A stretch of DNA of 64,000 nt. Source: Actinoplanes lobatus. GTDB taxonomy: Bacteria > Actinomycetota > Actinomycetes > Mycobacteriales > Micromonosporaceae. The number at the start of each line of letters is the position of its first letter. Position 1 is the first letter of the stretch. The position numbers and the translations under genes were made by a program. Below, one piece after another: positions 1-64,000 of this stretch. Where the stretch lies: assembly GCF_014205215.1 (NCBI RefSeq), contig NZ_JACHNC010000001.1, forward strand, positions 3,849,001 through 3,913,000. The letters run 5' to 3'. The notes under the pieces are model-generated. The model was not told the DNA's origin and did no database searches. It was given only the letters and a program-made list of their open reading frames with translations.

Positions 1-165
1 GATCAGCGCGGCCGCGGCCCGCACCCCACGGCTGAGCAGCGCGTGCGTCACCGACAGCAGCACCCCGATCAGCACGGTGGCCACGGTCAGCCCGGCACGG
101 GTGTCACCGGTGGTGAGCGGATACCAGACCTGGGCCAGCACCAGCCCGCCGAGCAGGAACCACAC
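1..165 (-). CDS. N-terminal part of a membrane protein, possibly carotenoid-biosynthesis related
   Basis: Only the first 55 codons lie in the window; the gene continues past its left edge. Translation from a GTG at 165 gives a hydrophobic start with two likely membrane segments (about residues 2-18 and 25-46). The frame is closed just upstream by the stop codon of the acetyltransferase gene, so GTG 165 is the only reasonable start, 3 nt after that stop. The style resembles membrane proteins found in actinobacterial carotenoid loci (DUF422/CruF type), and a CrtA-like gene is two genes upstream. That family assignment is a weak inference from a fragment. Confidence 0.5.
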   Translation of the reverse strand, partial: MWFLLGGLVLAQVWYPLTTGDTRAGLTVATVLIGVLLSVTHALLSRGVRAAAALI

Positions 166-168
166 CGC

Positions 169-726
169 TCAACCGCCGGCCTGCCGCTCGACGATCGGGA
201 TCTCCCGCCCGAGGATCGCGAACGCCCGCTCGTCCCCCGGGAACAGGAAGTCGCGCAGCACGTCGCTGAACCCGAACCGCCGGTACAGCCGCCAGGCCCG
301 GGACGTCTGCTCGTCGGCCTCCGGAGTGGACAGCAGCACCGTTTTTCCCTCGGCCATCGCCAGCAGGGCACGCAACTGCCGGGCGCCGATCCCGTGACCC
401 TGCGCCGCCGGGCGGACGTGCAACTCGACCACCTCGAAACAGTCGGCCAGCCACCGGTGCCGGGCCTGCTCGTCGAGCGCGGACCGGACCTGGTCGTGCC
501 ACCACTGGCCGGGAGCGGAGGTGTAGCCGTACCCGAAGCCGGCGACCCGGCCCTCCGCGGTCAGCGTGGCCACCGCCCGGAAGCCGGGCCGCCGCGCGTG
601 CGAGCCGATGTAGCCGCGGCGGGTCTGCAACAGCTCCTTGCGGTAGCCCATCGCCTCGCCGTAGACCGCCACCACGTCGTCGAGCCGGCGCAGCAGGTCA
701 TCCGGCTGCCAAGCAACGAGCCTCAT
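169..726 (-). CDS. GNAT family N-acetyltransferase
   Basis: 185-residue GCN5-type acetyltransferase; such enzymes move an acetyl group from acetyl-CoA to an amine. The acetyl-CoA loop reads VRPAAQGHGIGARQLRALL (about residues 103-121), the usual R/Q-x-x-G-x-G/A pattern at the start of the pyrophosphate-binding helix. It is followed by a strand, STPEAD, and a helix with WRLYRRFGF, matching the family's C-terminal YxxxGF region. The acceptor substrate cannot be told. It overlaps the CrtA-like gene upstream by 4 nt (ATGA), so the two are probably co-transcribed and translationally coupled. Confidence 0.85.
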   Translation of the reverse strand: MRLVAWQPDDLLRRLDDVVAVYGEAMGYRKELLQTRRGYIGSHARRPGFRAVATLTAEGRVAGFGYGYTSAPGQWWHDQVRSALDEQARHRWLADCFEVVELHVRPAAQGHGIGARQLRALLAMAEGKTVLLSTPEADEQTSRAWRLYRRFGFSDVLRDFLFPGDERAFAILGREIPIVERQAGG

Positions 727-1403
727 CGCGTCGTCCGCTCCTTCTCGTCAGCGGTCCATCCCAGGACGGTCCGGTCGCCGCTGATGTCCAGCACCGCGAA
801 ACGGGCGAAGAGCTCCTCCGCGTACCAGCGGTCGGCGGGGGTGCGGGCGATCACCGCGCGGTGTTCTGGCTGACGGTACGCGAACGCGGTGAGATCCGCC
901 GCGCCGCGCCACACGCTGACCGTGCCCTGCCAGCCGATCGGCGCCTCACCCACCCCGAAGCGGGCCAGCAGCCCCGGCGCGGCCGACAGTTCCCGGGCCA
1001 CCGCCGGCACCGCCCGCCAGAACCGCAGCGCCCGGGACGGCCGCAACCGGGCCCGGGTCAGCGCCAGCACCATCCCGTCCGGTCTTTTCCCGGACGGCGT
1101 GAACGGGCTCCTGCCACCCCAGGCGCCCCTGCTGACCAGCGGTTCCAGATCGACACGCGCCTGCTTCACGGCGATCCGCTCCCACGTGGGGAACCGCACC
1201 GGGCGGTCGCTCACGGTGATCGCCGCCCAGCGGGTCAGGTCGGTGTCGCCGGGGCCGAAGGTGGAGCCGGTGCCCGTACCCAGGAATCTGCCGAACCGGA
1301 CCCCGGAGAGATGGCGGCGGGCGAAGGCCATGCGCAGCATGGCGGAGCCGACGGCCTGCCGCGGGACCCGCCAGACGTGCAGGCTGACCAGATCATCGGT
1401 CAC
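723..1403 (-). CDS. CrtA-like (spheroidene monooxygenase family) protein
   Basis: 226 residues from GTG at 1403. Features that fit the CrtA family are an N-terminal GTGTGSTFGPGDTD segment, a central GVGEAPIGWQGTVSVWRG block and a C-terminal WYAEELFARFAVLDISG block, in the order seen in bacterial CrtA-like monooxygenases. CrtA of purple bacteria is a haem-containing carotenoid oxygenase; actinobacterial homologues often act on unknown substrates. No complete carotenoid cluster is visible, so the substrate is left open. It overlaps the GNAT gene by 4 nt and starts 37 nt after the YbaK-type gene ends. Confidence 0.65.
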   Translation of the reverse strand: MTDDLVSLHVWRVPRQAVGSAMLRMAFARRHLSGVRFGRFLGTGTGSTFGPGDTDLTRWAAITVSDRPVRFPTWERIAVKQARVDLEPLVSRGAWGGRSPFTPSGKRPDGMVLALTRARLRPSRALRFWRAVPAVARELSAAPGLLARFGVGEAPIGWQGTVSVWRGAADLTAFAYRQPEHRAVIARTPADRWYAEELFARFAVLDISGDRTVLGWTADEKERTTR

Positions 1404-1439
1404 CGCGCCACGGTACCGCGGCCTCCGCGGGGCTTCCGG

Positions 1440-1913
1440 CTACGCGACCTCGGCCGGGCTTCCGGCCGTCACGCGGACCAGCTCCGGATAGGTGATCGGA
1501 AAGACCGACCGGGGTACGCCGCCGGCCGCCCAGATCACCGGACAGCTCTCCAGATCGACGTCGACCAGGGTGCGCACCGGCTTCGGATGGCCGAGCGGGG
1601 CGACCCCGCCGATCGCCTGGCCGGTGTGCTCCCGGACGAACTCGGGTGTGGCGCGGCGCAGTTTCGCCACGCCGATCGAGGCGGCCACCTTGGCGGTGTC
1701 CACCCGGTGCGCGCCCGAGGTCAGGACCAGCAGCGGCTCGCCGTCGGCGTCGAAGATCAGCGAGTTGGCGATCTGGCCGACCGTCACGTCCAGCGCTGCG
1801 GCGGCCGCCGCAGCGGTGTGCACCGCCTCGTCGAGGATGACGATGTCGGCCACGTCGGCGCCGGCTTCCCTCAGCGCCTCCCGGACCGCGATGACGTTGG
1901 GATGATTGTGCAT
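1440..1913 (-). CDS. YbaK/EbsC family aminoacyl-tRNA deacylase
   Basis: 157 residues with the YbaK/ProX fold signature. It runs from a predicted N-terminal helix through VGQIANSLIF and LVLTSGAHRVDTAKVA, which holds the conserved lysine used by free-standing tRNA editing domains, to GQAIGGVAPLGHPKP, the typical GGV.P.G loop, and a hydrophobic C-terminus with AAGGVPRSVF. Family members hydrolyse mischarged Cys-tRNA(Pro) or Ala-tRNA(Pro) in the cytoplasm. Length and motif order are those of the stand-alone actinobacterial enzyme. The exact tRNA specificity cannot be read from sequence. Confidence 0.88.
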   Translation of the reverse strand: MHNHPNVIAVREALREAGADVADIVILDEAVHTAAAAAAALDVTVGQIANSLIFDADGEPLLVLTSGAHRVDTAKVAASIGVAKLRRATPEFVREHTGQAIGGVAPLGHPKPVRTLVDVDLESCPVIWAAGGVPRSVFPITYPELVRVTAGSPAEVA

Positions 1914-1943
1914 CCCCTCATCCTGCCCGACTGTCCGCTTCGG

Positions 1944-2750
1944 TCAGTGACCGACAGCCTTGGCGCTGGCCTCCCACAATCGCGCGGCCAGGGCGCTGTC
2001 GCCGGCGTGCGCGGCCGGCCGGGTGACGGTGCGGCCCACGTAGTAGCCGCCGTCCACCAGCTCCGCCTCGGGCGTGGTGGCCAGCCAGACCAGCAGCTCA
2101 CCGGCCTTCTCCGGGGTGACCAGGAAGGGCGCGTAACGGTAGAAGAGCCGGGTGACCCGGCCGGTGCCGAAGTTGGTGCGCACCACACCCGGATGGAAGG
2201 ACACGCTGAACACCTCCGGCCAGCGGCGGGCCGCCTCGGCGGTGAACAGGATGTTGGCCGCCTTGCTCGCCCCGTAGGCCTGCCACGAGCTGTACCGCGC
2301 CGGATCGCCGGCCAGCCGCTCCGGATCGGGGCTGCCCTGCATGTGTGCCCGGGACGCGGTGTTCACCACCCGGCCGCCCTGCAACTGCTCCCGCAGCAGG
2401 CCGGTGAGCAGGAACGGCGCCAGGTGATTGCCCTGGATGGTGGCCTCGAGGCCGTCGCCGGTGCGGCGGAACTCCCCGACCATGCCGCCCGCATTGTTCG
2501 CCAGCACGTCGATCCGTGGACAGGCCGCGCGCAGCTGATCGGCCAGGGCGCGCACCTCGGCGAGGCTCTCGAAGTCGGCCCGGAAGGCGGCCGGCTCCCG
2601 CCCTCCTGCCGCCGTCACCCTCTCGACGGCGGTGGCCAGCCGGCCGGGATCGCGGCCGACCAGCACCACCTCGTCGCCGCGGGCGGCGAACTGCTCCGCT
2701 GCGGCCAGGCCCACGCCGGAACTCGCCCCGGTCACCACGATCGTCGCCAT
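1944..2750 (-). CDS. Short-chain dehydrogenase/reductase
   Basis: 268-residue SDR-family oxidoreductase. The NAD(P)-binding Rossmann motif TGASSGVG is at residues 7-14, the NNAG motif near residue 85, and the catalytic YxxxK appears as YGASK in the middle of the protein. GRDPGRL after strand 2 suggests NADP(H) preference. The C-terminal part resembles the retinol-dehydrogenase/protochlorophyllide-reductase-like branch common in actinobacteria, but the substrate is unknown. It is divergent from the DNA-damage operon; about 75 bp separate its ATG from the PafBC-like promoter. Confidence 0.88.
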   Translation of the reverse strand: MATIVVTGASSGVGLAAAEQFAARGDEVVLVGRDPGRLATAVERVTAAGGREPAAFRADFESLAEVRALADQLRAACPRIDVLANNAGGMVGEFRRTGDGLEATIQGNHLAPFLLTGLLREQLQGGRVVNTASRAHMQGSPDPERLAGDPARYSSWQAYGASKAANILFTAEAARRWPEVFSVSFHPGVVRTNFGTGRVTRLFYRYAPFLVTPEKAGELLVWLATTPEAELVDGGYYVGRTVTRPAAHAGDSALAARLWEASAKAVGH

Positions 2751-2826
2751 GCCGCCATGGTAGTCACGAAGCCGTCGATCATCCGTTCGAAAAAGCCGGT
2801 GGCACGGCGCCGTGAAGGTTGCCTTT

Positions 2827-2849
2827 TTGTCGGAGGGGGGTGTTAGTCT
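2827..2849 (+). promoter_or_regulatory. PafBC-dependent (RecA-NDp type) DNA-damage promoter
   Basis: The sequence TTGTCGGAG, 8 nt, TAGTCT matches the actinobacterial LexA-independent damage promoter consensus TTGTCRGTG-N8-TAnnnT at every defined position except one (A for T in the eighth base). In mycobacteria this element is recognised by RNA polymerase with the activator PafBC. The -10 is TAGTCT at 2844-2849, which puts the start site near 2856, just before the LexA boxes. It points toward the HEPN-imuA'-imuB-dnaE2 genes. Confidence 0.75.
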
Positions 2850-2860
2850 CTGCGGTAGTT

Positions 2861-2886
2861 AGAACGGATGTTCGAAAGGGTGTTCG
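2861..2886 (+). promoter_or_regulatory. Two overlapping LexA (SOS) boxes
   Basis: Box 1 (2861-2874) is AGAACGGATGTTCG and box 2 (2873-2886) is CGAAAGGGTGTTCG. Each differs at one position from the Gram-positive/actinobacterial SOS consensus CGAACRNRYGTTYG. They share two bases, so their centres are 12 bp apart, about one helical turn, and two LexA dimers could bind side by side. Placed just downstream of the predicted start site, LexA would block transcription of the mutagenesis operon until RecA* triggers its cleavage. Confidence 0.8.
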
Positions 2887-3235
2887 TTCTGCTCCGGGAT
2901 CGTGTTTCGCGGCACGTGTCCCGGGTGCGGTGGCCCGCGAAGCGCCGCACACCCTGGTCCGGGCATTCGCGGGTCCGGGCCTCAAGGCAGGCCGTCGCTC
3001 GCCACCCCCGACCCCCGGTGGTGGGCGACGGACCCGCCGGCGGTGCCGGCCGGGTGTGGTGTGGGGAAGCTTCACACCCGGCCGGCTTGCCGCCGGGCGG
3101 CCCGGACGGGCCGCCCGCCGGGGCTCCGGCTGCCCATTTCGGAGCCCCGGTTCCCGGCACGGCATGCTGCGTCTTCCTCCGCAGCGATCGGTTCGACCCA
3201 CACGTCGGATGCGGAACAGGCGAGGAGATACGACG
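2887..3235 (+). other. Structured 5' leader of the mutagenesis operon, no convincing gene
   Basis: About 350 nt lie between the LexA boxes and the first gene. Open frames cross it but none has recognisable protein features or a good ribosome site. Instead it holds three strong hairpins: 2993-3030 (14 bp with two G-U pairs), 3095-3116 (9 perfect bp, 4-nt loop) and 3118-3150 (11 perfect bp, 11-nt loop). The last two are back to back and no T-run follows. The stretch could be a regulatory leader or the body of a short damage-induced RNA; this is inference. Confidence 0.5.
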
Positions 3236-3733
3236 ATGGCGAGCACCACGGCCCCCGGCCTCACGGCGGCTCCCGGTCCGGCGAGCGCCGGCGCGGCCCC
3301 CCGGGCGGATTCGCCCACGGTCCCGGCTCACATGCTGCCGCACCGCACACCGTCCCAGCTGCTGGCGCTCGCCCGGACGGGCTTGATCGAGGCAGCGCAC
3401 ACCACCCCTGACGGGCTGCGCTACGCGGCGGCGCATCTGGCCGCCCTGCGCGCGGCCGCCGCCCTGCTCGCTGCCCGGGCCCGGCCGGCCGCGCCCGGCC
3501 GCCGCAGCCGGGCGACCAGCGTCTGGTCCCTGCTGGTGCTGGTGGCGCCCGAGTTCAGCGACTGGGCCGGCTATTTCGCGCTCGGCGCCGGCAAGCGCGC
3601 GGCGGCCGAGGCCGGCATCCCCCATGTCGTGAGCGCCCGCGAAGCCGACGACCTGCTGCGCGCCGCCGAGCAGTTCGTCACCGTGGCGGAGTCCGCGCTC
3701 GGGTTGACATACCAGCCACCCTTGGCCGCGTGA
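3236..3733 (+). CDS. SAV_6107-family HEPN-domain protein
   Basis: 165 residues from ATG 3236, preceded by GAGGAG at 3222-3227. After a Pro/Ala-rich N-terminus (1-36) the protein is all-helical, with TPSQLLALARTGLIEAA, then RYAAAHLAALRAAAALLAARARP, RSRATSVWSLLVLVAPEFSDWAGYF and SAREADDLLRAAEQFV, the order seen in the actinobacterial SAV_6107 HEPN family. R62-YAAA-H67 has the RX4H form of HEPN ribonuclease active sites, but whether it is catalytic here is not known. It is the first gene behind the PafBC promoter and LexA boxes, so it should be induced by DNA damage with imuA', imuB and dnaE2. Its stop codon lies inside the first unit of a 45-bp tandem repeat. Confidence 0.8.
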   Translation: MASTTAPGLTAAPGPASAGAAPRADSPTVPAHMLPHRTPSQLLALARTGLIEAAHTTPDGLRYAAAHLAALRAAAALLAARARPAAPGRRSRATSVWSLLVLVAPEFSDWAGYFALGAGKRAAAEAGIPHVVSAREADDLLRAAEQFVTVAESALGLTYQPPLAA

Positions 3734-3858
3734 CCGCCCGCTCGCCGTCGTGGGCCGGCGGTCCGCCGGGCCGCGTGATCGTCGGCTCGCCGTTGCGGAC
3801 CGGCCGTCCCTTCGGCCGCGTGACCGTCGGCTCGCCGTTGCGGACCGGCCGTTCTCTC
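3724..3858 (+). repeat. Three tandem copies of a 45-bp repeat
   Basis: Units start at 3724, 3769 and 3814, each beginning GGCCGCGTGA; a fourth start (GGCCGCG) is seen at 3859. Copies 2 and 3 agree at 41 of 45 positions; copy 1 is more diverged. Copy 1 contains the last codons and the TGA stop of the HEPN gene, so the array seems to have grown out of the gene's 3' end. 45 is a multiple of three, but each unit keeps the in-frame TGA, so the repeats do not extend the protein. Confidence 0.85.
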
Positions 3859-4177
3859 GGCCGCGCGCCGGCCGCCCGACCCGGGTAGCCCGGCTCAGCG
3901 GCAGTCCCGGCCAGTGCGGCTCAGCCGCGCCGGGCGCGTTCCGCGAGGGGCGTCAACGGTTGTTTCGCACCGGCACAGGCCCCGGTAGATCGGGTCCCGC
4001 CTACCGGGCGCTCTGGGCTTCGGCGGCCTGGCTCCCCGCGGCCTCGGGCTTGGGCGGCCCGGTTCTCCGCGGCACGGGCTTCGGCGGCACGGGCTTCGGC
4101 CGGCGCGATCTCGGTGGGCGGGGCTCGGCGGGCGGTTGAGCGCCGGCGGTGGCCGGGTGGGCAGTGATGTGACGGGG
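3859..4177 (+). other. Low-complexity spacer between HEPN gene and imuA'
   Basis: About 320 bp with no convincing gene. It contains a perfect 15-bp direct duplication (4071-4085 and 4086-4100, GGCACGGGCTTCGGC) and several looser GGGCTTCGG / GGCTTGGGC variants from about 4013, a second tract of slippage-type repeats. No terminator is evident, so the operon transcript probably reads through into imuA'. Confidence 0.6.
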
Positions 4178-5023
4178 ATGTGCGACAGAGCGGGGCATGA
4201 CGTGGCAGGGCGCATGATCAATGGTGCGGCCGCCCTCGCGGGGCTGGTCCGGACGGCGACCGGGACCGGCGAACCGGGGGTGCACCGGCTGCTGCCGGTG
4301 GCGCCCGAGCTGAGCGGGCTGTTGCCGGGGCGTGGGCTACGGCGGGGCAGCACGGTGGCCGTCGCCGCCGGGCAGAGCGTGTCGGCCGGTGGCCGGACCT
4401 CGCTGATGCTGGCGTTGCTCGCGGCCGCCTCGCGGAACGGCTCCTGGTGCGCGGTGGTCGGAGTGCCCGCGCTGGGTGCGCTCGCCGCCGCGGAGAGCGG
4501 CATCGTGCTGGAGCGGCTCGCACTGGTGCCCGACCCGGGGCCGGACTGGCCCACCGTGGTGGCCGCGCTGATCGACGGCGTGGACGTGGTGGTCGCGGCG
4601 GTTCCCGGGCCGGTGCCGGCGTCCGTCACCAGCCGGCTGGCCGCGCGGGCCCGGCAGCGGGGAAGCGTGCTGGTGCCGTTCGGTGACTGGTCCGGCGCCG
4701 ACGTGACCCTCGAAGTCGGCACGGGCCGGTGGGAGGGTCTCGGATCCGGCCGGGGCCGGCTGCGCCGCCGGGAGGTCACCGTCGTGTCCCGCGGGCGGGG
4801 TGCGGCCACCCGGCCCCGGGAGATCACCATGTGGATGCCGGGTGTCACGGTCCGGGACAGCATCCCGCCGCCCCCGCCGTCCACGCTTCCCGAACGGCCC
4901 CCGGGCCCTCCGCCCGAGCGGGCCGCACCGCCGGAGGCGGCCGCGCCGCGTCTGCTGCGCCGTTCCGGATCCCCGGCGGGGGCAGCCCGGCCGGACCTGA
5001 CGTGTGCGCAGGTGAGGAGCTGA
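4178..5023 (+). CDS. imuA': ImuA'-like RecA-fold accessory protein with degenerate P-loop
   Basis: 281 residues from ATG 4178 (ATG 4214 and an upstream TTG at 4136 are alternatives). GRGLRRGSTVAVAAGQSVSAGGRTSLMLALLAAAS aligns with the RecA Walker A region, but GQSVSAGGRTS has lost the GxxxxGKT/S lysine. GVPALGALAAAESGIVLERLALVPDP matches the following RecA strand and loop. The C-terminus is Pro/Ala/Arg-rich and probably disordered. In mycobacteria ImuA' and ImuB bring DnaE2 to the beta clamp for translesion synthesis. It overlaps imuB by 1 nt (TGATG). A family assignment from gene order plus this RecA-like core is likely but not certain. Confidence 0.75.
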   Translation: MCDRAGHDVAGRMINGAAALAGLVRTATGTGEPGVHRLLPVAPELSGLLPGRGLRRGSTVAVAAGQSVSAGGRTSLMLALLAAASRNGSWCAVVGVPALGALAAAESGIVLERLALVPDPGPDWPTVVAALIDGVDVVVAAVPGPVPASVTSRLAARARQRGSVLVPFGDWSGADVTLEVGTGRWEGLGSGRGRLRRREVTVVSRGRGAATRPREITMWMPGVTVRDSIPPPPPSTLPERPPGPPPERAAPPEAAAPRLLRRSGSPAGAARPDLTCAQVRS

Positions 5024-6798
5024 TGGAGGCGGCTGTTCGTACCCTGCTGGTCTGGTGTCCGGACTGGCCGGTGGTGGCCGCGGAGATCGTGGCGGGGGCG
5101 CCGGTGGCCGAGCCGGTCGCGGTGATGTCCGGGAACCGGGTGCTGGCCTGTTCCGAGGCGGCCCGGCGGGAAGGTGTGCGGCGAGGGCTCCGGCGGCGGG
5201 AGGCGCAGGGACGCTGCCCGCAACTGGTGGTCGTGGAGCACGATCCGGGGCGGGACGCGCGGGCGTTCGAGCCGGTGGTGGTCGCGATCGAAGGTGTGGT
5301 GGCCGGGGTCGAGGTGATCCGGCCGGGGGCCTGTGCGGTCGCCGCCCGAGGGCCGGCCCGCTACTTCGGCGGGGAGGAGGCGGCCGCTGAGCGGATCGTC
5401 GAGCAGGTCGCCCTGGAGTGCGCGGTGGAGTCCCAGATCGGGCTCGCCGACGGGGTGTTCGCGGCCGGGATCGCGGCACGGACGGGACGGATCGTCGAGG
5501 CGGGAGGCAGCCGGGAGTTTCTGTCCGGCGTACCGGTCGAGGCTCTTGAGGAGCCGGAGCTGACCGACCTGCTGAAGCGGCTCGGGGTCAAGACGCTCGG
5601 TGATTTCGCGGCGCTGCCGGCGGGGGATGTGCTGACCCGGTTCGGATTCTCCGGGGCACTGGCGCACCGGCTCGCCTCCGGGGGCGATCATCGGCCGCTC
5701 GCGGTGCGGCGGCCACCGGCCGATCTGACCGTGGAGGAGACCTACGACGAGCCGCTCGCCCGGGTGGACGTGGCGGCCTTCGCGGGGCGGGTGCTGGCCG
5801 AACGCCTGCACGACAGGCTGGCCGCGCACGGGCTGGCGTGCACCCGGCTCGGTGTGGAGGCGGTCACCGCGGACGGCCAGGAGCTGTTCCGGGTGTGGCG
5901 GCACGACGGTCTGCTCGGTGCCGCCGCCATCGCCGAGCGGGTGCGATGGCAGTTGGACGGCTGGCTCACCGGCGCCCGGCGGGGAAGGACGGCACAGCCC
6001 ACCGCGGGACTGGTGCGGTTGCGGCTGGTGCCCGACGGGGTGCTGGCTCACGTCGGCCTGCAACCGGGGCTCTGGGGTGAGACCGGAGCGGAACGGGACC
6101 GTGCGCACCGGGCGTTCAGCCGGGTCCAGGGTCTGCTCGGCCCGGAAGCGGTGGTCACGCCGGTGCTGAGCGGCGGCCGGTCGGCGGACGACCGGGTGCG
6201 GCTGGTGCCCTGGGGCGACGAACGGGAACCGGAACGGCCGGTCGCCGTCCAGGCCGAGCCGATCCCCGGCATCGAGACGGTCCCGGTTCTGGAGAGGGCG
6301 GTGGCTCCGCCGTTGCGGCTGGCCGCCCCGCGGGCCTCCCATCTGAGATTGGTGGGCGGGCTCCGGACGGAGCCTGCCAACGGGGTCGAGACCTCCGGCG
6401 CGGACGGGTTCGCCATGGTCGAGGTGAGGGCCGGGCGGCCCCGGCGCGCCGGGCGGAAACCGGCCGCCCTGCCGCCGTGGCCCGGGCGGCTGCCGCAGCC
6501 TTCGCCGGCCGTGGTGCTGGAGCATCCGCTGCCGGCCGTGGTCGCCGACGCGGAGGGCCGGGCGGTCGGGGTCAGCGCACGGCTCGAGCTGACCGGGGCT
6601 CCCGCGACGTTGACGGTGGGCCGGCGGGAGCCGGTGGCGATCACCGGCTGGGCCGGGCCGTGGCCGGTGGACGAGCGCTGGTGGGCGGCGGGGGAGTCGC
6701 GGCGGCGGGCCCGGTTCCAGATGGCGCTCGCGGACGGGCGCGCGCTGCTGCTGACTCTCGCGGGCGGCCACTGGATGGTCGAGGCCGTCTATGACTGA
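5023..6798 (+). CDS. imuB: ImuB, catalytically inactive Y-family polymerase homologue
   Basis: 591 residues from ATG 5023, behind GAGGAG at 5014-5019. The N-terminus LLVWCPDWPVVAAEI replaces the Y-family motif I, which normally carries an acidic residue before the steric gate, and the SxDE motif III is replaced by VIRPGACAVAARGPARYFGG, so the polymerase active site is gone. The helix-hairpin-helix region (LLKRLGVKTLGDFAALP) and little-finger region remain, with a long C-terminal extension ending in WPVDERWW and RARFQMALADGRALLLTL. In known systems ImuB is the hub that binds the beta clamp, ImuA' and DnaE2. It overlaps dnaE2 by 8 nt. Confidence 0.92.
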   Translation: MEAAVRTLLVWCPDWPVVAAEIVAGAPVAEPVAVMSGNRVLACSEAARREGVRRGLRRREAQGRCPQLVVVEHDPGRDARAFEPVVVAIEGVVAGVEVIRPGACAVAARGPARYFGGEEAAAERIVEQVALECAVESQIGLADGVFAAGIAARTGRIVEAGGSREFLSGVPVEALEEPELTDLLKRLGVKTLGDFAALPAGDVLTRFGFSGALAHRLASGGDHRPLAVRRPPADLTVEETYDEPLARVDVAAFAGRVLAERLHDRLAAHGLACTRLGVEAVTADGQELFRVWRHDGLLGAAAIAERVRWQLDGWLTGARRGRTAQPTAGLVRLRLVPDGVLAHVGLQPGLWGETGAERDRAHRAFSRVQGLLGPEAVVTPVLSGGRSADDRVRLVPWGDEREPERPVAVQAEPIPGIETVPVLERAVAPPLRLAAPRASHLRLVGGLRTEPANGVETSGADGFAMVEVRAGRPRRAGRKPAALPPWPGRLPQPSPAVVLEHPLPAVVADAEGRAVGVSARLELTGAPATLTVGRREPVAITGWAGPWPVDERWWAAGESRRRARFQMALADGRALLLTLAGGHWMVEAVYD

Positions 6799-9700
6799 GC
6801 GGGAGCTGTGGGCGATTCCCTCGCAGCGGGTGGTGGATCCGCTGATCGTGGACGGGGACGGTGGTGACTCGCCGGCCTGGAGCCGGAAGCGGGAACCGTA
6901 CCGGCCCACGCCGGGTCTGGTCCGCGCCGAGAGCACGACTCCGTACGCGGAACTGCACTGTCACACCAACTTCAGCTTCCTGGACGGCGCCAGTCACCCG
7001 GAGGAACTGGCCGAGGAGGCGGCGCGGCTCGGGCTGACCGGGCTGGCGGTCACCGATCACGACGGCTTCTACGGTGTGGTCCGCTTCTCGCAGGCGGCCC
7101 GCGAACTGCACCTGCCCACGATCTTCGGAGCCGAGTTGTCGCTGGGCCTGACCAGGCCGCAGAACGGCGAGGCGGACCCGGAGGGCACGCACCTGCCGGC
7201 TCTCGCGCACGGCCACGAGGGGTATGCCCGGCTGGCCCGGGTGATCTCCGAGGCGCAGCTGCGCGGCGGGGAGAAGGGCCGCCCCGACTACGGCGACCTG
7301 GAGCGGGTCGCCGAGACCCTGCGGGATCACGTGCTGGTGCTGACCGGCTGCCGGAAGGGGGCGGTGCCGCTGGCGCTGGCCACCGGGGGGATGGAGCGGG
7401 CGGCGTACGAGCTGGACCGTCTGGTGGCCCTGTTCGGCGCGCCGAATGTGGCCGTGGAGCTGACCGACCACGGCGACCCGATCGACGGCGACCGCAACGA
7501 CGCCCTGTTCGAGCTGGCCCGCAGTCGTCGCCTGGAGGTGGTGGCGACGAACAACGTGCACTACGCGACCCCGTCCCGCCGCCGGCTGGCGACCGCCCTG
7601 GCCGCGGTCCGGGCCCGGCGCAGCATGGACGAGATGGACGGCTGGCTGCCCGCGGCCGGCACCGCCCACCTGCGCAGCGGCGCCGAGATGGCCCGCCGGT
7701 TCGCCGGCTATCCGGGCGCGGTGGAGAACGCCGCGGTCTACGGCGGTGACCTGGCGTTCGACCTGGACCTGGTGGCTCCCCGGCTGCCGGACCACCCGGT
7801 GCCGCCCGGTCACACCGAGATGAGCTGGCTGCGGAAACTGGCGATGGACGGCGCCCGGCAACGGTACGGGGACGACGAGAAGGCCCATCAGCAGATCGAG
7901 TACGAGCTCCGCATGATCGAGGAACTCGGCTTCCCCGGCTACTTCCTGGTCGTCTACGACATCGTCCGGTTCTGCCGGGAGAACCGGATCTACTGCCAGG
8001 GCCGGGGTTCGGCGGCCAACTCGGCGGTCTGCTACGCGCTCTGGATCACGAATGTCGACGCGGTGAAGTACAACCTGCTCTTCGAACGGTTCCTCGCCCC
8101 GGAGCGGGACGGCCCACCGGACATCGACGTCGACATCGAGTCGGACCGGCGGGAGGAGGTGATCCAGCACGTCTACGGGAAGTACGGCCGGGAGCACACC
8201 GCCCAGGTGGCGAACGTGATCTCCTACCGGCCCCGGTCGGCGGTCCGGGACATGGCCCGTGCGTTCGGCTTCTCCCCGGGCCAGCAGGACGCCTGGAGCA
8301 AGCAGATCGACCGTTGGGGCGACGTGGCCGCCACCGGCACCGACATGCCGGAGGCGGTGCGCGACTTCGCCAACGAGGTGCAGACGTTCCCCCGCCACCT
8401 GGGCATCCATTCGGGCGGCATGGTGATCTGCGACCGGCCGATCATCGAGGTCTGCCCGGTCGAGTGGGGCCGTATGCCGGGCCGCACCGTCCTGCAGTGG
8501 GACAAGGACGACTGCGCCGCCGTCGATCTGGTCAAGTTCGACCTGCTCGGGCTCGGGATGCTGTCGGCGCTGCACTACGCGTACGACATGATCTCCGACG
8601 AGCTGGACATCGGGACGATGCCGCTGGACGACCCCGAGGTCTACGAGATGCTCTGCCGGGCCGACTCGGTCGGGGTGTTCCAGGTGGAGAGCCGCGCCCA
8701 GATGGCCACGCTGCCCCGCCTCAAGCCACGGGAGTTCTACGACCTGGTCATCGAGGTGGCGCTGATCCGCCCCGGGCCCATCCAGGGTGGTTCCGTCCAC
8801 CCGTACATCCGCCGGAAGAACGGCCTGGAGGCGCCCCGCGTGCCGCACCACCTGATGGAGAACGCGCTGGCCAAGACCCTCGGCGTGCCGCTCTTCCAGG
8901 AGCAGTTGATGCAGTTGGCGATCGACGTCGCCGGCTTCGACCCGTCGGAGGCCGATCAGCTGCGGCGGGCGATGGGCTCGAAACGGTCGGTGGAGAAGAT
9001 GGAGAGGATCAAAAAGCGACTGTACGACGGGATGGCCGCCAACGAGATCACCGGACAGCTGGCCGACGACCTGTTCGTGAAGCTCTCCGCGTTCGCCAGT
9101 TACGGCTTCCCGGAGAGCCATGCCATGAGCTTCGCCTACCTGGTCTACGCGAGCGCCTGGCTGAAGCGGTACCACCCGGCGGCGTTCTGCGCGGCCCTGC
9201 TCAACGCGCAGCCGATGGGCTTCTACTCGCCACAGACGCTGGTCGACGACGCACGCCGGCACGGGGTCGAGGTGCGCCGGCCGGACATCAACCGCAGCGA
9301 TGCCGCGGCGACGCTGGAGACCACGCCGGAGAGCCGGTGGAGATCCGCGGCCGGGGAGCCACCGCACGCCTGGGGGATCGGCGGCCCGGCCGTCCGTCAG
9401 GGCCTTTCCAGCATTCGTACGATCGGTGCCGACCTCGCCGAGCGGATTGAGCAGGAACGCCGTACCCATGGTCCTTATCGGTCAATGACGGATCTCGCCC
9501 GGCGTACCGGATGCTCCACCGCACACCTGGAGGCGCTCGCCACCGCCGACGCGTTCGCGGGTTTCGGGCTTTCGCGCCGTGAGGCGCTGTGGGCCGCGGG
9601 CGCGGCCTCGCAGGACAAGCCGGACCGTCTTCCGGGCACGGTGACCGGCACCGAGGCGCCCGTGCTGCCCGGCATGAGCGACGTGGACATCCTGGTCGCG

Positions 9701-10087
9701 GACGTGTGGGCGACCGGCCTGTCACCGGAGACGCATCCGGCCCGTTTCCTGCGCGAGGAGCTGGACCGGGCCGGAGCGCTGCCGATCGAACGGCTCGCTG
9801 CGGTGGAGGCGGGCACCCGGATCCGGGTCGGCGGGATCGTCACCCACCGGCAGCGGCCGGCCACCGCGGGCGGGGTGACCTTCGTGAACCTGGAGGACGA
9901 GACCGGGATGCTGAACGTGACCTGCTCACCGGGTCTGTGGCAGCGCTACCGGAAGGTGGCCCGGATGAGCTCGGCGCTGTTGGTGCGCGGCCGGCTGGAG
10001 AAGGCGGAGGGGGTGCTCAACCTGGTGGCGGACCGGCTCGACGCGATCAGCCCACCGGTGACACCGGCGTCCCGCGATTTCCGATGA
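6791..10087 (+). CDS. dnaE2: Error-prone DNA polymerase III alpha subunit DnaE2
   Basis: 1098 residues. The PHP domain opens with AELHCHTNFSFLDGASHPEEL and VTDHDGFYGVVRF. The C-family polymerase active site includes PDIDVDIESDRR (motif PDIDVD at residues 443-448), and the C-terminus carries an OB-fold segment (IRVGGIVTHRQRPATAGGVTFVNLEDETG). Length and the WCQGRGSAANS-like block (YCQGRGSAANSAVCYALWIT) are those of DnaE2 rather than the longer DnaE1, which is encoded separately at 53563. It carries out mutagenic translesion synthesis with ImuA'/ImuB. It is the last gene of the damage-inducible operon. Confidence 0.97.
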   Translation: MTERELWAIPSQRVVDPLIVDGDGGDSPAWSRKREPYRPTPGLVRAESTTPYAELHCHTNFSFLDGASHPEELAEEAARLGLTGLAVTDHDGFYGVVRFSQAARELHLPTIFGAELSLGLTRPQNGEADPEGTHLPALAHGHEGYARLARVISEAQLRGGEKGRPDYGDLERVAETLRDHVLVLTGCRKGAVPLALATGGMERAAYELDRLVALFGAPNVAVELTDHGDPIDGDRNDALFELARSRRLEVVATNNVHYATPSRRRLATALAAVRARRSMDEMDGWLPAAGTAHLRSGAEMARRFAGYPGAVENAAVYGGDLAFDLDLVAPRLPDHPVPPGHTEMSWLRKLAMDGARQRYGDDEKAHQQIEYELRMIEELGFPGYFLVVYDIVRFCRENRIYCQGRGSAANSAVCYALWITNVDAVKYNLLFERFLAPERDGPPDIDVDIESDRREEVIQHVYGKYGREHTAQVANVISYRPRSAVRDMARAFGFSPGQQDAWSKQIDRWGDVAATGTDMPEAVRDFANEVQTFPRHLGIHSGGMVICDRPIIEVCPVEWGRMPGRTVLQWDKDDCAAVDLVKFDLLGLGMLSALHYAYDMISDELDIGTMPLDDPEVYEMLCRADSVGVFQVESRAQMATLPRLKPREFYDLVIEVALIRPGPIQGGSVHPYIRRKNGLEAPRVPHHLMENALAKTLGVPLFQEQLMQLAIDVAGFDPSEADQLRRAMGSKRSVEKMERIKKRLYDGMAANEITGQLADDLFVKLSAFASYGFPESHAMSFAYLVYASAWLKRYHPAAFCAALLNAQPMGFYSPQTLVDDARRHGVEVRRPDINRSDAAATLETTPESRWRSAAGEPPHAWGIGGPAVRQGLSSIRTIGADLAERIEQERRTHGPYRSMTDLARRTGCSTAHLEALATADAFAGFGLSRREALWAAGAASQDKPDRLPGTVTGTEAPVLPGMSDVDILVADVWATGLSPETHPARFLREELDRAGALPIERLAAVEAGTRIRVGGIVTHRQRPATAGGVTFVNLEDETGMLNVTCSPGLWQRYRKVARMSSALLVRGRLEKAEGVLNLVADRLDAISPPVTPASRDFR

Positions 10088-10139
10088 TTCGCGCCTTTTG
10101 CGGTATATGGTGCTTCGGGAAAACATTCGGGGGTGCCTC

Positions 10140-10526
10140 ATGATCCGTACGATGATCGGTCTTGCCGCGGCGCTCGCCGCCGTGGCGGGTGCCGCCGGCC
10201 CGGCCGCGGCCGTCACCGGAGGCTCCGGCCCGCGAGGGGCCGCCGACTCCAAGCTCACCCTCACCTATCAGGCCAAAGTCGTCCATCTCACCTGCGGCCC
10301 GGCCGGCGGCGACCATCCCCGGCCCGTTCAGGCCTGTGCCACGCTGCGTGACATCGACGGGAACCCGGCCCGGCTCAAGTCGGGCGACGCGTTCTGCATG
10401 CTGCTCTACGCGCCGGTCACCGCCCGGGTGCAGGGCACCTGGGAGGGCCGCAGCGTCCGGTGGCAGCAGACCTACGGCAACACTTGCGAGATGGCCCGCG
10501 CCACAGGCGTGCTGTTCCAATTCTGA
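10140..10526 (+). CDS. Secreted SSI-type subtilisin inhibitor
   Basis: 128 residues from ATG 10140 behind GGGGG. A signal peptide spans about residues 1-24 (hydrophobic core, AAA before the mature start). The rest matches the Streptomyces subtilisin inhibitor family (MEROPS I16): LTLTYQ, VHLTCGPAGGDHPRPVQACATL, FCMLLYAPVTARVQGTWEGRSVRW, YGNTCEM and VLFQF. C52/C66 and C86/C116 correspond to the two conserved disulfides. By alignment with SSI the reactive-site P1 residue is Leu88 (Met73 in SSI), which suggests inhibition of subtilisin- or chymotrypsin-like proteases. It lies 52 nt after dnaE2 but has unrelated function and probably its own promoter. Confidence 0.9.
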   Translation: MIRTMIGLAAALAAVAGAAGPAAAVTGGSGPRGAADSKLTLTYQAKVVHLTCGPAGGDHPRPVQACATLRDIDGNPARLKSGDAFCMLLYAPVTARVQGTWEGRSVRWQQTYGNTCEMARATGVLFQF

Positions 10527-10552
10527 ATGGACGTCGCGGTTAGGCTGCCCTC

Positions 10553-11293
10553 GTGGAAACTTCTACGCGTACCGGTCGTCCGCACGTCACGGCTCGCACC
10601 GCCGCGGTCTGGGCGGTGCTCCGCCGGGAGCTGGAGCGGCAGGGTCGCGAGCTGACCGTCCTCGACGTCGGCGGGGGCACCGGCGGGTTCGCCGTTCCGC
10701 TCGCCGAGGCCGGCCACACCGTCACCGTCATCGATTCCAGCCCCGACGCGCTCGCCTCCCTCACCCGCCGGGCCGCCGAAGCCGGCGTCGCCGGCCGGGT
10801 CCGTGCCGTGCAGGGCGACGGCGACGCGCTCGCCTCCCTCGTCGCGCCGGGCAGCGCCGACCTGGTCCTCTGCCACTCCGTCCTCGAAGTGGTCGACGAA
10901 CCGGCCGGGGTGGTCGCCGCCATCGCCGCCGCGCTGCGCCCCGGCGGCGCGGCCAGCGTGCTGGTGGCGAGCCGGGCCGCGGCGATCCTCGGCCGCGCCG
11001 TCAACGGCCATCTGAAGGCGGCGGCCGCGCTGGTCACCGACCCGGCGGGCCGGGCCGGGCCGCGCGACACGCTGCTGCGCCGCTACGACGCGGCGGGCGC
11101 GGGCGATCTGCTCACCGCCGCGGGGCTCCAGGTCGAGGAGACCCATGGGGTACGCGTGATCGCCGACCTTCTGCCCGCGGCCGTCCTCGAGGAGGACCCG
11201 CAGGCCGTACTGGAACTCGAACTGGAACTGAGCGACCGGCCCCCGTTCCGCGACGTCGCCTCCCAGCTGCACCTCTTCGCCCGCCGGCCATGA
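10553..11293 (+). CDS. SAM-dependent methyltransferase (class I)
   Basis: 246 residues from GTG 10553. The SAM-binding motif I is TVLDVGGGTGGFAVPLAEAG, followed by acidic motif VTVIDSSPDAL, the GDGDAL loop, and LVLCHSVLEVVDEP as motif IV. The C-terminal half resembles tRNA/small-molecule methyltransferases of the Methyltransf_11 type with ...DLLTAAGLQVEETHGVRVIADLLP. The substrate is unknown. It starts 26 nt after the inhibitor gene and ends 29 nt before the phosphodiesterase-like gene, so an operon of the two enzymes is likely. Confidence 0.87.
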   Translation: METSTRTGRPHVTARTAAVWAVLRRELERQGRELTVLDVGGGTGGFAVPLAEAGHTVTVIDSSPDALASLTRRAAEAGVAGRVRAVQGDGDALASLVAPGSADLVLCHSVLEVVDEPAGVVAAIAAALRPGGAASVLVASRAAAILGRAVNGHLKAAAALVTDPAGRAGPRDTLLRRYDAAGAGDLLTAAGLQVEETHGVRVIADLLPAAVLEEDPQAVLELELELSDRPPFRDVASQLHLFARRP

Positions 11294-11322
11294 CCCGGAT
11301 CCTCGTGGGGTGAGGGGCGGCG

Positions 11323-12543
11323 ATGACGGTTTCCGGGAGTGAACTGTTCGCGGAGCGGCCGCGGCCGGTCGGGGCGGTGCCCGAGGACGGGCTGCCGGAG
11401 GAGGCGTTCCGGACCGTGGCGCCCGCCTACGGGGCGGGCAGTCTCGCCGACCTGCTGCCCAGCGTCTGCGCGGTGCTCGGGGTGCCGGGTGCGGTCGACG
11501 TCCTCGGCCTCGGGGAACGGCTCGACGGGGTGGACCGGGTCGGGGTGCTGCTCGTGGACGGGCTGGGGACGTACCAGTTGCCCCGAGCCGTCCCGTTCGC
11601 CCCGGTCCTCGCGGACCTGGTCCGGAGCGGCCCGCGCGTTCCCGGGGCGCTGACCGCCGGTTTTCCGTCGACCACGCCGGTCAGCCTGGTGACACTCGGC
11701 ACCGGGGTGACGCCGGGCGCCCACGGCGTGCTCGGGTTCACCCTGCGCCGTCCGGACGGGCGGGTGCTCAACCACATCCAATGGGCCGACGACCCGGATC
11801 CGCGGGACTGGCAGCCGGTGCCGACCCAGATGGAGACCGCCGTGGGTGCCGGGGTGCCGGTCACGGTGGTGAGCGCGCCCGAGTACGAGGGGACCGGGCT
11901 CAGCCTGGCCGCCAACCGGGGCGGCCGCTACCTGGGCGCGGGCGACGGCGCCGCGGTGACCGACGGGATGCTGGCGGCGCTGCGGTCCGGTCCCGGCCTG
12001 GTCTACGGCTACCACGCGGATCTGGACCGGGCCGGACACCAGGACGGGGTCTGTTCGGACAGTTGGCGTGCGACGGTCCGCGGGGTCGACCGGATGCTGG
12101 ACCGGCTGGTGCACGGGCTCCCGGCCGGCGCCGCGCTCCTGGTGATCGCCGACCACGGCCAGCTCAACGTGCCCGACGCCGCCCGGTACGACCTCGGCGC
12201 CGATCCGGTCCTGGGGGCCGGGGTGATCGGCGTGACCGGCGAGCCCCGGGTTCGCTACCTGTACGTCGCGGACGGTGCCCGGGACGATGTCATGGCGAAC
12301 TGGCGGGCGGTCCTGGGTGACGACGCCCGGGTGCTGTCCCGGGACGAGGCGATCGCCGAGGGCTGGTACGGCCCGGTCCCACCCCGGCACGCCGACCGGC
12401 TCGGGGACGTGGTGGTGATGTGCCGGCGCCGGGCCGTCGTGCTCGCCTCCGGCTGGGAACCGGCCAGAGTGGGCGAGTTGATCGCCTACCACGGCTCCGG
12501 CACCGCGGCCGAGATGACCATTCCATTCCTGATCGTCCGATAA
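11323..12543 (+). CDS. Alkaline phosphatase superfamily protein (nucleotide pyrophosphatase/phosphodiesterase type)
   Basis: 406 residues. The two-metal site of the superfamily is visible: VLLVDGLGTYQL supplies the first Asp, AGFPSTTPVSL the nucleophilic Thr, YGYHADLDRAGHQDG the second Asp/His pair, VIADHGQLNVP the Asp-His pair and YHGSGTAAEM the last His. These enzymes hydrolyse phosphodiesters or phosphate monoesters. No signal peptide or membrane anchor is seen, so it is probably cytoplasmic. Similar genes are common and conserved in actinobacteria without a known substrate. Confidence 0.88.
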   Translation: MTVSGSELFAERPRPVGAVPEDGLPEEAFRTVAPAYGAGSLADLLPSVCAVLGVPGAVDVLGLGERLDGVDRVGVLLVDGLGTYQLPRAVPFAPVLADLVRSGPRVPGALTAGFPSTTPVSLVTLGTGVTPGAHGVLGFTLRRPDGRVLNHIQWADDPDPRDWQPVPTQMETAVGAGVPVTVVSAPEYEGTGLSLAANRGGRYLGAGDGAAVTDGMLAALRSGPGLVYGYHADLDRAGHQDGVCSDSWRATVRGVDRMLDRLVHGLPAGAALLVIADHGQLNVPDAARYDLGADPVLGAGVIGVTGEPRVRYLYVADGARDDVMANWRAVLGDDARVLSRDEAIAEGWYGPVPPRHADRLGDVVVMCRRRAVVLASGWEPARVGELIAYHGSGTAAEMTIPFLIVR

Positions 12544-12871
12544 GATCTATTTGCTTCAATCGATTTGTCTGGATTTTGAGAGTGTTCGCCGGGGTCTTCA
12601 TGGGATCATGTGTCCAGGCAGCTCACGGCCGGTGATCAGGGACACACGCTGCCGTGACGGACGGGTTGTGCGGCGCGATGATCGGTCTTTTGGGACGAAC
12701 CGATCTTCGGTACCCCGAAAATCACCCGCACTCGGTCGTCGTCCCGCTTTCCGACCCGCCGACCCGCTCGTAGACTTGCGTGATAAGGCAGCCGACGGCT
12801 GTCCCGCATCATCACATCTGCACCACCCCGACCCCGCCGCGGGGCCGGACATGCGCCCGGGGAGGAATGCC
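12544..12871 (+). other. Intergenic region with probable promoter for the DUF3040 gene
   Basis: About 330 bp without a convincing gene. The first 60 bp are notably AT-richer than the surroundings. A TAGACT hexamer at 12771-12776 is a fair -10 element, but the matching -35 (TTTCCG, 17 bp upstream) is poor, so the promoter call is weak. A short hairpin (ACCGA, 3 nt, TCGGT) sits near 12706-12718. Confidence 0.4.
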
Positions 12872-13261
12872 GTGCCGCTCTCGGAGCACGAGCAGCGGCT
12901 GTTCGATCAGATCGAGCGGTCGCTTGCCGAGGACCCCAAGTTCGCCTCGGCTGTGCGGGCCAGCGACCCGCGTTTCCACGCACGGCGCCGGCTCCTCATC
13001 GCCGCGTTCGTGATCGTCCTTGGTTTGGCTCTGGTCGTCTACGGGACGGTCGACCAGAACACGCCGCTCGGCGTGGCAGGTTTCGTCGTCATGCTCGGTG
13101 CCGCTGCCTTCGCGATGCAGTCGAGGCGCCGCAGCCAGGCACCCGACCTGAAATCGGTCGGGGGCACGGCGACCCGCCGCACCCGCTCGAGCCGCAAGAG
13201 CGGCGGCTTCCTGGAGCGGCTCGAGGACCGGTGGCGCCAACGCCCGGAGGGGCATCGCTGA
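12872..13261 (+). CDS. DUF3040 membrane protein
   Basis: 129 residues from GTG 12872, with a strong ribosome site (GGGGAGGA, 12859-12866). The N-terminus PLSEHEQRLFDQIERSLAEDP is the DUF3040 hallmark, followed by two membrane segments (about residues 47-66 and 71-87) and a basic, Ser/Arg-rich tail. Such proteins are encoded near the dcw cluster in many actinobacteria; their function is unknown. The N-terminal helix and tail should both lie in the cytoplasm. Confidence 0.9.
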   Translation: MPLSEHEQRLFDQIERSLAEDPKFASAVRASDPRFHARRRLLIAAFVIVLGLALVVYGTVDQNTPLGVAGFVVMLGAAAFAMQSRRRSQAPDLKSVGGTATRRTRSSRKSGGFLERLEDRWRQRPEGHR

Positions 13262-13267
13262 CCCACC

Positions 13268-13319
13268 GAGCCGGCTGGCAAGCCGGCTCCGATGACCGGC
13301 GGCCGGACATCCGGCCGCC
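13268..13319 (+). terminator. Two adjacent terminator hairpins after the DUF3040 gene
   Basis: Hairpin 1 (13268-13289) has a perfect 9-bp stem, GAGCCGGCT / AGCCGGCTC, with a 4-nt loop. Hairpin 2 (13298-13319) has a perfect 10-bp stem, GGCGGCCGGA / TCCGGCCGCC, with a 2-nt loop. Neither is followed by a T-run, as is common in actinobacteria. They lie 6 nt after the stop codon. Confidence 0.7.
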
Positions 13320-13330
13320 GTCGTCATACC

Positions 13331-13654
13331 CGCGTCCGTGCTCATCCGGGTCCGTGCTCATCCGGGTCCGTGCTCATCCGGGTCCGTGCTCATCCGGGTC
13401 CGTGCTCATCCGGGTCCGTGCTCATCCGGGTCCGTGCTCATCCGGGTCCGTGCTCATCCGGGTCCGTGCTCATCCGGGTCCGTGCTCATCCGGGCCTGCG
13501 CTCATCCGGGCCTGCGCTCATCCGGGCCTGCGCTCATCCGGGCCTGCGCTCATCCGGGCCTGCGCTCATCCGGGCCTGCGCTCATCCGGGCCTGCGCTCA
13601 TCCGCGCCCGCGCTCATCCGGGCCCGCGCTCATCCGCGCCCGCGCTCATCCGGG
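13331..13654 (+). repeat. 16-bp minisatellite, 20 copies in three sequence blocks
   Basis: The CTCAT core recurs exactly every 16 bp from 13341 to 13645 (20 times). The first 10 units read CCGGGTCCGTGCTCAT, the next 7 CCGGGCCTGCGCTCAT, and the last 3 alternate CCGCGCCCGCGCTCAT with CCGGGCCCGCGCTCAT. Because 16 is not a multiple of three, all forward frames stay open with a 16-residue repeat; this is a by-product and not evidence of a protein. No spacers separate the units, so it is not a CRISPR array. Confidence 0.95.
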
Positions 13655-13970
13655 CCGCGCACCGCTCGCGGAAGCGGCGGGCCGTTGATGCCGCAGGGCG
13701 GGCGTCGCCCGTGCCGGATTAGAGCTTTCGCCTTCAAGGACCCAGCGTTAGCTTCCGCCTCCTTTTCCGGTACGCATTACTTTGTCCCGCCGTATCAGGG
13801 CCGTCCCGTCCAGTCGGCGCGCTCCCTTTACCCGCTCGGGCCCGTGCCGCGCCCGCCGGGCGCAGATCGCTGGCCGGGCGGGCCCGGCCAGCCGCCGCCA
13901 CCCCCGTCTGCCGCCGGTCACGGCCAGGCGACCGGCTCGCCGCCCTCGGCAACCGGTCACGCCAGGCGGG

Positions 13971-14320
13971 TGGTTGCGGTGGTGGTCGCCAGGCATCCGG
14001 GGCGTTGCTCCCGGCCGTCACGCCGGTCGCGCCGGGTGGGTGGTTGCGGTGGTGGTCGCCAGGCATCCGGGGCGTTGCTCCCGGCCGTCACGCCGGTCGC
14101 GCCGGGTGGGTGGTTGCGGTGGTGGTCGCCAGGCATCCGGGGCGTTGCTCCCGGCCGTCACGCCGGTCGCGCCGGGCGGGTGGTTGCGGTGGTGGTCGCC
14201 AGGCATCCGGGGCGTTGCTCCCGGCCGTCACGCCGGTCGCGCCGGGCGGGTGGTTGCGGTGGTGCTTGCCATGCACCCGGGGTGGTGCTTTAGGCCGTTG
14301 CGCCGGTTGCGCCAGGTAGG
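13971..14320 (+). repeat. 70-bp minisatellite, four near-perfect copies plus one degenerate copy
   Basis: Units begin with TGGTTGCGGT at 13971, 14041, 14111, 14181 and 14251. The first four are almost identical, differing mainly in GGGTGGG versus GGGCGGG at the unit end; the fifth is recognisable but has many changes. A partial unit end (GTCACGCCAGGCGGG) precedes the first copy. 70 is not a multiple of three and no ribosome site or conserved protein is seen. The unit is GT/GG-rich on this strand. Confidence 0.95.
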
Positions 14321-14880
14321 GCCCGCCGGAAGGCGCTCACCGTAGCCGTGATCTTGGGTATGTGCGGGTGCGTGGTACATCCGTGCTGTTCTGGAGCCTG
14401 TTTCTCGGTTGTGGGTGGCCGCGATGTCGAGTCGCGCATTCGGAGGGCTGCGGCGTCACCCCGAGTCACCGGCGATCTTGGGCGATGATGACTGTCGGGC
14501 CGATCTTGATTCCTGGTCGCTGTCCGGCGGTCAACCATCGCCCATGATCTATTTCCGCTGGAAGACATTGGGTTATCGGATACATCCGGGAGTCTTCTTC
14601 TTGGCTGCCTACGGCCGAATCCGCAATCCCTCGTCCAGCGGACGCGTCACCCTGAGCGATCTTGGTCGATTTATCACCGTCTCGGGTGACCAATCGTTCA
14701 AGATCGCAGAGCGTCGGCATGTAAAGCGGGCGAAACGGGCATCTGTTCCCCGCGAAAGCCCCATTTCCACCTAGCGCGGCGGATGGCGGCACCTTCGCCG
14801 ATTCGCCCGACCAGGCGCTTGACGTCGAACCGCAAACGCCCAAGGAGAAGGACGTGGGCCTTGACCACGAAAGATCTCCA
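14321..14880 (+). other. Intergenic region with dispersed GATCTTG motifs, no convincing gene
   Basis: About 560 bp of lower GC than the neighbours. GATCTTG occurs at 14350, 14474, 14502 and 14658, and inverted (CAAGATC) at 14699. Open frames on both strands (for example + 14409-14774) lack a ribosome site, codon bias and family features. It may be decayed sequence between the DUF3040 gene and the convergent transglutaminase operon. Confidence 0.5.
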
Positions 14881-14909
14881 GAGGCGCCACTCGGAGTGAG
14901 TGGCGCCTC
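14881..14909. terminator. Terminator between convergent transcription units
   Basis: Perfect 12-bp stem, GAGGCGCCACTC / GAGTGGCGCCTC, with a 5-nt loop. It lies 17 nt beyond the stop codon of the minus-strand TgpA gene and, being symmetrical, could stop transcription from either side. No long T-run follows on either strand. Confidence 0.75.
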
Positions 14910-14925
14910 GCGGCTGTAGTGGATC

Positions 14926-17376
14926 TCAGCGTGCCCGGTTCAGCAGGCGGCGTGGGTTGAAGCGGGACAGGGTCTCGCCGAGGCTGGTCATCCGTTCGGC
15001 CGCCCGGGTGGACCACTCCGCCATGCCCAGACGCCAGCTGAGCAGCACCGACGGGGGCAGGAGGAGGGCGCGCACGCGGGTCCCGGTGGGGGCGCCCTCG
15101 GCCATGCCGGAGCGGACCCGGGTGAGGGCGACCGCGAGTTCGGCGCCCTGGAGGGGGAGCCGGGCGTAGCGGGCGCGTTCCTCGGCGGTGCCCAGCAGGG
15201 TCGCCGCCTCGGCCGGGTCGCCGGTGAGGGACGACTCGCGGATCAGCCGCTGGGCGGTGATCCGGGGCGTCTCGGTCGGGTCCACCGGCACCTGGTAGTC
15301 GATCATCGAGTCGATGAGTTCGTCCCAGGCGGCGTGGGCGTCCTCGCGGGCCCGGCCGGTTTCGCTGGTCACCGTGATGTCGGTGATCCCTTCACCGCCC
15401 TCGGCGGACAGGACCGCGGGTGCCGGTGACGGCACCGTGGCGGCGTGCCGCCGGCGGCGGACCAGGATCCGGCGCAGAGCCGGGAGCAGCAGCAACGCGA
15501 TGATCAGTGCGATGCCACCGGCGATCAACAGGCCGGTCCAGGAGGTTTCGTCGGCGATCGGGCCGGCCGCGCCGGTCTGGTTGCCCTCGTTCTCCGCCCG
15601 GTTGAGGCGTTCGGCCGCACCGGGGCCCGCCGACGAGTTCGTGCCGGTCGCGCCGGGGCCGGTCGAGGTGGAGGCCGCCGGGGCGGGCCGGTCCACGTCG
15701 GGCGCCCACGCCGAGCGGGCCGATCCGGTGACCGAGGCGGACGGTGTGGCGTCGAACGGCACCCAGCCGAAGCCCTGGAAGTAGACCTCGGTCCAGGCGT
15801 GCGCGTTCCGGTTGGTGATCTCGTAGGTGTTGTTGCCGATCGCCTTGCCGCGGGTGAAACCGAACGCCACCCGGGCCGGGATGTCGGCGGCGCGGACCAT
15901 CCACGCCATCGCGGCCGCGTACTGCTGGCAGTAGCCGGCCTTGTTGTTCAGGAACTCGGCGACCTCCGAGGCCTTCCCGGTCGACGGCACGGACAGGCTG
16001 TACTTGAAACCCTTCTCCTGGGAGAAGGAGTCGTAGATCGCCCGGACCTTGTCGTAGTCGTTGTCCTTGCCGGCGATCAGCGCCGCCACCTTGTCCTCGA
16101 CCGTCGCGTCCGGTGGCCGGGCGGTGAACGCCATCAGCGGGTCACCGGGATCGAGCGAGTCCGACTGGCGCAGCGCGGCGGCGTTGAACGTGGGCCGCAG
16201 GTACGTGATGTCGTACTGCTGCTCCTTGGTGGTGGCCCGCCCGGAGAACAGCACCTGCTGACTCGGGTCGTACGCCCAGTTGCCTTTGAGGTCGCCCACC
16301 TGCAACGCGTAGCTGTAGAGGGGCGCCATGTTCTGCTGGAGCCGGTCGGTGACCTGCACCTGGGCTTGGTACTGCGTGTACCGCGCCGCGCTGGTGGCCG
16401 CCACCTGCCGCGGATCGGGCAGGCCCTTGCTCAGCGAGTCGCCCTTCGGGGTGTCGTGGGCGAAACCGTTCTCCGTCAGCACCTCGGCGACGCCGAACCG
16501 CAGGTAGAACGGCTCCGGCTCGTCGGTTCTCACCTGGAGCAGCTTGACCGTCTCGGAGTGGTTGAGCTGCCCGCTCAGCGACGCGAACAGGTTGATCCGG
16601 CCGCCGTTGCCGTTACCCGGGCCGGTACCGATGCCCGGGCCGCTCTGTGTGATCTGGGAGAGCAGGCCGCCGCTCACGGTGGGCACGGCCAGGGGCAGCA
16701 CGACGGCCGCGAGTACGCCGACCACGCCGATCCGGCGCCCGGCGGCGGCCAGCGGGGACGGCTCCCAGACGTCCACGTCCCGTCCGTCGCCGGTGAACCG
16801 GCGGCCGAAGCGGCGCACCCGGTCCACGTTGTCGGCGACCAGCAGCCACATGTACCCGATGGCGCCGATCATGAACGGCACCGCGGGCACACTGTCCAGG
16901 TAGATCGCGACCGGGATGGAGTAGATGGCCAGCATCGGCAGGCCGGCCAGGGCGGGCCGGCGGAACACCGCGGTCAGCAGGTCGACCGCGATGGCCACGA
17001 CGCCGACGCCGAGCACCGTGACGAACAGCAGGCCGTCCCGGTCGGGGACGGGCACGCCGTACGACCGGGTGTCCTCGCCGGCCTGGTGGATCAGATCCAT
17101 CCAGTGGCCGAAGGTGTCCGGCTGCGGGATGAAGAACTCCCCGCCGCTGGGGAAGAGCCAGGTCAGCGACAGCACGAAGGCGGCCACCATGCTCGCGGTC
17201 TGCGCCCAGGTGGGGAACCGGAAGGTCCGGGTGGCCACCGCGGCACCCTGGATCAGCAGCACCGTGAGCAGGCACTGCATCAACCAGGTCCAGTCCTTGA
17301 AGATCGACGACAGCGGCGCCGCGGCGAGCAGCGTGGCCGCGGCCGCGACGAGTCCTAGGCGACGCCGGCCGGTCAT
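14926..17376 (-). CDS. TgpA-type transglutaminase with membrane domains (DUF3488/DUF4129)
   Basis: 816 residues from ATG 17376, which overlaps the DUF58 stop by 4 nt (ATGA). Several membrane helices fill about the first 240 residues (DUF3488). A large extracytoplasmic part follows, containing the transglutaminase core with Cys483 (GYCQQYA), His526 (AHAWTEV) and Asp542 (FDATPS) as catalytic triad. A further membrane segment and a cytoplasmic DUF4129 tail end the protein. With MoxR and DUF58 upstream this is the conserved actinobacterial trio thought to process or cross-link envelope proteins; the substrate is unknown. Confidence 0.9.
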   Translation of the reverse strand: MTGRRRLGLVAAAATLLAAAPLSSIFKDWTWLMQCLLTVLLIQGAAVATRTFRFPTWAQTASMVAAFVLSLTWLFPSGGEFFIPQPDTFGHWMDLIHQAGEDTRSYGVPVPDRDGLLFVTVLGVGVVAIAVDLLTAVFRRPALAGLPMLAIYSIPVAIYLDSVPAVPFMIGAIGYMWLLVADNVDRVRRFGRRFTGDGRDVDVWEPSPLAAAGRRIGVVGVLAAVVLPLAVPTVSGGLLSQITQSGPGIGTGPGNGNGGRINLFASLSGQLNHSETVKLLQVRTDEPEPFYLRFGVAEVLTENGFAHDTPKGDSLSKGLPDPRQVAATSAARYTQYQAQVQVTDRLQQNMAPLYSYALQVGDLKGNWAYDPSQQVLFSGRATTKEQQYDITYLRPTFNAAALRQSDSLDPGDPLMAFTARPPDATVEDKVAALIAGKDNDYDKVRAIYDSFSQEKGFKYSLSVPSTGKASEVAEFLNNKAGYCQQYAAAMAWMVRAADIPARVAFGFTRGKAIGNNTYEITNRNAHAWTEVYFQGFGWVPFDATPSASVTGSARSAWAPDVDRPAPAASTSTGPGATGTNSSAGPGAAERLNRAENEGNQTGAAGPIADETSWTGLLIAGGIALIIALLLLPALRRILVRRRRHAATVPSPAPAVLSAEGGEGITDITVTSETGRAREDAHAAWDELIDSMIDYQVPVDPTETPRITAQRLIRESSLTGDPAEAATLLGTAEERARYARLPLQGAELAVALTRVRSGMAEGAPTGTRVRALLLPPSVLLSWRLGMAEWSTRAAERMTSLGETLSRFNPRRLLNRAR

Positions 17377-18671
17377 CGGATCACCCCGCTGACCGTCTCG
17401 GCCATCGCCGCGCGGTACGCGAAGCCCTGCGAGCCCCGCGCCACCGTCGGCCAGAGCGCCGCCAGGGTGTCGCCGTGCGTCACCGGGACCGACCGCCAGC
17501 CGCCGCGGACCAGGGCGAGCGACGCGGCCGCGTGCTCCCGGTCGGCCTCCTGCCGTTCCCCGTCGGCCAGCGGCACCCAGGTGGAGCTGTCCAGCGCGAA
17601 CCCGATGCAGGTGGCGCCGTTGCCGCGGAGCTGGCCGAGCAGGCCCGCCTCGGCGGTGGTGAGCGCGCCGAACAGGCCGATCACCAGGCCGCCGTCGTTG
17701 CGCCGCCGGACGTGCTCGACCAGGATCGAGATGTCGCCGTTCTGTTCCGCCTTCACGTCGGCCAGGGTGTCCAGGATCAGGCTCTCGCCGCCGGCCTCGG
17801 AGGCGTCGATGTCGGTGCCGGTGCCGGTGACCAGGCGCAGTTTGTAGCCGGCCTCGCGCAGGTGCACCGCGATGCTGGCGACCGCCGACACCGCCCACTC
17901 GAAGCTGGCCGTCGGCCCCTCGCCGCGGTGCGCGTAGACCCGGGTGTCCAGCACGATCGTGGCCCGGCTCTCCCAGGGCTGCTCCTCGCGGCGGACCATC
18001 AGCTCACCGGTGCGGGCGGTGGACCGCCAGTGCACCCGGCGCAGGTCGTCGCCGCGCCTGTACTCACGGGTGGCCGCGTCGTCCTCGCCGTGCACCGCCA
18101 CCGAACGGGCACGGCTGTCGCCGGTGCCCGCGTACTCCCCGGCCAGGCGGACCCGGGGCAGCGCCACCACCTGCGGGATCACGGTGAGCCGGTCCACGCT
18201 GGGGAAGGACCGGGTCAGCTCGCACAGCCCGAACGGGTCGGTGAGCCGGACGATCAGCGGGCCGATCGGGTAGCGGCCGCGGATGTCGGCGCGCACCGTG
18301 TACGCCACCGAGCTGGCCTGGTGTGCCCCGAGCTTCTCCAGCACGACGCGGGGGCGGCTGCCCAGCGCGTACGGCAGGCGGTCCTCCAGGAGCATGGTGC
18401 CGGTGGGCAGGCGGGACAGGTTCTGCAGGCGCAGGACGACCCGCGCGCTCGACCCGACCGGGGCCCGCCCCGGCTCCAGCGACCGGGTGCAGGCCAGCTT
18501 GTAGCGGCTGCGGCCGACGTACCACGCGGCGAGCAGCGGGAGGGCGGCCAGCAGCACCGCCACCCGTAGCAGGTCACGCTCGCCGAGGATGAGCGCCGAG
18601 ACCGCGGCGGCGATCGCCGCGGCCAGGAACGAGCGGCCGCGCGTGGTGAGCCCCCGCAGCGCCTCCCGCAT
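17373..18671 (-). CDS. DUF58 domain-containing membrane protein
   Basis: 432 residues from ATG 18671; a TTG at 18677, overlapping the MoxR stop, is an alternative start. Two membrane segments lie near residues 10-45. The DUF58 signature is GDDLRRVHWRSTARTGELMVRREEQPWE in the middle, followed by a von Willebrand A-like fold (TIVLDTRVY...). In known MoxR operons the DUF58 protein is the partner acted on by the AAA+ ATPase. It is coupled by overlap to the transglutaminase gene downstream. Confidence 0.9.
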   Translation of the reverse strand: MREALRGLTTRGRSFLAAAIAAAVSALILGERDLLRVAVLLAALPLLAAWYVGRSRYKLACTRSLEPGRAPVGSSARVVLRLQNLSRLPTGTMLLEDRLPYALGSRPRVVLEKLGAHQASSVAYTVRADIRGRYPIGPLIVRLTDPFGLCELTRSFPSVDRLTVIPQVVALPRVRLAGEYAGTGDSRARSVAVHGEDDAATREYRRGDDLRRVHWRSTARTGELMVRREEQPWESRATIVLDTRVYAHRGEGPTASFEWAVSAVASIAVHLREAGYKLRLVTGTGTDIDASEAGGESLILDTLADVKAEQNGDISILVEHVRRRNDGGLVIGLFGALTTAEAGLLGQLRGNGATCIGFALDSSTWVPLADGERQEADREHAAASLALVRGGWRSVPVTHGDTLAALWPTVARGSQGFAYRAAMAETVSGVIR

Positions 18672-18673
18672 CC

Positions 18674-19708
<1,035 letters not shown>

Positions 19709-20004
19709 GGGCCTCCTCCAAATACGTGTCTACCCCCGTTAGGCGGAGATCACCCACCGTCAAGGGGCACCGTAAGGTCGCGGGCGCCCAGCGGCCGTGG
19801 GCCCCGGCGCTCGCCACCCGTCCCCACAGGTTATCCCCGTACAACCGCATCGCCGAAAGGCCTGATCGTGACCCTGTTGATATCGGTTTTCGGGGGATAC
19901 CGGACGAACGCGTGTCATCCGCCGTCCCAGGCCGGTCGCCTGTGGACAGCCGGGAGTATTTCACGCGCCCGCCATACCGGTCGCCGTCCGTGACGGGGGA
20001 GGGG
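19709..20004. other. Divergent intergenic region between moxR and leuS
   Basis: No gene seen in about 300 bp. On the minus strand TTGACG (19763-19758) followed 16 nt later by TAACGG is a weak candidate promoter for the MoxR operon. The right end leads into the leuS leader. Confidence 0.4.
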
Positions 20005-20010
20005 TATCAT
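20005..20010 (+). promoter_or_regulatory. -10 element of the leuS leader promoter
   Basis: TATCAT fits the TAnnnT -10 consensus and would start RNA about 7 nt later, at the A of the ATG at 20017, giving a leaderless transcript. No clear -35 hexamer is visible 17 bp upstream, which is common for actinobacterial leaderless promoters. Confidence 0.5.
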
Positions 20011-20016
20011 GCACGC

Positions 20017-20055
20017 ATGGCTCGGTCTTTCCTGCTCCTTAGCCGGCCGTGCTGA
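20017..20055 (+). CDS. Candidate leucine leader peptide [12 protein letters not shown]
   Basis: 12-codon reading frame with three consecutive leucine codons (CTG CTC CTT, 20032-20040) and a TGA stop at 20053. It lies upstream of leuS and ahead of an intrinsic terminator. The ATG coincides with the predicted RNA start, so translation would be leaderless. Ribosome stalling at the Leu codons would cover the left arm of the 20046-20079 hairpin. An alternative ATG at 20009, closer to GGGGGAGGGG, reads in the leuS frame and has no stop; this could instead be an extended LeuRS start, though it would cross the terminator. Confidence 0.5.
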
Positions 20056-20079
20056 TCCGTTAGTCGGACCAGGCACGGC
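20046..20079 (+). promoter_or_regulatory. Hairpin in the leuS leader (possible attenuator pause or anti-antiterminator)
   Basis: GCCGTGC (20046-20052) pairs with GCACGGC (20073-20079), with a small inner stem TCCG / CGGA. The left arm includes the end of the leader peptide frame. When it is masked, GCAC (20073-20076) can pair instead with GTGC (20090-20093), which would disturb the terminator that follows. Confidence 0.5.
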
Positions 20080-20081
20080 TA

Positions 20082-20106
20082 CCCCTCCTGTGCGAGGGGC
20101 TTTTTT
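20082..20106 (+). terminator. Intrinsic terminator/attenuator upstream of leuS
   Basis: CCCCTC (20082-20087), 6-nt loop, GAGGGG (20094-20099), then C and six T. It lies only 38 nt before the leuS ATG and is followed by AAAAAAG (20121-20127), which can pair with the T-run. Its place between a leader peptide and an aminoacyl-tRNA synthetase gene suggests regulated readthrough. Confidence 0.8.
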
Positions 20107-20143
20107 ATGCCCTCTTTCCGAAAAAAGACGAGACGTAGACGAG

Positions 20144-22945
20144 ATGGTGAAGATGAGCGAGACCGAGACCCCACCGTTCCGCTATACCGCCGCGATGGCC
20201 GGCGAGATCGAGCTGCGCTGGCAGGACCACTGGGCCGAGAAGGGTACGTTCCACGCGCCCAACCCGGCCGGTGAGCTGGCTGATCCCACGCACCCCCGAG
20301 CGGGTGCGCCCAAGCTGCACGTCCAGGACATGTTCCCGTACCCGTCCGGCGCCGGCCTGCACGTCGGCCACCCGCTGGGCTACATCGGCACCGACTGCTA
20401 CACCCGCTACCAGCGGATGGCCGGCTTCAACGTGCTGCACCCGATGGGCTTCGACGCGTTCGGCCTGCCCGCCGAGCAGTACGCGGTGCAGACCGGCACC
20501 CACCCGGCGGTCACCACGGCGGCGAACGTCGAGCGGTACCGGCAGCAGCTGCGCCGGCTGGGTCTGGCGTACGACGACCGCCGCTCCTTCTCGACCACCG
20601 ACCCGGAGTACTACCGCTGGACCCAGTGGATCTTCCTGCAGGTCTTCAACTCCTGGTTCGACCCGTCGGTGCAGAAGGCCCGCCCGATCAGCGAGCTGAT
20701 CGCCGCGTACGAGGCCGGCGAGCGCGGCCCGGAGTGGGCCGGCCTGTCCGCGGCCGAGAAGCGCAAGGTCATCGACGGCCACCGCCTGGCGTACGTCTCC
20801 GAGGCCCCGGTCAACTGGTGCCCGGGCCTGGGCACCGTGCTGGCCAACGAGGAGGTCACCCCGGAGGGCCGCTCCGAGCGCGGCAACTTCCCGGTGTTCC
20901 AGCGCAGCCTGAAGCAGTGGATGATGCGGATCACCGCCTACGGTGACCGCCTGGTCGAGGACCTGGACACGCTGGACTGGCCGGAGCCGGTCAAGCTGAT
21001 GCAGCGCAACTGGATCGGCCGGTCGCGTGGCGCCCACGTCGACTTCCCGGTCGAGGGCGGCGTCATCAAGGTCTTCACGACCCGCCCGGACACCCTGTTC
21101 GGCGCCACCTACATGGTGCTGGCCCCGGAGCACGAGCTGGTCGAGAAGATCACGCCCGCGGCCTGGCCGGACGGGACGCACGCGGTCTGGACGGGCGGTC
21201 ACGAGAGCCCCGCGAAAGCGATCGCCGCCTATCAGAGAACCGCGGCCGCGAAGACCGACGAGGAGCGGACCGCCGACGGCAAGGTCAAGACCGGCGTCTT
21301 CACCGGCGCCTACGCGACCAACCCGGTCAACGGCGCCCAGGTCCCGGTCTTCATCGCCGACTACGTGCTGGCCGGTTACGGCACCGGCGCGATCATGGCG
21401 GTGCCCGGCCAGGACGAGCGGGACTGGGCCTTCGCCGAGGTCTTCGAACTGCCCATCATCCGTACGGTGAAGGCTCCTGAAGGTTTTGAAGGGGCTTTCA
21501 CCGGCGACGGACCGGCGATCAACAGCGACTGGCTGGACGGCAAGGAGGTCGCCGAGGCCAAGGCCGCCATGATCGAGTGGCTGGAGGCGAACGGCAAGGG
21601 CCGTGGCGCCACCACCTACCGGCTGCGGGACTGGCTGTTCAGCCGGCAGCGCTACTGGGGCGAGCCGTTCCCGATCGTCTACGACGAGACCGGCCTGCCG
21701 ATCGCGCTGCCCGAGTCGATGCTGCCGGTAATCCTGCCGGACACCGACGACTTCTCGCCGCGGACCTTCGACGCGGACGACGCGGACACCGAGCCGGAGA
21801 CGCCGCTGTCCCGGATCAAGGAGTGGGTGCAGGTCGAGCTGGACCTGGGTGACGGCCCGAAGACCTACACCCGCGAGACCAACACGATGCCGCAGTGGGC
21901 CGGTTCCTGCTGGTACGAGCTGCGATACCTGGACCCGCACAACGACAAAGTGCTGGTCGACCCGGAGAACGAGGCCTACTGGATGGGCCCGCGCTCGGAA
22001 GGCGACGCGGGCGGTGTCGACCTGTACGTCGGCGGTGTCGAACATGCGGTTCTGCACCTGCTGTACGCGCGCTTCTGGCACAAGGTGCTGTTCGACCTGG
22101 GTCACGTCTCGTCGTTCGAGCCGTTCAAGAAGCTGTTCAACCAGGGCTACATCCAGGCGTACGCGTTCCGGGACGCCCGCGGGATGATCGTGCCGGCCGA
22201 CGACGTGGTCGAGCGCGACGGCAAGTGGTACCTGGGCGAGCAGGAGGTGTACCGCGAGTACGGAAAGATGGGCAAGGGCCTGAAGAACGTCGTCACCCCC
22301 GACGACATGTGCGAGCAGTACGGCGCCGACACGTTCCGGGTGTACGAGATGGCGATGGGCCCGCTGGACGTGTCCCGCCCGTGGGAGACCCGCGCCGTCG
22401 TCGGCTCGCAGCGCTTCCTGCAGCGTGCCTGGCGTCTGGTGGTCGACGAGGAGACCGGCGCCGTCCGGGTGACCGGCGAGCCGCTGGACCCGAAGACCCG
22501 CAAGGTCCTGCACAAGGTCATCGCCGGCGTCCGCGAGGACATGGAGGAGCTGCGGTTCAACACCGCGATCGCCAAGCTGATCGAGCTGACGAACGCGCTG
22601 ACCCCGCTGCCGGTCGCCTCCCGCGAGGCGGTCGAGCCGCTGGTGCTGATGCTGTCCCCGTTCGCCCCGCACATGGCCGAGGAGCTGTGGAGCAAGCTGG
22701 GCCACGACGGCTCGCTGGCGTACGCCGACTTCCCGGTCGCCGACCCGGCCCAGCTGGTCGCCGACGCGATCACCTACCCGGTGCAGGTCAACGGCAAGGT
22801 CCGCGGCCGCGTCGAGGTCTCCCCGGAGACCGGCGAGGACGAGGTCCGCGCCGCCGCGCTGGCCGCGGTCGCCGAGGCGCTGGGCGGCAAGGAGCCGAAG
22901 AAGGTCATCGTGGTCAAGGGACGCCTGGTCAGCGTCGTCGTCTGA
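20144..22945 (+). CDS. leuS: Leucyl-tRNA synthetase
   Basis: 933 residues from ATG 20144 (ATG 20153 is equally possible; no strong ribosome site precedes either). The class I HIGH motif is HVGH at residues 73-76 within [16 protein letters not shown]. The KMSKS loop reads KMGKGLKN at 708-712, so both serines are replaced. The CP1 editing domain with [12 protein letters not shown] and the C-terminal [11 protein letters not shown] block are present. It charges tRNA(Leu) with leucine in the cytoplasm. Expression is probably controlled by the leader attenuator. Confidence 0.98.
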
Positions 22946-22958
22946 CCACTGGGTGGAC

Positions 22959-22990
22959 ACGGCCCGTCGCGGTACGCCGCGGCGGGCCGT
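22959..22990 (+). terminator. Terminator hairpin between leuS and aroA
   Basis: A 14-bp stem (22959-22972 with 22977-22990; one T-G wobble) closed by TACG, starting 13 nt after the leuS stop. No T-run follows. aroA begins 20 nt later, so it may have its own promoter or depend on readthrough. Confidence 0.65.
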
Positions 22991-23010
22991 CGCCTGTTTG
23001 GATGGGCGGT

Positions 23011-24267
23011 ATGTCTGACGTTCTCGCCGTCGCCCCGCTCACCAGGCCCGTCGACGCGACCGTCCGGCCGCCCGGCTCCAAGAGCATCACCAACCGGGCG
23101 CTGCTCTGCGCGGCGCTCGCCGACGGCACGTCCACCCTCTCCGGGGTGCTCTTCGCCGACGACACCCGGGCCATGCTGGGCGCGGTGGGCGCGCTCGGCG
23201 CGACGGTCACCCTTTCCGAGAGCGATCGTACGGTCGTCGTGCGCGGCATCGACCCCGGTACCGCCGGCGGCGCCGGAACGATCGACGCCCGCCAGTCCGG
23301 CACCACCTCACGGTTCCTCCTCCCGGCGGCGGCCCTCCTCGGCGGCCGTACCGTCGTCGACGGGAGCGAGCAGCTGCGGGCCCGCCCGTTCGGCCCGGTC
23401 CTCGGCGCGCTCCGGCAGATCGGCGCGCACGTCGACGAGCTGGACCGGCCCGGCTTCCTCCCGGCCGCCGTCACCGGACCCGCACACGGCGGGCCGGTCG
23501 AGGTCAGCGGCCACATCTCCAGCCAGTTCCTGTCCGGCCTGCTGATGGCCGGGCCGTTGATGGACCGCGGGATCGACGTCACCCTCACCTCACCGCTGGT
23601 CTCGGTGCCCTACGTGGAGATGACCAAGGCGGTGATGGCGGCCTTCGGAGTGACCGTCACCGGGCTCACCGTTCCGGCGGGCGCCTACCGGCCGGCCGAC
23701 TACGCGATCGAACCCGATGCCAGCGCGGCCTCCTACTTCCTGGGGGCGGCGGCGATCACCGGTGGGCGGGTCACCGTCTCCGGACTGGGCGCCGGGAGCC
23801 TCCAGGGAGACGTACGGTTCGCCGACGTCCTGGAGCGGATGGGCGCCTCGGTGACCCGTACCGCCGACGCGGTGACCGTCCGCGGTGGGGACCGTCTCCG
23901 CGGCATCGACGTCGACATGGCCGACATCTCGGACACCGCGCAGACCCTGGCCGCGGTCGCCGTCTTCGCCGACGGGCCGACCCGGGTCCGGGGGATCGGC
24001 TTCATCCGCGGCAAGGAGACCGACCGGGTCGGCGCCGTCGTCACCGAGCTGCGCCGGGCCGGGATCGACGCGGTCGAGGACCCCGACGGCTTCACCATTC
24101 ACCCGGGAGCGCCGCGGCCGACCCGGTTCGCCACCTACGACGACCACCGGATGGCGATGAGCCTCTCGCTGATCGGCCTGCGTGCCCCCGGCATCGAGAT
24201 CGCCGACCCGGGCTGCGTCGCCAAGACCTACCCCGGCTACTTCACCGACCTCGCCACCCTGGCGTGA
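23011..24267 (+). CDS. aroA: 3-phosphoshikimate 1-carboxyvinyltransferase (EPSP synthase)
   Basis: 418 residues from ATG 23011 (an ATG at 23002 is possible). The sixth step of the shikimate pathway joins shikimate 3-phosphate and phosphoenolpyruvate. Motifs in order are PPGSKSITNRALL with Lys24, DARQSGTTSRFLLP, RPFGPVLGALRQIG, the DISDTAQTLAA region, IRGKETDRVGAV and YDDHRMAMSL. It uses SGTTSR where many enzymes have GNAGTAMR, a form common in actinobacterial EPSP synthases. Whether this changes inhibitor sensitivity cannot be told. Confidence 0.97.
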   Translation: MSDVLAVAPLTRPVDATVRPPGSKSITNRALLCAALADGTSTLSGVLFADDTRAMLGAVGALGATVTLSESDRTVVVRGIDPGTAGGAGTIDARQSGTTSRFLLPAAALLGGRTVVDGSEQLRARPFGPVLGALRQIGAHVDELDRPGFLPAAVTGPAHGGPVEVSGHISSQFLSGLLMAGPLMDRGIDVTLTSPLVSVPYVEMTKAVMAAFGVTVTGLTVPAGAYRPADYAIEPDASAASYFLGAAAITGGRVTVSGLGAGSLQGDVRFADVLERMGASVTRTADAVTVRGGDRLRGIDVDMADISDTAQTLAAVAVFADGPTRVRGIGFIRGKETDRVGAVVTELRRAGIDAVEDPDGFTIHPGAPRPTRFATYDDHRMAMSLSLIGLRAPGIEIADPGCVAKTYPGYFTDLATLA

Positions 24268-24278
24268 ACCCGCCGTGA

Positions 24279-24309
24279 CCGGGGGCGGAGCTCGCGGAGG
24301 CCGCCCCGG
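24279..24309 (+). terminator. Terminator hairpin after aroA
   Basis: GGGGCGG (24282-24288) pairs with CCGCCCC (24301-24307), extended by CC/GG around a single bulged G. It begins 12 nt after the aroA stop. There is no T-run. Confidence 0.6.
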
Positions 24310-24410
24310 CCCACGCCGATCGCGACCTACCCGCCGGGTGCCCGGATTGCCCGCTCACGGCCGTTGCGCCACGCACAGCGGGAGCTCGCCCGCGGTTCCG
24401 TGAGGCGGGT

Positions 24411-24475
24411 GGGCGCGGCAGCCGGCCGGGTTCGGGTGATGTTGCGGGGGCGCGGCAGCCAGCCGGGTTCGGGTG
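24411..24475 (+). repeat. 28-bp direct repeat (two copies, 37-bp period)
   Basis: Copies at 24411-24438 and 24448-24475 differ at one base. They lie in the 440-bp gene-free region between convergent aroA and the TVP38-family gene. Further on is a short hairpin (CTCGTA / TACGAG, 24588-24604). Nothing else is recognised in that region. Confidence 0.8.
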
Positions 24476-24710
24476 GCCCGGAGGGCCGTCGGGTGGCCCG
24501 GCAGCACAGCCCGGCGGCGGGGTGAGGGCTTGCGTTGCGACCGGCTGATCCGTGCGCCAGGACGGCGGCCAGGGTTGCGGTCGGGTGCTCGTAGCCCGTA
24601 CGAGAAAAGTAGGAAAGCCGGCGGCGAAGCGATCAGGCCGTGGAAATGGTTCGGGCCCGGCCGGCGCGGGGGCACCAGCCAGACCCGGGTGTTCGCTGTG
24701 GCGGGCGCCG

Positions 24711-25454
24711 TCAGGCGGGGGCGGCGGTGCGGCGGGCGGTGTGGCGCCAGCGCAGGATGATCGCCGTGGAGAGGACGAAGCTGAACACGGCCGGGGCCAG
24801 GGTGAGGAAGTTCATCTCGCCGGGGGCGACGACCGCGGCGCCGATCACGGCGTAGGTGACCGTGGACGGGATGGCGGCGATGGTGGTGCCGAGCAGGTAG
24901 CGCTTGCGGCACACGCTGGTGGTGCCGTAGGCGTAGCCGACCAGGCCGAACGGGGCCAGCGGCAGGAAGCGGACCAGCAGGACCGCGGCGAGGCCGCGAC
25001 GGTTCAGCCAGCCGTCGAGGCGGGCCAGACGGCTCCCGGCGCGGGCCTGGAGGGCGCCGCGGCCGGCCCAGCGGCCCGCGTAGTAGGTGGCGACCGCGGC
25101 GATCACCGCGGCGGCCAGGGCGGCCGCGGAGCCGGTGACGGCACCGAGCAGGGCGCCGCAGGTCATCGTGATGAGGGTCCGCGGGACGAGAACCGACAGC
25201 AGCATGCCGCCGAGGAACGCCACCGCGAACACGGCGCTCGGGCCCATGGCGGACAGGGTGTCGGCGATGTCCCGCAGCGGCAGCACGGCGGCGAGGCCGG
25301 CGAGAGCGCCGATCCCGGCGCCGAGCAGGGAGAACCGGATCAGACGGCGCTTCCACCCCAGCGGAGCGGAAGCGGTGGGGGCGGCAGCGTGGTCAATGGC
25401 CTGAGGGTCCGCGGGGATTTCGGTTCCTCGCGGGTCGATCAGGTTGTCGGTCAT
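24711..25454 (-). CDS. TVP38/TMEM64 (VTT domain) family membrane protein
   Basis: 247 residues. A hydrophilic N-terminus (1-33) is followed by five or six membrane segments. The VTT/DedA signature is present as FLGGMLLSVLVPRTLITMTCGALLG, then GRWAGRGALQARAGSRLARLDGWLNRRGLAAVLLVRFLPLAPFGLVGYAYG, with the characteristic R-F-x-P-x-x-P-F. Family members are linked to lipid scrambling or membrane maintenance. It sits 50 nt beyond the gatD stop on the same strand and may be the last gene of the murT-gatD unit. Confidence 0.88.
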   Translation of the reverse strand: MTDNLIDPRGTEIPADPQAIDHAAAPTASAPLGWKRRLIRFSLLGAGIGALAGLAAVLPLRDIADTLSAMGPSAVFAVAFLGGMLLSVLVPRTLITMTCGALLGAVTGSAAALAAAVIAAVATYYAGRWAGRGALQARAGSRLARLDGWLNRRGLAAVLLVRFLPLAPFGLVGYAYGTTSVCRKRYLLGTTIAAIPSTVTYAVIGAAVVAPGEMNFLTLAPAVFSFVLSTAIILRWRHTARRTAAPA

Positions 25455-25504
25455 GCAGGCCTACCGCCCCAACTGTCGTCGTTTCAGGACTCGGTGGTGC
25501 CGGT

Positions 25505-26221
25505 CTATACCGCCGGGCTCGCCGCGGCGAGCCGTTCGTTCCGGAGGCGCTCGCTCCAGGTGTCGTCGAGGGGGGTGAGCCTATCCGCGCCGGTGGACCA
25601 GCGAAGGAGCAGATCGGCTATCGCCGGGTTGCGGGCCAGCGCCGGGCCGTGCGAATACGTCCCCAGGATCTTGCCCGCCCAGGCGCCCTCGGTCTGGCCG
25701 TCGTTGCCGATGCCGCCGGTCACCCGGGCGAGTGGTGCGGCGTGCGCGCCCAGATGGGTACGCCCGCCGTGGTTCTCGAATCCGGTCAGTGGAGGCAGGC
25801 CGAGCCGCGGGTCGATGTCACCGCGCAACTCGCCGACCGCCCGGGTCTCGCCCCGGTCGGAGGTGATGTCGAGCAGTCCCAGCCCGGCGCACTTGGCCCC
25901 CTTGGCATAGAACGAGTGACCGAGGAGCTGGTAACCCGCGCAGATGGAGAGGATCGCGGCGCCCTGGTTGACCGCCTGGTGCAGGCCTCCGTCGGCGAGC
26001 AGGTGCTGAGCCGCCAGGGCCTGGGGGCCGTCCTCGCCGCCGCCGATCAGGTAGATGTCGGCGCTGTTCGGCACCCGCTGGTCGGACCGGACCTCGTAGG
26101 TCTCCACCGGGATGCCACGGTCGGCGGCCCGGCGGGCCAGGATGAGCAGGTTGCCCCGGTCGCCGTACGTCGACAGCAGATCCGGGTAGATCCACACGAT
26201 CCGCAGGGACTCAGTTGACAC
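25505..26221 (-). CDS. gatD: Lipid II isoglutaminyl synthase, glutaminase subunit GatD
   Basis: 238 residues from GTG 26221. Class I glutamine amidotransferase of the CobB/CobQ type, with nucleophile Cys94 in LSICAGYQLLG and His191 in TYSHGP; the Cys position equals that of Staphylococcus aureus GatD. It releases ammonia from glutamine for MurT, which amidates D-Glu of lipid II to D-isoglutamine. It overlaps the murT 3' end by 11 nt, the usual tight murT-gatD pairing. Confidence 0.95.
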   Translation of the reverse strand: MSTESLRIVWIYPDLLSTYGDRGNLLILARRAADRGIPVETYEVRSDQRVPNSADIYLIGGGEDGPQALAAQHLLADGGLHQAVNQGAAILSICAGYQLLGHSFYAKGAKCAGLGLLDITSDRGETRAVGELRGDIDPRLGLPPLTGFENHGGRTHLGAHAAPLARVTGGIGNDGQTEGAWAGKILGTYSHGPALARNPAIADLLLRWSTGADRLTPLDDTWSERLRNERLAAASPAV

Positions 26222-27443
26222 GGTCCAACTCCGCTCGGATGTCCTGGAACGCCGTGTAGTTGGCGATCACCTCGAGGCGGCCGGGCGGAACGGACCGCAG
26301 CGCCTCGTCGAAACTGTTTACGTGCCGGAAGGGCACGTGGTTCACCTGGAGGCGGACCGCCAGGTCGAACGCCCGGTCACCGGTGATCAGCACCGGCCGG
26401 TCGCGCAGCGGCGAGAAGTCGACGTCGTAGAGCCACGACGTGTCCAGGCCGTCGGGGTCGCGGGCGTTGATGGAGAGCAGTGTCGGCGCCTGGTCGGCCA
26501 TGTCGAAGGCCTCCAACCAGCTTGCCGGGTTCTTCGCCAGCAACAAGCGGATGTTGCGACCGTCACGGTCGACCTGGGCGTACCGCCCGGCGATCGACGC
26601 CACCCGGGAGAGCCGGGGGAGCGCCTCGATCGGGCGGACCCCGAACTCGCCGGCCACGGCCAGCGCGGTGGCGGCGTTACCGATGTTCACCCGGCCGGGC
26701 AGCTGGAGCTTCACCAGATGCCAGTCGCCGCGGGGGTCGATCACGCCCTCGTCCTCGACCACCCACTGCGGGCGCGGGCGGCGCAGCGGGCAGCCGGTGC
26801 ACCACCAGTCGCCGCCGGACCGCTCGATCGGGTGGCCGCTCTCCGGGCAGACGAACGAGTCGTCGTGCCAGCGCTGGCCGGCGCTGAACCAGGTGGTCTG
26901 CGGGCTGCTGCTGGCCGCCCACACCACCATCGGGTCGTCGGCGTTGGCGACCACCCGGATGTCGGGGTGACCGGCCAGCGTGGTCTTCCACAGCTGCGCC
27001 ATCATGGCCACCTCCTTCGCCCGGTCGAGCTGGTCGCGGGAGAGGTTGAGCAGGGCCACCACCTTGGGCCGGGTCTGGTCGATGACCTGGGGCAGGTAGT
27101 GCTCGTCCACCTCCAGCACGGCGAACGGGGTGTGCCCCTCCTTCGCCAGCGCCGAGGTGTGGCCGGTCGGCATGTTGGCGCCGAACGAGTTGGTGGCGAC
27201 CCGGCCGAGCACACCGACGGCGGCCGCGGTGAGCCGGGTCGTGGTGGTCTTGCCGTTGGTGCCGGAGACCAGCGCGACGGCGCGGCCCGAGGCGAGGTGG
27301 GCGAGGAGATCGGGGTCGATCTTCAGACCGATCCAGCCACCGATCACCGAGCCGTCGCCGCGACCGGCGGCCCTGGAGAGCGCGGCCGCGGTCTTCGACA
27401 CGGAGGTCGCGACCTTGGCGATGAGAGGCATTCCGTCCGTCAC
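26211..27443 (-). CDS. murT: Lipid II isoglutaminyl synthase, ligase subunit MurT
   Basis: 410 residues from GTG 27443 (ATG 27431 is an alternative). Mur ligase central domain with ATP loop SGTNGKTTTTR (residues 60-70), followed by VNIGNAATALA and a C-terminal DUF1727 region (GRNIRLLLAKNPASWLEA). The MurT zinc ribbon is inserted at about 199-218, but it has Cys199, Cys215 and Cys218 with Ser202 where the fourth cysteine is expected; His204 is nearby. Together with GatD it amidates the peptide stem of lipid II. Confidence 0.95.
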   Translation of the reverse strand: MTDGMPLIAKVATSVSKTAAALSRAAGRGDGSVIGGWIGLKIDPDLLAHLASGRAVALVSGTNGKTTTTRLTAAAVGVLGRVATNSFGANMPTGHTSALAKEGHTPFAVLEVDEHYLPQVIDQTRPKVVALLNLSRDQLDRAKEVAMMAQLWKTTLAGHPDIRVVANADDPMVVWAASSSPQTTWFSAGQRWHDDSFVCPESGHPIERSGGDWWCTGCPLRRPRPQWVVEDEGVIDPRGDWHLVKLQLPGRVNIGNAATALAVAGEFGVRPIEALPRLSRVASIAGRYAQVDRDGRNIRLLLAKNPASWLEAFDMADQAPTLLSINARDPDGLDTSWLYDVDFSPLRDRPVLITGDRAFDLAVRLQVNHVPFRHVNSFDEALRSVPPGRLEVIANYTAFQDIRAELDRVN

Positions 27444-27630
27444 GCCAGCGAGGGTACCGGACGCGAAGGTTACGTCGAGTTGCCAGACGGTCAAGATCAC
27501 CGACCACTTCGGCTTTTGCGAGGTCCGGACGATTCGGACGTGCTCCCAACTGGGTGACGGACTTTTTCTGTGTCCTGATTCACCCGTAACCGTCGACCAA
27601 GCGTCACTGTTCCAACACCCTGTGTGGCGG

Positions 27631-27671
27631 CATTTGTCTCGCGGAGATAACAAATTGGACAGCGACAAATG
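27631..27671. promoter_or_regulatory. Inverted repeat, possible operator
   Basis: CATTTGTC (27631-27638) and GACAAATG (27664-27671) form a perfect 8-bp dyad with a 25-bp spacer; flanking GGC and CGC bases extend the symmetry. It lies in the AT-richer divergent region between murT and the riboswitch-controlled hydrolase gene, where promoters for both must lie. The binding protein is unknown. Confidence 0.4.
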
Positions 27672-27836
27672 TGCCAAACACGGAGAGTGATCAATGCGCC
27701 GCTGACGATCATGGCCGAATTCGGGTAGCAAGGACTCGCCGGCGGCACACCGCCCGCCGGCCGCACCGGACCGGTTCACGCCGAGCCCTGCCCCGGACCG
27801 GACGGTGCGACACCGCAGTTGGCCAGACCAAAACAA

Positions 27837-27998
27837 GGCAATCGGGGGCAGGGACGGGGGACCCATATCCGGTCTCTCCCGCGACGCCCGGCTTCCACGG
27901 GTGACGCATCCGGGAGCGACCTTGGGGTGAAGCCGCACCCACCCGCGGCCGGGCATGCCTTCCCGCCCGAACCCGACAGCTAACCTCGCAGGCGTGCC
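27837..27998 (+). promoter_or_regulatory. c-di-AMP riboswitch (ydaO-yuaA type)
   Basis: The leader has the conserved blocks of this class in order: an AATCGGGGGCAGGGAC start, GGGGTGAAGCCGC in the middle (27924-27936), and the hallmark 3' block with CGAACCCGACAGCTAACC (27968-27985) followed by TCGCAGGCGT. It ends just before the ribosome site of an NlpC/P60 cell wall hydrolase gene. In Streptomyces and other actinobacteria this riboswitch turns off hydrolase genes when c-di-AMP is high. Confidence 0.85.
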
Positions 27999-28015
27999 GG
28001 AGGGATTTCTCTACC

Positions 28016-28828
28016 GTGCACGAACTCAGTTCGCGCCGGCGTCGTCGCACGTCCGTCGGCACCGGTACCGTCGCACTGTCCCTGGGGCTCTGCCTCTGCG
28101 CCGGCCAGTTGGTCGCCGCATCGCCGGCGGCGGCCGTGACCGCCACCGTCGCCCCGGTCACCGCGAGTGCGGCAGCCGCGAAGATCACGCCCCAGATCGC
28201 CACGAAGGCCAGCACCCGCAGCCTGGCGTGGGGCTCCACCCTCAAGGTCACCGCCAAGGTGATCGACCCGGCCACCGGCCAGGTCGCCAAGGGCACGGTC
28301 CGTCTCCAGGGCTGGAGCAACGGCGCCTGGCGTACCTGGGACACCGACACCGTCAAGGGCGGCGCGGTCACGCTGACCGCGAAGCCGACGAAGACGGTGT
28401 GGGTCCGGACCCTGTTCACCGGGACCGGGTACAACCAGCAGGCCACCAACAAGATGAAGGTCACGGTCCGCGCCAGTGGCGCCAAGGTCCTGGCCGAGGC
28501 CAAGAAGCACAAGGGCGCGCTGTACCTGTTCGGTGCGGCCGGCCCGAAGCGCTTCGACTGCTCGGGCTTCACGAAGTACGTCTACAAGAAGGCGGCCGGC
28601 AAGAGCCTGCCGCACAAGGCGAACTCGCAGCAGAAGTACGGCAAGTCCGTCTCCAGGAGCAACAAGAAGGTCGGCGACCTGATCATCTTCCGCAACGGGT
28701 CGTACGGCTACCACGCCGGGATCTACGCCGGGAACGGCTACGTCTACGACTCGCCGCACAGCGGGGCCCGGGTCGGCAAGCACAAGATCTGGAACAACAA
28801 CTATGTGGTGCGGCGCCTCGTCGCGTAG
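28016..28828 (+). CDS. Secreted NlpC/P60 peptidoglycan endopeptidase
   Basis: 270 residues from GTG 28016, with GGAGGG at 27999-28004. Signal peptide with basic SRRRRRTS and hydrophobic core to about residue 40 (SPAAA). The middle (about 55-155) is a beta-rich region like bacterial cell-surface adhesion/stalk domains. The C-terminal C40 peptidase has Cys182 (RFDCSGF), His233 (GYHAGIY) and a third residue likely His248 (DSPHSG). It should cut peptide stems of peptidoglycan outside the cell. The riboswitch upstream links its level to c-di-AMP and so to turgor or wall stress. Confidence 0.93.
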   Translation: MHELSSRRRRRTSVGTGTVALSLGLCLCAGQLVAASPAAAVTATVAPVTASAAAAKITPQIATKASTRSLAWGSTLKVTAKVIDPATGQVAKGTVRLQGWSNGAWRTWDTDTVKGGAVTLTAKPTKTVWVRTLFTGTGYNQQATNKMKVTVRASGAKVLAEAKKHKGALYLFGAAGPKRFDCSGFTKYVYKKAAGKSLPHKANSQQKYGKSVSRSNKKVGDLIIFRNGSYGYHAGIYAGNGYVYDSPHSGARVGKHKIWNNNYVVRRLVA

Positions 28829-28855
28829 GACCCGTAGTAAGTAAGGAACAGCGCT

Positions 28856-28888
28856 GTGGGGTGTGACCCGGTCCGGGTCACACCCCAC
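28856..28888 (+). terminator. Terminator of the NlpC/P60 gene
   Basis: Nearly uninterrupted 16-bp stem (28856-28871 with 28873-28888, GTGGGGTGTGACCCGG against its complement) with practically no loop, 28 nt after the stop codon. Confidence 0.85.
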
Positions 28889-28911
28889 GGGCGTCTCCAC
28901 TTTCCTCCACG

Positions 28912-28945
28912 CACCCGCCCCCGAGGCCTCCGGGGCGGGTGTTTT
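28912..28945 (+). terminator. Second, T-tailed terminator upstream of mraZ
   Basis: CACCCGCCCC (28912-28921), 10-nt loop, GGGGCGGGTG (28932-28941) and TTTT. Together with the hairpin 24 nt before it, this insulates the dcw cluster from upstream transcription. Confidence 0.88.
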
Positions 28946-29000
28946 CGTACCCGGAGCGCCCGATGTCGGAAACCGGACGGGGTTGATCATGCGCTTGGCC

Positions 29001-29114
29001 CTCCACTCCGCTCCACCGCCTGTGAACAGGGCTTTCGTCCGCGAAAACGGCTCGCGAGCGATCGCTTTCGGGTTGCAGGTGGAGGGAAGTGGAGTAGAGT
29101 GGGGCGCAGTGGCA
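29001..29114 (+). promoter_or_regulatory. MraZ boxes upstream of mraZ
   Basis: TGGAG (29080), TGGAG (29090), TGGGG (29100) and TGGCA (29110) recur at exactly 10-bp intervals, the pattern bound by MraZ (TGGGN with 5-bp spacers in E. coli). Further upstream, CTCCA at 29001 and 29011 is the same box in inverse orientation, also 10 bp apart. The 17-bp arms 29001-29017 and 29078-29094 are inverted repeats with two mismatches. MraZ autoregulation of the cluster is expected; looping is speculative. Confidence 0.75.
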
Positions 29115-29211
29115 GGGGCGGAGGAGCGCAGCCGGACCTGCCGGCCCGAGTTGACAGGCGGTCCACTCCCTCCGTGAAGGAGCGGGCGCCACGGCAAAGG
29201 GGTGGGGGCCG

Positions 29212-29643
29212 ATGTTCCTCGGCACGCACACTCCGCGCCTCGACGAGAAGGGCCGGCTGATCCTCCCGGCGAAGTTCCGTGATGAGCTGGCGGGAGGTGT
29301 CGTGATCACGAAGGGGCAGGAACGCTGTCTTTACGTGTTCCCGATGCCGGAGTTCCAGAGCATCGCCGGTCAGCTCCGTGCGGCGCCGGTGACGAACAAG
29401 GCGGCCCGTGCGTACAGCCGGGTGTTCTTCGCCAGTGCGCATGACGAGGTGCCCGACAAGCAAGGCAGAGTCACGATTCCTGCCCATTTGCGGGAGTATG
29501 CCAGTCTTGGTCGCGATCTGGTGGTGATCGGCGCGAGCACCCGGGTCGAGATCTGGGACAAGCAGTCCTGGGATGACTACCTCTCGGCGAACGAGGAAGA
29601 GTTCGCCGGCATCGAGGAGGGGGTGCTGCCCGGCGGACTGTAG
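29212..29643 (+). CDS. mraZ: Transcriptional regulator MraZ
   Basis: 143 residues of the usual length. Two AbrB-like swapped-hairpin halves are seen: [25 protein letters not shown] near the start and [26 protein letters not shown] in the middle, each with the DxKGR motif. MraZ forms a ring that binds repeated boxes and represses its own dcw operon. The matching boxes lie about 100 bp upstream. It is the first gene of the cluster; 240 bp without a gene separate it from rsmH. Confidence 0.98.
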
Positions 29644-29885
29644 GGCGTGGCACTCGGTGGGCCGCCGCGACGGCCCGGATCGCCACTGCCGCCGTACTGC
29701 GAGATCTCCAGCCGCTCCCGCTCCTGGCGCCTCTTCCCCGGCGCCAGGCGTGCGTCCGGAGCCGGTTCGCCGGCGTGGGACAGAGCGGATGGGGATCTGG
29801 CGGTACGGAAGGTGGGCCGGGCCGGAACGGCAGTAACTGAACAACCGGGTGAGACGCGGACGGGTAAGGCAACTTGGGGGGCGAC

Positions 29886-30968
29886 ATGGGGGAGCCGCGG
29901 GGCACACACGTGCCGGTGCTGCTCGAGCGCTGCATCGAACTGCTCGCTCCCGCTCTGGAGTTGCCGGGCGCCGTCCACGTCGATTTCACGCTGGGTCTGG
30001 GCGGGCACGCCGAAGCGGTTCTGGAGCGGTTTCCGGACGTGGTCCTGGTCGGGCTCGACCGGGACACCGAGGCGCTGGCGCACGCACGGCACCGCCTCAT
30101 CCGGTTCGGCGACCGTGCACGCCTGGTGCACGCCGTCTACGACGAGCTGCCCCGGGTTCTCGCGGAGCTGGAGATCCCGGCGATCCACAGCGGACTGTTC
30201 GATCTCGGGGTGTCCTCGTTGCAGCTGGACGAGGCGGACCGCGGGTTCGCGTACGCGCAGGACGCCCCACTGGACATGCGGATGGACCAGTCCCGCGGGG
30301 CGACCGCCGAGGAGATCGTCAACGAGTACACGCCGGGTGAGCTGGTGCGCATCCTGCGGCAGTACGGCGAGGAGAAGTTCGCGCCGCGGATCGTCTCGTC
30401 GATCGTGCGGGAGCGGGCGAAGGGCCGGATCACGTCGACCGCCCGTCTGGCCGAGCTGGTGAAGGACTCCATCCCGGCCGCCGCGCGGCGAACGGGTGGA
30501 AATCCGGCAAAAAGGACTTTTCAGGCACTACGCATTGAGGTGAACGGCGAGCTGGAAGTGCTCGAGCGAGCGGTTCCTGCTGCTTTGGACGTGTTGGCGC
30601 CCAAGGGGCGTCTTGTGGTGATGAGTTATCAATCGTTGGAGGACAGGATCGTCAAGCGCGCTCTCACCGCGAGGTCGCGCAGCACCGGGCCGGTCGACCT
30701 TCCGGTCGAACTGCCCGGGACCGGTCCCAGTCTGCGGCTGCTGACCCGTGGGTCCGAGCCGCCCAGCGAGGCGGAGGTGGCGGAGAACCCGAGGGCGGCC
30801 TCGGTGAAGCTGCGCGCCGTGGAACGGATCGACGAGCAGGAGCAGAGCCAGAAGCACAACCAGGCAGCCGGGGCGGTCCGCGAACGGCCCCGGATGTCTA
30901 CAACTCGCGGGGGACGAGGGCGGTTACGCCCGGGGGCGAACGAGGAAGAGGGGGAGGGACGAGCATGA
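29886..30968 (+). CDS. rsmH: 16S rRNA (cytosine-1402 N4) methyltransferase RsmH
   Basis: 360 residues from ATG 29886 behind GGGGGG (29876-29881). The N-terminus [13 protein letters not shown] and [17 protein letters not shown] (SAM motif), [25 protein letters not shown] and [16 protein letters not shown] blocks are diagnostic. It modifies C1402 in the ribosomal P site. A basic/acidic tail of about 50 residues goes beyond the E. coli enzyme. The gene overlaps ftsL by 4 nt (ATGA). Confidence 0.97.
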
Positions 30969-31615
30969 GCGAGCGATCCGAAGCGCCGCGGCCGGGGGGC
31001 CGATCGGCGCAGCCGCGCGACAACGCCGGGGTGAGCCGCGATGCCGAGACCGGGCGTAACGGTGTGCGGGGGGCACGCCGGTCGTCCGGGAGTTCCGACA
31101 CGCGCCGGTCAGGGATCCGGGGCCGGAGCGCGGACAAGCCGGCCGCGTCGGTCGACGGGGCCACCGCGCTGAACATCGAGGTGACCGGCGACGCGCCGCC
31201 GATCACCGGCCGCGCCCGGCTGTGGGTCGCGCCGCCACTGCCGATCCGCGCGCCGCGGGCCACGTTCGCGGCGGCCATGATCGCCGTGGTCCTCGTCGGC
31301 GTGGTCGGCATCCTGCTGATCAACACCAAGACCGTGGAGCGGTCCTTCCGGCTCGACGCGCTCCGCAAGGAGAAGGTGGCGCTCGACAAGCGGCAGCAGG
31401 AACTGGACCGGCAGCTGGTCGAGAAGTCCGGTCCGGGCAACCTGGCCGCGGCGGCCCGCCGGCTCGGTCTGGTGCCGGCCGAGGCGCCCGCGGTGATCTG
31501 GCTGCCGGAGGGCACCATCGTCCGGACGCCGGTGCCGGGCAAGGGCGACCGGTCGGTGACCGCCTCGGACGACCTGAACCGGGCGGGCACGCCGTCCGCG
31601 GGTGCCGGGGAGTAG
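30965..31615 (+). CDS. ftsL: FtsL-like division protein
   Basis: 216 residues. A long Arg/Ser-rich cytoplasmic arm (about 1-95) leads to one membrane segment (about 99-121, [21 protein letters not shown]). Then comes a heptad-rich coiled coil ([28 protein letters not shown]) and a VP-rich end. This bitopic design and its place between rsmH and ftsI identify the FtsL/FtsB-type partner of the septal synthase; sequence conservation in the family is low. Confidence 0.88.
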
Positions 31616-31621
31616 GCCGGC

Positions 31622-33904
31622 ATGACGCCGAGAAACGAGGACGAGGAACCGCGCCGGGGCAAGCAGCCCCGGCGCGGTTCGTCACGTGACCTGCCGGGCG
31701 ACGAGCAGCCCGACGACCCCCGGGAGGGCCGGCGCGGCTTCTCCAGCATCGGGGAGGCGCGGGCGTACACCCCGCGCGGCCGGACCGTGGCCGAGCGGGG
31801 GCGCCTGCCACGTACCGGGGGCCGCAACGCCGACCCGTTCCGGCCGGCGCTCCAGGTGCTCGACGGGGGCGAGAGCGGCCAGCGGACCCGTGGGCGCGGC
31901 CGCCCGGCCGAGCAGCCGCCCAGTCCTCGGGAGAGCAAGGCCGACAAGCCCCGGGAGAGCAAGGCGGGCAAGCCCCGGGAGAGCAAGGCGGACAAGCCCC
32001 GGGCCGCGGACAAACCGCGGGAACGCCAACCGGAGCGGCGGGAACGCGAGTCGTCCACCCGTACCAGGAATGCCCGTACCGGAAAAGGCGGAGCCGGACC
32101 ACGACGGACCGTGCCCAACCGGCCGAAGCCGGTCCCGGCGGAGCCGCCGAAGCTCGCCAGCAGCACCCGCCGGCTGCGGCTCGGCACCGTGCTCGCGCTG
32201 TCGTTGTTCGTCACCATCGGGGTCCGTCTCGTGGTGCTCCAGGTGGCGACCTCCCCGGAGGAGGCGGAGAGCCTGCTCAAACTGCGGGAGAACCGGCTCA
32301 GCACGGTGGCGCTGCCGGCGCCGCGCGGCAGCATCCTGGACCGGGACCGCCACGTGCTCGCGCACAGCGTGGAGGCGCGCTACGTCTACGTCGACCCGGA
32401 GAACGAGGACCTGCGCAAGGACGTGGCCGGCACCGCGGCCAAGCTGGCCCCGCTGCTCGGCATCCGGCAGTCCGAGCTGCTCGAGGACATGCGGCGCAAG
32501 CAGGTGCTCGGCAAGTGGCTGAAGTTCCGCTACCTCGCCCGTGGCGTGCCGGTCGCGGTGGCCGACGAGATCGAGGAGCTGGGCCTGCCCGGCATCTACA
32601 CGCACTCCGACGAGCGGCGTGACGTGCCCGGCCGGGACCTCGCGGCGAACCTGATCGGCTTCACCGGCGACGACCACCACGGTCTCGAGGGGATGGAGGC
32701 GCGCTACGACGACCTGCTGCACGGCACCGACGGCAAGCGGGTCTTCGAGGTCGGCACCGGCAAGAAGCTGAACCTGCCGATCCCGAGCGGATTCCAGCAG
32801 GAGACCCCGGCCCAGCCGGGCAGCTCGCTCCAGCTCACCATCGACCAGGACCTCCAGTACCAGGTGCAGCGGGTGCTCAACACGGCCGGCCGCAAGCAGA
32901 ACGCGACGGTGGGCAGCGCAGTGGTGCTGGACATCAAGACCGGCGAGGTGCTCGCCCAGGCCAGTTACCCGCCCTACAACGCCGCGGACGCCGAGAAGTA
33001 CGACGCCGACGAGCGGATCGACGCGGCCAGCAGCATCGTGACCGACCCGGGGTCGAGCCACAAGGCGTTCATCTTCGGCGCGGCCCTCCAGGAGGGCCTG
33101 ATCAAGCCGGACGAGCTCATCGAGATCGGTCCGGCGATCAAGAAGGGCGACACCAAGTTCGAGGACACCCACCCGCAGGACACCGGCACCCGGATGACCC
33201 TGCCGGGCCTGATGGCCTATTCGTCGAACGTCGGCACCATCCTGATCGCCGACCGGCTCGGCAAGGAGAAGGTCTACGAGTACCAGCAGAAGTTCGGGCT
33301 GGGGAAGGCCACCGGCGAGGGGATGCCCGGCGAGGCCGAGGGTGAACTGCTCAAGCCGGAGGACTGGAGCGGCTCCTCGTACGGCTCCGTCCCGATCGGC
33401 CACAGCGTCTCGGCGACCCTGATCCAGATGGCGGCCGGGTTCGCGGCCATCGCGAACGACGGTGTCTACATCCAGCCGCACCTGATCAAGGCGACCATCT
33501 CCGGTGAGGACGGCGAGGTGACCCCGGCCGCCGCGCCGGAGACGCACCGGGTGCTGGACACCGATGTGGCCCGCCAGCTGCGCCTGATCATGGAGGCCGT
33601 GGTCGACGTCGACGGCGGCACCGGTGGCGCTGCCGCGGTCCAGGGCTACCGGGTGGCGGGCAAGACCGGCACCGGCAAGATGCTCATCGACGGCCAGTAC
33701 ACCAGTCACAACGCCAGCTCGTTCATCGGCATGGCGCCGGCCGACAACCCGCGGTACGTGATCGGCGTATCGATGGACGTGCGGGAGGGTAGCGGCGGTG
33801 ACGTGGCGGCCCCGGCGTTCAGCGAGATGATGAACTACACCCTTCTTCATAACCATGTGCCACCGTCCGGTAGCAAGGCGCCGAAGTTCAAGATCAAGGA
33901 GTGA
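31622..33904 (+). CDS. ftsI: Septal penicillin-binding protein FtsI (PBP3)
   Basis: 760 residues. The N-terminal arm of about 180 residues is unusually long and basic, with short repeats such as KPRESKADKPRESKAG. A membrane anchor follows (LGTVLALSLFVTIGVRLVVL), then the PBP dimerisation domain beginning ENRLSTVALPAPRGSILDRDR. Transpeptidase motifs are SSHK with catalytic Ser478 and Lys481, SSN at 534-536 and KTG at 681-683. It cross-links septal peptidoglycan with FtsW. The MxRxxxE-like SSHK form replaces the more common STFK. Confidence 0.96.
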   Translation: MTPRNEDEEPRRGKQPRRGSSRDLPGDEQPDDPREGRRGFSSIGEARAYTPRGRTVAERGRLPRTGGRNADPFRPALQVLDGGESGQRTRGRGRPAEQPPSPRESKADKPRESKAGKPRESKADKPRAADKPRERQPERRERESSTRTRNARTGKGGAGPRRTVPNRPKPVPAEPPKLASSTRRLRLGTVLALSLFVTIGVRLVVLQVATSPEEAESLLKLRENRLSTVALPAPRGSILDRDRHVLAHSVEARYVYVDPENEDLRKDVAGTAAKLAPLLGIRQSELLEDMRRKQVLGKWLKFRYLARGVPVAVADEIEELGLPGIYTHSDERRDVPGRDLAANLIGFTGDDHHGLEGMEARYDDLLHGTDGKRVFEVGTGKKLNLPIPSGFQQETPAQPGSSLQLTIDQDLQYQVQRVLNTAGRKQNATVGSAVVLDIKTGEVLAQASYPPYNAADAEKYDADERIDAASSIVTDPGSSHKAFIFGAALQEGLIKPDELIEIGPAIKKGDTKFEDTHPQDTGTRMTLPGLMAYSSNVGTILIADRLGKEKVYEYQQKFGLGKATGEGMPGEAEGELLKPEDWSGSSYGSVPIGHSVSATLIQMAAGFAAIANDGVYIQPHLIKATISGEDGEVTPAAAPETHRVLDTDVARQLRLIMEAVVDVDGGTGGAAAVQGYRVAGKTGTGKMLIDGQYTSHNASSFIGMAPADNPRYVIGVSMDVREGSGGDVAAPAFSEMMNYTLLHNHVPPSGSKAPKFKIKE

Positions 33905-33960
33905 AGCGGGTCGCATGGCGTTGACAGCAAGTCCCCGGGTACGGGGTAGGGTCTGACGCC

Positions 33961-35466
33961 GTGTCCGGCATTCCACGTCCCGAGACCGTCACGCCGTGCC
34001 TGTTGACGCGGCTGGCGGAGCTGATACCGGCAGAACTGACCGGCGGTGACGTCCCGGTCACTGGTGTCACCCACAGTAGCGGCGCGGTTCGTCCGGGCGA
34101 CCTCTACGCGGCCCTGCCCGGCGCCAACCGGCACGGCGCGGAGTTCGTCGCGGACGCCGCCCGGTCCGGCGCGGTCGCCGTCCTGACCGACCCGGCCGGG
34201 TTGCCCGCCGCGCTCGCCGCGGGGCTTCCCGCACTCGTCGCCGCCGACCCGCGGGCGGTGCTCGGCGCCGCGTCGGCGGCGATCTACGGGGAGCCGTCCC
34301 GCGGGCTCACCATGATCGGCGTGACCGGCACGGCCGGGAAGACCTCCACGTCGTACCTGGTCGAGTCGGGCCTGCGGGCCGCCGGCCTGGTGACCGGCCT
34401 GGTCGGCACGGTGGAGACCCGCCTCGGCGACCTGGTGGTCAAGAGCGTCCGCACCACCCCGGAGGCCACCGACCTCCAGGCGGTCCTCGCCGCCTCCCTG
34501 GAGCGCGGCGTCCAGGCCGTGGTCATGGAGGTCTCCAGCCACGCGCTGGTGATGGGCCGGGCCGACGGGATCCGGTTCGCCGCCGCCGGGTACACCAACT
34601 TCGGCCAGGACCACCTGGACTTCCACCCGACCTCGGAGGAGTACTTCGCGGCCAAGGCGCGGCTCTTCGACGGCCGGTCCGCGGTGGCGGTGCTCAACCA
34701 CGACGACCCGGCCGTGATGGGCCTGTTCCGCGAGGGGACGATCACCTACTCGGCGGCCGGGGACACGGCGGCCACCTGGTGGGCCTCCGACGTGCGGCCG
34801 TCCGAATTCGGTCAGCGGTTCACGGCGCACGGCCCGGACGGCCTGACCGTCGCGACCGGGGTGGCGCTGCCCGGCCTGCACAACGTGGCGAACGCGCTGC
34901 TCGCGCTGGCCCTGCTGGTCGCCGTCGGCGTCGACCCGGCGGTCGCGGGCGAGGGCATCGCCGCCTGCCGGGGCGTGCCCGGCCGGCTGGAGCAGGTCGA
35001 GGCGCCCGGTGAGGTCCTCGGCGTGGTCGACTACGCGCACAAGCCGAACGCCATCGTGGCGGCGCTGGCCGCGCTGCGCGAGCTGGCCACGGCGCGCGGT
35101 GGGCGGCTGGTCTGCGTGATCGGCGCCGGCGGTGACCGGGACAGGGGCAAGAGGCCGTTGATGGGCGCGGCCGCGGCGCAGGGCGCCGACCTGGTGATCG
35201 TCACCGATGACAACCCCAGGACCGAAGACCCGGCATCCGTACGCCACGCGGTGCGCGCGGGCGCGGAAGAGGCGTCGACGCACGCCAAGGTCATCGAGGT
35301 GGCCGGACGCCGCGCCGCGATCGAGGAGGCGGTCCGGCAGGCCGTCGCCGGTGACGTGATCGCGGTGCTCGGCAAGGGCAACGAACAGGGCCAGGAGGTG
35401 AACGGTCAGGTGCTGCCGTTCGACGACCGGATCGAGCTCGCCCAGGCGCTGGAGGCACACGCATGA
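33961..35466 (+). CDS. murE: UDP-MurNAc-L-Ala-D-Glu: meso-diaminopimelate ligase MurE
   Basis: 501 residues from GTG 33961. ATP loop GVTGTAGKTSTSYLV, the MEVSSHAL and FGQDHLDFHPTSEEYFAAKARLF blocks (with the carbamylated lysine), and the amino-acid pocket motif DDNPRTEDP. DNPR in that motif predicts meso-diaminopimelate, not lysine, as third stem residue. It overlaps murF by 4 nt. Confidence 0.97.
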   Translation: MSGIPRPETVTPCLLTRLAELIPAELTGGDVPVTGVTHSSGAVRPGDLYAALPGANRHGAEFVADAARSGAVAVLTDPAGLPAALAAGLPALVAADPRAVLGAASAAIYGEPSRGLTMIGVTGTAGKTSTSYLVESGLRAAGLVTGLVGTVETRLGDLVVKSVRTTPEATDLQAVLAASLERGVQAVVMEVSSHALVMGRADGIRFAAAGYTNFGQDHLDFHPTSEEYFAAKARLFDGRSAVAVLNHDDPAVMGLFREGTITYSAAGDTAATWWASDVRPSEFGQRFTAHGPDGLTVATGVALPGLHNVANALLALALLVAVGVDPAVAGEGIAACRGVPGRLEQVEAPGEVLGVVDYAHKPNAIVAALAALRELATARGGRLVCVIGAGGDRDRGKRPLMGAAAAQGADLVIVTDDNPRTEDPASVRHAVRAGAEEASTHAKVIEVAGRRAAIEEAVRQAVAGDVIAVLGKGNEQGQEVNGQVLPFDDRIELAQALEAHA

Positions 35467-36848
35467 TCCCGCTCTCGCTCGGCGAGATCGCCGAGATCAC
35501 CGGTGGCCGGGTGGCCGGCGGCGACCCGTCGGTGATCGTTACCGGCCCGGTCGAGTACGACTCCCGCAAGATCGGCCCGGGTGGCCTGTTCGTGGCGTTC
35601 GCGGGCGAGAAGGTGGACGGCCACGACTTCGCGGGCGTCGCGATCGAACGGGGCGCCGCCGCGGTCCTGGGCTCCCGGGACGCCGGCGTGCCCGGCGTCG
35701 TGGTCGAGGACCCGCTGGCCGCCCTGGCCGCCCTGGCCCGGGTGGTGGTCGCCCGGCTGGACAAGCTGACCGTGGTGGGCCTGACCGGGTCGTCCGGCAA
35801 GACCACCACCAAGGACTACATCGGCCAGCTGCTGTCCCGGCTCGGGCCGACGGTGGCGCCGGCCGGGTCGCTCAACAACGAGCTCGGTTTTCCGTACACG
35901 GTGTTGCAGGCGACCGAGGAGACCCGGTTCCTGGTGCTGGAGATGGGCGCCCGGGGCATCGGGCACATCCGCTATCTGACCGAGATTGCCCAGCCGTCGA
36001 TCGGTGTGGTGCTGAACGTGGGCGCCGCGCACATCGGCGAGTTCGGTTCCGTGGAGGGCACCGCCCGGGCCAAGGGTGAGCTGGTCGAGGCGCTGCCGGC
36101 GTCCGGCACCGCGATCCTGAACGCGGACGATCCGCTGGTGGCGGCGATGGCGTCGCGTACCCCGGCTTCGGTTGTCCTGGTCGGTTCCACCGGTTCTCTG
36201 ACGGCCTCCGGCGTTTCGATCGATGCCACGGGCCGCGCCTCCTACACGCTCATTTCCCACGAGAAATCGGGAGATGTCCGGCTTTCCGTGGCCGGGGAGC
36301 ATCAGGTGGCCAACACGCTCGCCGCGGGCGCCGTGGCGCTGGCCGCCGGCATGGAGTTCACCGACCTGGTGGCGGCGCTCGGCGAGGTCGGCATCGTCTC
36401 CGGCCGCCGGATGGACGTCTTCACCCGGCCGGACGGGATCGTCGTCATCGACGACTCCTACAACGCCAACCCCTCGTCGACCGCGGCCGCGCTGCGGGCG
36501 CTGGCATCGATGGGTTCCGGAAAGCGCACCACCGCCGTGCTCGGCTACATGGCCGAGCTCGGCGAGTTCGAGGTGTCCGGGCACGCCGAGGTCGGGCGGC
36601 TCGCCGCCGAACTGGGCGTGGACCGGTTGATCGCGGTAGCCGGCGAGGCCCGTCCGATCCTGGACGGTGCGGCCGGCGTGGCCGGGTGGCGGGGCACGGG
36701 GCACTTCGCCGCCGACCAGGCCGCCGCGATCGAGATTCTGCAACAGGACCTGCACGCCGACGACGTCGTGCTGGTCAAGGGTTCCCGGTACCGCACATGG
36801 GACGTCGCCGACTGGCTGCGGCGCCCCGAGGAGGTTCAGCCCACGTGA
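35463..36848 (+). CDS. murF: UDP-MurNAc-tripeptide: D-Ala-D-Ala ligase MurF
   Basis: 461 residues. N-terminal [30 protein letters not shown] loop [34 protein letters not shown] and [18 protein letters not shown] blocks are those of MurF. It completes the UDP-MurNAc-pentapeptide in the cytoplasm. It overlaps both murE (ATGA) and mraY (GTGA), so translation of the three is coupled. Confidence 0.97.
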
Positions 36849-37963
36849 GGGCAGTCATCGTTGCGGCCGCGGTCGCCTTTCTCATCTCGCTCTTCGGCAC
36901 CCCGATCGCGATCCGGGTCTTCTCGGCGCTCAAGGCCGGTCAGCCGATCCGCACCATCGGCCCGCAGACCCACCTGGGTAAGCGGGGCACCCCGACGATG
37001 GGCGGCGTGGCGTTCATCCTCGCCACCGTCCTGGCGTACGTCGCCGGGCACGTGGCACTGACCACGCTCCCGGAGCGGCAGATCGCCCAGGAGAAGCCGA
37101 CCATGACCGCGCTGGTCCTGCTCGGCGTCTTCGTCTTCTGTGGCGCGGTCGGCTTCATGGACGACTTCCTCAAGGTCCGCAAGCGCAACTCGGACGGTCT
37201 CAGCGCCAAGGGCAAGCTGCTCGGCCAGCTGCTGATCGGCACCGGGTTCGGCATCGCGGCCCTGTACTTCCCGAGCACCAACGGGCAGACCGTGGCCAGC
37301 GAGCAGATCTCCTTCATCCGGGACGTGAGCTGGCTGGACGTCGGCAAGGTCGGCTCGGTCATGGTGTTCGTCTTCGTCATCATGGCGATGTCGAACGGCG
37401 TGAACCTCACCGACGGCCTGGACGGCCTGGCCACCGGCGCCTCGATCCTGGTGCTCGGCGCGTACTCGCTGATCGGGTTCTGGCAGTACCGGCACTGGTG
37501 CGGTGACAACGACTACGTCGGTCAGGCGGGCTCGCTCACCGCGCAGCACTGTTATCAGGTCCGGGACCCACTCGAGATCGCGATGATCGCCGCGGCGGCC
37601 GCGGCGGCCTGTGTCGGCTTCCTCTGGTGGAACACCAACCCGGCCCGGATCTTCATGGGCGACACCGGCGCGCTGGCGCTGGGCGGCCTGATCGGCGGCC
37701 TCGCGGTGGCCACCCGGACCACCCTGCTGTCGGTCATCATCGGTGGCCTGTTCGTGATCATCACGATGTCCGTGGTCATCCAGATCATCTCGTTCAAGAC
37801 CACCGGCAAGCGGGTCTTCCGGATGTCGCCGTTGCAGCACCACTTCGAGCTGGCCGGCTGGAGCGAGGTCAACATCGTGGTCCGGTTCTGGATCATCGCG
37901 GGCATCTGCGCCGCCATCGGTCTGGGCCTGTTCTACAGCGACCACCTGGCGGTCATGGGATAG
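36845..37963 (+). CDS. mraY: Phospho-MurNAc-pentapeptide translocase MraY
   Basis: 372 residues from GTG 36845, with about ten membrane segments. The lipid-carrier and catalytic motifs are seen: [43 protein letters not shown] (double Asp), [15 protein letters not shown] and [15 protein letters not shown], ending [22 protein letters not shown]. It transfers phospho-MurNAc-pentapeptide to undecaprenyl phosphate, forming lipid I. It is followed directly by ftsW; the murD gene expected here is missing. Confidence 0.98.
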
Positions 37964-38000
37964 ATCTCCCCGCGACACGCCATCGACGTGACGCGGCGGA

Positions 38001-39461
38001 ATGTGGACATCGGACGAAGATGGGGGTATGGCGGACGACCGTACCCAGAAAGCGGCCCGCCCGTCGCTGAGCCGGCAGCTGCTGCCCGCGGTGCACGGGC
38101 TGCTGGCCAGACCCCTGTCGTCGTACTACCTGCTGATCAGCAGCTGCACCCTGCTGCTGCTGATCGGCCTCACCATGGTCTTCTCGGCGACCTCCGTGAA
38201 GGCGTACGCCGAAAAGGGCAACGCCTTCACGGAGATCAGCAGCCAGGCGGTGTACGCGCTGCTCGGCCTGGTCGCCTTCTGGATCTGCCAGCGACTTCCC
38301 GCGGTCACGCTGCGGGTGCTCGGCCGGGGCCTGCTGGCCCTCTCCATCCTCCTGCTCACCCTCCTCGCCGGGATGACCGCGCTGGCCTCGCTGGGGGTGC
38401 TGAGCCGGAACGGCGACGGCAACCCGACGCTCGGCCCGCTCGTGGCCGACCTGAACTGGCTCATCCTCGGCTCGTTCAGCATGCAGCCGGGCGAGCTGGC
38501 CAAGCTCGGCATGGTGCTCTGGGGTGCCGACGTGATCGCCCGCAAGGGACCGCTGCTCGGTCACTGGCGGGAGCTGGCCATGCCGCTGTTCCCGATCATC
38601 GGCCTGCTCTTCGTCCTGGTCGGCTACAACGACCTGGGCACCATGCTGGTGCTGCTGGCGCTGATCGTCGGCCTGCTCTGGGCGGCCGGGGTCCGGATGC
38701 GGGTCTTCGGCGCGCTGGGTGTGCTGGGCCTGGCCGGTGTCGGCCTGCTGATCGCGGCCGCCTCCCGCGGCGCCGGGTCGGGCGCGGCGGACGCGGAGAA
38801 CTACCGGTGGCGCCGGCTGACCGCCTTCATGGAGCCGTTGGAGAACTGCGACACCACCACCGAGGCCGGGCGCTGGTGCTACCAGCTCATCCAGGGCCGG
38901 TCGGCGATCTTCGAGGGCGGCTGGTTCGGGGTCGGCCTGGGCAAGAGCGCGCTCAAGTGGGGCTACGTGCCGGAGGCCGGCAACGACTTCATCTTCGCGA
39001 TCGTCGCCGAGGAGCTGGGTGTCGTCGGCTGCGGCGTGGTGCTGGTCCTGCTGTCGGTGCTGGCGTACACCGGCTTCCGGATCGCCCGCCGGGTGAACGA
39101 CCCGTTCCGCCGCCTCGCGGCCACCGCGATCACCACCTGGCTGGTCGCCCAGGCCGTGATCAACATGGGCGGCGTGGTGAAGCTGCTGCCCATCACCGGT
39201 CTTCCGCTACCGTTCATCTCCGCAGGTGGCAGTGCCCTGATCGTCACCATGGCGGCGATCGGGATGCTGGCGTCGTTCGCCCGTGCGGAACCGGACGCGT
39301 CCCGTGCCCTGAACGCCCGTCCGACGCCGCGATGGGTGCGGCTAGTCTGGGCCCCGCTGCCGCCGCTCCCCCCGCCGCGGCGGCCGGGACAGCAGCGCCC
39401 GCCTGCCCAGAAGAAGGCCGGCAGGGCACCCGAAACCACGGGGGGCGGAAGGAGACGGTGA
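38001..39461 (+). CDS. ftsW: Septal peptidoglycan glycosyltransferase FtsW
   Basis: 486 residues from ATG 38001; ATG 38028 (MADDRTQKAARPS) is an equally good start. SEDS protein with about ten membrane segments. Diagnostic blocks include TMVFSATSVKAY, SMQPGELAKLGMVLW, VGYNDLGTMLVL, YQLIQGRSAIFEGGWFGVGLGKSALKWGYVPEAGNDFIFAIVAEELG and KLLPITGLPLPFISAGGSAL. It polymerises lipid II at the septum with FtsI. A Pro/Arg-rich cytoplasmic tail ends the protein. It overlaps murG by 1 nt (TGATG). Confidence 0.97.
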   Translation: MWTSDEDGGMADDRTQKAARPSLSRQLLPAVHGLLARPLSSYYLLISSCTLLLLIGLTMVFSATSVKAYAEKGNAFTEISSQAVYALLGLVAFWICQRLPAVTLRVLGRGLLALSILLLTLLAGMTALASLGVLSRNGDGNPTLGPLVADLNWLILGSFSMQPGELAKLGMVLWGADVIARKGPLLGHWRELAMPLFPIIGLLFVLVGYNDLGTMLVLLALIVGLLWAAGVRMRVFGALGVLGLAGVGLLIAAASRGAGSGAADAENYRWRRLTAFMEPLENCDTTTEAGRWCYQLIQGRSAIFEGGWFGVGLGKSALKWGYVPEAGNDFIFAIVAEELGVVGCGVVLVLLSVLAYTGFRIARRVNDPFRRLAATAITTWLVAQAVINMGGVVKLLPITGLPLPFISAGGSALIVTMAAIGMLASFARAEPDASRALNARPTPRWVRLVWAPLPPLPPPRRPGQQRPPAQKKAGRAPETTGGGRRR

Positions 39462-40564
39462 TGGGTCCGCTGCGGTCGGTCGTTCTCGCCGGAGGAGGCA
39501 CCGGTGGGCACATCTATCCGCTGCTCGCCTTCGCCGATGCTCTGCGGCGCCACTTCCCCCAGATTCGGATCACCACGCTGGGCAGCCCCAAGGGCATGGA
39601 GAACCAGCTGATCCCGGCCGCCGGCTACGATCTGCGGTCCATCCCGGCGTTCCAGCTGCCCCGGTCGCTCAACCTCGACCTGCTGCGCACCCCGGACCGG
39701 ATGTACCGGTCCGCCCACGCGGCCGGCGAGATCATCGACGAGGTGCAGGCCGAGGTGGTAGTCGGCTTCGGGGGGTACGTGTCGGTGCCCGCCTACCTGG
39801 CCGCCTGGCGCCGGGAGCTGCCCATCGTGATCCACGAGGTGAACGTTCCGCCGGGTGTGGCCAACCGGATGGGCATGAAGTTCACCAAGCGCGTCGCCGT
39901 CGGGTTCCCGCACCAGCTGGAGCAGGCCGAGGCGCTGCGCAACGCCCGGCTGGTCGGCGTGCCGCTGCGCACCGGGATCACCCACATGGACCGGCCGGCG
40001 CTGCGCCCCCAGGCCCTGTACCACTTCGGACTGCGGCCGGACCTGCCGGTGCTCTTCGTCTCCGGCGGCTCCTCCGGCGCTCGTACGATCAACCTGGCCG
40101 TGGCCGCCGCGGCCAAGCGCTTGGCCCACGCCGGCATCCAGGTGCTGCACGTGCAGGGCGGGCGCAACGACCCGTTCGAGGTGCCGAACGACCTGCCGGT
40201 GCCCTATGTCGTCGTGCCCTACCTGTCGGACATGCAGCTCGGCTACGCTGCCGCCGACCTGATGCTCTGCCGGGGAGGTGCGATCACGGTGGCCGAGACG
40301 ACCGCGCTCGGCCTGCCGGCGATCTACGTGCCGTACCCGTTCAGCAACCAGGAGCAGCGCCGCAACGCGCTGCCGGTGGTGGAGGCGGGCGGTGGCCTGC
40401 TGGTGGACAACAGCGAGCTGACGCCGGACTGGATCGAGCGCAACATCGTCCCGCTGGCGCGGGACCGGCAGCGGCTGGCCCAGATGGGCACGGCGGCGGC
40501 GGGTTACGGCCGGCGTGACGGTGACGAGCAGCTCCTGCGCTTCGTTCTTGAAGCGGTGAGCTGA
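39461..40564 (+). CDS. murG: UDP-GlcNAc transferase MurG
   Basis: 367 residues from ATG 39461 behind GGAAGGAG. GT-B fold glycosyltransferase with the loop LAGGGTGGHIYPLLAFAD near the N-terminus, VGFGGYVSVPAYLAAW, SGGSSGARTIN at the second domain start, and CRGGAITVAETTALGLPAIYVPYPFSNQEQRRNA for the UDP-GlcNAc site. It converts lipid I to lipid II on the inner membrane face. Confidence 0.98.
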   Translation: MGPLRSVVLAGGGTGGHIYPLLAFADALRRHFPQIRITTLGSPKGMENQLIPAAGYDLRSIPAFQLPRSLNLDLLRTPDRMYRSAHAAGEIIDEVQAEVVVGFGGYVSVPAYLAAWRRELPIVIHEVNVPPGVANRMGMKFTKRVAVGFPHQLEQAEALRNARLVGVPLRTGITHMDRPALRPQALYHFGLRPDLPVLFVSGGSSGARTINLAVAAAAKRLAHAGIQVLHVQGGRNDPFEVPNDLPVPYVVVPYLSDMQLGYAAADLMLCRGGAITVAETTALGLPAIYVPYPFSNQEQRRNALPVVEAGGGLLVDNSELTPDWIERNIVPLARDRQRLAQMGTAAAGYGRRDGDEQLLRFVLEAVS

Positions 40565-40589
40565 TGCTGCGGATTGAGGGAGTGGAACT

Positions 40590-42026
40590 GTGAACACGGC
40601 GGAGCTGACGCCGGCCGGTGAGATGACCGCCGAGGACCTGGGCAGCGTGCACCTGATCGGGATCGGCGGGGTCGGCATGGCCGGCCTGGCCCGGCTCCTG
40701 TTGACCCGGGGCGTACCGGTCTCCGGCAGCGAGCTGCGGGAGTGGCCGGCCCTGGCCGCCCTGCGGGCGCTCGGCGGCACGGTGCACATGGCACACGAGG
40801 CGTCCAACCTCGACGGCGTGGACACCGTGGTCTACTCGACCGCGATCCCGCAGGACCACGTGGAGATGGTCGAGGCGCGCCGCCGTGGGCTGCGCGTGCT
40901 GCACCGCTCCGAGGCGCTGGCCGCGGCGATGACCAACCGGCAGACCATCGCGGTGGCCGGCACCCACGGCAAGACCACCACGACGTCGATCATGACGGTG
41001 ATCCTCCAGCATGCCGGGCACGACCCGTCGTTCGTGATCGGCGGCGAGATGTCGGCCGCCGGGTCGAACGGCCATCACGGCACCGGGCCGCACTTCGTGG
41101 CCGAGGCGGACGAGCACGACCGCTCGTTCCTCATCTACCGGCCGCATGTCGCGATCATCACCAACATCGAGGGCGACCACCTCAACAACTGGGGTGACCT
41201 GGAGACGCTGAAGGCCGGGTTCCTCGAGTTCGGCTCGCTGGCCGACGGGTTCGTGGTGACCTGCGCCGACGGGCCGGGCACCGAGGAGCTGATCGCCGGG
41301 CTGCGGGCGGCCGGGAAGACCGTCTACACGTACGGCGAGTCGGCGGGCTCGGACCTGCGGATCTTCGACGTCGTCTCGTCGGCGAGCGGGGTCCGCTACC
41401 GGGCCGAGCTGGACGGCGAGCCGCTCGGCGAGTTCAAGCTGGCGCTGCCCGGCACCCACATGGGCCTGAACAGCGCGGCCACCGTGCTCACCGCCCTGAA
41501 GCTGGGACTGCCGCTGGAGAAGGTGTCCGAGGCGCTGGAGTCGTTCCCGGGGGTCCGGCGGCGCTTCGAGCGCAAGGGCATCGCGGCGGGCGTGCGGGTG
41601 TACGACGAGTACGCGTACCACCCGACCTCGGTGAAGGCCGCGCTGCGGACGCTGCGGGAGGTGGCCGGGGACGGCCGGCTGCTCGTGGTGTTCCAGCCGT
41701 ACCGGGTGTACCGGACCCGGGACCTGGAGGCCGAGCTGGCCGACGGGCTCCAGGTGGCCGACGAGGTGATCTGCATGGAGGTGTTCGGTCCGGGCGAGAC
41801 CCGCGGCCCGGGCGAGGGCGGCCGGGCGCTGACCGCGGCGATCGACCTGCCCGACGAGCACAAGGTCTTCGTGCCGGACTGGCAGGACGTGCCGGCCGAG
41901 GTGGTCCGGCGCAGCCGTCCGGGCGACGTGGTGGTGACCATGGGCGCGCCACCGATCTCACTGATGGGCGACGAGCTGCTGGCCGCGCTCGCCGAGGCGG
42001 ACCAGCAGCCGGACCTGGCCCGGTAG
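40590..42026 (+). CDS. murC: UDP-MurNAc: L-alanine ligase MurC
   Basis: 478 residues from GTG 40590. N-terminal UDP-binding loop IGIGGVGMAGLARLL, ATP loop VAGTHGKTTTTSIM, ADEHDRSFL, ITNIEGDHLNNW and C-terminal YDEYAYHPTSVKAALRTLR and VVFQPYRVYRTRDL blocks. It adds L-alanine, the first stem residue. It follows murG after 25 nt and precedes ftsQ after 5 nt. Confidence 0.98.
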   Translation: MNTAELTPAGEMTAEDLGSVHLIGIGGVGMAGLARLLLTRGVPVSGSELREWPALAALRALGGTVHMAHEASNLDGVDTVVYSTAIPQDHVEMVEARRRGLRVLHRSEALAAAMTNRQTIAVAGTHGKTTTTSIMTVILQHAGHDPSFVIGGEMSAAGSNGHHGTGPHFVAEADEHDRSFLIYRPHVAIITNIEGDHLNNWGDLETLKAGFLEFGSLADGFVVTCADGPGTEELIAGLRAAGKTVYTYGESAGSDLRIFDVVSSASGVRYRAELDGEPLGEFKLALPGTHMGLNSAATVLTALKLGLPLEKVSEALESFPGVRRRFERKGIAAGVRVYDEYAYHPTSVKAALRTLREVAGDGRLLVVFQPYRVYRTRDLEAELADGLQVADEVICMEVFGPGETRGPGEGGRALTAAIDLPDEHKVFVPDWQDVPAEVVRRSRPGDVVVTMGAPPISLMGDELLAALAEADQQPDLAR

Positions 42027-42031
42027 GTCCG

Positions 42032-42796
42032 GTGGCGGGCGGGGGCACGCGCAACTGGCGGCTGGTCCGGGCGGACACCGACGCCGTGCCGCCGTCGGCG
42101 CGGCGGTTCATGGCCCGGGCCCGGGAGCGGCGCCTGCGTGCCGCCTTGCCCTGGCTGACCGCGGCCGGTGTCGTGCTGCTGGCCGGTGGCCTGGCCTGGG
42201 TGGTCTACGGCACCTCGCTGTTCGGGGTGCGGGAGGTCCGGGTGGTGGGCGCCCAGGTGCTCACCGCCGACCAGGTGCGGGCCGCCGCGGCGGTCGAGCC
42301 GGACCGCCCGCTGGCCCGGGTCGACCTGGACGCGGTGGCCGCTGCGGTGCGCGGTCTGCCCCCGGTGGACCGGGTGCTGGTCACCCGCAGCTGGCCGTCG
42401 ACAGTGGAGATCCAGCTGGTGGAGCGCGCCCCGGTGGCCGCGGTGCCGGCCGGCGAGCAGTTCCTGCTGATCGACGACGAGGGTGTGCCGTTCCGTGCGG
42501 TCGCCACGCCGAAGGACCTGCCGCTGGCCCGGGTGGCGACACCCGGCCGCAACGACGAGAACACCGGCTCGGCGCTGACCGTGCTGGCCGCGCTCAGCGA
42601 CGAGCTGCGTGAGCAGCTGGTGGCGATCTCGGTGGCCTCGCCGGTGCAGATCCGCCTGGAGCTGCGCAAGGGCCGGGTGGTCATCTGGGGTGACGACACC
42701 GCGAGCAAGCAGAAGAGCATCGTGGCCACCGCGCTGCTGCGGGAGAAGGGCGACGAGATCGACGTGAGCGCCCCGTCGGTGGTGACCATTCGCTAG
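42032..42796 (+). CDS. ftsQ: Cell division protein FtsQ
   Basis: 254 residues from GTG 42032. Basic cytoplasmic N-terminus (about 1-42), one membrane segment (about 45-63), a POTRA domain (FGVREVRVVGAQVLTADQVRAAA...GLPPVDRVLVTRSWPSTVEIQLVER) and the FtsQ/DivIB C-terminal part (FLLIDDEGVPFRAV). It binds FtsL/FtsB in the divisome. It is the last gene before the separate ftsZ promoter. Confidence 0.95.
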   Translation: MAGGGTRNWRLVRADTDAVPPSARRFMARARERRLRAALPWLTAAGVVLLAGGLAWVVYGTSLFGVREVRVVGAQVLTADQVRAAAAVEPDRPLARVDLDAVAAAVRGLPPVDRVLVTRSWPSTVEIQLVERAPVAAVPAGEQFLLIDDEGVPFRAVATPKDLPLARVATPGRNDENTGSALTVLAALSDELREQLVAISVASPVQIRLELRKGRVVIWGDDTASKQKSIVATALLREKGDEIDVSAPSVVTIR

Positions 42797-42938
42797 TCAT
42801 GCTGATAAACGGACAAAGCATCACGAACGCAATAAATGGTTCAAGGTTACGGCTCAGTCGGATACTCACCACGTAAGCGGACGCGACACGCCGCTCCGGG
42901 TCTTTGGCTGAGGCCCCATGTCCGCATACGTTGCCCCG

Positions 42939-42981
42939 AGAGGTTCGAATGGTTGACATAACTTTGAACCTCTAGTAGAGG
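42939..42981 (+). promoter_or_regulatory. ftsZ promoter inside a dyad
   Basis: TTGACA at 42953-42958, 17 bp, TAGAGG at 42976-42981 fits a housekeeping-sigma promoter. The -35 box lies in the centre of a perfect 8-bp inverted repeat, AGAGGTTC (42939-42946) / GAACCTCT (42966-42973), which could be an operator. The promoter lies in a 294-bp gap with no gene, about 100 bp before ftsZ. Confidence 0.7.
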
Positions 42982-43090
42982 GTGAGGGTTTCCTCGCCCT
43001 CCCTTGTACGGCAGCGGATGTCGAAGTGCGGTTCCCGGGACCGCAGGGGCCGTCGACGTCCGCCAACCCTGGAAGGGATGGCTGAGCCCG

Positions 43091-44215
43091 ATGACACCTC
43101 CACACAACTACCTTGCGGTCATCAAGGTCGTCGGCATCGGCGGCGGCGGCGTGAACGCTGTGAACCGCATGATCGAGGTTGGGCTCAAGGGCGTGGAGTT
43201 CATCGCCATCAACACGGACGCACAGGCCCTGTTGATGAGCGACGCCGACGTCAAGCTCGATGTCGGCCGGGAACTGACCCGTGGCCTGGGCGCCGGCGCC
43301 CAGCCCGAGGTCGGCAAGAACGCCGCCGAGGACCACCGGGACGAGATCGAAGAGGTGCTCAAGGGCGCCGACATGGTCTTCGTCACCTGTGGCGAGGGCG
43401 GCGGCACCGGAACAGGTGGCGCGCCCGTGGTCGCCAACATCGCCCGCAAGCTGGGCGCTCTCACCATCGGCGTGGTGACCCGCCCGTTCAACTTCGAGGG
43501 CAAGCGCCGCCAGGTGCAGGCCGAGGCCGGCATCGACGAGCTGCGCAACCAGTGCGACACCCTGATCGTGATCCCGAACGACCGGCTGCTCGCCCTGGGC
43601 GACCGCGGGATCAGCATGATGGACGCGTTCCGTCAGGCCGACCAGGTGCTGCTCTCCGGTGTGCAGGGCATCACCGACCTGATCACCACGCCCGGTCTGA
43701 TCAACCTGGACTTCGCCGACGTCAAGAGCGTGATGAGCAACGCCGGCAGCGCGCTCATGGGCATCGGCAGCGCGCGCGGTGACAACCGCGCGGTCGAGGC
43801 GGCCGAGAAGGCGATCTCCAGCCCGCTGCTGGAGCAGAGCATGGACGGCGCCCGCGGCGTGCTGCTCTCCATCGCCGGTGGCTCCGACCTGGGACTCTTC
43901 GAGATCAACGACGCGGCCCAGCTGGTCACCGACGCGGCCCACCCGGACGCGAACATCATCTTCGGTGCGGTCATCGACGACGCTCTCGGCGATGAGGTGC
44001 GGGTCACCGTGATCGCGGCCGGTTTCGACGCGGGCTCACCCTCCTACAAGCCGGCCGAGCCGGTGCGCAAGGTGCCGGCCCCGGCCCCCGGCGGCGCCTC
44101 GCTGCCGCCGGTCCCGCCGCCGGTCACCTCGCCGCCGGCGAGCACCCCGCCGCCGCGCAGCCGGGTGCTGTTCGACGACGTGGACGTGCCGGACTTCCTG
44201 AAGAACGGCTCCTGA
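43091..44215 (+). CDS. ftsZ: Cell division GTPase FtsZ
   Basis: 374 residues from ATG 43091, with GGAAGGG at 43071-43077. Tubulin-like: N-terminal [14 protein letters not shown], the GTP signature GGGTGTGG at 103-110, NTDAQAL, and T7 loop block [12 protein letters not shown] Pro-rich linker (about 322-358) leads to the conserved tail [10 protein letters not shown] that binds SepF and other partners. It forms the Z ring, needed in filamentous actinomycetes chiefly for sporulation septa. Confidence 0.99.
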
Positions 44216-44252
44216 AGCACGCCCTCTCCCGTACCTCCAAGAAGGTTGAACC

Positions 44253-44960
44253 TTGACCGACCCCGGACGGCGCGCTGAGCTCGCCGCCTCTCTCGAACAG
44301 GTGCGGGAGCGCATCGCGCGTGCCTGCGTGGCGGCCGGAAGGCCGCCCGGGGCGGTCACGCTGACCGCGGTGACCAAGACCTACCCGGCGAGCGACGTCC
44401 TGTTGCTCGCCGGGCTGGGCGTCACCGACATGGCGGAGAACCGGGACCAGGAGGCGGCCGCGAAGGCGGCCGAGGTGAACGCCGCGGGCGTGCACCCGCG
44501 CTGGCACTTCGTCGGCCAGTTGCAGCGCAACAAGGTCAGATCGGTGATCCGGTACGCGGACGTGGTCGAGTCGGTCGATTCGCTCCGCCTCGCCGACGCG
44601 ATGGCGAAGGCCGCCGTGGGACGGGAGATCCCGCTGGAGGTGCTCGTCCAGGTGAGCCTGGACGCCGACCCGGCGCGCGGGGGCGTGACCGAAGACGATC
44701 TCTGGCGGGTATCCGACGCGGTGGCCTCGGCGGAGGGCCTGCGGCTCGGCGGTGTGATGGCCGTCGCGCCGCTCGGCGAGGACCCCGGCGCGGCCTTCGC
44801 CCGGCTGGCCGTCATCGCAGGCCGGATGGCCTCCGAACACCCCGGCGCGACGACCGTCTCGGCGGGGATGAGCGGGGATCTGGAGGCCGCTGTCCGGCAC
44901 GGGGCGACACACGTACGGATCGGTACATCTTTACTCGGGATGCGAAACTCGCTGCGGTAG
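44253..44960 (+). CDS. YggS/YlmE family PLP-binding protein
   Basis: 235 residues from TTG 44253. The PLP lysine lies in LTAVTKTYPASDV, followed by MAENRDQEA, HPRWHFVGQLQRNKVRSVI, SVDSLRLADAM and the C-terminal SAGMSGDLEAAVRHGATHVRIGTSLLG block. The family buffers PLP and influences amino acid balance; in Gram-positives it is encoded next to sepF. No pgeF/ylmD gene lies between it and ftsZ, unlike in many relatives. Confidence 0.95.
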   Translation: MTDPGRRAELAASLEQVRERIARACVAAGRPPGAVTLTAVTKTYPASDVLLLAGLGVTDMAENRDQEAAAKAAEVNAAGVHPRWHFVGQLQRNKVRSVIRYADVVESVDSLRLADAMAKAAVGREIPLEVLVQVSLDADPARGGVTEDDLWRVSDAVASAEGLRLGGVMAVAPLGEDPGAAFARLAVIAGRMASEHPGATTVSAGMSGDLEAAVRHGATHVRIGTSLLGMRNSLR

Positions 44961-45253
44961 CCTTGCCGCGGGCAGCAAACTACACAGGTGTTGTTTTGCG
45001 CGACCTGTCGCGGGTCATGATCCACACCGCGGCCGGTGCGTCCGACGACGCGGCGTCGCAACGGGTCGTGGGTCCGAATCGGACCTGGTTTCCGGCTCGT
45101 GAGGGGGGACGCGGCACGCCAGGGGGCGCGGGCCGCAACAGCGGACGGAGGTGGGGGCCATGGGTCTTCGGCAGGGAGCGGCGGCATGAACGACCGGAGG
45201 GAGTTTATGCCGCCACCGGCCTGGGCTCTTGACTCCCGAGAGGGGGGTCAGTC
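44961..45253 (+). other. Intergenic region before sepF with a perfect palindrome
   Basis: About 290 bp without a convincing gene. GGTCCGAATCGGACC at 45071-45085 is a perfect 15-base palindrome around a central A and could be an operator. The region otherwise holds only G-rich sequence leading to the sepF ribosome site. Confidence 0.45.
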
Positions 45254-46045
45254 ATGAGCGGGGGCGCGTTTCGCAAGGCCGGCGTGTGGCTCGGCCTCGT
45301 CGAGGAGGACGACGACCGCGGTTACGACGACCGTAACTACCGGGAGAGCTCCTACCGTTCGCGCGAGCGTGAGCGCGAGCGCCCCGACCGTTACTCCAGC
45401 GACCGTTACTCCGACGAGTTCGCCGAGGACGAGGACGAGGAGGAGCGCGCCGTTCCGCGGGCCCGTGCCGACCGTCGTTCGTCGCGCGCCGACCTCGACC
45501 GCCCGTCCCGCAGCGACCTGGACCGTTCGTCCCGCGCCGACCTGGACCGCCCGTCCCGCGGCGACCTGGACCGTTCGTCGCGCGCCGACCTGGACCGGGA
45601 GGAGAGCGAGCGCCTCGATCGGGCGAGCGTCCGCTCCATCACCCGGCCGTCGGTCGCGCCCGAGCCGTCCGGCGCCCTGACCTACTCCACGCGGGACAAT
45701 CTGGCCCTCAAGCCGCAGCCCGCGCATCCGGAGCCGGTCCGCCAGCGCCAGGTCGAGGAGGAGCAGCGGTACCAGATCACCACGCTGCACCCGACCACGT
45801 ACCGGGAGGCGCGGACCATCGGCGAGCACTTCCGCGACGGCGTCCCGGTCATCATCAATCTGACCGAGATGGATGAGTCGGACGCTCGCCGGCTGGTCGA
45901 CTTCGCCGCCGGGCTGGCCTTCGGCCTGAGGGGTACGATCGAGCGCGTGACCAACCGGGTGTTCCTGCTCTCTCCGGCGAATGTGCAGGTCACCGCGGAG
46001 GACAAGGCGAAGATCGCTGAGGGTGGCTTCTTCACCTCGAGCTGA
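45254..46045 (+). CDS. sepF: SepF, FtsZ membrane anchor
   Basis: 263 residues. The N-terminus [20 protein letters not shown] is the amphipathic membrane-binding helix. A long charged linker (about 20-150) follows, and then the SepF core ([73 protein letters not shown]), which dimerises and binds the FtsZ tail. The linker carries five tandem copies of an (S/P)SR(A/S/G)DLDR octapeptide at residues 76-115. SepF is the main FtsZ membrane tether in actinobacteria. Confidence 0.96.
45479..45598 (+). repeat. 24-bp repeat encoding octapeptides in SepF
   Basis: Five in-frame units code for [32 protein letters not shown] and [11 protein letters not shown]- and PSR-starting units alternate, so the duplicated unit may be 48 bp. 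Confidence 0.9.
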
Positions 46046-46087
46046 TCGACCCGGAATTGATTGACCCGAACGAGGGATCCGCCTGAC

Positions 46088-46393
46088 GTGCTGTCGATCG
46101 TGTTCCAGATTCTCTACATATTGCTGTATCTCTTCTTCATGGTGCTGTTGGCCAGGTTTGTGCTGAGTGCGGTGCTCCAGTACGGACGGCGCTGGCAACC
46201 CAGCCGGGGCGCCTCGGCCGCACTCGAAGCCGTGTGGAGCGTCACGGATCCGCCTCTCAACGCGTTGAGGCGTGTGATCCCACCGCTGCGCATTGGTAAC
46301 GTGAGTTTGGACCTGGCTTCCATCGTGCTGCTGGTTATCCTGTTCGTGCTCATGGACTTCGTATTGGCAAGACTGATCGTGCAGTACAGCTAG
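46088..46393 (+). CDS. YggT family membrane protein (YlmG/SepG)
   Basis: 101 residues from GTG 46088, with GAGGGAT about 10 nt upstream; a TTG at 46061 would add nine residues. Two hydrophobic segments (about 2-24 and 74-97) flank the YggT signature [32 protein letters not shown]. In Streptomyces the homologue SepG helps position FtsZ. It lies between sepF and divIVA. Confidence 0.93.
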
Positions 46394-46436
46394 ACAGCAG
46401 CCCCAACCGCGGCCGCGACTGACCCGAGGAGTTTCG

Positions 46437-47252
46437 ATGCCGCTGACCCCGGCCGACGTTCATAACGTCGCCTTCAAGAAGCCCCCGATCGGCAAGCGGG
46501 GGTATGACGAGGAGGAGGTCGACGCCTTCCTGGACGAGGTGGAGCGCGAGCTCGCCCGTCTGATCGAGGAGAACGCAGAGCTTCGTGCCCAGGTCGAGCG
46601 TGGTGGCCGGGGCGGCGCTCCCGCCGGTCCCGCGGCGGACCCCCGCCTGGCGGCCGAGCTCAACGAGCTGAAGGCGCAGCTGGACCGTGTCCAGCGTGAC
46701 AAGACCGCGGCCGAGCAGGCCGCCCGGCAGATGCAGGCCGAGCTGGAGCAGGTCCGTGCGCAGGGCCCCGGCGCCGGTGCCGGCGCCACCGGCGCGGACG
46801 GCGAGCAGCAGGCACTGCGCGTGCTGATGATGGCCCAGCGCACCGCCGACGACCACGTGGCCGACGCCCGGCGCGAGGCCGACAAGCTTCTCTCCGACGC
46901 CCGCTCCAAGGCGGAGGAGGTCACCCGCGAGGCCCGGGCCAAGGCCGACGCCCTCGAGCGTGACGCTCGCCAGCGCCACCAGGAGGCCATGGGCGGCCTG
47001 GACGCGAAGCGGACCGCGCTCCAGAAGCACATCGAGGAGCTGAAGCAGTTCGAGCGGGAGTACCGCACCCGTCTCAAGGCCTACCTGGAGAGCCAGCTCC
47101 GCGACCTGGACGGCCGCGGCCAGGGCCTCGAGGCCGAGCTGACCCGCGCCGACTCCAACCGGGCCGTGGGCGGTTCGGGCGGTCTCGCCGCGGCCGGTCT
47201 CGCCGGATCGTACGGCGGCAGCCGGACCAACTCCATCGAATCGGGTCGCTGA
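46437..47252 (+). CDS. divIVA: DivIVA/Wag31 polar growth scaffold
   Basis: 271 residues. N-terminal membrane-binding domain [53 protein letters not shown]. After a Gly/Ala-rich linker there is a long coiled coil (about 125-225). The C-terminus is Gly/Ser-rich. It marks cell poles and recruits the tip growth machinery in actinobacteria. GAGGAG precedes the ATG. Confidence 0.97.
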
Positions 47253-47284
47253 CACGGCCCCCCGCACCGCGACGAGGATGAGCC

Positions 47285-48094
47285 ATGATCGTTGCTAGTC
47301 TCCTGCTCATCCCCGTCGCGGTTCTGTTTCTCGCGTTAGGGCTGGTCAACGGCTCGAGCAGCCTTCTCATAGCCTCGATCGTGGTCAGCCTGCTGGCCGC
47401 GGTCGCTCTCGTCATCGGGACCCGGCAGGCCGCCACGCGGCGAGCGGCCGTGGGCGCTTTCGAGGTGCCGCCACGCCCCGCTCGCCGAGATCCCGAGTTC
47501 GACGAAGCGGTGCCGGCGGCTCCCACCGCAACCGACGCTAGCGATTCTGCCCCCGAGCCGGTGGGCGCCGCAGGCGAATCCCGCAGCTATGACGAGCCCG
47601 ATCCGGCCGATGTGGACGAGGCCGGGGTGGCCGAAGAGCGGGACCCGGCCACTCATCCGGGTGATGTCAGGGAGCCCGCCGGGCCCACCCGCGCAGACTA
47701 TGCCGATTCTGACTCCGCGGCGGATTCCACCCCGGATTTCCGGGACGTGCCACCGCCCGCCGGGGATTCCGACGAGCAGGCGTGGCGCCCGGCCCCCGCG
47801 GGGGCCGCTGTGGAGCAACCGGACGAGTTCGACGAGCCGGACGCCGACGACCCCGACGACGAGCCGCTGCCCCAGTCGGTGCGGCCGGCCGACGCGGTGC
47901 TGGTCGCGCGGTTCGACACCGAGGTGCTGGTGGTGGACGGCCGGCCCCGCTACCACATGGCGGACTGCCCGCACCTGGTCGGCCGGCTGACCGAGTCGCT
48001 GCCGGTGAACGAGGCGGTCGAGCTCGGGTTCAGCCCGTGCGGTCTCTGCCGTCCGGTGGACCGGCTGGTGGCCACCGTGGCCCACCAGCGTTGA
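47285..48094 (+). CDS. Membrane protein with C-terminal Cys/His knuckle, function unknown
   Basis: 269 residues. Two membrane segments lie at the N-terminus (about 3-19 and 26-45). A very acidic, Pro-rich, probably disordered middle (60-200) follows. The C-terminal domain reads RYHMADCPHLVGRL...VNEAVELGFSPCGLCRP, with a His/Cys/Cys/Cys set like the small metal-binding knuckles found in Ada and at the ends of some nucleases. Similar proteins occur next to divIVA in other actinobacteria. Role unknown; a metal-dependent function is inference. Confidence 0.8.
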   Translation: MIVASLLLIPVAVLFLALGLVNGSSSLLIASIVVSLLAAVALVIGTRQAATRRAAVGAFEVPPRPARRDPEFDEAVPAAPTATDASDSAPEPVGAAGESRSYDEPDPADVDEAGVAEERDPATHPGDVREPAGPTRADYADSDSAADSTPDFRDVPPPAGDSDEQAWRPAPAGAAVEQPDEFDEPDADDPDDEPLPQSVRPADAVLVARFDTEVLVVDGRPRYHMADCPHLVGRLTESLPVNEAVELGFSPCGLCRPVDRLVATVAHQR

Positions 48095-48393
48095 GGGGCC
48101 CGGCGGGCGTCTCGGTGCCGGTGCGGGTGCGTCCCGGCGCCGGCCGGACCCGGGTGGGCGGCTGCTATGAGGGCCCGCACGGTCCGGCCCTGATCATCGC
48201 GGTGGGTGCGCCCGCGGTGGACGGCAAGGCCACCGAGGCGGTGCGCCGGGCGTTGGCCACCGCACTGGGCGTCCGCGCCGCCGAGGTGTCCCTGCGGCTC
48301 GGGGCGACCAGCCGGGACAAGGTCTTCACCGTGACGGCGCCGCCGGAGGAGTGGGAGGTTCGGCTCGCCGACCTGCGCGACGACAACAGGTGA
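48091..48393 (+). CDS. DUF167 (YggU) family protein
   Basis: 100 residues from TTG 48091, which overlaps the previous stop by 4 nt (TTGA); GTG 48115 or 48121 are alternatives. Family blocks are VPVRVRPGAGRTRVGG, ALIIAVGAPAVDGKATEAVRRALATALGV and VSLRLGATSRDKVFTV. Small conserved protein of unknown function often encoded with yggT or ylmE. Confidence 0.88.
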   Translation: MRGPAGVSVPVRVRPGAGRTRVGGCYEGPHGPALIIAVGAPAVDGKATEAVRRALATALGVRAAEVSLRLGATSRDKVFTVTAPPEEWEVRLADLRDDNR

Positions 48394-48482
48394 TCTTCCC
48401 GTCACGGTGGGTGTATCGTCGGTTATCCGACGCCTCTGTGCGCGCTTCGTGGCCGTTTGTCGTTTCCGCGGTTCGCGCCGGG

Positions 48483-48511
48483 TTGTCGGGATACTTCACG
48501 TTCCGTATCCT
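48483..48511 (+). promoter_or_regulatory. Probable promoter for the DksA-like gene and lspA
   Basis: TTGTCG (48483-48488), 17 bp, TATCCT (48506-48511). It lies in the 305-bp gap after the DUF167 gene, which holds no gene. The spacing is ideal and the -10 fits TAnnnT; the start site would be about 180 nt before the next gene. Confidence 0.5.
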
Positions 48512-48698
48512 TGCCAACCTCACCGAGTGCGCGGCCGCCCTTTCAGCCGCGCCGTTTGTGCAGGTGGGGCAAGATCTACCGCGGCCGTCGCGGTGGCACG
48601 GGGACCAGACAAGGGGACAGACGGCCCGGCGAGCCGGCGCCGCCGGAGTTCCGCAGACCGCTGACCGCCGCGCCACGCGCGCGGCCGAGGGAGCGACG

Positions 48699-49121
48699 AT
48701 GGCCAAGGCAACCGACATCCGGCCCGGTTCGACCGGTACGTCCGCCGCTGAGCGCAACCGCAGTGCCGCCGAGACCGAGGAGATCCGGACGGCGCTGGTC
48801 GCGCGGCGTGACGAGCTGCAGGCCGAGTACGATCAGGCGCTCAGTGAGATCACCGAGTTGCAGCGCGAGCGGCTCGCCGACTCGGCCGGGGACGACCAGG
48901 CCGACACCGGCACCAAGACGTTCGAGCGGGAGCAGGAGATCACGCTGGCCAACAACCTGCTCGAGCGGATCACACAGGTCGAACGTGCGATCGATCGGCT
49001 CGGGTCGGGCAATTACGGTTGGTGTGAGCGGTGCGGCACCCAGATCCCGGTCGAGCGGCTGGCTGCGTTCCCCTCCGCCACCCTCTGTGTCTCGTGCAAG
49101 CAGTTGGAGGAACGACGCTGA
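48699..49121 (+). CDS. TraR/DksA family zinc-finger protein
   Basis: 140 residues from ATG 48699 with GAGGGAG upstream. An N-terminal coiled-coil hairpin (TEEIRTALVARRDELQAEYDQALSEITELQRERLADSAGDDQADTGTKTFEREQE) is followed by a C4 zinc finger, GWCERCGTQIP...CVSCKQLEE. The coiled-coil tip acidic pair typical of DksA is present as SAGDDQAD. Such proteins bind RNA polymerase through the secondary channel. It is encoded directly before lspA in many actinobacteria. Confidence 0.93.
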   Translation: MAKATDIRPGSTGTSAAERNRSAAETEEIRTALVARRDELQAEYDQALSEITELQRERLADSAGDDQADTGTKTFEREQEITLANNLLERITQVERAIDRLGSGNYGWCERCGTQIPVERLAAFPSATLCVSCKQLEERR

Positions 49122-49690
49122 ACGCCGACGAACAGGCCGCGCCGGGGTTCGCACCCCGCGCGGTCGCCGTCCTGGCCGTCACCACGGCGGTCGCCGTGGC
49201 GGTCGACCAGTGGGTCAAGCACCTCTCCACCGAGAACCTGGATCCCCGCGAGCCGGTTCGCCTCCTCGGTGGCCTGATCTACCTGTCGCTGCTGCGCAAC
49301 AGCGGAGCGGCGTTCAGTTTCGGCAGCGGTTACACGTGGATCTTCCCGCTGATCACCCTGGTCGTCGTCGGGGTGATCGTGTGGCTCGCCACGAAGCTGC
49401 GCTCGGTGCCGTGGGCGGTGGCGCTCGGTCTGGTGCTGGGCGGCGCGCTGGGCAACCTGACCGACCGCCTCTTCCGTGCGCCCGGCCCGTTCCAGGGCCA
49501 CGTGGTCGACATGATCAGCGTCTTCGCGCCGTACGGGGAGAGGTTCGCGGTCTTCAACGTCGCCGACGCCTGTCTCACCGTCGGGGTCTGCCTCGCCGTG
49601 CTGCTGGAGCTGACCGGCCGCCAGCGTGACGGCAGCCGGATCACCAAGGTGAAGCCGGTGACCGGCACCCAGACGGAGGAGAACGCATGA
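49118..49690 (+). CDS. lspA: Lipoprotein signal peptidase (signal peptidase II)
   Basis: 190 residues if translation begins at CTG 49118. GGAGG (49106-49110) sits 7 nt before that CTG, the ideal distance, and the CTG overlaps the preceding stop (CTGA). No ATG/GTG/TTG occupies that position; GTG 49094 would add eight residues but lacks a ribosome site. Four membrane segments. Catalytic aspartates are Asp116 (LGNLTDRLF) and Asp150 ([11 protein letters not shown]); RNSGAAFSF is also conserved. It removes signal peptides from prolipoproteins. Confidence 0.95.
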
Positions 49691-49768
49691 GCGAGCTTGC
49701 GAGCGAATCATCAGGCTCAGTTCTGAACTCATGCCGACGCCGGAGCGCAGCGGAGGTGTCGGTATGAG
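49688..49768 (+). repeat. Possible dispersed Micromonosporaceae element between lspA and the RluD-type gene
   Basis: The segment begins ATGAGCGAGCTTGCGAGCGA and ends GAGCGCAGCGGAGGTGTC-GGTATGAG. ATGAG...GAGCGAGC-type sequence of this kind is familiar as a repeated start-region element in Actinoplanes/Micromonospora genomes; only one copy is in this window. It supplies the ribosome site (GGAGGTG) and start codon for the next gene. Confidence 0.4.
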
Positions 49769-50693
49769 TGGGCAGCGATCTCTTCCGGTCCCGGACGGGC
49801 TCCACGGGATGCGGCTGGACCAGGCCGTCTCCCGGCTCTTCGGGCTCTCCCGCACGGCCGCGGCCACCCTCGTGGAGGCCGGTGACGCGCTGGTCGACGG
49901 CATTCCCCGGCTCAAGTCGGAGAAGGTGGTCGCCGGCTCCTGGCTGGAGGTGACCCTGCCGTCGCCGGTGGCCGCGCCCGCGATGGTCGCCGAGCCGGTG
50001 CACGGCCTCGGCATCATCTACAGCGACGACGACATCGTGGTGGTGGACAAGCCGGTCGGCGTGGCCGCCCACCCGAGCCCCGGCTGGACCGGCCCGACCG
50101 TGGTCAGCGGCCTGGCCGCGATGGGACAGAACGTCGCGACCAGCGGGGCCGCCGAGCGGCAGGGCATCGTGCACCGGCTCGACGTGGGCACCACCGGCCT
50201 CATGGTGGTGGCCAAGAGCGAGATGGCGTACAGCGTCCTGAAGCGCGCCTTCAAGGAGCGCGAGGTGGAGAAGCGGTACCACGCGGTGGTCCAGGGGCAC
50301 CTGGACCCGCTGCGGGGCACCATCGACGCCCCGATCGACCGGCACCCGACGGCCGACTACAAGTTCGCCGTCATGTCCGGTGGCAAGCCGAGCGTCACCC
50401 ACTACGACACGGTCGAGGCGTTCCGTTCGGCCAGCCTGGTGGACGTACGCCTGGAGACCGGGCGGACGCACCAGATCCGGGTGCACTTCTCGGCGATGCG
50501 GCACCCCTGTGTGGGCGATCTGACGTACGGCGCCGATCCGACCCTGGCGACCCGCCTCAAACTGGACCGGCAGTGGCTGCATGCACGGGAGCTGGCGTTC
50601 GCACACCCCCGAACGCACGATGAGGTCCGCTTCGTCAGCGACTACCCTGCTGACCTGAAACACGCGCTGGACGTCCTCCAGGACGCCGGCTGA
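49764..50693 (+). CDS. RluD-type 23S rRNA pseudouridine synthase
   Basis: 309 residues from ATG 49764 (GGAGGTG at 49752-49758 decides the start; an upstream ATG at 49731 is less likely). An S4 RNA-binding domain ([31 protein letters not shown]) precedes the catalytic domain with [16 protein letters not shown], where Asp140 is the catalytic residue. [20 protein letters not shown] is the C-terminal motif. It converts uridines of 23S rRNA. Often encoded right after lspA. Confidence 0.95.
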
Positions 50694-50710
50694 CCGTCGG
50701 GAGCATCGCC

Positions 50711-51718
50711 GTGGGCCGCGCGCACCGCATGCGGGCAGTCCTCCTCGGGTTCGGGGGCGCCTCGCTCCGGTTGCAGATCATGACCGGAGTGGCGCTGGCG
50801 GCTACCGTCGCGCTGGTGCTCGCGGTGTTCTGGGCCGACCGGGAGCCGCCGGCCGGCACCGATCCCGGCGAGGTCCTCCACGTGGGGGTGGTCGAGGGCC
50901 AGTCGGTGGGCGGTTACCTGGCGGCGTCCCGCGACGAGCTGGCGCGGCTCACCGACCCGTCCGCCCCGTCCGCCGGGGACACCTGGGCGCTGGTGGCCTT
51001 CCAGCGCTACGCGGCGCCCGGCTGGCTGCCCGATCTGCTGTCCGGGGCACAGGTGGCGCAGGTGTACACGCGGGTGCCGCTGACCGGCTCGCGGACCGCG
51101 GTGAACCGGATCCCGGTCTACCGGCTGCCCGACGACGTGACCGCCGGGATGATCTCGGCGGCCGTCTCCCGGGAACGCGAGCGCGCCGACTATCAGCGGC
51201 TCAGCCGGGCGCTGACCGGCGACGGGCGCAACGAGATGCGGTTGCGGGCGGCCTACGAGAGCGCCGCCCGGCTCGCCGCCGAGGAGGCCGCCGCCTACCG
51301 GGCCGGATGTGAGTGCGTCTTCGCGGCGGTGGTACGCGGCACCCCGGCCGCGCTCGACGGGATCGCGGACCGGCCGGGGGTGCGGGTGGTGGACCCGGCT
51401 CCCGAGGTGCGCGGGCTGGACCGTACCGAATTCCGGCCGCCGCGGCCCGAGGACCTGGAGACGGCGCCGGCGGATCCGTCGTCGTCGGCCGTGCCATCCG
51501 GGAATCCCGGCGTTGCCCCGGACGCCATCGGACCGTTACCGTCGTCGATCGGGGTCCATGTGACATCCGCCTCACCGGAAAGTTCAGGCCGTACGCCGTC
51601 CGCGGCCGTACTGCCTTCCGGGGATCCTGTTGCCGTACCCTCGGCGTCGGACGCGAGTCCTGCTCATGGCGGTCCGGATGCGTCATCGGGAGCATCCACC
51701 GGCGATTCCGGCCGTTAG
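50711..51718 (+). CDS. Single-pass membrane protein of unknown function
   Basis: 335 residues from GTG 50711, 17 nt after the pseudouridine synthase gene. One membrane segment (about 22-42, LQIMTGVALAATVALVLAVFW) is followed by a soluble domain with many charged helices (about 50-215, including ERERADYQRLSRALTGDGRNEMRLRAAYESAARLAAEEAAAYRAGCECVF). The last 110 residues are Ser/Pro-rich and probably disordered. With the N-terminus inside, the main domain would be outside the cell. No known family was recognised. Confidence 0.75.
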   Translation: MGRAHRMRAVLLGFGGASLRLQIMTGVALAATVALVLAVFWADREPPAGTDPGEVLHVGVVEGQSVGGYLAASRDELARLTDPSAPSAGDTWALVAFQRYAAPGWLPDLLSGAQVAQVYTRVPLTGSRTAVNRIPVYRLPDDVTAGMISAAVSRERERADYQRLSRALTGDGRNEMRLRAAYESAARLAAEEAAAYRAGCECVFAAVVRGTPAALDGIADRPGVRVVDPAPEVRGLDRTEFRPPRPEDLETAPADPSSSAVPSGNPGVAPDAIGPLPSSIGVHVTSASPESSGRTPSAAVLPSGDPVAVPSASDASPAHGGPDASSGASTGDSGR

Positions 51719-51897
51719 GTTTTCCGTCCGCGAAACGTTCGGGTGGATGCACGTGCACGACCGGGGTTCCGTCATGTGATCAAGAACGACCGGGGGATGG
51801 GCGCTCGGCCGGTGGCCCGAATAGGGTTCTCCTCCGTAGCCTGTCAGGGGCGAGACCATCGCCGTGAATGATCGGGTAGGCGCAGAGAGGACGAGCC

Positions 51898-53502
51898 GTG
51901 GACGGGACCGAGACCGGCTGGGGCCGGCCTGCGGAACCAGCCCCGCGCTGGCGGGCGCTGCTCGACCGGGCTCGGCATGGTGGCCGCAGCGAGGAGTCGG
52001 AGGAGACTCCGCAGCAGCCGGAGACACCCCAGCAGCAGCAGTGGAACCAGCAGCAGCAGCCGAGCCGTGGCTCGGCCGCGGTCGAACGCCGGCCGTTCAA
52101 CCCGCTGGACCCGCGCCAGGCCGCGTTCGACGGCCGGCAGCAGGGGCAGCCGCAGCCCGGCGGTTTCGAGCGCCGTGCCCCGGAACCACCGGCCGAGCGC
52201 GCCGTTCCGCAGCGGCCGGTCAACCCGCTCGACCCGCGCTGGCAGCGTGGCCGCGAGCCGGAGCAGCAGCACAGCTTCTTCGAGCCGGCGCCGCGCACCC
52301 CGCAGCAGCAGCCGGCCCAGCCGGCCCAGCCGCCGGCTCAGCCGCCCGCGCGGGAGTACGGCGCGCCCACCGGCTACCCCCAGCAGAACAACGGCTACCC
52401 GCCGTCCGGTAACGGCTACCAGCCGCCGCCGGCGAACGGCTACGCCCCGCCCGCCGGTGCGTACGGGGCGCAGGCCGCCGCGTACCCCCAGGCCCCGGTC
52501 GCGCCGCCGCCCGTACCCCCGCAGATGTCCCCGCCGCAGGCGGCGCCGGTCCGGCAGCCCGCTGCTCCGCCCGCGCCGGTCCGGCAACCCGCTGCTCCGC
52601 CCGCGCCGGTCCGGCAGCCTGCCGCCCAGCCCGCGCCGGTCTCGCCGGCGCCCGCCGCGGCCCGGATCGAGTGGCGGCAGAGCCGCACCGAGGACGGCAT
52701 GGACCGTGCCGTCTCGATCATGCGGCGCAAGCTGGGCAAACCCCGGGTGCTGGCGTTCGCCAACCCGAAGGGCGGGGTGCACAAGACCACCGCGACCGTG
52801 CTCGCCGCGGCCACCATCGGCAGCGTCCGCGGCCGTGGCGTGCTCGCCTGGGACGACAACGAGCTGCGCGGCACCCTCGGCCTGCGGGCCGGCAGCGCCC
52901 GGCACGCCCGGACCATAAAGCACCTGCTCGCCGACCTCATGCGGATCGAGAGCCTGCACGGCGACGCGCTGCTCCAGGAGCTCGACGCCTACCTGCGGCA
53001 CGCCTCGGACGGCTCCTACGACGTGCTGGCCGGCGAGGAGAACCCGCGGTTCGCCCAGCGGCTGGACCAGGGCACCGTGCGGCGGGTGATGGACCTGCTG
53101 CGCCGCACCCACGACGTGATCTGCGTCGACACCGGCAACAACGTGGAGAGCGTCAACTGGCAGACCGTGATGCGCACGGCCGACCAGCTGGTGATCACCA
53201 CGGTGCCCCGGGAGGACGCCGCATTCACCGCCGACTGGATGCTCGACGTGCTCGAGGAGAGCGGGATGGGCGACATGGTGTCCAACGCCGTGACGCTCAT
53301 CTCCTGCCCGTCGGCGGGTCACCTGCCGCTGCTGGAGGACTTCAAGAAGCACTTCGCGACGCGGACCCGTGCGGTCGCCGTGGTGCCCTACGACCCGGCC
53401 CTGGAGGTCGGTTCCTCGATCGAGTATGGCGACCTGCAACAGGAGACCAGGCAGGCCTGGCTCCGCGCGGCGTCGACGATGCTGGAGCCCTTCGCGGAGT
53501 AG
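51898..53502 (+). CDS. ParA/MinD-like ATPase with long Pro/Gln-rich N-terminal arm
   Basis: 534 residues from GTG 51898. Residues 1 to about 255 are disordered and rich in Pro, Gln and Ala, with repeats such as PAAPPAPVRQ. The C-terminal ATPase has a deviant Walker A, FANPKGGVHKTTATVLAA (KGGxxKTT), then LAWDDNELRGTLGLRAG, VICVDTGNNVESVNWQTVM and LVITTVPREDAAFTADWMLD. This architecture resembles ATPases accompanying type VII secretion or chromosome positioning in actinobacteria, but no ESX gene is nearby. It lies 60 nt before dnaE1. Partner unknown. Confidence 0.85.
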   Translation: MDGTETGWGRPAEPAPRWRALLDRARHGGRSEESEETPQQPETPQQQQWNQQQQPSRGSAAVERRPFNPLDPRQAAFDGRQQGQPQPGGFERRAPEPPAERAVPQRPVNPLDPRWQRGREPEQQHSFFEPAPRTPQQQPAQPAQPPAQPPAREYGAPTGYPQQNNGYPPSGNGYQPPPANGYAPPAGAYGAQAAAYPQAPVAPPPVPPQMSPPQAAPVRQPAAPPAPVRQPAAPPAPVRQPAAQPAPVSPAPAAARIEWRQSRTEDGMDRAVSIMRRKLGKPRVLAFANPKGGVHKTTATVLAAATIGSVRGRGVLAWDDNELRGTLGLRAGSARHARTIKHLLADLMRIESLHGDALLQELDAYLRHASDGSYDVLAGEENPRFAQRLDQGTVRRVMDLLRRTHDVICVDTGNNVESVNWQTVMRTADQLVITTVPREDAAFTADWMLDVLEESGMGDMVSNAVTLISCPSAGHLPLLEDFKKHFATRTRAVAVVPYDPALEVGSSIEYGDLQQETRQAWLRAASTMLEPFAE

Positions 53503-53562
53503 GTTTCTGTCGTACGGCGGGGCTAGGCTTCACGGCACTGTTCGGGGAAGAGGGGGTTCCGG

Positions 53563-56500
53563 GTGTCTGACTCGTTCGTGCACCTTCACGTGCACACAGA
53601 GTATTCAATGCTCGACGGGGCGGCCCGGATCAAGGAACTCCTCGCGGAGGCGAAGCGGCTCGGCATGCCGGCCGCGGCGATCACCGACCACGGCAACATG
53701 CACGGGGCGTATGACTTCTACAAGCAGGCCAAAGACGCCGGCGTGACGCCGGTCATCGGTGTCGAGGCCTATGTCGCGCCGGAGTCCCGGCTCGACAAGA
53801 AGCGCATCAAGTGGGGCCGTCCGGAGCAGAAGTCGGACGACGTCTCCGGTAACGGTGCGTATACGCACATGACCATGTGGGCGCGCAACGCGGTCGGTCT
53901 GAAGAACCTGTTCCGGCTCAACTCGCGGGGCTCCATCGAGGGCCAGCTCGGCAAGTACCCGCGGATGGACTTCGACATCATCGCGGAGCACTCCGAGGGC
54001 ATCATGGGGACCACCGGCTGCCCGTCCGGCATCGTGCAGACCCGGCTGCGGCTCGGCCATTTCGACGAGGCGCTCAAGTCCGCCGCGCGCTACCAGGAGG
54101 CGCTCGGCAAGGACTACTACTTCCTCGAGATCATGGACCACGGGCTGTCGATCGAGAAGCGGGTCCGCGACGGCCTGCTGGAGATCGGCAAGAAGCTCAA
54201 CATCCCGCCGCTGGTCACCAACGACTCGCACTACACCCACGAGGCGCAGGCCGCCGCGCACGACGTGCTGCTCTGCGTGCAGACCGGCAGCAACGTCGCC
54301 GACCCCAACCGGTTCCGGTTCGACGGCTCCGGCTACTTCGTGAAGTCGCCCGACCAGATGCGCGCCGTCGACTCGTCCGAGGCCTGGCAGGAGGGCTGCC
54401 GCAACACCCTGCTGGTGGCCGAGAAGGTGGACATCGACGGGATGTTCACCTTCAAGAACCTGATGCCCCGGTTCCCCATCCCGGACGGGTTCACCGAGCC
54501 GGAGTACTTCCGCCACGTCGCCTTCGAGGGCCTCCGGGGGCGGTTCCCCGGCGGCATCCCCGAGTCGCACATCAAGCAGGCGGAGTACGAGCTCGGCGTC
54601 ATCCTCGAGATGGGCTTCCCGGCGTACTTCCTCGTCGTCGCCGACTTCATCCAGTGGGCCAAGAACAACGGCATCGCGGTCGGCCCGGGCCGTGGCTCGG
54701 CGGCGGGCTCCCTGATCGCGTACGCGATGGGCATCACCGACCTCGACCCGATCCAGCACGGCCTGATCTTCGAGCGGTTCCTCAACCCCGAGCGCATCTC
54801 GATGCCCGATGTCGACATCGACTTCGACGAGCGCCGGCGCGGCGAGGTCATCCGGTATGTGACGGAGAAGTGGGGCGAGGACAAGGTCGCGCAGATCGCC
54901 ACCTTCGGCACGATCAAGGCGAAGGCCGCGATCAAGGACTCGGCCCGGGTCCTGGGCTACCCGTTCGCGGTCGGCGACAAGATCACCAAGGCGATGCCGC
55001 CGGACGTCATGGGCAAGGGCATCACCCTCGGCGGCATCTTCAACAAGGACGACAAGCGGTACAACGAGGCCGGCGAGGTCCGCGGGCTCTACGAGACCGA
55101 CCCGGACGTCAAGAAGGTCATCGACACCGCGCAGGGCATCGAGGGCCTGATCCGGCAGACCGGTGTGCACGCCGCCGGCGTCATCATGAGCGCCGAGCCG
55201 ATCATCGACCACATCCCGCTGTCCCGCCGGGACGCCGACGGGGCGATCATCACGCAGTTCGACTACCCGACCTGCGAGACGCTCGGCCTGCTGAAGATGG
55301 ACTTCCTCGGCCTGCGGAACCTGACGATCATCGACGACGCCAACAAGAACATCGAGCTCAACCACGGCCAGAAACTCGATCTGCTGGGTCTGGAGCTGGA
55401 CGACCCGAAGGCGTACGAACTGCTCTCCCGCGGTGACACGCTGGGCGTGTTCCAGCTCGACGGCGGGCCGATGCGGTCGCTGCTGCGGCTGATGAAGCCG
55501 GACAACTTCGAGGACATCTCCGCCGTCCTGGCCCTCTACCGGCCCGGCCCGATGGGTGTCGACTCGCACACCAACTACGCGCTCCGCAAGAACAAGCTCC
55601 AGGAGATCACCCCGATCCACCCGGAGCTGGAGGAGCCGCTGCGGGAGATCCTGGAGCCCACCTACGGCCTGATCGTCTACCAGGAGCAGGTGCAGCGCGC
55701 CGCGCAGATCCTGGCCGGCTACAGCCTCGGCCAGGCCGACCTGCTCCGCCGGGCCATGGGTAAGAAGAAGAAGGAGATCCTCGACAAGGAGTTCGGTCCC
55801 TTCCGGGACGGGTGCCGCGAGCACGGCTACTCCGACGAGGCGATCCAGGCCGTGTGGGACGTCCTGGTCCCGTTCGCGGGCTACGCGTTCAACAAGGCGC
55901 ACTCCGCGGCGTACGGGCTGGTCTCCTACTGGACCGCCTATCTCAAGGCGCACTACCCGGCCGAGTACATGGCCGGTCTGCTGACCAGCGTCGGCGACGA
56001 CAAGGACAAGATGGCCATGTATCTGGCGGAGTGCCGCCGCATGGGCATCCAGGTGCTGCCACCGGACGTCAACCAGTCCGCCGGGCCGTTCACCCCGGTC
56101 GGCACCGACATCCGGTTCGGCCTCGGCGCGGTCCGCAACGTCGGCGCCAACGTGGTCGAGGCGATCGCCCGCTGCCGCAAGGAGAAGGGCGAGTACGGCG
56201 ACTTCTACGACTTCCTGTCCAAGGTCGACGCGGTGGCCTGCAACAAGCGGACCATCGAGTCCCTGATCAAGGCCGGCGCCTTCGACTCGATGGGGCACAG
56301 CCGCAAGAGCCTGCTCGCGGTGCACGCCGAGGCCATCGACGCCTACGCCGACGTCAAGCGCAACGAGGCGGCCGGGCAGTTCGACCTGTTCGGCGCGTTC
56401 GGCGACGACGCCGGAGCCGGCGGTTCGGCCGCGGTCACCATGCCCCCGATCGGCGACAGCGAGTGGGACAAGCGGGACAAGCTGGCCTTCGAGCGGGAGA

Positions 56501-57099
56501 TGCTGGGGCTGTACGTCTCCGACCACCCACTCGCCGGGCTGGAGGTCCTGCTCCAGAGTTCGGCGGACACCAGCATCGCGGCGCTCAACGAGGAGGGCTC
56601 GGTCCCGGACGGCCAGGTCGTCACGCTCGCCGGCATCCTCACCGGCGTCCAGCGGCGGATCACCAAGCAGGGCCGGTCGTGGGCGTCGGCCACGCTGGAG
56701 GACCTGGCCGGTGGCGTCGAGGCGCTGTTCTTCCCGAACACGTACGAGCTGGTCGGCCAGTACATCGCCGAGGACGCCATCGTGGTGGTCAAGGGCCGGA
56801 TCGAACGCCGTGACGGCGCCGCCCGGATCATGGCGATGGACATGTCGATCCCCGACATCACCCACAACCCGGACACCAAGCCGGTCACCCTGACGATGCC
56901 GATCACCCGGTGTACCCCACCGCTGGTCGACGAGCTCAAGGAGATCCTGGTGAGCCACCCGGGCGACACCGAGGTGCACGTCCATCTCCAGAACGGCAGC
57001 CGGACCACGATCATGCGGCTGGGCGGGGTGCGGGTCGCGGCGACGCCGGCCCTGCGCGCCGACCTCAAGATGATCCTCGGTCCGTCGGCCGTCGCCTGA
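53563..57099 (+). CDS. dnaE: Replicative DNA polymerase III alpha subunit DnaE1
   Basis: 1178 residues from GTG 53563, the usual length. PHP domain FVHLHVHTEYSMLDGAARIKELLAEAKRLGMPAAAITDHGNMHGAYDFY with metal-binding residues kept, as expected for the intrinsic proofreading activity of actinobacterial DnaE1. Polymerase site PDVDIDFDERRR (PDVDID at 415-420) and GPGRGSAAGSLIAYAMGIT. The C-terminal OB fold (VVTLAGILTGVQRRITKQGRSWASATLEDLAGG) is complete. It is the main chromosomal replicase, distinct from DnaE2 at 6791. Confidence 0.98.
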   Translation: MSDSFVHLHVHTEYSMLDGAARIKELLAEAKRLGMPAAAITDHGNMHGAYDFYKQAKDAGVTPVIGVEAYVAPESRLDKKRIKWGRPEQKSDDVSGNGAYTHMTMWARNAVGLKNLFRLNSRGSIEGQLGKYPRMDFDIIAEHSEGIMGTTGCPSGIVQTRLRLGHFDEALKSAARYQEALGKDYYFLEIMDHGLSIEKRVRDGLLEIGKKLNIPPLVTNDSHYTHEAQAAAHDVLLCVQTGSNVADPNRFRFDGSGYFVKSPDQMRAVDSSEAWQEGCRNTLLVAEKVDIDGMFTFKNLMPRFPIPDGFTEPEYFRHVAFEGLRGRFPGGIPESHIKQAEYELGVILEMGFPAYFLVVADFIQWAKNNGIAVGPGRGSAAGSLIAYAMGITDLDPIQHGLIFERFLNPERISMPDVDIDFDERRRGEVIRYVTEKWGEDKVAQIATFGTIKAKAAIKDSARVLGYPFAVGDKITKAMPPDVMGKGITLGGIFNKDDKRYNEAGEVRGLYETDPDVKKVIDTAQGIEGLIRQTGVHAAGVIMSAEPIIDHIPLSRRDADGAIITQFDYPTCETLGLLKMDFLGLRNLTIIDDANKNIELNHGQKLDLLGLELDDPKAYELLSRGDTLGVFQLDGGPMRSLLRLMKPDNFEDISAVLALYRPGPMGVDSHTNYALRKNKLQEITPIHPELEEPLREILEPTYGLIVYQEQVQRAAQILAGYSLGQADLLRRAMGKKKKEILDKEFGPFRDGCREHGYSDEAIQAVWDVLVPFAGYAFNKAHSAAYGLVSYWTAYLKAHYPAEYMAGLLTSVGDDKDKMAMYLAECRRMGIQVLPPDVNQSAGPFTPVGTDIRFGLGAVRNVGANVVEAIARCRKEKGEYGDFYDFLSKVDAVACNKRTIESLIKAGAFDSMGHSRKSLLAVHAEAIDAYADVKRNEAAGQFDLFGAFGDDAGAGGSAAVTMPPIGDSEWDKRDKLAFEREMLGLYVSDHPLAGLEVLLQSSADTSIAALNEEGSVPDGQVVTLAGILTGVQRRITKQGRSWASATLEDLAGGVEALFFPNTYELVGQYIAEDAIVVVKGRIERRDGAARIMAMDMSIPDITHNPDTKPVTLTMPITRCTPPLVDELKEILVSHPGDTEVHVHLQNGSRTTIMRLGGVRVAATPALRADLKMILGPSAVA

Positions 57100-57129
57100 C
57101 CGTGCCGGCTGATCTGGAAGGATCGCAGG

Positions 57130-57942
57130 GTGTACCCGAGTGAACAGCCGGCCGGACCCTCCACGCCGGAGGACGGCCCGCGGCCCGTCGCGGCCGTCGC
57201 CGGCCTGAACCAGGCCTGGCATCAGATGTGGCGGCTGAACGAGGGCAGCCGGCGCCCGTGGCGGCGTTCGCTGGCCGTCACGGCCGGCACCGCCGGGACG
57301 ATCGCGCTGCTCGGGGTGCCCCTCGGGCTGCTCTGGGCGTGGCTCACCCCCACCGTCCCGGTGGTCCTCACCGGCGCCGGAAAGGCGCAGGCCTACGACA
57401 TGTCCGAGCGGTACGTCGCGGCCGACGGCTGGATGACCCTGCTCGGGCTGGGCTTCGGGTTGCTCGTCACGCTCCTGGCCTGGCTGATCCTGCGCCGGGA
57501 CCGGGGGCCGTACCTCCTCGGTGGGGTGGTCGTCGGCACCCTGGTGGCCGGGCACTGGGTGGCGCCCTCGGTGGGCGAGCTGCTCGGGCGCGGCGCGTAC
57601 GACGAGTGGAAGGCGACCGCGCAGATCGGCGCGACCTATCTCGCGCCGCCGGAGGTGCAGTCGCTCGGGCCGACCCTGATCCCGGCCTTCGTGGCGGCGA
57701 TCCTGCTCACCCTGCTGGCCGGCTGGTCCAACGACCCCGACCTGGACCATCCGGGCGCGCAGCCCGGGTGGGGGCCGAACCACGCCTACGAGCCACCCTA
57801 TGTGGACCACCACGATGCCGGGGTGGGCGAGTACGACCTGGTGGCGGACGCCGAATCGGCGGCGGCCAACGGCACGGCCCCGGGCGAACGGATCACGGAC
57901 GGCGGCGAGCACCCCCACCGCGAGCCGCACCCTCCCGCCTGA
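57130..57942 (+). CDS. DUF2567-like membrane protein
   Basis: 270 residues from GTG 57130, 30 nt after dnaE1. Four membrane segments are likely (about 49-70, 94-115, 120-140 and 178-198), with VGELLGRGAYDEWKATAQIGATYLAPPEVQSLGPTLIPAFVAAIL between the last two. The Asp/Glu/His-rich tail (205-270) should be cytoplasmic. Similar genes follow dnaE1 in other Micromonosporaceae-type genomes. Function unknown. Confidence 0.75.
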   Translation: MYPSEQPAGPSTPEDGPRPVAAVAGLNQAWHQMWRLNEGSRRPWRRSLAVTAGTAGTIALLGVPLGLLWAWLTPTVPVVLTGAGKAQAYDMSERYVAADGWMTLLGLGFGLLVTLLAWLILRRDRGPYLLGGVVVGTLVAGHWVAPSVGELLGRGAYDEWKATAQIGATYLAPPEVQSLGPTLIPAFVAAILLTLLAGWSNDPDLDHPGAQPGWGPNHAYEPPYVDHHDAGVGEYDLVADAESAAANGTAPGERITDGGEHPHREPHPPA

Positions 57943-58003
57943 GCCACCCGCTCACGCCCGGCGGGCGCGGCACGGTCGGGACCCGGCAGGTGTTCGCGGG
58001 TCT

Positions 58004-58031
58004 GGTACGGCGGGTTCGCGTAGCCCGTACC
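58004..58031. terminator. Hairpin between convergent genes
   Basis: GGTACGG (58004-58010) pairs with CCGTACC (58025-58031), further supported by CGGG/CCCG shifts inside. It lies between the DUF2567-like gene and the convergent LON-domain gene, whose stop is 4 nt away. It could end both transcripts. Confidence 0.6.
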
Positions 58032-58034
58032 GAA

Positions 58035-58730
58035 TCAGTTGGGGCTTGCCGGCCGGGCCAGGTCGGAGAGTGGGACCGGGACGGCCCGGACCCTCGCCAG
58101 CAGGCCGGCCTCGCGGTTGAGGATGCGCAGCTCGGCGCGGAGGCGGCTCGCGGTGTCCGGCATCGCCAGGAGCATCTGGCGCTCCTCGACGGTGAGCTGG
58201 GCGGTGGCGGCGACCAGGTGGGAGAGGACGGTCGCGTCGTCGGGCACCTGCTCGAGGGTCTCGCTGTTGGGGCGCAGCAACTCCAGGTAGGCGCGGAACG
58301 CGGTGAGCACCCGGGGCGCCAGCAGCGTGGCGGTGCCGCTCGGCTCCTCCTCGTCGGGAAGCCAGCGGACGTGGGCGGTCAGGTAGGGCTCGGCGCCCTG
58401 CTCGACGCTGAGGACGGTGAACCGGCGTCGGCCGACCGTCATGATGTCGAAGCGGCCGTCCGGCAGCTCGGTGACGTGGCGCAGCTCGGCGGTGCAGCCG
58501 ACCTCGTAGACGTCGGTGGCGGTGACCGGCCCCTGGGGGGAGTCGCCGTCCTCGGCGACCTCGCTGCCGTGCCGGAGGGTGACCACGCCGAACTCGTGCG
58601 GTGTCTCCTCCGAGGCGGCCACCAGCTCGCGCACGAGGGTGCGGTATCGCTCCTCGAAGATGTGCAGGGGCAGCACCAGACCGGGGAAGAGCACCGTGCT
58701 CAGCGGGAAGACCGGCAGCCGATCGCTCAC
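58035..58730 (-). CDS. LON substrate-binding domain protein
   Basis: 231 residues. Starts with LPVFPLSTVLFPGLVLPLHIFEERYRTLVRELVAA, the classic N-terminal LON (PUA-like) domain, followed by GVVTLRHGSEV, VGCTAELRHVTELPDGRFDIMTVGRRRFTVL and a helical C-terminus. There is no AAA or protease part, as in the stand-alone actinobacterial version encoded divergently from hisD. It probably binds unfolded protein or peptide; its role is not known. Confidence 0.9.
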   Translation of the reverse strand: MSDRLPVFPLSTVLFPGLVLPLHIFEERYRTLVRELVAASEETPHEFGVVTLRHGSEVAEDGDSPQGPVTATDVYEVGCTAELRHVTELPDGRFDIMTVGRRRFTVLSVEQGAEPYLTAHVRWLPDEEEPSGTATLLAPRVLTAFRAYLELLRPNSETLEQVPDDATVLSHLVAATAQLTVEERQMLLAMPDTASRLRAELRILNREAGLLARVRAVPVPLSDLARPASPN

Positions 58731-58851
58731 GCGTTCAGCCTAGTCCCCACCCGACCATGGTCAACCCGGCGCGGCGTGCGGGTGTCTCAACGCCTGGGCC
58801 TGGGGAGTCGCGCATGTGAACCCGGTTGGGCGGCAACCTAGACTGGGTGGC

Positions 58852-60162
58852 GTGCTGAATCGGATCGACCTGCGCGGCTCCCGCCGGGACCCGCGCGGTC
58901 TGCTGCCCCGTGCCCAGCTCGACGTCTCCGTTGCCGTCGAGAGGATTCGCCCGCTTGTCGAGGCGGTCCATGAGCATGGGTTCAGCGCGATCCGGGAGGC
59001 GACCGAGCGGTTCGACGGCGTCACCCTGGAGCGCCTGCGGGTGCCGGCCGAGGCGATCGCCGCGGCCGCCGAGACGCTCGACCCCGAGGTGCGGGCCGCA
59101 CTCGTCGAGGCGATCCGGCGGACCCGGAAGGTGCACGCCGACCAGCGCCGCGCCGACGTCACCACGCAGGTGGTCGACGGTGGCACGGTGACCGAGCGCT
59201 GGCTGCCGGTGCGCCGGGTGGGCCTCTACGTGCCGGGCGGTCTGGCCGTCTACCCGTCGACCGTGGTGATGAACGTGGTGCCCGCCCAGGAGGCCGGCGT
59301 CGAGGGCCTGGTGGTGACGTCGCCGCCGCAGGCCTCCAACAACGGCCTGCCCGACTCGCGGGTGCTGGCCGCGTGCGCGCTGCTCGGCGTCACCGAGGTC
59401 TACGCCGTCGGTGGCGCGCAGGCGATCGCGATGCTGGGCTACGGCTGCGACGGTGTGGATGAGAGCGATCGCTGTGAGCCGGTCGACGTCATCACCGGGC
59501 CGGGCAACATCTGGGTGACCGCGGCCAAGCGGCTGCTCCAGGGCACTGTCGGCATCGACGCGGAGGCCGGCCCCACCGAGATCGCCGTCCTGGCCGACGA
59601 CACCGCCGACCCGCGGCACGTCGCGGCCGACCTGATCAGCCAGGCCGAGCACGACCCGCTGGCCGCTTCGGTCCTCGTCACCCCGTCGCTGGAGCTGGCC
59701 GACGCGGTCGAGATCGAGCTGGAGAAGCAGGTGGCGGCCACCAGGCACGAGGAGCGGGTGCGCACCTCGCTGACCGGCGAGCAGTCCGGTGTGGTGCTGG
59801 TCGACGACCTGGAGCAGGGCCTGCGCGTGGTCGATGAGTACGCGGCCGAGCACCTGGAGATCCAGACGAGGGACGCGCGCGAGTGGGCCATGCGGGTCCG
59901 CAACGCCGGCGCGATCTTCGTGGGCGCGTACGCACCGGTGTCGCTGGGCGACTACGCGGCCGGGTCCAACCACGTGCTGCCGACCGCCGGGTGCGCCCGG
60001 CACTCGTCGGGGCTGTCGGTGCAGTCGTTCCTGCGGGGGATTCACGTCGTGGAGTACACCGAGGAGGCTCTCCGTGATGTGGCCGGGCACGTGGTGGCCC
60101 TGGCCAACGCCGAGGACCTGCCCGCCCACGGTGACGCGGTCAAGGTGAGGTTCGCCCAGTGA
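58852..60162 (+). CDS. hisD: Histidinol dehydrogenase
   Basis: 436 residues from GTG 58852. Zinc enzyme that oxidises histidinol to histidine in two steps. Blocks include [97 protein letters not shown] and [28 protein letters not shown] with the zinc ligands and catalytic His. First gene of the his operon; overlaps hisC by 4 nt (GTGA). Confidence 0.98.
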
Positions 60163-61235
60163 CTACCATCGACGATCTGCCGATCCGGGACGATCTGCGG
60201 GGCAAGTCGCCGTACGGCGCACCCCAGCTGAACGTTCCGGTGCAGCTGAACACGAACGAGAACTCGTACCCGGTGCCGGACGACGTGGTCGAGGCGATCG
60301 GCAAGGCCGTGCAGGCCGAGCTGCGTGACCTCAACCGCTACCCGGACCGGGACGCGATCGCCCTGCGCAACGAGCTGGCCGGCTATCTGGGTCACGGCCT
60401 GACCTCGGCGAACGTGTGGGCCGCCAACGGGTCGAACGAGGTGCAGCAGCAGCTGTTGCAGGCGTTCGGCGGCCCGGGGCGCAGCGCGCTCGGGTTCGGG
60501 CCGTCGTACTCGATGCACCCGCTGCTGGCGCAGGGCACCGGCACCCGCTGGATCGGGGCGCTGCGTGACCCCGACTTCGGCCTGCGCCCGGAGGCCGCGG
60601 TCGCCGAGATCGAGAAGCACGACCCGGACCTGGTGTTCGTCTGCTCGCCGAACAACCCGACCGGCACCGCGCTCGACCCGGCCGTGATCGACGCGGTGCT
60701 GGGCGCCGCACGCGGCATGGTGATCGTCGACGAGGCGTACACCGAGTTCGCCCGCCCCGGCACGGCGAGCGCGCTGACCCTGCTGCCGCACCACCCGCGC
60801 CTGGTGGTGAGCCGGACCATGAGCAAGGCGTTCGGCTTCGCCGGCGGGCGGCTGGGCTATCTGGCCGCCGACCCGGCCGTGGTCGACGCCGTGCAGCTGG
60901 TGCGCCTGCCCTACCACCTGTCGGCGATCAGCCAGGCGGCCGCGCGGGCGGCCGTCGTGCACCGGGCGTCGCTGCTGGCCACCGTGGAGGCCATCAAGGA
61001 GCAGCGCGACCGGATCGTCCAGGTTCTCCGGGAGCGCGGCGTGCGGGTCGCCGACAGCGATGCGAACTTCGTGTTGTTCGCCGTTTCGGAAGACCAGAAA
61101 GCCGACTGGCAGGCCTTCCTGGACCGGGGTGTGCTGATCCGCGACGTCGGGTTGGCCGGCTGGCTGCGGGTCACCGCCGGGACCGAGGACGAGACCACCG
61201 CATTCCTGAACGCCGCCGAGGAGATCCTTCTGTGA
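60159..61235 (+). CDS. hisC: Histidinol-phosphate aminotransferase
   Basis: 358 residues from GTG 60159. Fold type I PLP enzyme with [42 protein letters not shown] and the Schiff-base Lys223 in [17 protein letters not shown]. It transaminates imidazole acetol phosphate to histidinol phosphate. It is coupled by overlap to hisD upstream and hisB downstream. Confidence 0.97.
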
Positions 61236-61843
61236 GCCGGACCGCCCGTATCGATCGCGTTACCCACGAGACCAAGGTGCTGGTCGAGATCGACCTCGAC
61301 GGCACCGGCAAGGGCGACCTGCACACCGGGGTCGGCTTCTACGACCACATGCTCAACCAGCTCGCCAAGCACGGCGGGTTCGACCTCACGGTGCGCTGCG
61401 AGGGCGACCTGGAGATCGACTCGCACCACACCATGGAGGACACCGCCATCGCCCTCGGCGAGGCGTTCGCCAAGGCGCTCGGCGACAAGCGGGGCATCCG
61501 GCGGTACGGGTCGGCCACCATCCCGATGGACGAGGTGCTGGTCCGGGCCGCCGTGGACCTGTCCGGCCGGCCCTACGTGGTGCACGACGAGCCGCTGCTC
61601 ACGCCGTACATCGGGCCGGTCTACGCGACAAGCATGACCCGGCACATCTTCGAGGCGTTCGGCCACGCCGCCAAGGTGACCCTGCACGTGGACGTGCTCC
61701 GCGCCTGCCGTCCGGGCGGTCACCCGGACGCGCACCACGTGGTGGAGGCCCAGTTCAAGGCGTTCTCCCGGGCGCTGCGGGAGGCCGTCGAGATCGACCC
61801 GCGTAACGCCGGTTCGCTGCCCTCCACCAAGGGGGTGCTGTGA
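61232..61843 (+). CDS. hisB: Imidazoleglycerol-phosphate dehydratase
   Basis: 203 residues from GTG 61232. Mono-functional HisB with the two metal-binding DxHHxxED-like motifs: [19 protein letters not shown] near residue 70 and [22 protein letters not shown] near residue 165, plus [22 protein letters not shown]. It removes water from imidazoleglycerol phosphate. There is no phosphatase domain, as usual in actinobacteria. It overlaps the next small gene by 4 nt. Confidence 0.97.
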
Positions 61844-62001
61844 TCTCGCTGGTGCTGTTCGCGCTCGCCGGGATCCTGATCGGCGGCGTGATCCAGCTGG
61901 TCAAGTCGGGGGCGACCCGGTTCAGCATCGGGATCACCGCGGTGCTGGCGGTGCTCGCGGTCGCCGGCGGGTTCGCCTGGTGGCCCTCGGGGGAGGCGTG
62001 A
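61840..62001 (+). CDS. Small two-helix membrane protein within the his operon
   Basis: 53 residues: GTG 61840 overlaps the hisB stop (GTGA) and the TGA at 61999-62001 overlaps the hisH ATG (TGATG). Two hydrophobic stretches ([20 protein letters not shown] and ITAVLAVLAVAGGFAWW) surround a short polar turn. The exact overlaps on both sides make translation likely. No function is known; a similar hydrophobic small frame lies between hisB and hisH in some related genomes, which is recollection and not a search. Confidence 0.8.
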   Translation: MISLVLFALAGILIGGVIQLVKSGATRFSIGITAVLAVLAVAGGFAWWPSGEA

Positions 62002-62618
62002 TGGCGAAGAGTGTGGTCGTCCTCGACTACGGCTCGGGGAACCTGCGGTCGGCGGAGCGGGCGGTCGCCCGTACCGGGGTGGACGTGACGGTCACCAGCG
62101 ATCTGGCGGCGGCCGCCGAGGCGGACGGTCTCGTGGTGCCCGGCGTGGGGGCGTACGCGGCCTGCATGGCCGGGATCGAGGCGCTGAACGCCGGACCGGT
62201 GATCGCCGAGCGGGTGGCGGCCGGAAAGCCGGTGCTGGGCATCTGCGTCGGCATGCAGATCCTCTTCGAGTCCGGGGTGGAGCACGGCGTCGAGACCAAG
62301 GGGCTGGGCCTGCTGCCCGGTTCGGTCACGAAGCTGTCCGCGCGGCGGATCCCGCACATGGGCTGGAACACGGTCGACGTCGCCGAGGGCTCGCGGCTGC
62401 TGGACGACCTTCCGCCGGGGGCACGGTTCTACTTCGTCCATTCGTACGCGGCTCAGGATCTTGATCTTCTGGGTCACGCCCGGGTGACCACCGCGTCGCA
62501 CGACCTGCCGTTCGCGGCCGTGGTGGAGGCGGGCGCGCTCAGCGCCGCCCAGTTCCACCCGGAGAAGTCGGCCGACTCCGGCTACCTGCTGCTGAGCAAC
62601 TGGGTCGCGACGCTTTGA
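62001..62618 (+). CDS. hisH: Imidazole glycerol phosphate synthase, glutaminase subunit HisH
   Basis: 205 residues from ATG 62001. Class I glutamine amidotransferase with [15 protein letters not shown] at the N-terminus, nucleophile Cys82 in [14 protein letters not shown], the HMGWNTV block and C-terminal [10 protein letters not shown] with the catalytic His and Glu. It supplies ammonia to HisF; hisF itself is not in the window. It overlaps the next small gene by 4 nt (TTGA). Confidence 0.97.
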
Positions 62619-62932
62619 GCAAGGAACGCGCCCGGCGCCGGGCCGAGCGGCTCGCCGTCCAGGAACGGGAGAAGGCGGTCCGCGCCCGGCGCGTGGCCCG
62701 CCGGGGCCGGCGCCGCGCCTTCCTGCGCTCCCTGAAACCACGGTTCGGCCGGGACGGGCGGCTCTACCACCGCAGCCGCCGGCAGCGGATCGGCATCGTG
62801 GTCGTCACGCTGCTGGCCGTCGCCGCCGTCTGGACGCTCATCCCGGACCTGCCACTTCGCATCATCCTCACCGCCATGCTCGTTCTCGCCGTGCCGGCCC
62901 TCGTCGTCGTGGTGTTCGGCCGCCGGGCTTAG
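62615..62932 (+). CDS. Small basic membrane protein within the his operon
   Basis: 105 residues from TTG 62615. An extremely Arg-rich first half (1-60) suggests nucleic acid or lipid headgroup contact at the cytoplasmic face. Two membrane segments follow (about 60-76 and 82-101). It sits between hisH and hisA, 17 nt before hisA, and is coupled to hisH by overlap. No family recognised. Confidence 0.75.
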
Positions 62933-62949
62933 CTTCGATCAGGAGAAAC

Positions 62950-63669
62950 ATGACCCTCCAACTGCTGCCCGCCGTCGATGTCGCCGACGGCCAGGCCGTC
63001 CGCCTGGTGCAGGGCGCCGCCGGCTCGGAGACCGCCTACGGTGACCCGCTGGAGGCCGCGCTGGCCTGGCAGAACGACGGCGCCGAGTGGATCCACCTGG
63101 TCGACCTGGACGCGGCGTTCGGCCGTGGCTCCAACGCCGACCTGCTCGCCGACGTGGTGCGGCGGCTCGACGTGAAGGTGGAGCTGTCCGGCGGCATCCG
63201 CGACGACGAGTCGCTGACCCGGGCGCTGGCCACCGGCGCCCAGCGGGTCAACATCGGCACCGCCGCGCTGGAGGACCCGGAGTGGTGCGACCGGATCTGC
63301 GGCGAGTACGGCGACCGCGTGGCGATCGGCCTGGACGTGCGCGGGCGGACCCTGTCGGCGCGCGGCTGGACCCGTGACGGCGGCGACCTGTACGAGGTGC
63401 TGGCCCGGCTGGACAAGGCGGGCGCGTCCCGGTACGTCGTCACCGACATCACCAAGGACGGCACCATGCGCGGCCCGAACCTGGACCTGCTGCGCGAGGT
63501 GTGCGCCGCCACCGACAAGCCGGTCATCGCCAGTGGTGGCGTCTCCACCCTGGACGACCTGCGGGCCCTGGCCACCCTGGAGCCGGTCGGGGTGGAGGGG
63601 GTCATCGCGGGCAAGGCGCTCTATGCGGGCGCGTTCACCGTACGAGAAGCTCTTGCCGTTCTCGGTTGA
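62950..63669 (+). CDS. hisA: Phosphoribosyl isomerase HisA/PriA
   Basis: 239 residues. TIM barrel with [18 protein letters not shown] (catalytic Asp), [66 protein letters not shown] and [12 protein letters not shown]. In actinobacteria lacking trpF this enzyme (PriA) serves both histidine and tryptophan synthesis; RTLSARGW is in line with PriA, but bifunctionality is inferred. AGGAG precedes the ATG. Its 3' end overlaps the convergent LysR-type gene by 35 nt. Confidence 0.96.
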
Positions 63670-64000
63670 TCTTCCAAGCCTCACGTAGTGCCTGTTCGGC
63701 GGCCCGGATGGCGGGCCGGGCCGCTGAGGAGTCCCGCCAGGCGAGGACCACCCGGCGAGTAGGTGTCGGATTTATTCGGACAATTCGGACGCCATCCGGC
63801 AGAAAAGAGCGTGCCAGCCGCGGGATGAGGCCCACCCCCAACCCGGCGGCGATCAGCGTCAACTGCGTCTCGAACTCCCCGACCTGGAAGTCCGGAACCA
63901 CTCCGGGCAGGCTTCGGATCAGGTACTCATAGCAGACGTCACCCGCGCGCACCCCGATCCACCGCTCGTCGCGGGCGTCCTCCAGGGTCGCGGTGCCCTG
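63635..64000 (-). CDS. LysR-family regulator, C-terminal part
   Basis: The last 122 codons of a gene that continues past the right edge of the window. The visible part is the end of a LysR substrate-binding domain: [38 protein letters not shown] and a final strand/helix pair ([27 protein letters not shown]). The helix-turn-helix lies outside. It converges on the his operon and overlaps the hisA 3' end by 35 nt, with no room for a terminator between them. Its targets are unknown. Confidence 0.88.

What the first reader, a model, noticed from the sequence alone, without database searches (positions are those of the whole stretch)
2827..2886. Dual DNA-damage control: a PafBC-type promoter abutting two overlapping LexA boxes ahead of a HEPN-imuA'-imuB-dnaE2 operon
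TTGTCGGAG-N8-TAGTCT matches the LexA-independent PafBC promoter consensus at all but one defined position, and 12 bp after its -10 element two SOS boxes (one mismatch each) overlap by two bases. This builds an AND gate: PafBC activates, LexA must also leave. The side-by-side LexA sites, one helical turn apart, suggest cooperative and very tight repression of mutagenesis.
Basis: partly seen in the sequence, partly recalled or inferred. Interest (0 to 1): 0.8.

Follow-up and report, generated by a model that had tools for sequence, protein, structure and literature searches.

The report
Double-locked mutagenesis promoter with RNA leader
A soil bacterium's switch for its error-prone DNA-copying genes carries binding signatures of two DNA-damage systems at a fixed spacing, and is followed by a folded RNA leader, not found in the RNA-family library searched, that may be a further layer of control.

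Summary
2827-2849 has one mismatch to the published RecA-independent/PafBC promoter consensus; a LexA box follows at 2860-2875. PafB, PafC and LexA genes are present. The composite keeps a 30-34 bp register in Micromonosporaceae (74 of 90 regions read; 77 of 80 named loci by a looser cut), a strict form occurs once per genome in 28 of 61 family genomes, and a related form sits at imuA' in 27 of 30 loci of another genus, probably Mycobacterium. The overlapping second LexA box is poorly kept (4 of the 8 same-genus loci of its type). Dual SOS/PafBC control of the mycobacterial mutasome is published, so the promoter is a new member of a known kind. Less expected is what follows it: a structured leader RNA (core 2988-3093, hairpin 3166-3185) with strong covariation (32 of 37 pairs changed on both sides), matched in other actinobacterial families, without a match in Rfam 15, and genome-wide found at this operon in 9 of 10 hits. 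AND logic, LexA cooperation and the RNA's function are inferred; published mycobacterial data partly speak against a strict AND gate.

The parts
2775..2790 (+).
   Evidence: 1 mismatch of 12; an upstream box 73-85 bp before box 1 in 8 of 15 same-genus loci although the neighbouring gene differs
2824..2828 (+). T run before the PafBC element
   Evidence: TTTTT here; common in aligned relatives and in the other three exact motif sites of the genome
2827..2835 (+). PafBC-type -26 element TTGTCGGAG
   Evidence: 1 mismatch to published consensus
2844..2849 (+). -10 element TAGTCT; transcription start inferred near 2856
   Evidence: TANNNT eight bases after the -26 element; start not mapped
2860..2875 (+). 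LexA box 1
   Evidence: 1 mismatch of 12; kept 30-34 bp after the PafBC start in 74 of 90 family regions
2872..2887 (+). LexA box 2, overlapping box 1, weak
   Evidence: 2 mismatches of 12; a +12 box in 4 of 15 same-genus loci and 7 of 77 named loci
2888..3235 (+). Rest of the 5' leader up to the HEPN start codon, several hairpins
   Evidence: 2857-3240 folds with z = -6.06, 0 of 100 shuffles as stable
2992..3031 (+). Leader hairpin D, loop with CGACCCCC
   Evidence: within R1 match 2988-3093, 85.1 bits, E 2.4e-13; helix 1: 15 of 15 pairs changed on both sides
3045..3086 (+). Leader hairpin E, loop with GTGGGGAAGC
   Evidence: within the same match; helix 2: 11 of 14 pairs changed on both sides
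3166..3185 (+). Leader hairpin F, loop TCTTCCTC, complementary to the E loop
   Evidence: found separately at 3165-3185 with E only 0.18; helix 4: 6 of 6 pairs changed on both sides
3236..3733 (+). HEPN (SAV_6107-type) gene
   Evidence: PF18726, 114.1 bits
4214..5023 (+). imuA'
   Evidence: NF058630, 177.4 bits
5023..6798 (+). imuB
   Evidence: PF00817 and context; no NCBIfam hit over cut-off
6791..10087 (+). dnaE2 (error-prone polymerase)
   Evidence: NF004225, 1490.5 bits

Best explanation
This is a DNA-damage promoter with two transcriptional gates, followed by a structured leader RNA. Gate 1 (inferred): the promoter has a -10 but no recognisable -35, so sigma-A polymerase needs ssDNA-activated PafBC at the -26 element. 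Gate 2 (inferred): LexA on box 1, about +5 to +20 from the inferred start, blocks initiation until it is cleaved; in this clade an upstream LexA site may strengthen repression. Together they act mostly as an AND gate on HEPN-imuA'-imuB-dnaE2, with possible leak when only one pathway is active. The transcript begins with a conserved multi-hairpin leader (shown by covariation). With less confidence I infer that the leader adjusts translation or elongation into the operon: the pyrimidine loop of hairpin F can pair with the E loop or with the ribosome-binding region of the first gene.
For: Motif and register; PafB/PafC match the solved mycobacterial complex; LexA genes; 4 of the 9 scanned proteins behind the other motif sites are repair or replication proteins: SMC/RecN-like, uracil-DNA glycosylase, SSB, NAD-dependent ligase; recA has TTGTCATAC-N8-TACCGT; related composite at imuA' in 27 of 30 loci of another genus against 0-3 of 30 at control offsets. 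RNA: z = -6.06, 32 of 37 pairs changed on both sides and covariation 0.357 against at most 0.093 slid, 9 of 10 genome-wide hits at this operon. PafBC mechanism from passages of PMC11804915.
Against: No expression, binding or start-site data. 5 of the 9 scanned proteins behind motif sites are not known repair proteins (3 without Pfam match, an HSP90-like ATPase, a transporter). In mycobacteria the two pathways are reported as partly redundant, a 'fail-safe' (PMC10421592 passage), dnaE2 in biofilm as mostly RecA-driven (PMC12702967 passage) and still induced with both tuned down (PMC8151990 passage). The own -10 has TG one base upstream, which could allow PafBC-independent starts. The E-F loop contact does not covary.
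Confidence: 0.6

Rival explanations
1. LexA alone controls an ordinary sigma-A promoter with an extended -10; the TTGTC element only boosts it or is incidental.
For: TGTTAGTCT is an extended -10 here; mycobacterial dnaE2 was reported mainly RecA-dependent; some families keep the LexA box without a good PafBC element (27 of 40 class regions above 3 mismatches, 2 of them without a LexA box).
Against: TTGTC and its 23-base register to the -10 persist while the spacer changes; the motif is rare in the genome; in many relatives the TG is not in extended -10 position.
Confidence: 0.2
2. OR-type control: either pathway alone gives useful induction, as a fail-safe.
For: Reported partial redundancy for UV and mitomycin C in mycobacteria (passage).
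Against: One -10 serves both elements, and LexA covers the start region in this geometry; the same passage also says mutagenesis is co-dependent on both.
Confidence: 0.25
3. The upstream LexA box serves the divergent SDR gene and not this operon.
For: In the window the SDR gene (1944-2750, minus strand) starts 25 bp from the box.
Against: The box stays when other genes, also codirectional ones, lie there; SDR homologues in named relatives with the box start about 0.5 to 5.7 kb away.
Confidence: 0.15
4. The leader hairpins are only stability or termination structures without a specific switch.
For: Very stable G+C-rich stems.
Against: Loops are near invariant while stems vary, which mere stability does not need; no U-tailed terminator found.
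Confidence: 0.35

Closest known systems
Mycobacterial imuA'-imuB/dnaE2 mutasome under SOS and PafBC (Adefisayo et al. 2021, not held; described in passages of PMC10421592)
   Same: Same genes, same two pathways; the related composite is visible upstream of imuA' in 27 of 30 loci that I take to be Mycobacterium
   Different: Here one promoter precedes HEPN-imuA'-imuB-dnaE2 together, with a LexA box further up and a long structured leader; the mycobacterial leaders printed are short
recA of mycobacteria with PafBC promoter P1 and LexA-controlled P2 (passages)
   Same: PafBC-type promoter and LexA control at one gene
   Different: There two promoters; here one promoter with the LexA box over its start region
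Streptomyces venezuelae dnaE2 with two LexA sites bound in vitro (passages of PMC9380542)
   Same: LexA sites ahead of dnaE2
   Different: Those authors' initial search did not find the M. smegmatis PafBC motif conserved in S. venezuelae; no leader RNA in the passages seen
Cis-acting leader RNAs in Rfam 15
   Same: Conserved structured RNA in the 5' leader of one kind of operon
   Different: No Rfam family matched the leader

Membership tests
PafBC (RecA-NDp) promoter | TTGTCRGTG-8nt-TANNNT | tested here: met
   11 of 12 defined positions
PafBC (RecA-NDp) promoter | PafB and PafC encoded by the genome | tested here: met
   Adjacent genes match 7p5x/9fnd chains, E 1e-70 and 7e-76
PafBC (RecA-NDp) promoter | No sigma-A -35 element | tested here: met
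   0 sigma-70-type matches in 2700-4300 (0.0 expected, so weak)
PafBC (RecA-NDp) promoter | PafBC-dependent induction by DNA damage | not testable with these tools
   Needs experiment
PafBC (RecA-NDp) promoter | Motif lost where pafB is lost | tested here: inconclusive
   241 of 246 class genomes have a pafB match, too few losses
LexA (SOS) promoter | LexA box at the promoter and lexA in the genome | tested here: met
   Boxes; three LexA-type genes over cut-off
LexA (SOS) promoter | LexA binding and RecA-dependent induction | not testable with these tools
   Needs experiment
Structured cis-regulatory RNA | Covarying helices | tested here: met
   32 of 37 pairs with changes on both sides; 0 of 500 shuffles reach it (alignment fitted to the model). 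On the unfitted alignment A2 12 of 50 pairs
Structured cis-regulatory RNA | Member of a described Rfam family | tested here: not met
   No leader match
Structured cis-regulatory RNA | Changes expression of the downstream gene | not testable with these tools
   Needs experiment

The most novel reading that the evidence does not exclude
The actinobacterial mutasome operon begins with an undescribed family of regulatory leader RNA (full core in seven sampled families, hairpin E in an eighth) that forms a third, RNA-level gate: a loop-loop contact (GGGGAAG with CUUCCYC) competes with pairing to the ribosome-binding site and sets how much error-prone polymerase is made after PafBC and LexA have allowed transcription. 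LexA dimers on both sides of the promoter, at near-integral helical spacing, close a repression loop around it.
Probability: 0.35. Interest if true: 0.8.

Novelty: new variant of a known kind. Interest (0 to 1): 0.6.

Why it matters
Stress-induced mutagenesis drives adaptation. The work shows that a PafBC-plus-LexA arrangement at the mutagenesis operon extends well beyond mycobacteria, with a fixed geometry that single mutations can test, and it adds a candidate RNA layer, with a structure ready for probing, in front of the error-prone polymerase genes.

Tried and rejected
Divergent SDR gene as owner of the upstream LexA box: thought unlikely, since the box stays while the neighbouring gene changes.

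Leader as coding sequence: openness of frames was uninformative in this G+C-rich DNA (58, 46 and 51 of 77 leaders open in the three frames). The spacing from the D loop to the E loop is not kept to multiples of three (45, 33 and 12 of 90 regions), which speaks against coding.

A first motif scan read minus-strand loci in the wrong orientation and seemed to show loci without the composite; one search corrected this (29 of 30 with at most 3 mismatches; L017 has 4).

Linking loss of the PafBC motif to loss of pafB: pafB is nearly universal. Covariation of the E-F loop contact: none, both loops are near invariant.

Helical phasing of LexA boxes: 7 distinct genus-distance values (62-85 bp, three genera) give R = 0.89 at 10.5 bp per turn; too few lineages to conclude. 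With 2 mismatches allowed, class loci also show 24, 40 and 65 bp, which fit less well.

Literature: seven answered paper searches listed no paper that from title or abstract start describes a structured RNA before dnaE2, imuB or this HEPN gene; I saw listings only, except for passages of PMC8151990, PMC9380542, PMC11804915, PMC10421592, PMC12702967, PMC3710099, PMC5656591, PMC2864571, PMC6789036 and PMC8223512. In PMC2864571 none of dnaE, imuB, error-prone, translesion, Micromonospora or LexA occurs. A 2017 survey of 224 RNA candidates (name recalled) is not held, so a description outside Rfam is not excluded.

Full report
WHAT IS THERE. The window is part of a 10.4-Mb genome. Its HEPN protein is 98% identical to one of Actinoplanes flavus, so I take it as an Actinoplanes. 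The consensus tTGTCRgtg-8nt-TannnT was read in a passage of PMC5656591. A further LexA box lies at 2775-2790. Downstream are a SAV_6107-type HEPN gene, imuA', imuB and dnaE2, codirectional, with about 480 bp after HEPN. Among 80 named relatives 77 have imuA' in the same direction after HEPN; in L202 (imuB found), L220 and L278 it was not found.

MORE THAN CHANCE. TTTTGTCRGWG-N8-TANNNT occurs 11 times in the genome with at most one mismatch, four times exactly, against one for the reversed control; a shorter form gave 6 against 3. I scanned the proteins behind 9 of the 10 other sites and one further site. Four of the nine are an AAA/SMC-type protein that I read as RecN (L157), a uracil-DNA glycosylase (L158), SSB (L160) and a NAD-dependent DNA ligase (L162). 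Three had no Pfam match (L154, L156, L159), one is an HSP90-like ATPase (L161) and one a transporter (L164). The site (L009) precedes a DAK2 protein, which I recall as a common neighbour of recG (not tested). recA carries TTGTCATAC-N8-TACCGT, with weaker LexA-like boxes upstream. PafB and PafC are adjacent and match the M. smegmatis proteins of solved complexes. Three LexA-type genes are present.

CONSERVATION. HEPN was found in 145 of 150 family genomes (147 match rows) and in 170 of 246 class genomes. I read 90 upstream regions of the family rows (the 30 best and 60 chosen by hand) and 40 class regions chosen by hand to cover families. With at most 2 mismatches in each motif, the distance from PafBC start to LexA start is 33 bp in 45 and 32 bp in 18 of 108 pairs within 150 bp; the reversed motif gives 4 pairs in all. 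A PafBC motif with at most 3 mismatches sits 30-34 bp before a LexA box in 74 of 90 family regions (0 or 1 of 90 at six control offsets) and in 13 of 40 class regions (0 to 2 of 40). So 16 of 90 and 27 of 40 lack it by this cut. Of 80 named loci 77 carry it with at most 4 mismatches; L207, L220 and L278 do not (no control was run for this cut). A joint pattern without mismatch occurs in 28 of 61 family genomes, once in each, never in reverse; by coordinates 27 of 28 are at HEPN. In 30 imuA' loci (of 40 genomes searched) of another genus, which I take to be Mycobacterium, 27 show the element 29-36 bp before a LexA box, against 0-3 of 30 at four control offsets; there the -10 is mostly TTTACT and a TTGAC lies further up.

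THE LEXA BOXES. Box 1 is the conserved one. In the 15 same-genus loci two arrangements exclude each other: 8 have an upstream box (85 bp in six, 84 in one, 73 in one; one of the boxes with 2 mismatches) and 7 have a box 21 bp downstream of box 1; the overlapping +12 box is in 4 of the first 8. Among 77 named loci the +12 box appears in 7. The upstream box stays although the neighbouring gene changes. Over 94 composite loci, LexA boxes with at most 1 mismatch number 12 at 55-95 bp upstream and 1 at 96-400 bp. Distances lie near whole helical turns, but few lineages are involved.

THE LEADER RNA. Window 2857-3240 folds far better than shuffled sequence (z = -6.06, 0 of 100). Thirty-five named leaders, chosen by hand, align with near-invariant loops (TTCGCGGC; CGACCCCC; GTGTGGGGAAGC; CTTCCTC) on variable stems; RNAalifold finds 12 of 50 pairs with double changes. 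A model from 36 Micromonosporaceae cores (R1) scores window 2988-3093 at 85.1 bits, E 2.4e-13, with ten weaker window matches of E 0.02-0.88. Over the 40 class regions with filters off it gives 8 matches with E below 0.001 (L118, L134, L121, L131, L153, L122, L126 for hairpin E only, L119), all on the sense strand downstream of a LexA box, and 21 weaker ones (E 0.008-0.92) that include antisense echoes. In one search, 64 of 69 family sources and 4 of 8 class sources given had a sense match at E of at most 0.001, besides 13 antisense matches (recounted); L105, L108, L109, L112 and L113 had none. On 62 sense matches (A6, from 67 sources, cut at 6e-5), 32 of 37 pairs change on both sides, 96.7% of cells pair, covariation is 0.357 against at most 0.093 with slid partners, and no shuffle of 500 reaches it; that alignment was fitted to the model. 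Genome-wide, R2 matches 10 of 246 class genomes at E of at most 0.01, once each, under stricter filters; 9 of 10 lie within 1 kb upstream of HEPN, G188 does not. The full form is thus a minority trait of the class, but largely operon-specific. A hairpin with a GACC[CT] loop and at least 11 stem pairs follows the LexA box in 13 of 40 class regions (no shuffle control). In several of these families the first gene is not HEPN but encodes another protein, which I recall as DUF6504 (not tested). A downstream hairpin loop complementary to GGGGAAG was found in 74 of 91 leaders, against 24 of 91 upstream stretches and 17.2 expected from shuffles; the contact does not covary. No Rfam 15 family matches the leader: two human-miRNA-type hits below gathering score, one TPP riboswitch elsewhere in L242, none in eight loci at E up to 1.

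HOW IT MOST LIKELY WORKS. Shown: motifs, geometry, conservation, regulator genes, RNA covariation. Inferred: PafBC recruits sigma-A polymerase at a promoter without a -35 element (mechanism in passages of PMC11804915); LexA blocks the start until cleaved; the leader tunes expression. F can pair with the E loop (-12.6 kcal/mol) or with the Shine-Dalgarno region (-10.5), so a switch is possible but unproven. Against a strict AND gate stand reports of partial redundancy in mycobacteria, of mostly RecA-driven dnaE2 and of dnaE2 induction with both pathways tuned down.

KNOWN OR NEW. Dual SOS and PafBC control of the mycobacterial mutasome is published (described in PMC10421592), and a review states that several genes carry both motifs and that the promoter type extends to other Actinobacteria (PMC8223512). 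The promoter is therefore a new member of a known kind. The leader RNA and the flanking LexA box are what I could not find described; the searches and their limits are under Tried and rejected.

Noticed in passing
G000:C1:833165-833785, 4656582-4657181, 7586097-7586699 (L195, L196, L197): Three LexA-type genes over the family cut-off in one genome; which of them binds these boxes is unknown.
   Followed up: no
L157, L158, L161, L162 and recA in L198: Several PafBC-type promoters end 6-8 bases before the likely start codon, so their transcripts may be leaderless, unlike the mutasome operon.
   Followed up: no
L128, L137, L138, L139 (one family, f18): Upstream of HEPN there is TTGTCAGTG (CTGTCAGTG in L138) without a LexA box of at most 1 mismatch nearby; HEPN may be PafBC-controlled but not SOS-controlled there.
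   Followed up: no
window 3724-3865: A 45-bp tandem repeat (3.2 copies) fills part of the gap between HEPN and imuA'.
   Followed up: no
L117, L118, L131, L134: In other families a short gene (M-T/S-RR... protein, recalled as DUF6504) follows the leader before HEPN.
   Followed up: partly
window 3236-3733: A HEPN gene heads the mutasome operon; a survey table lists this HEPN family (SAV_6107) with 'No' in the column on the conserved motif (passage of PMC3710099). A role in mutagenesis is untested.
   Followed up: no
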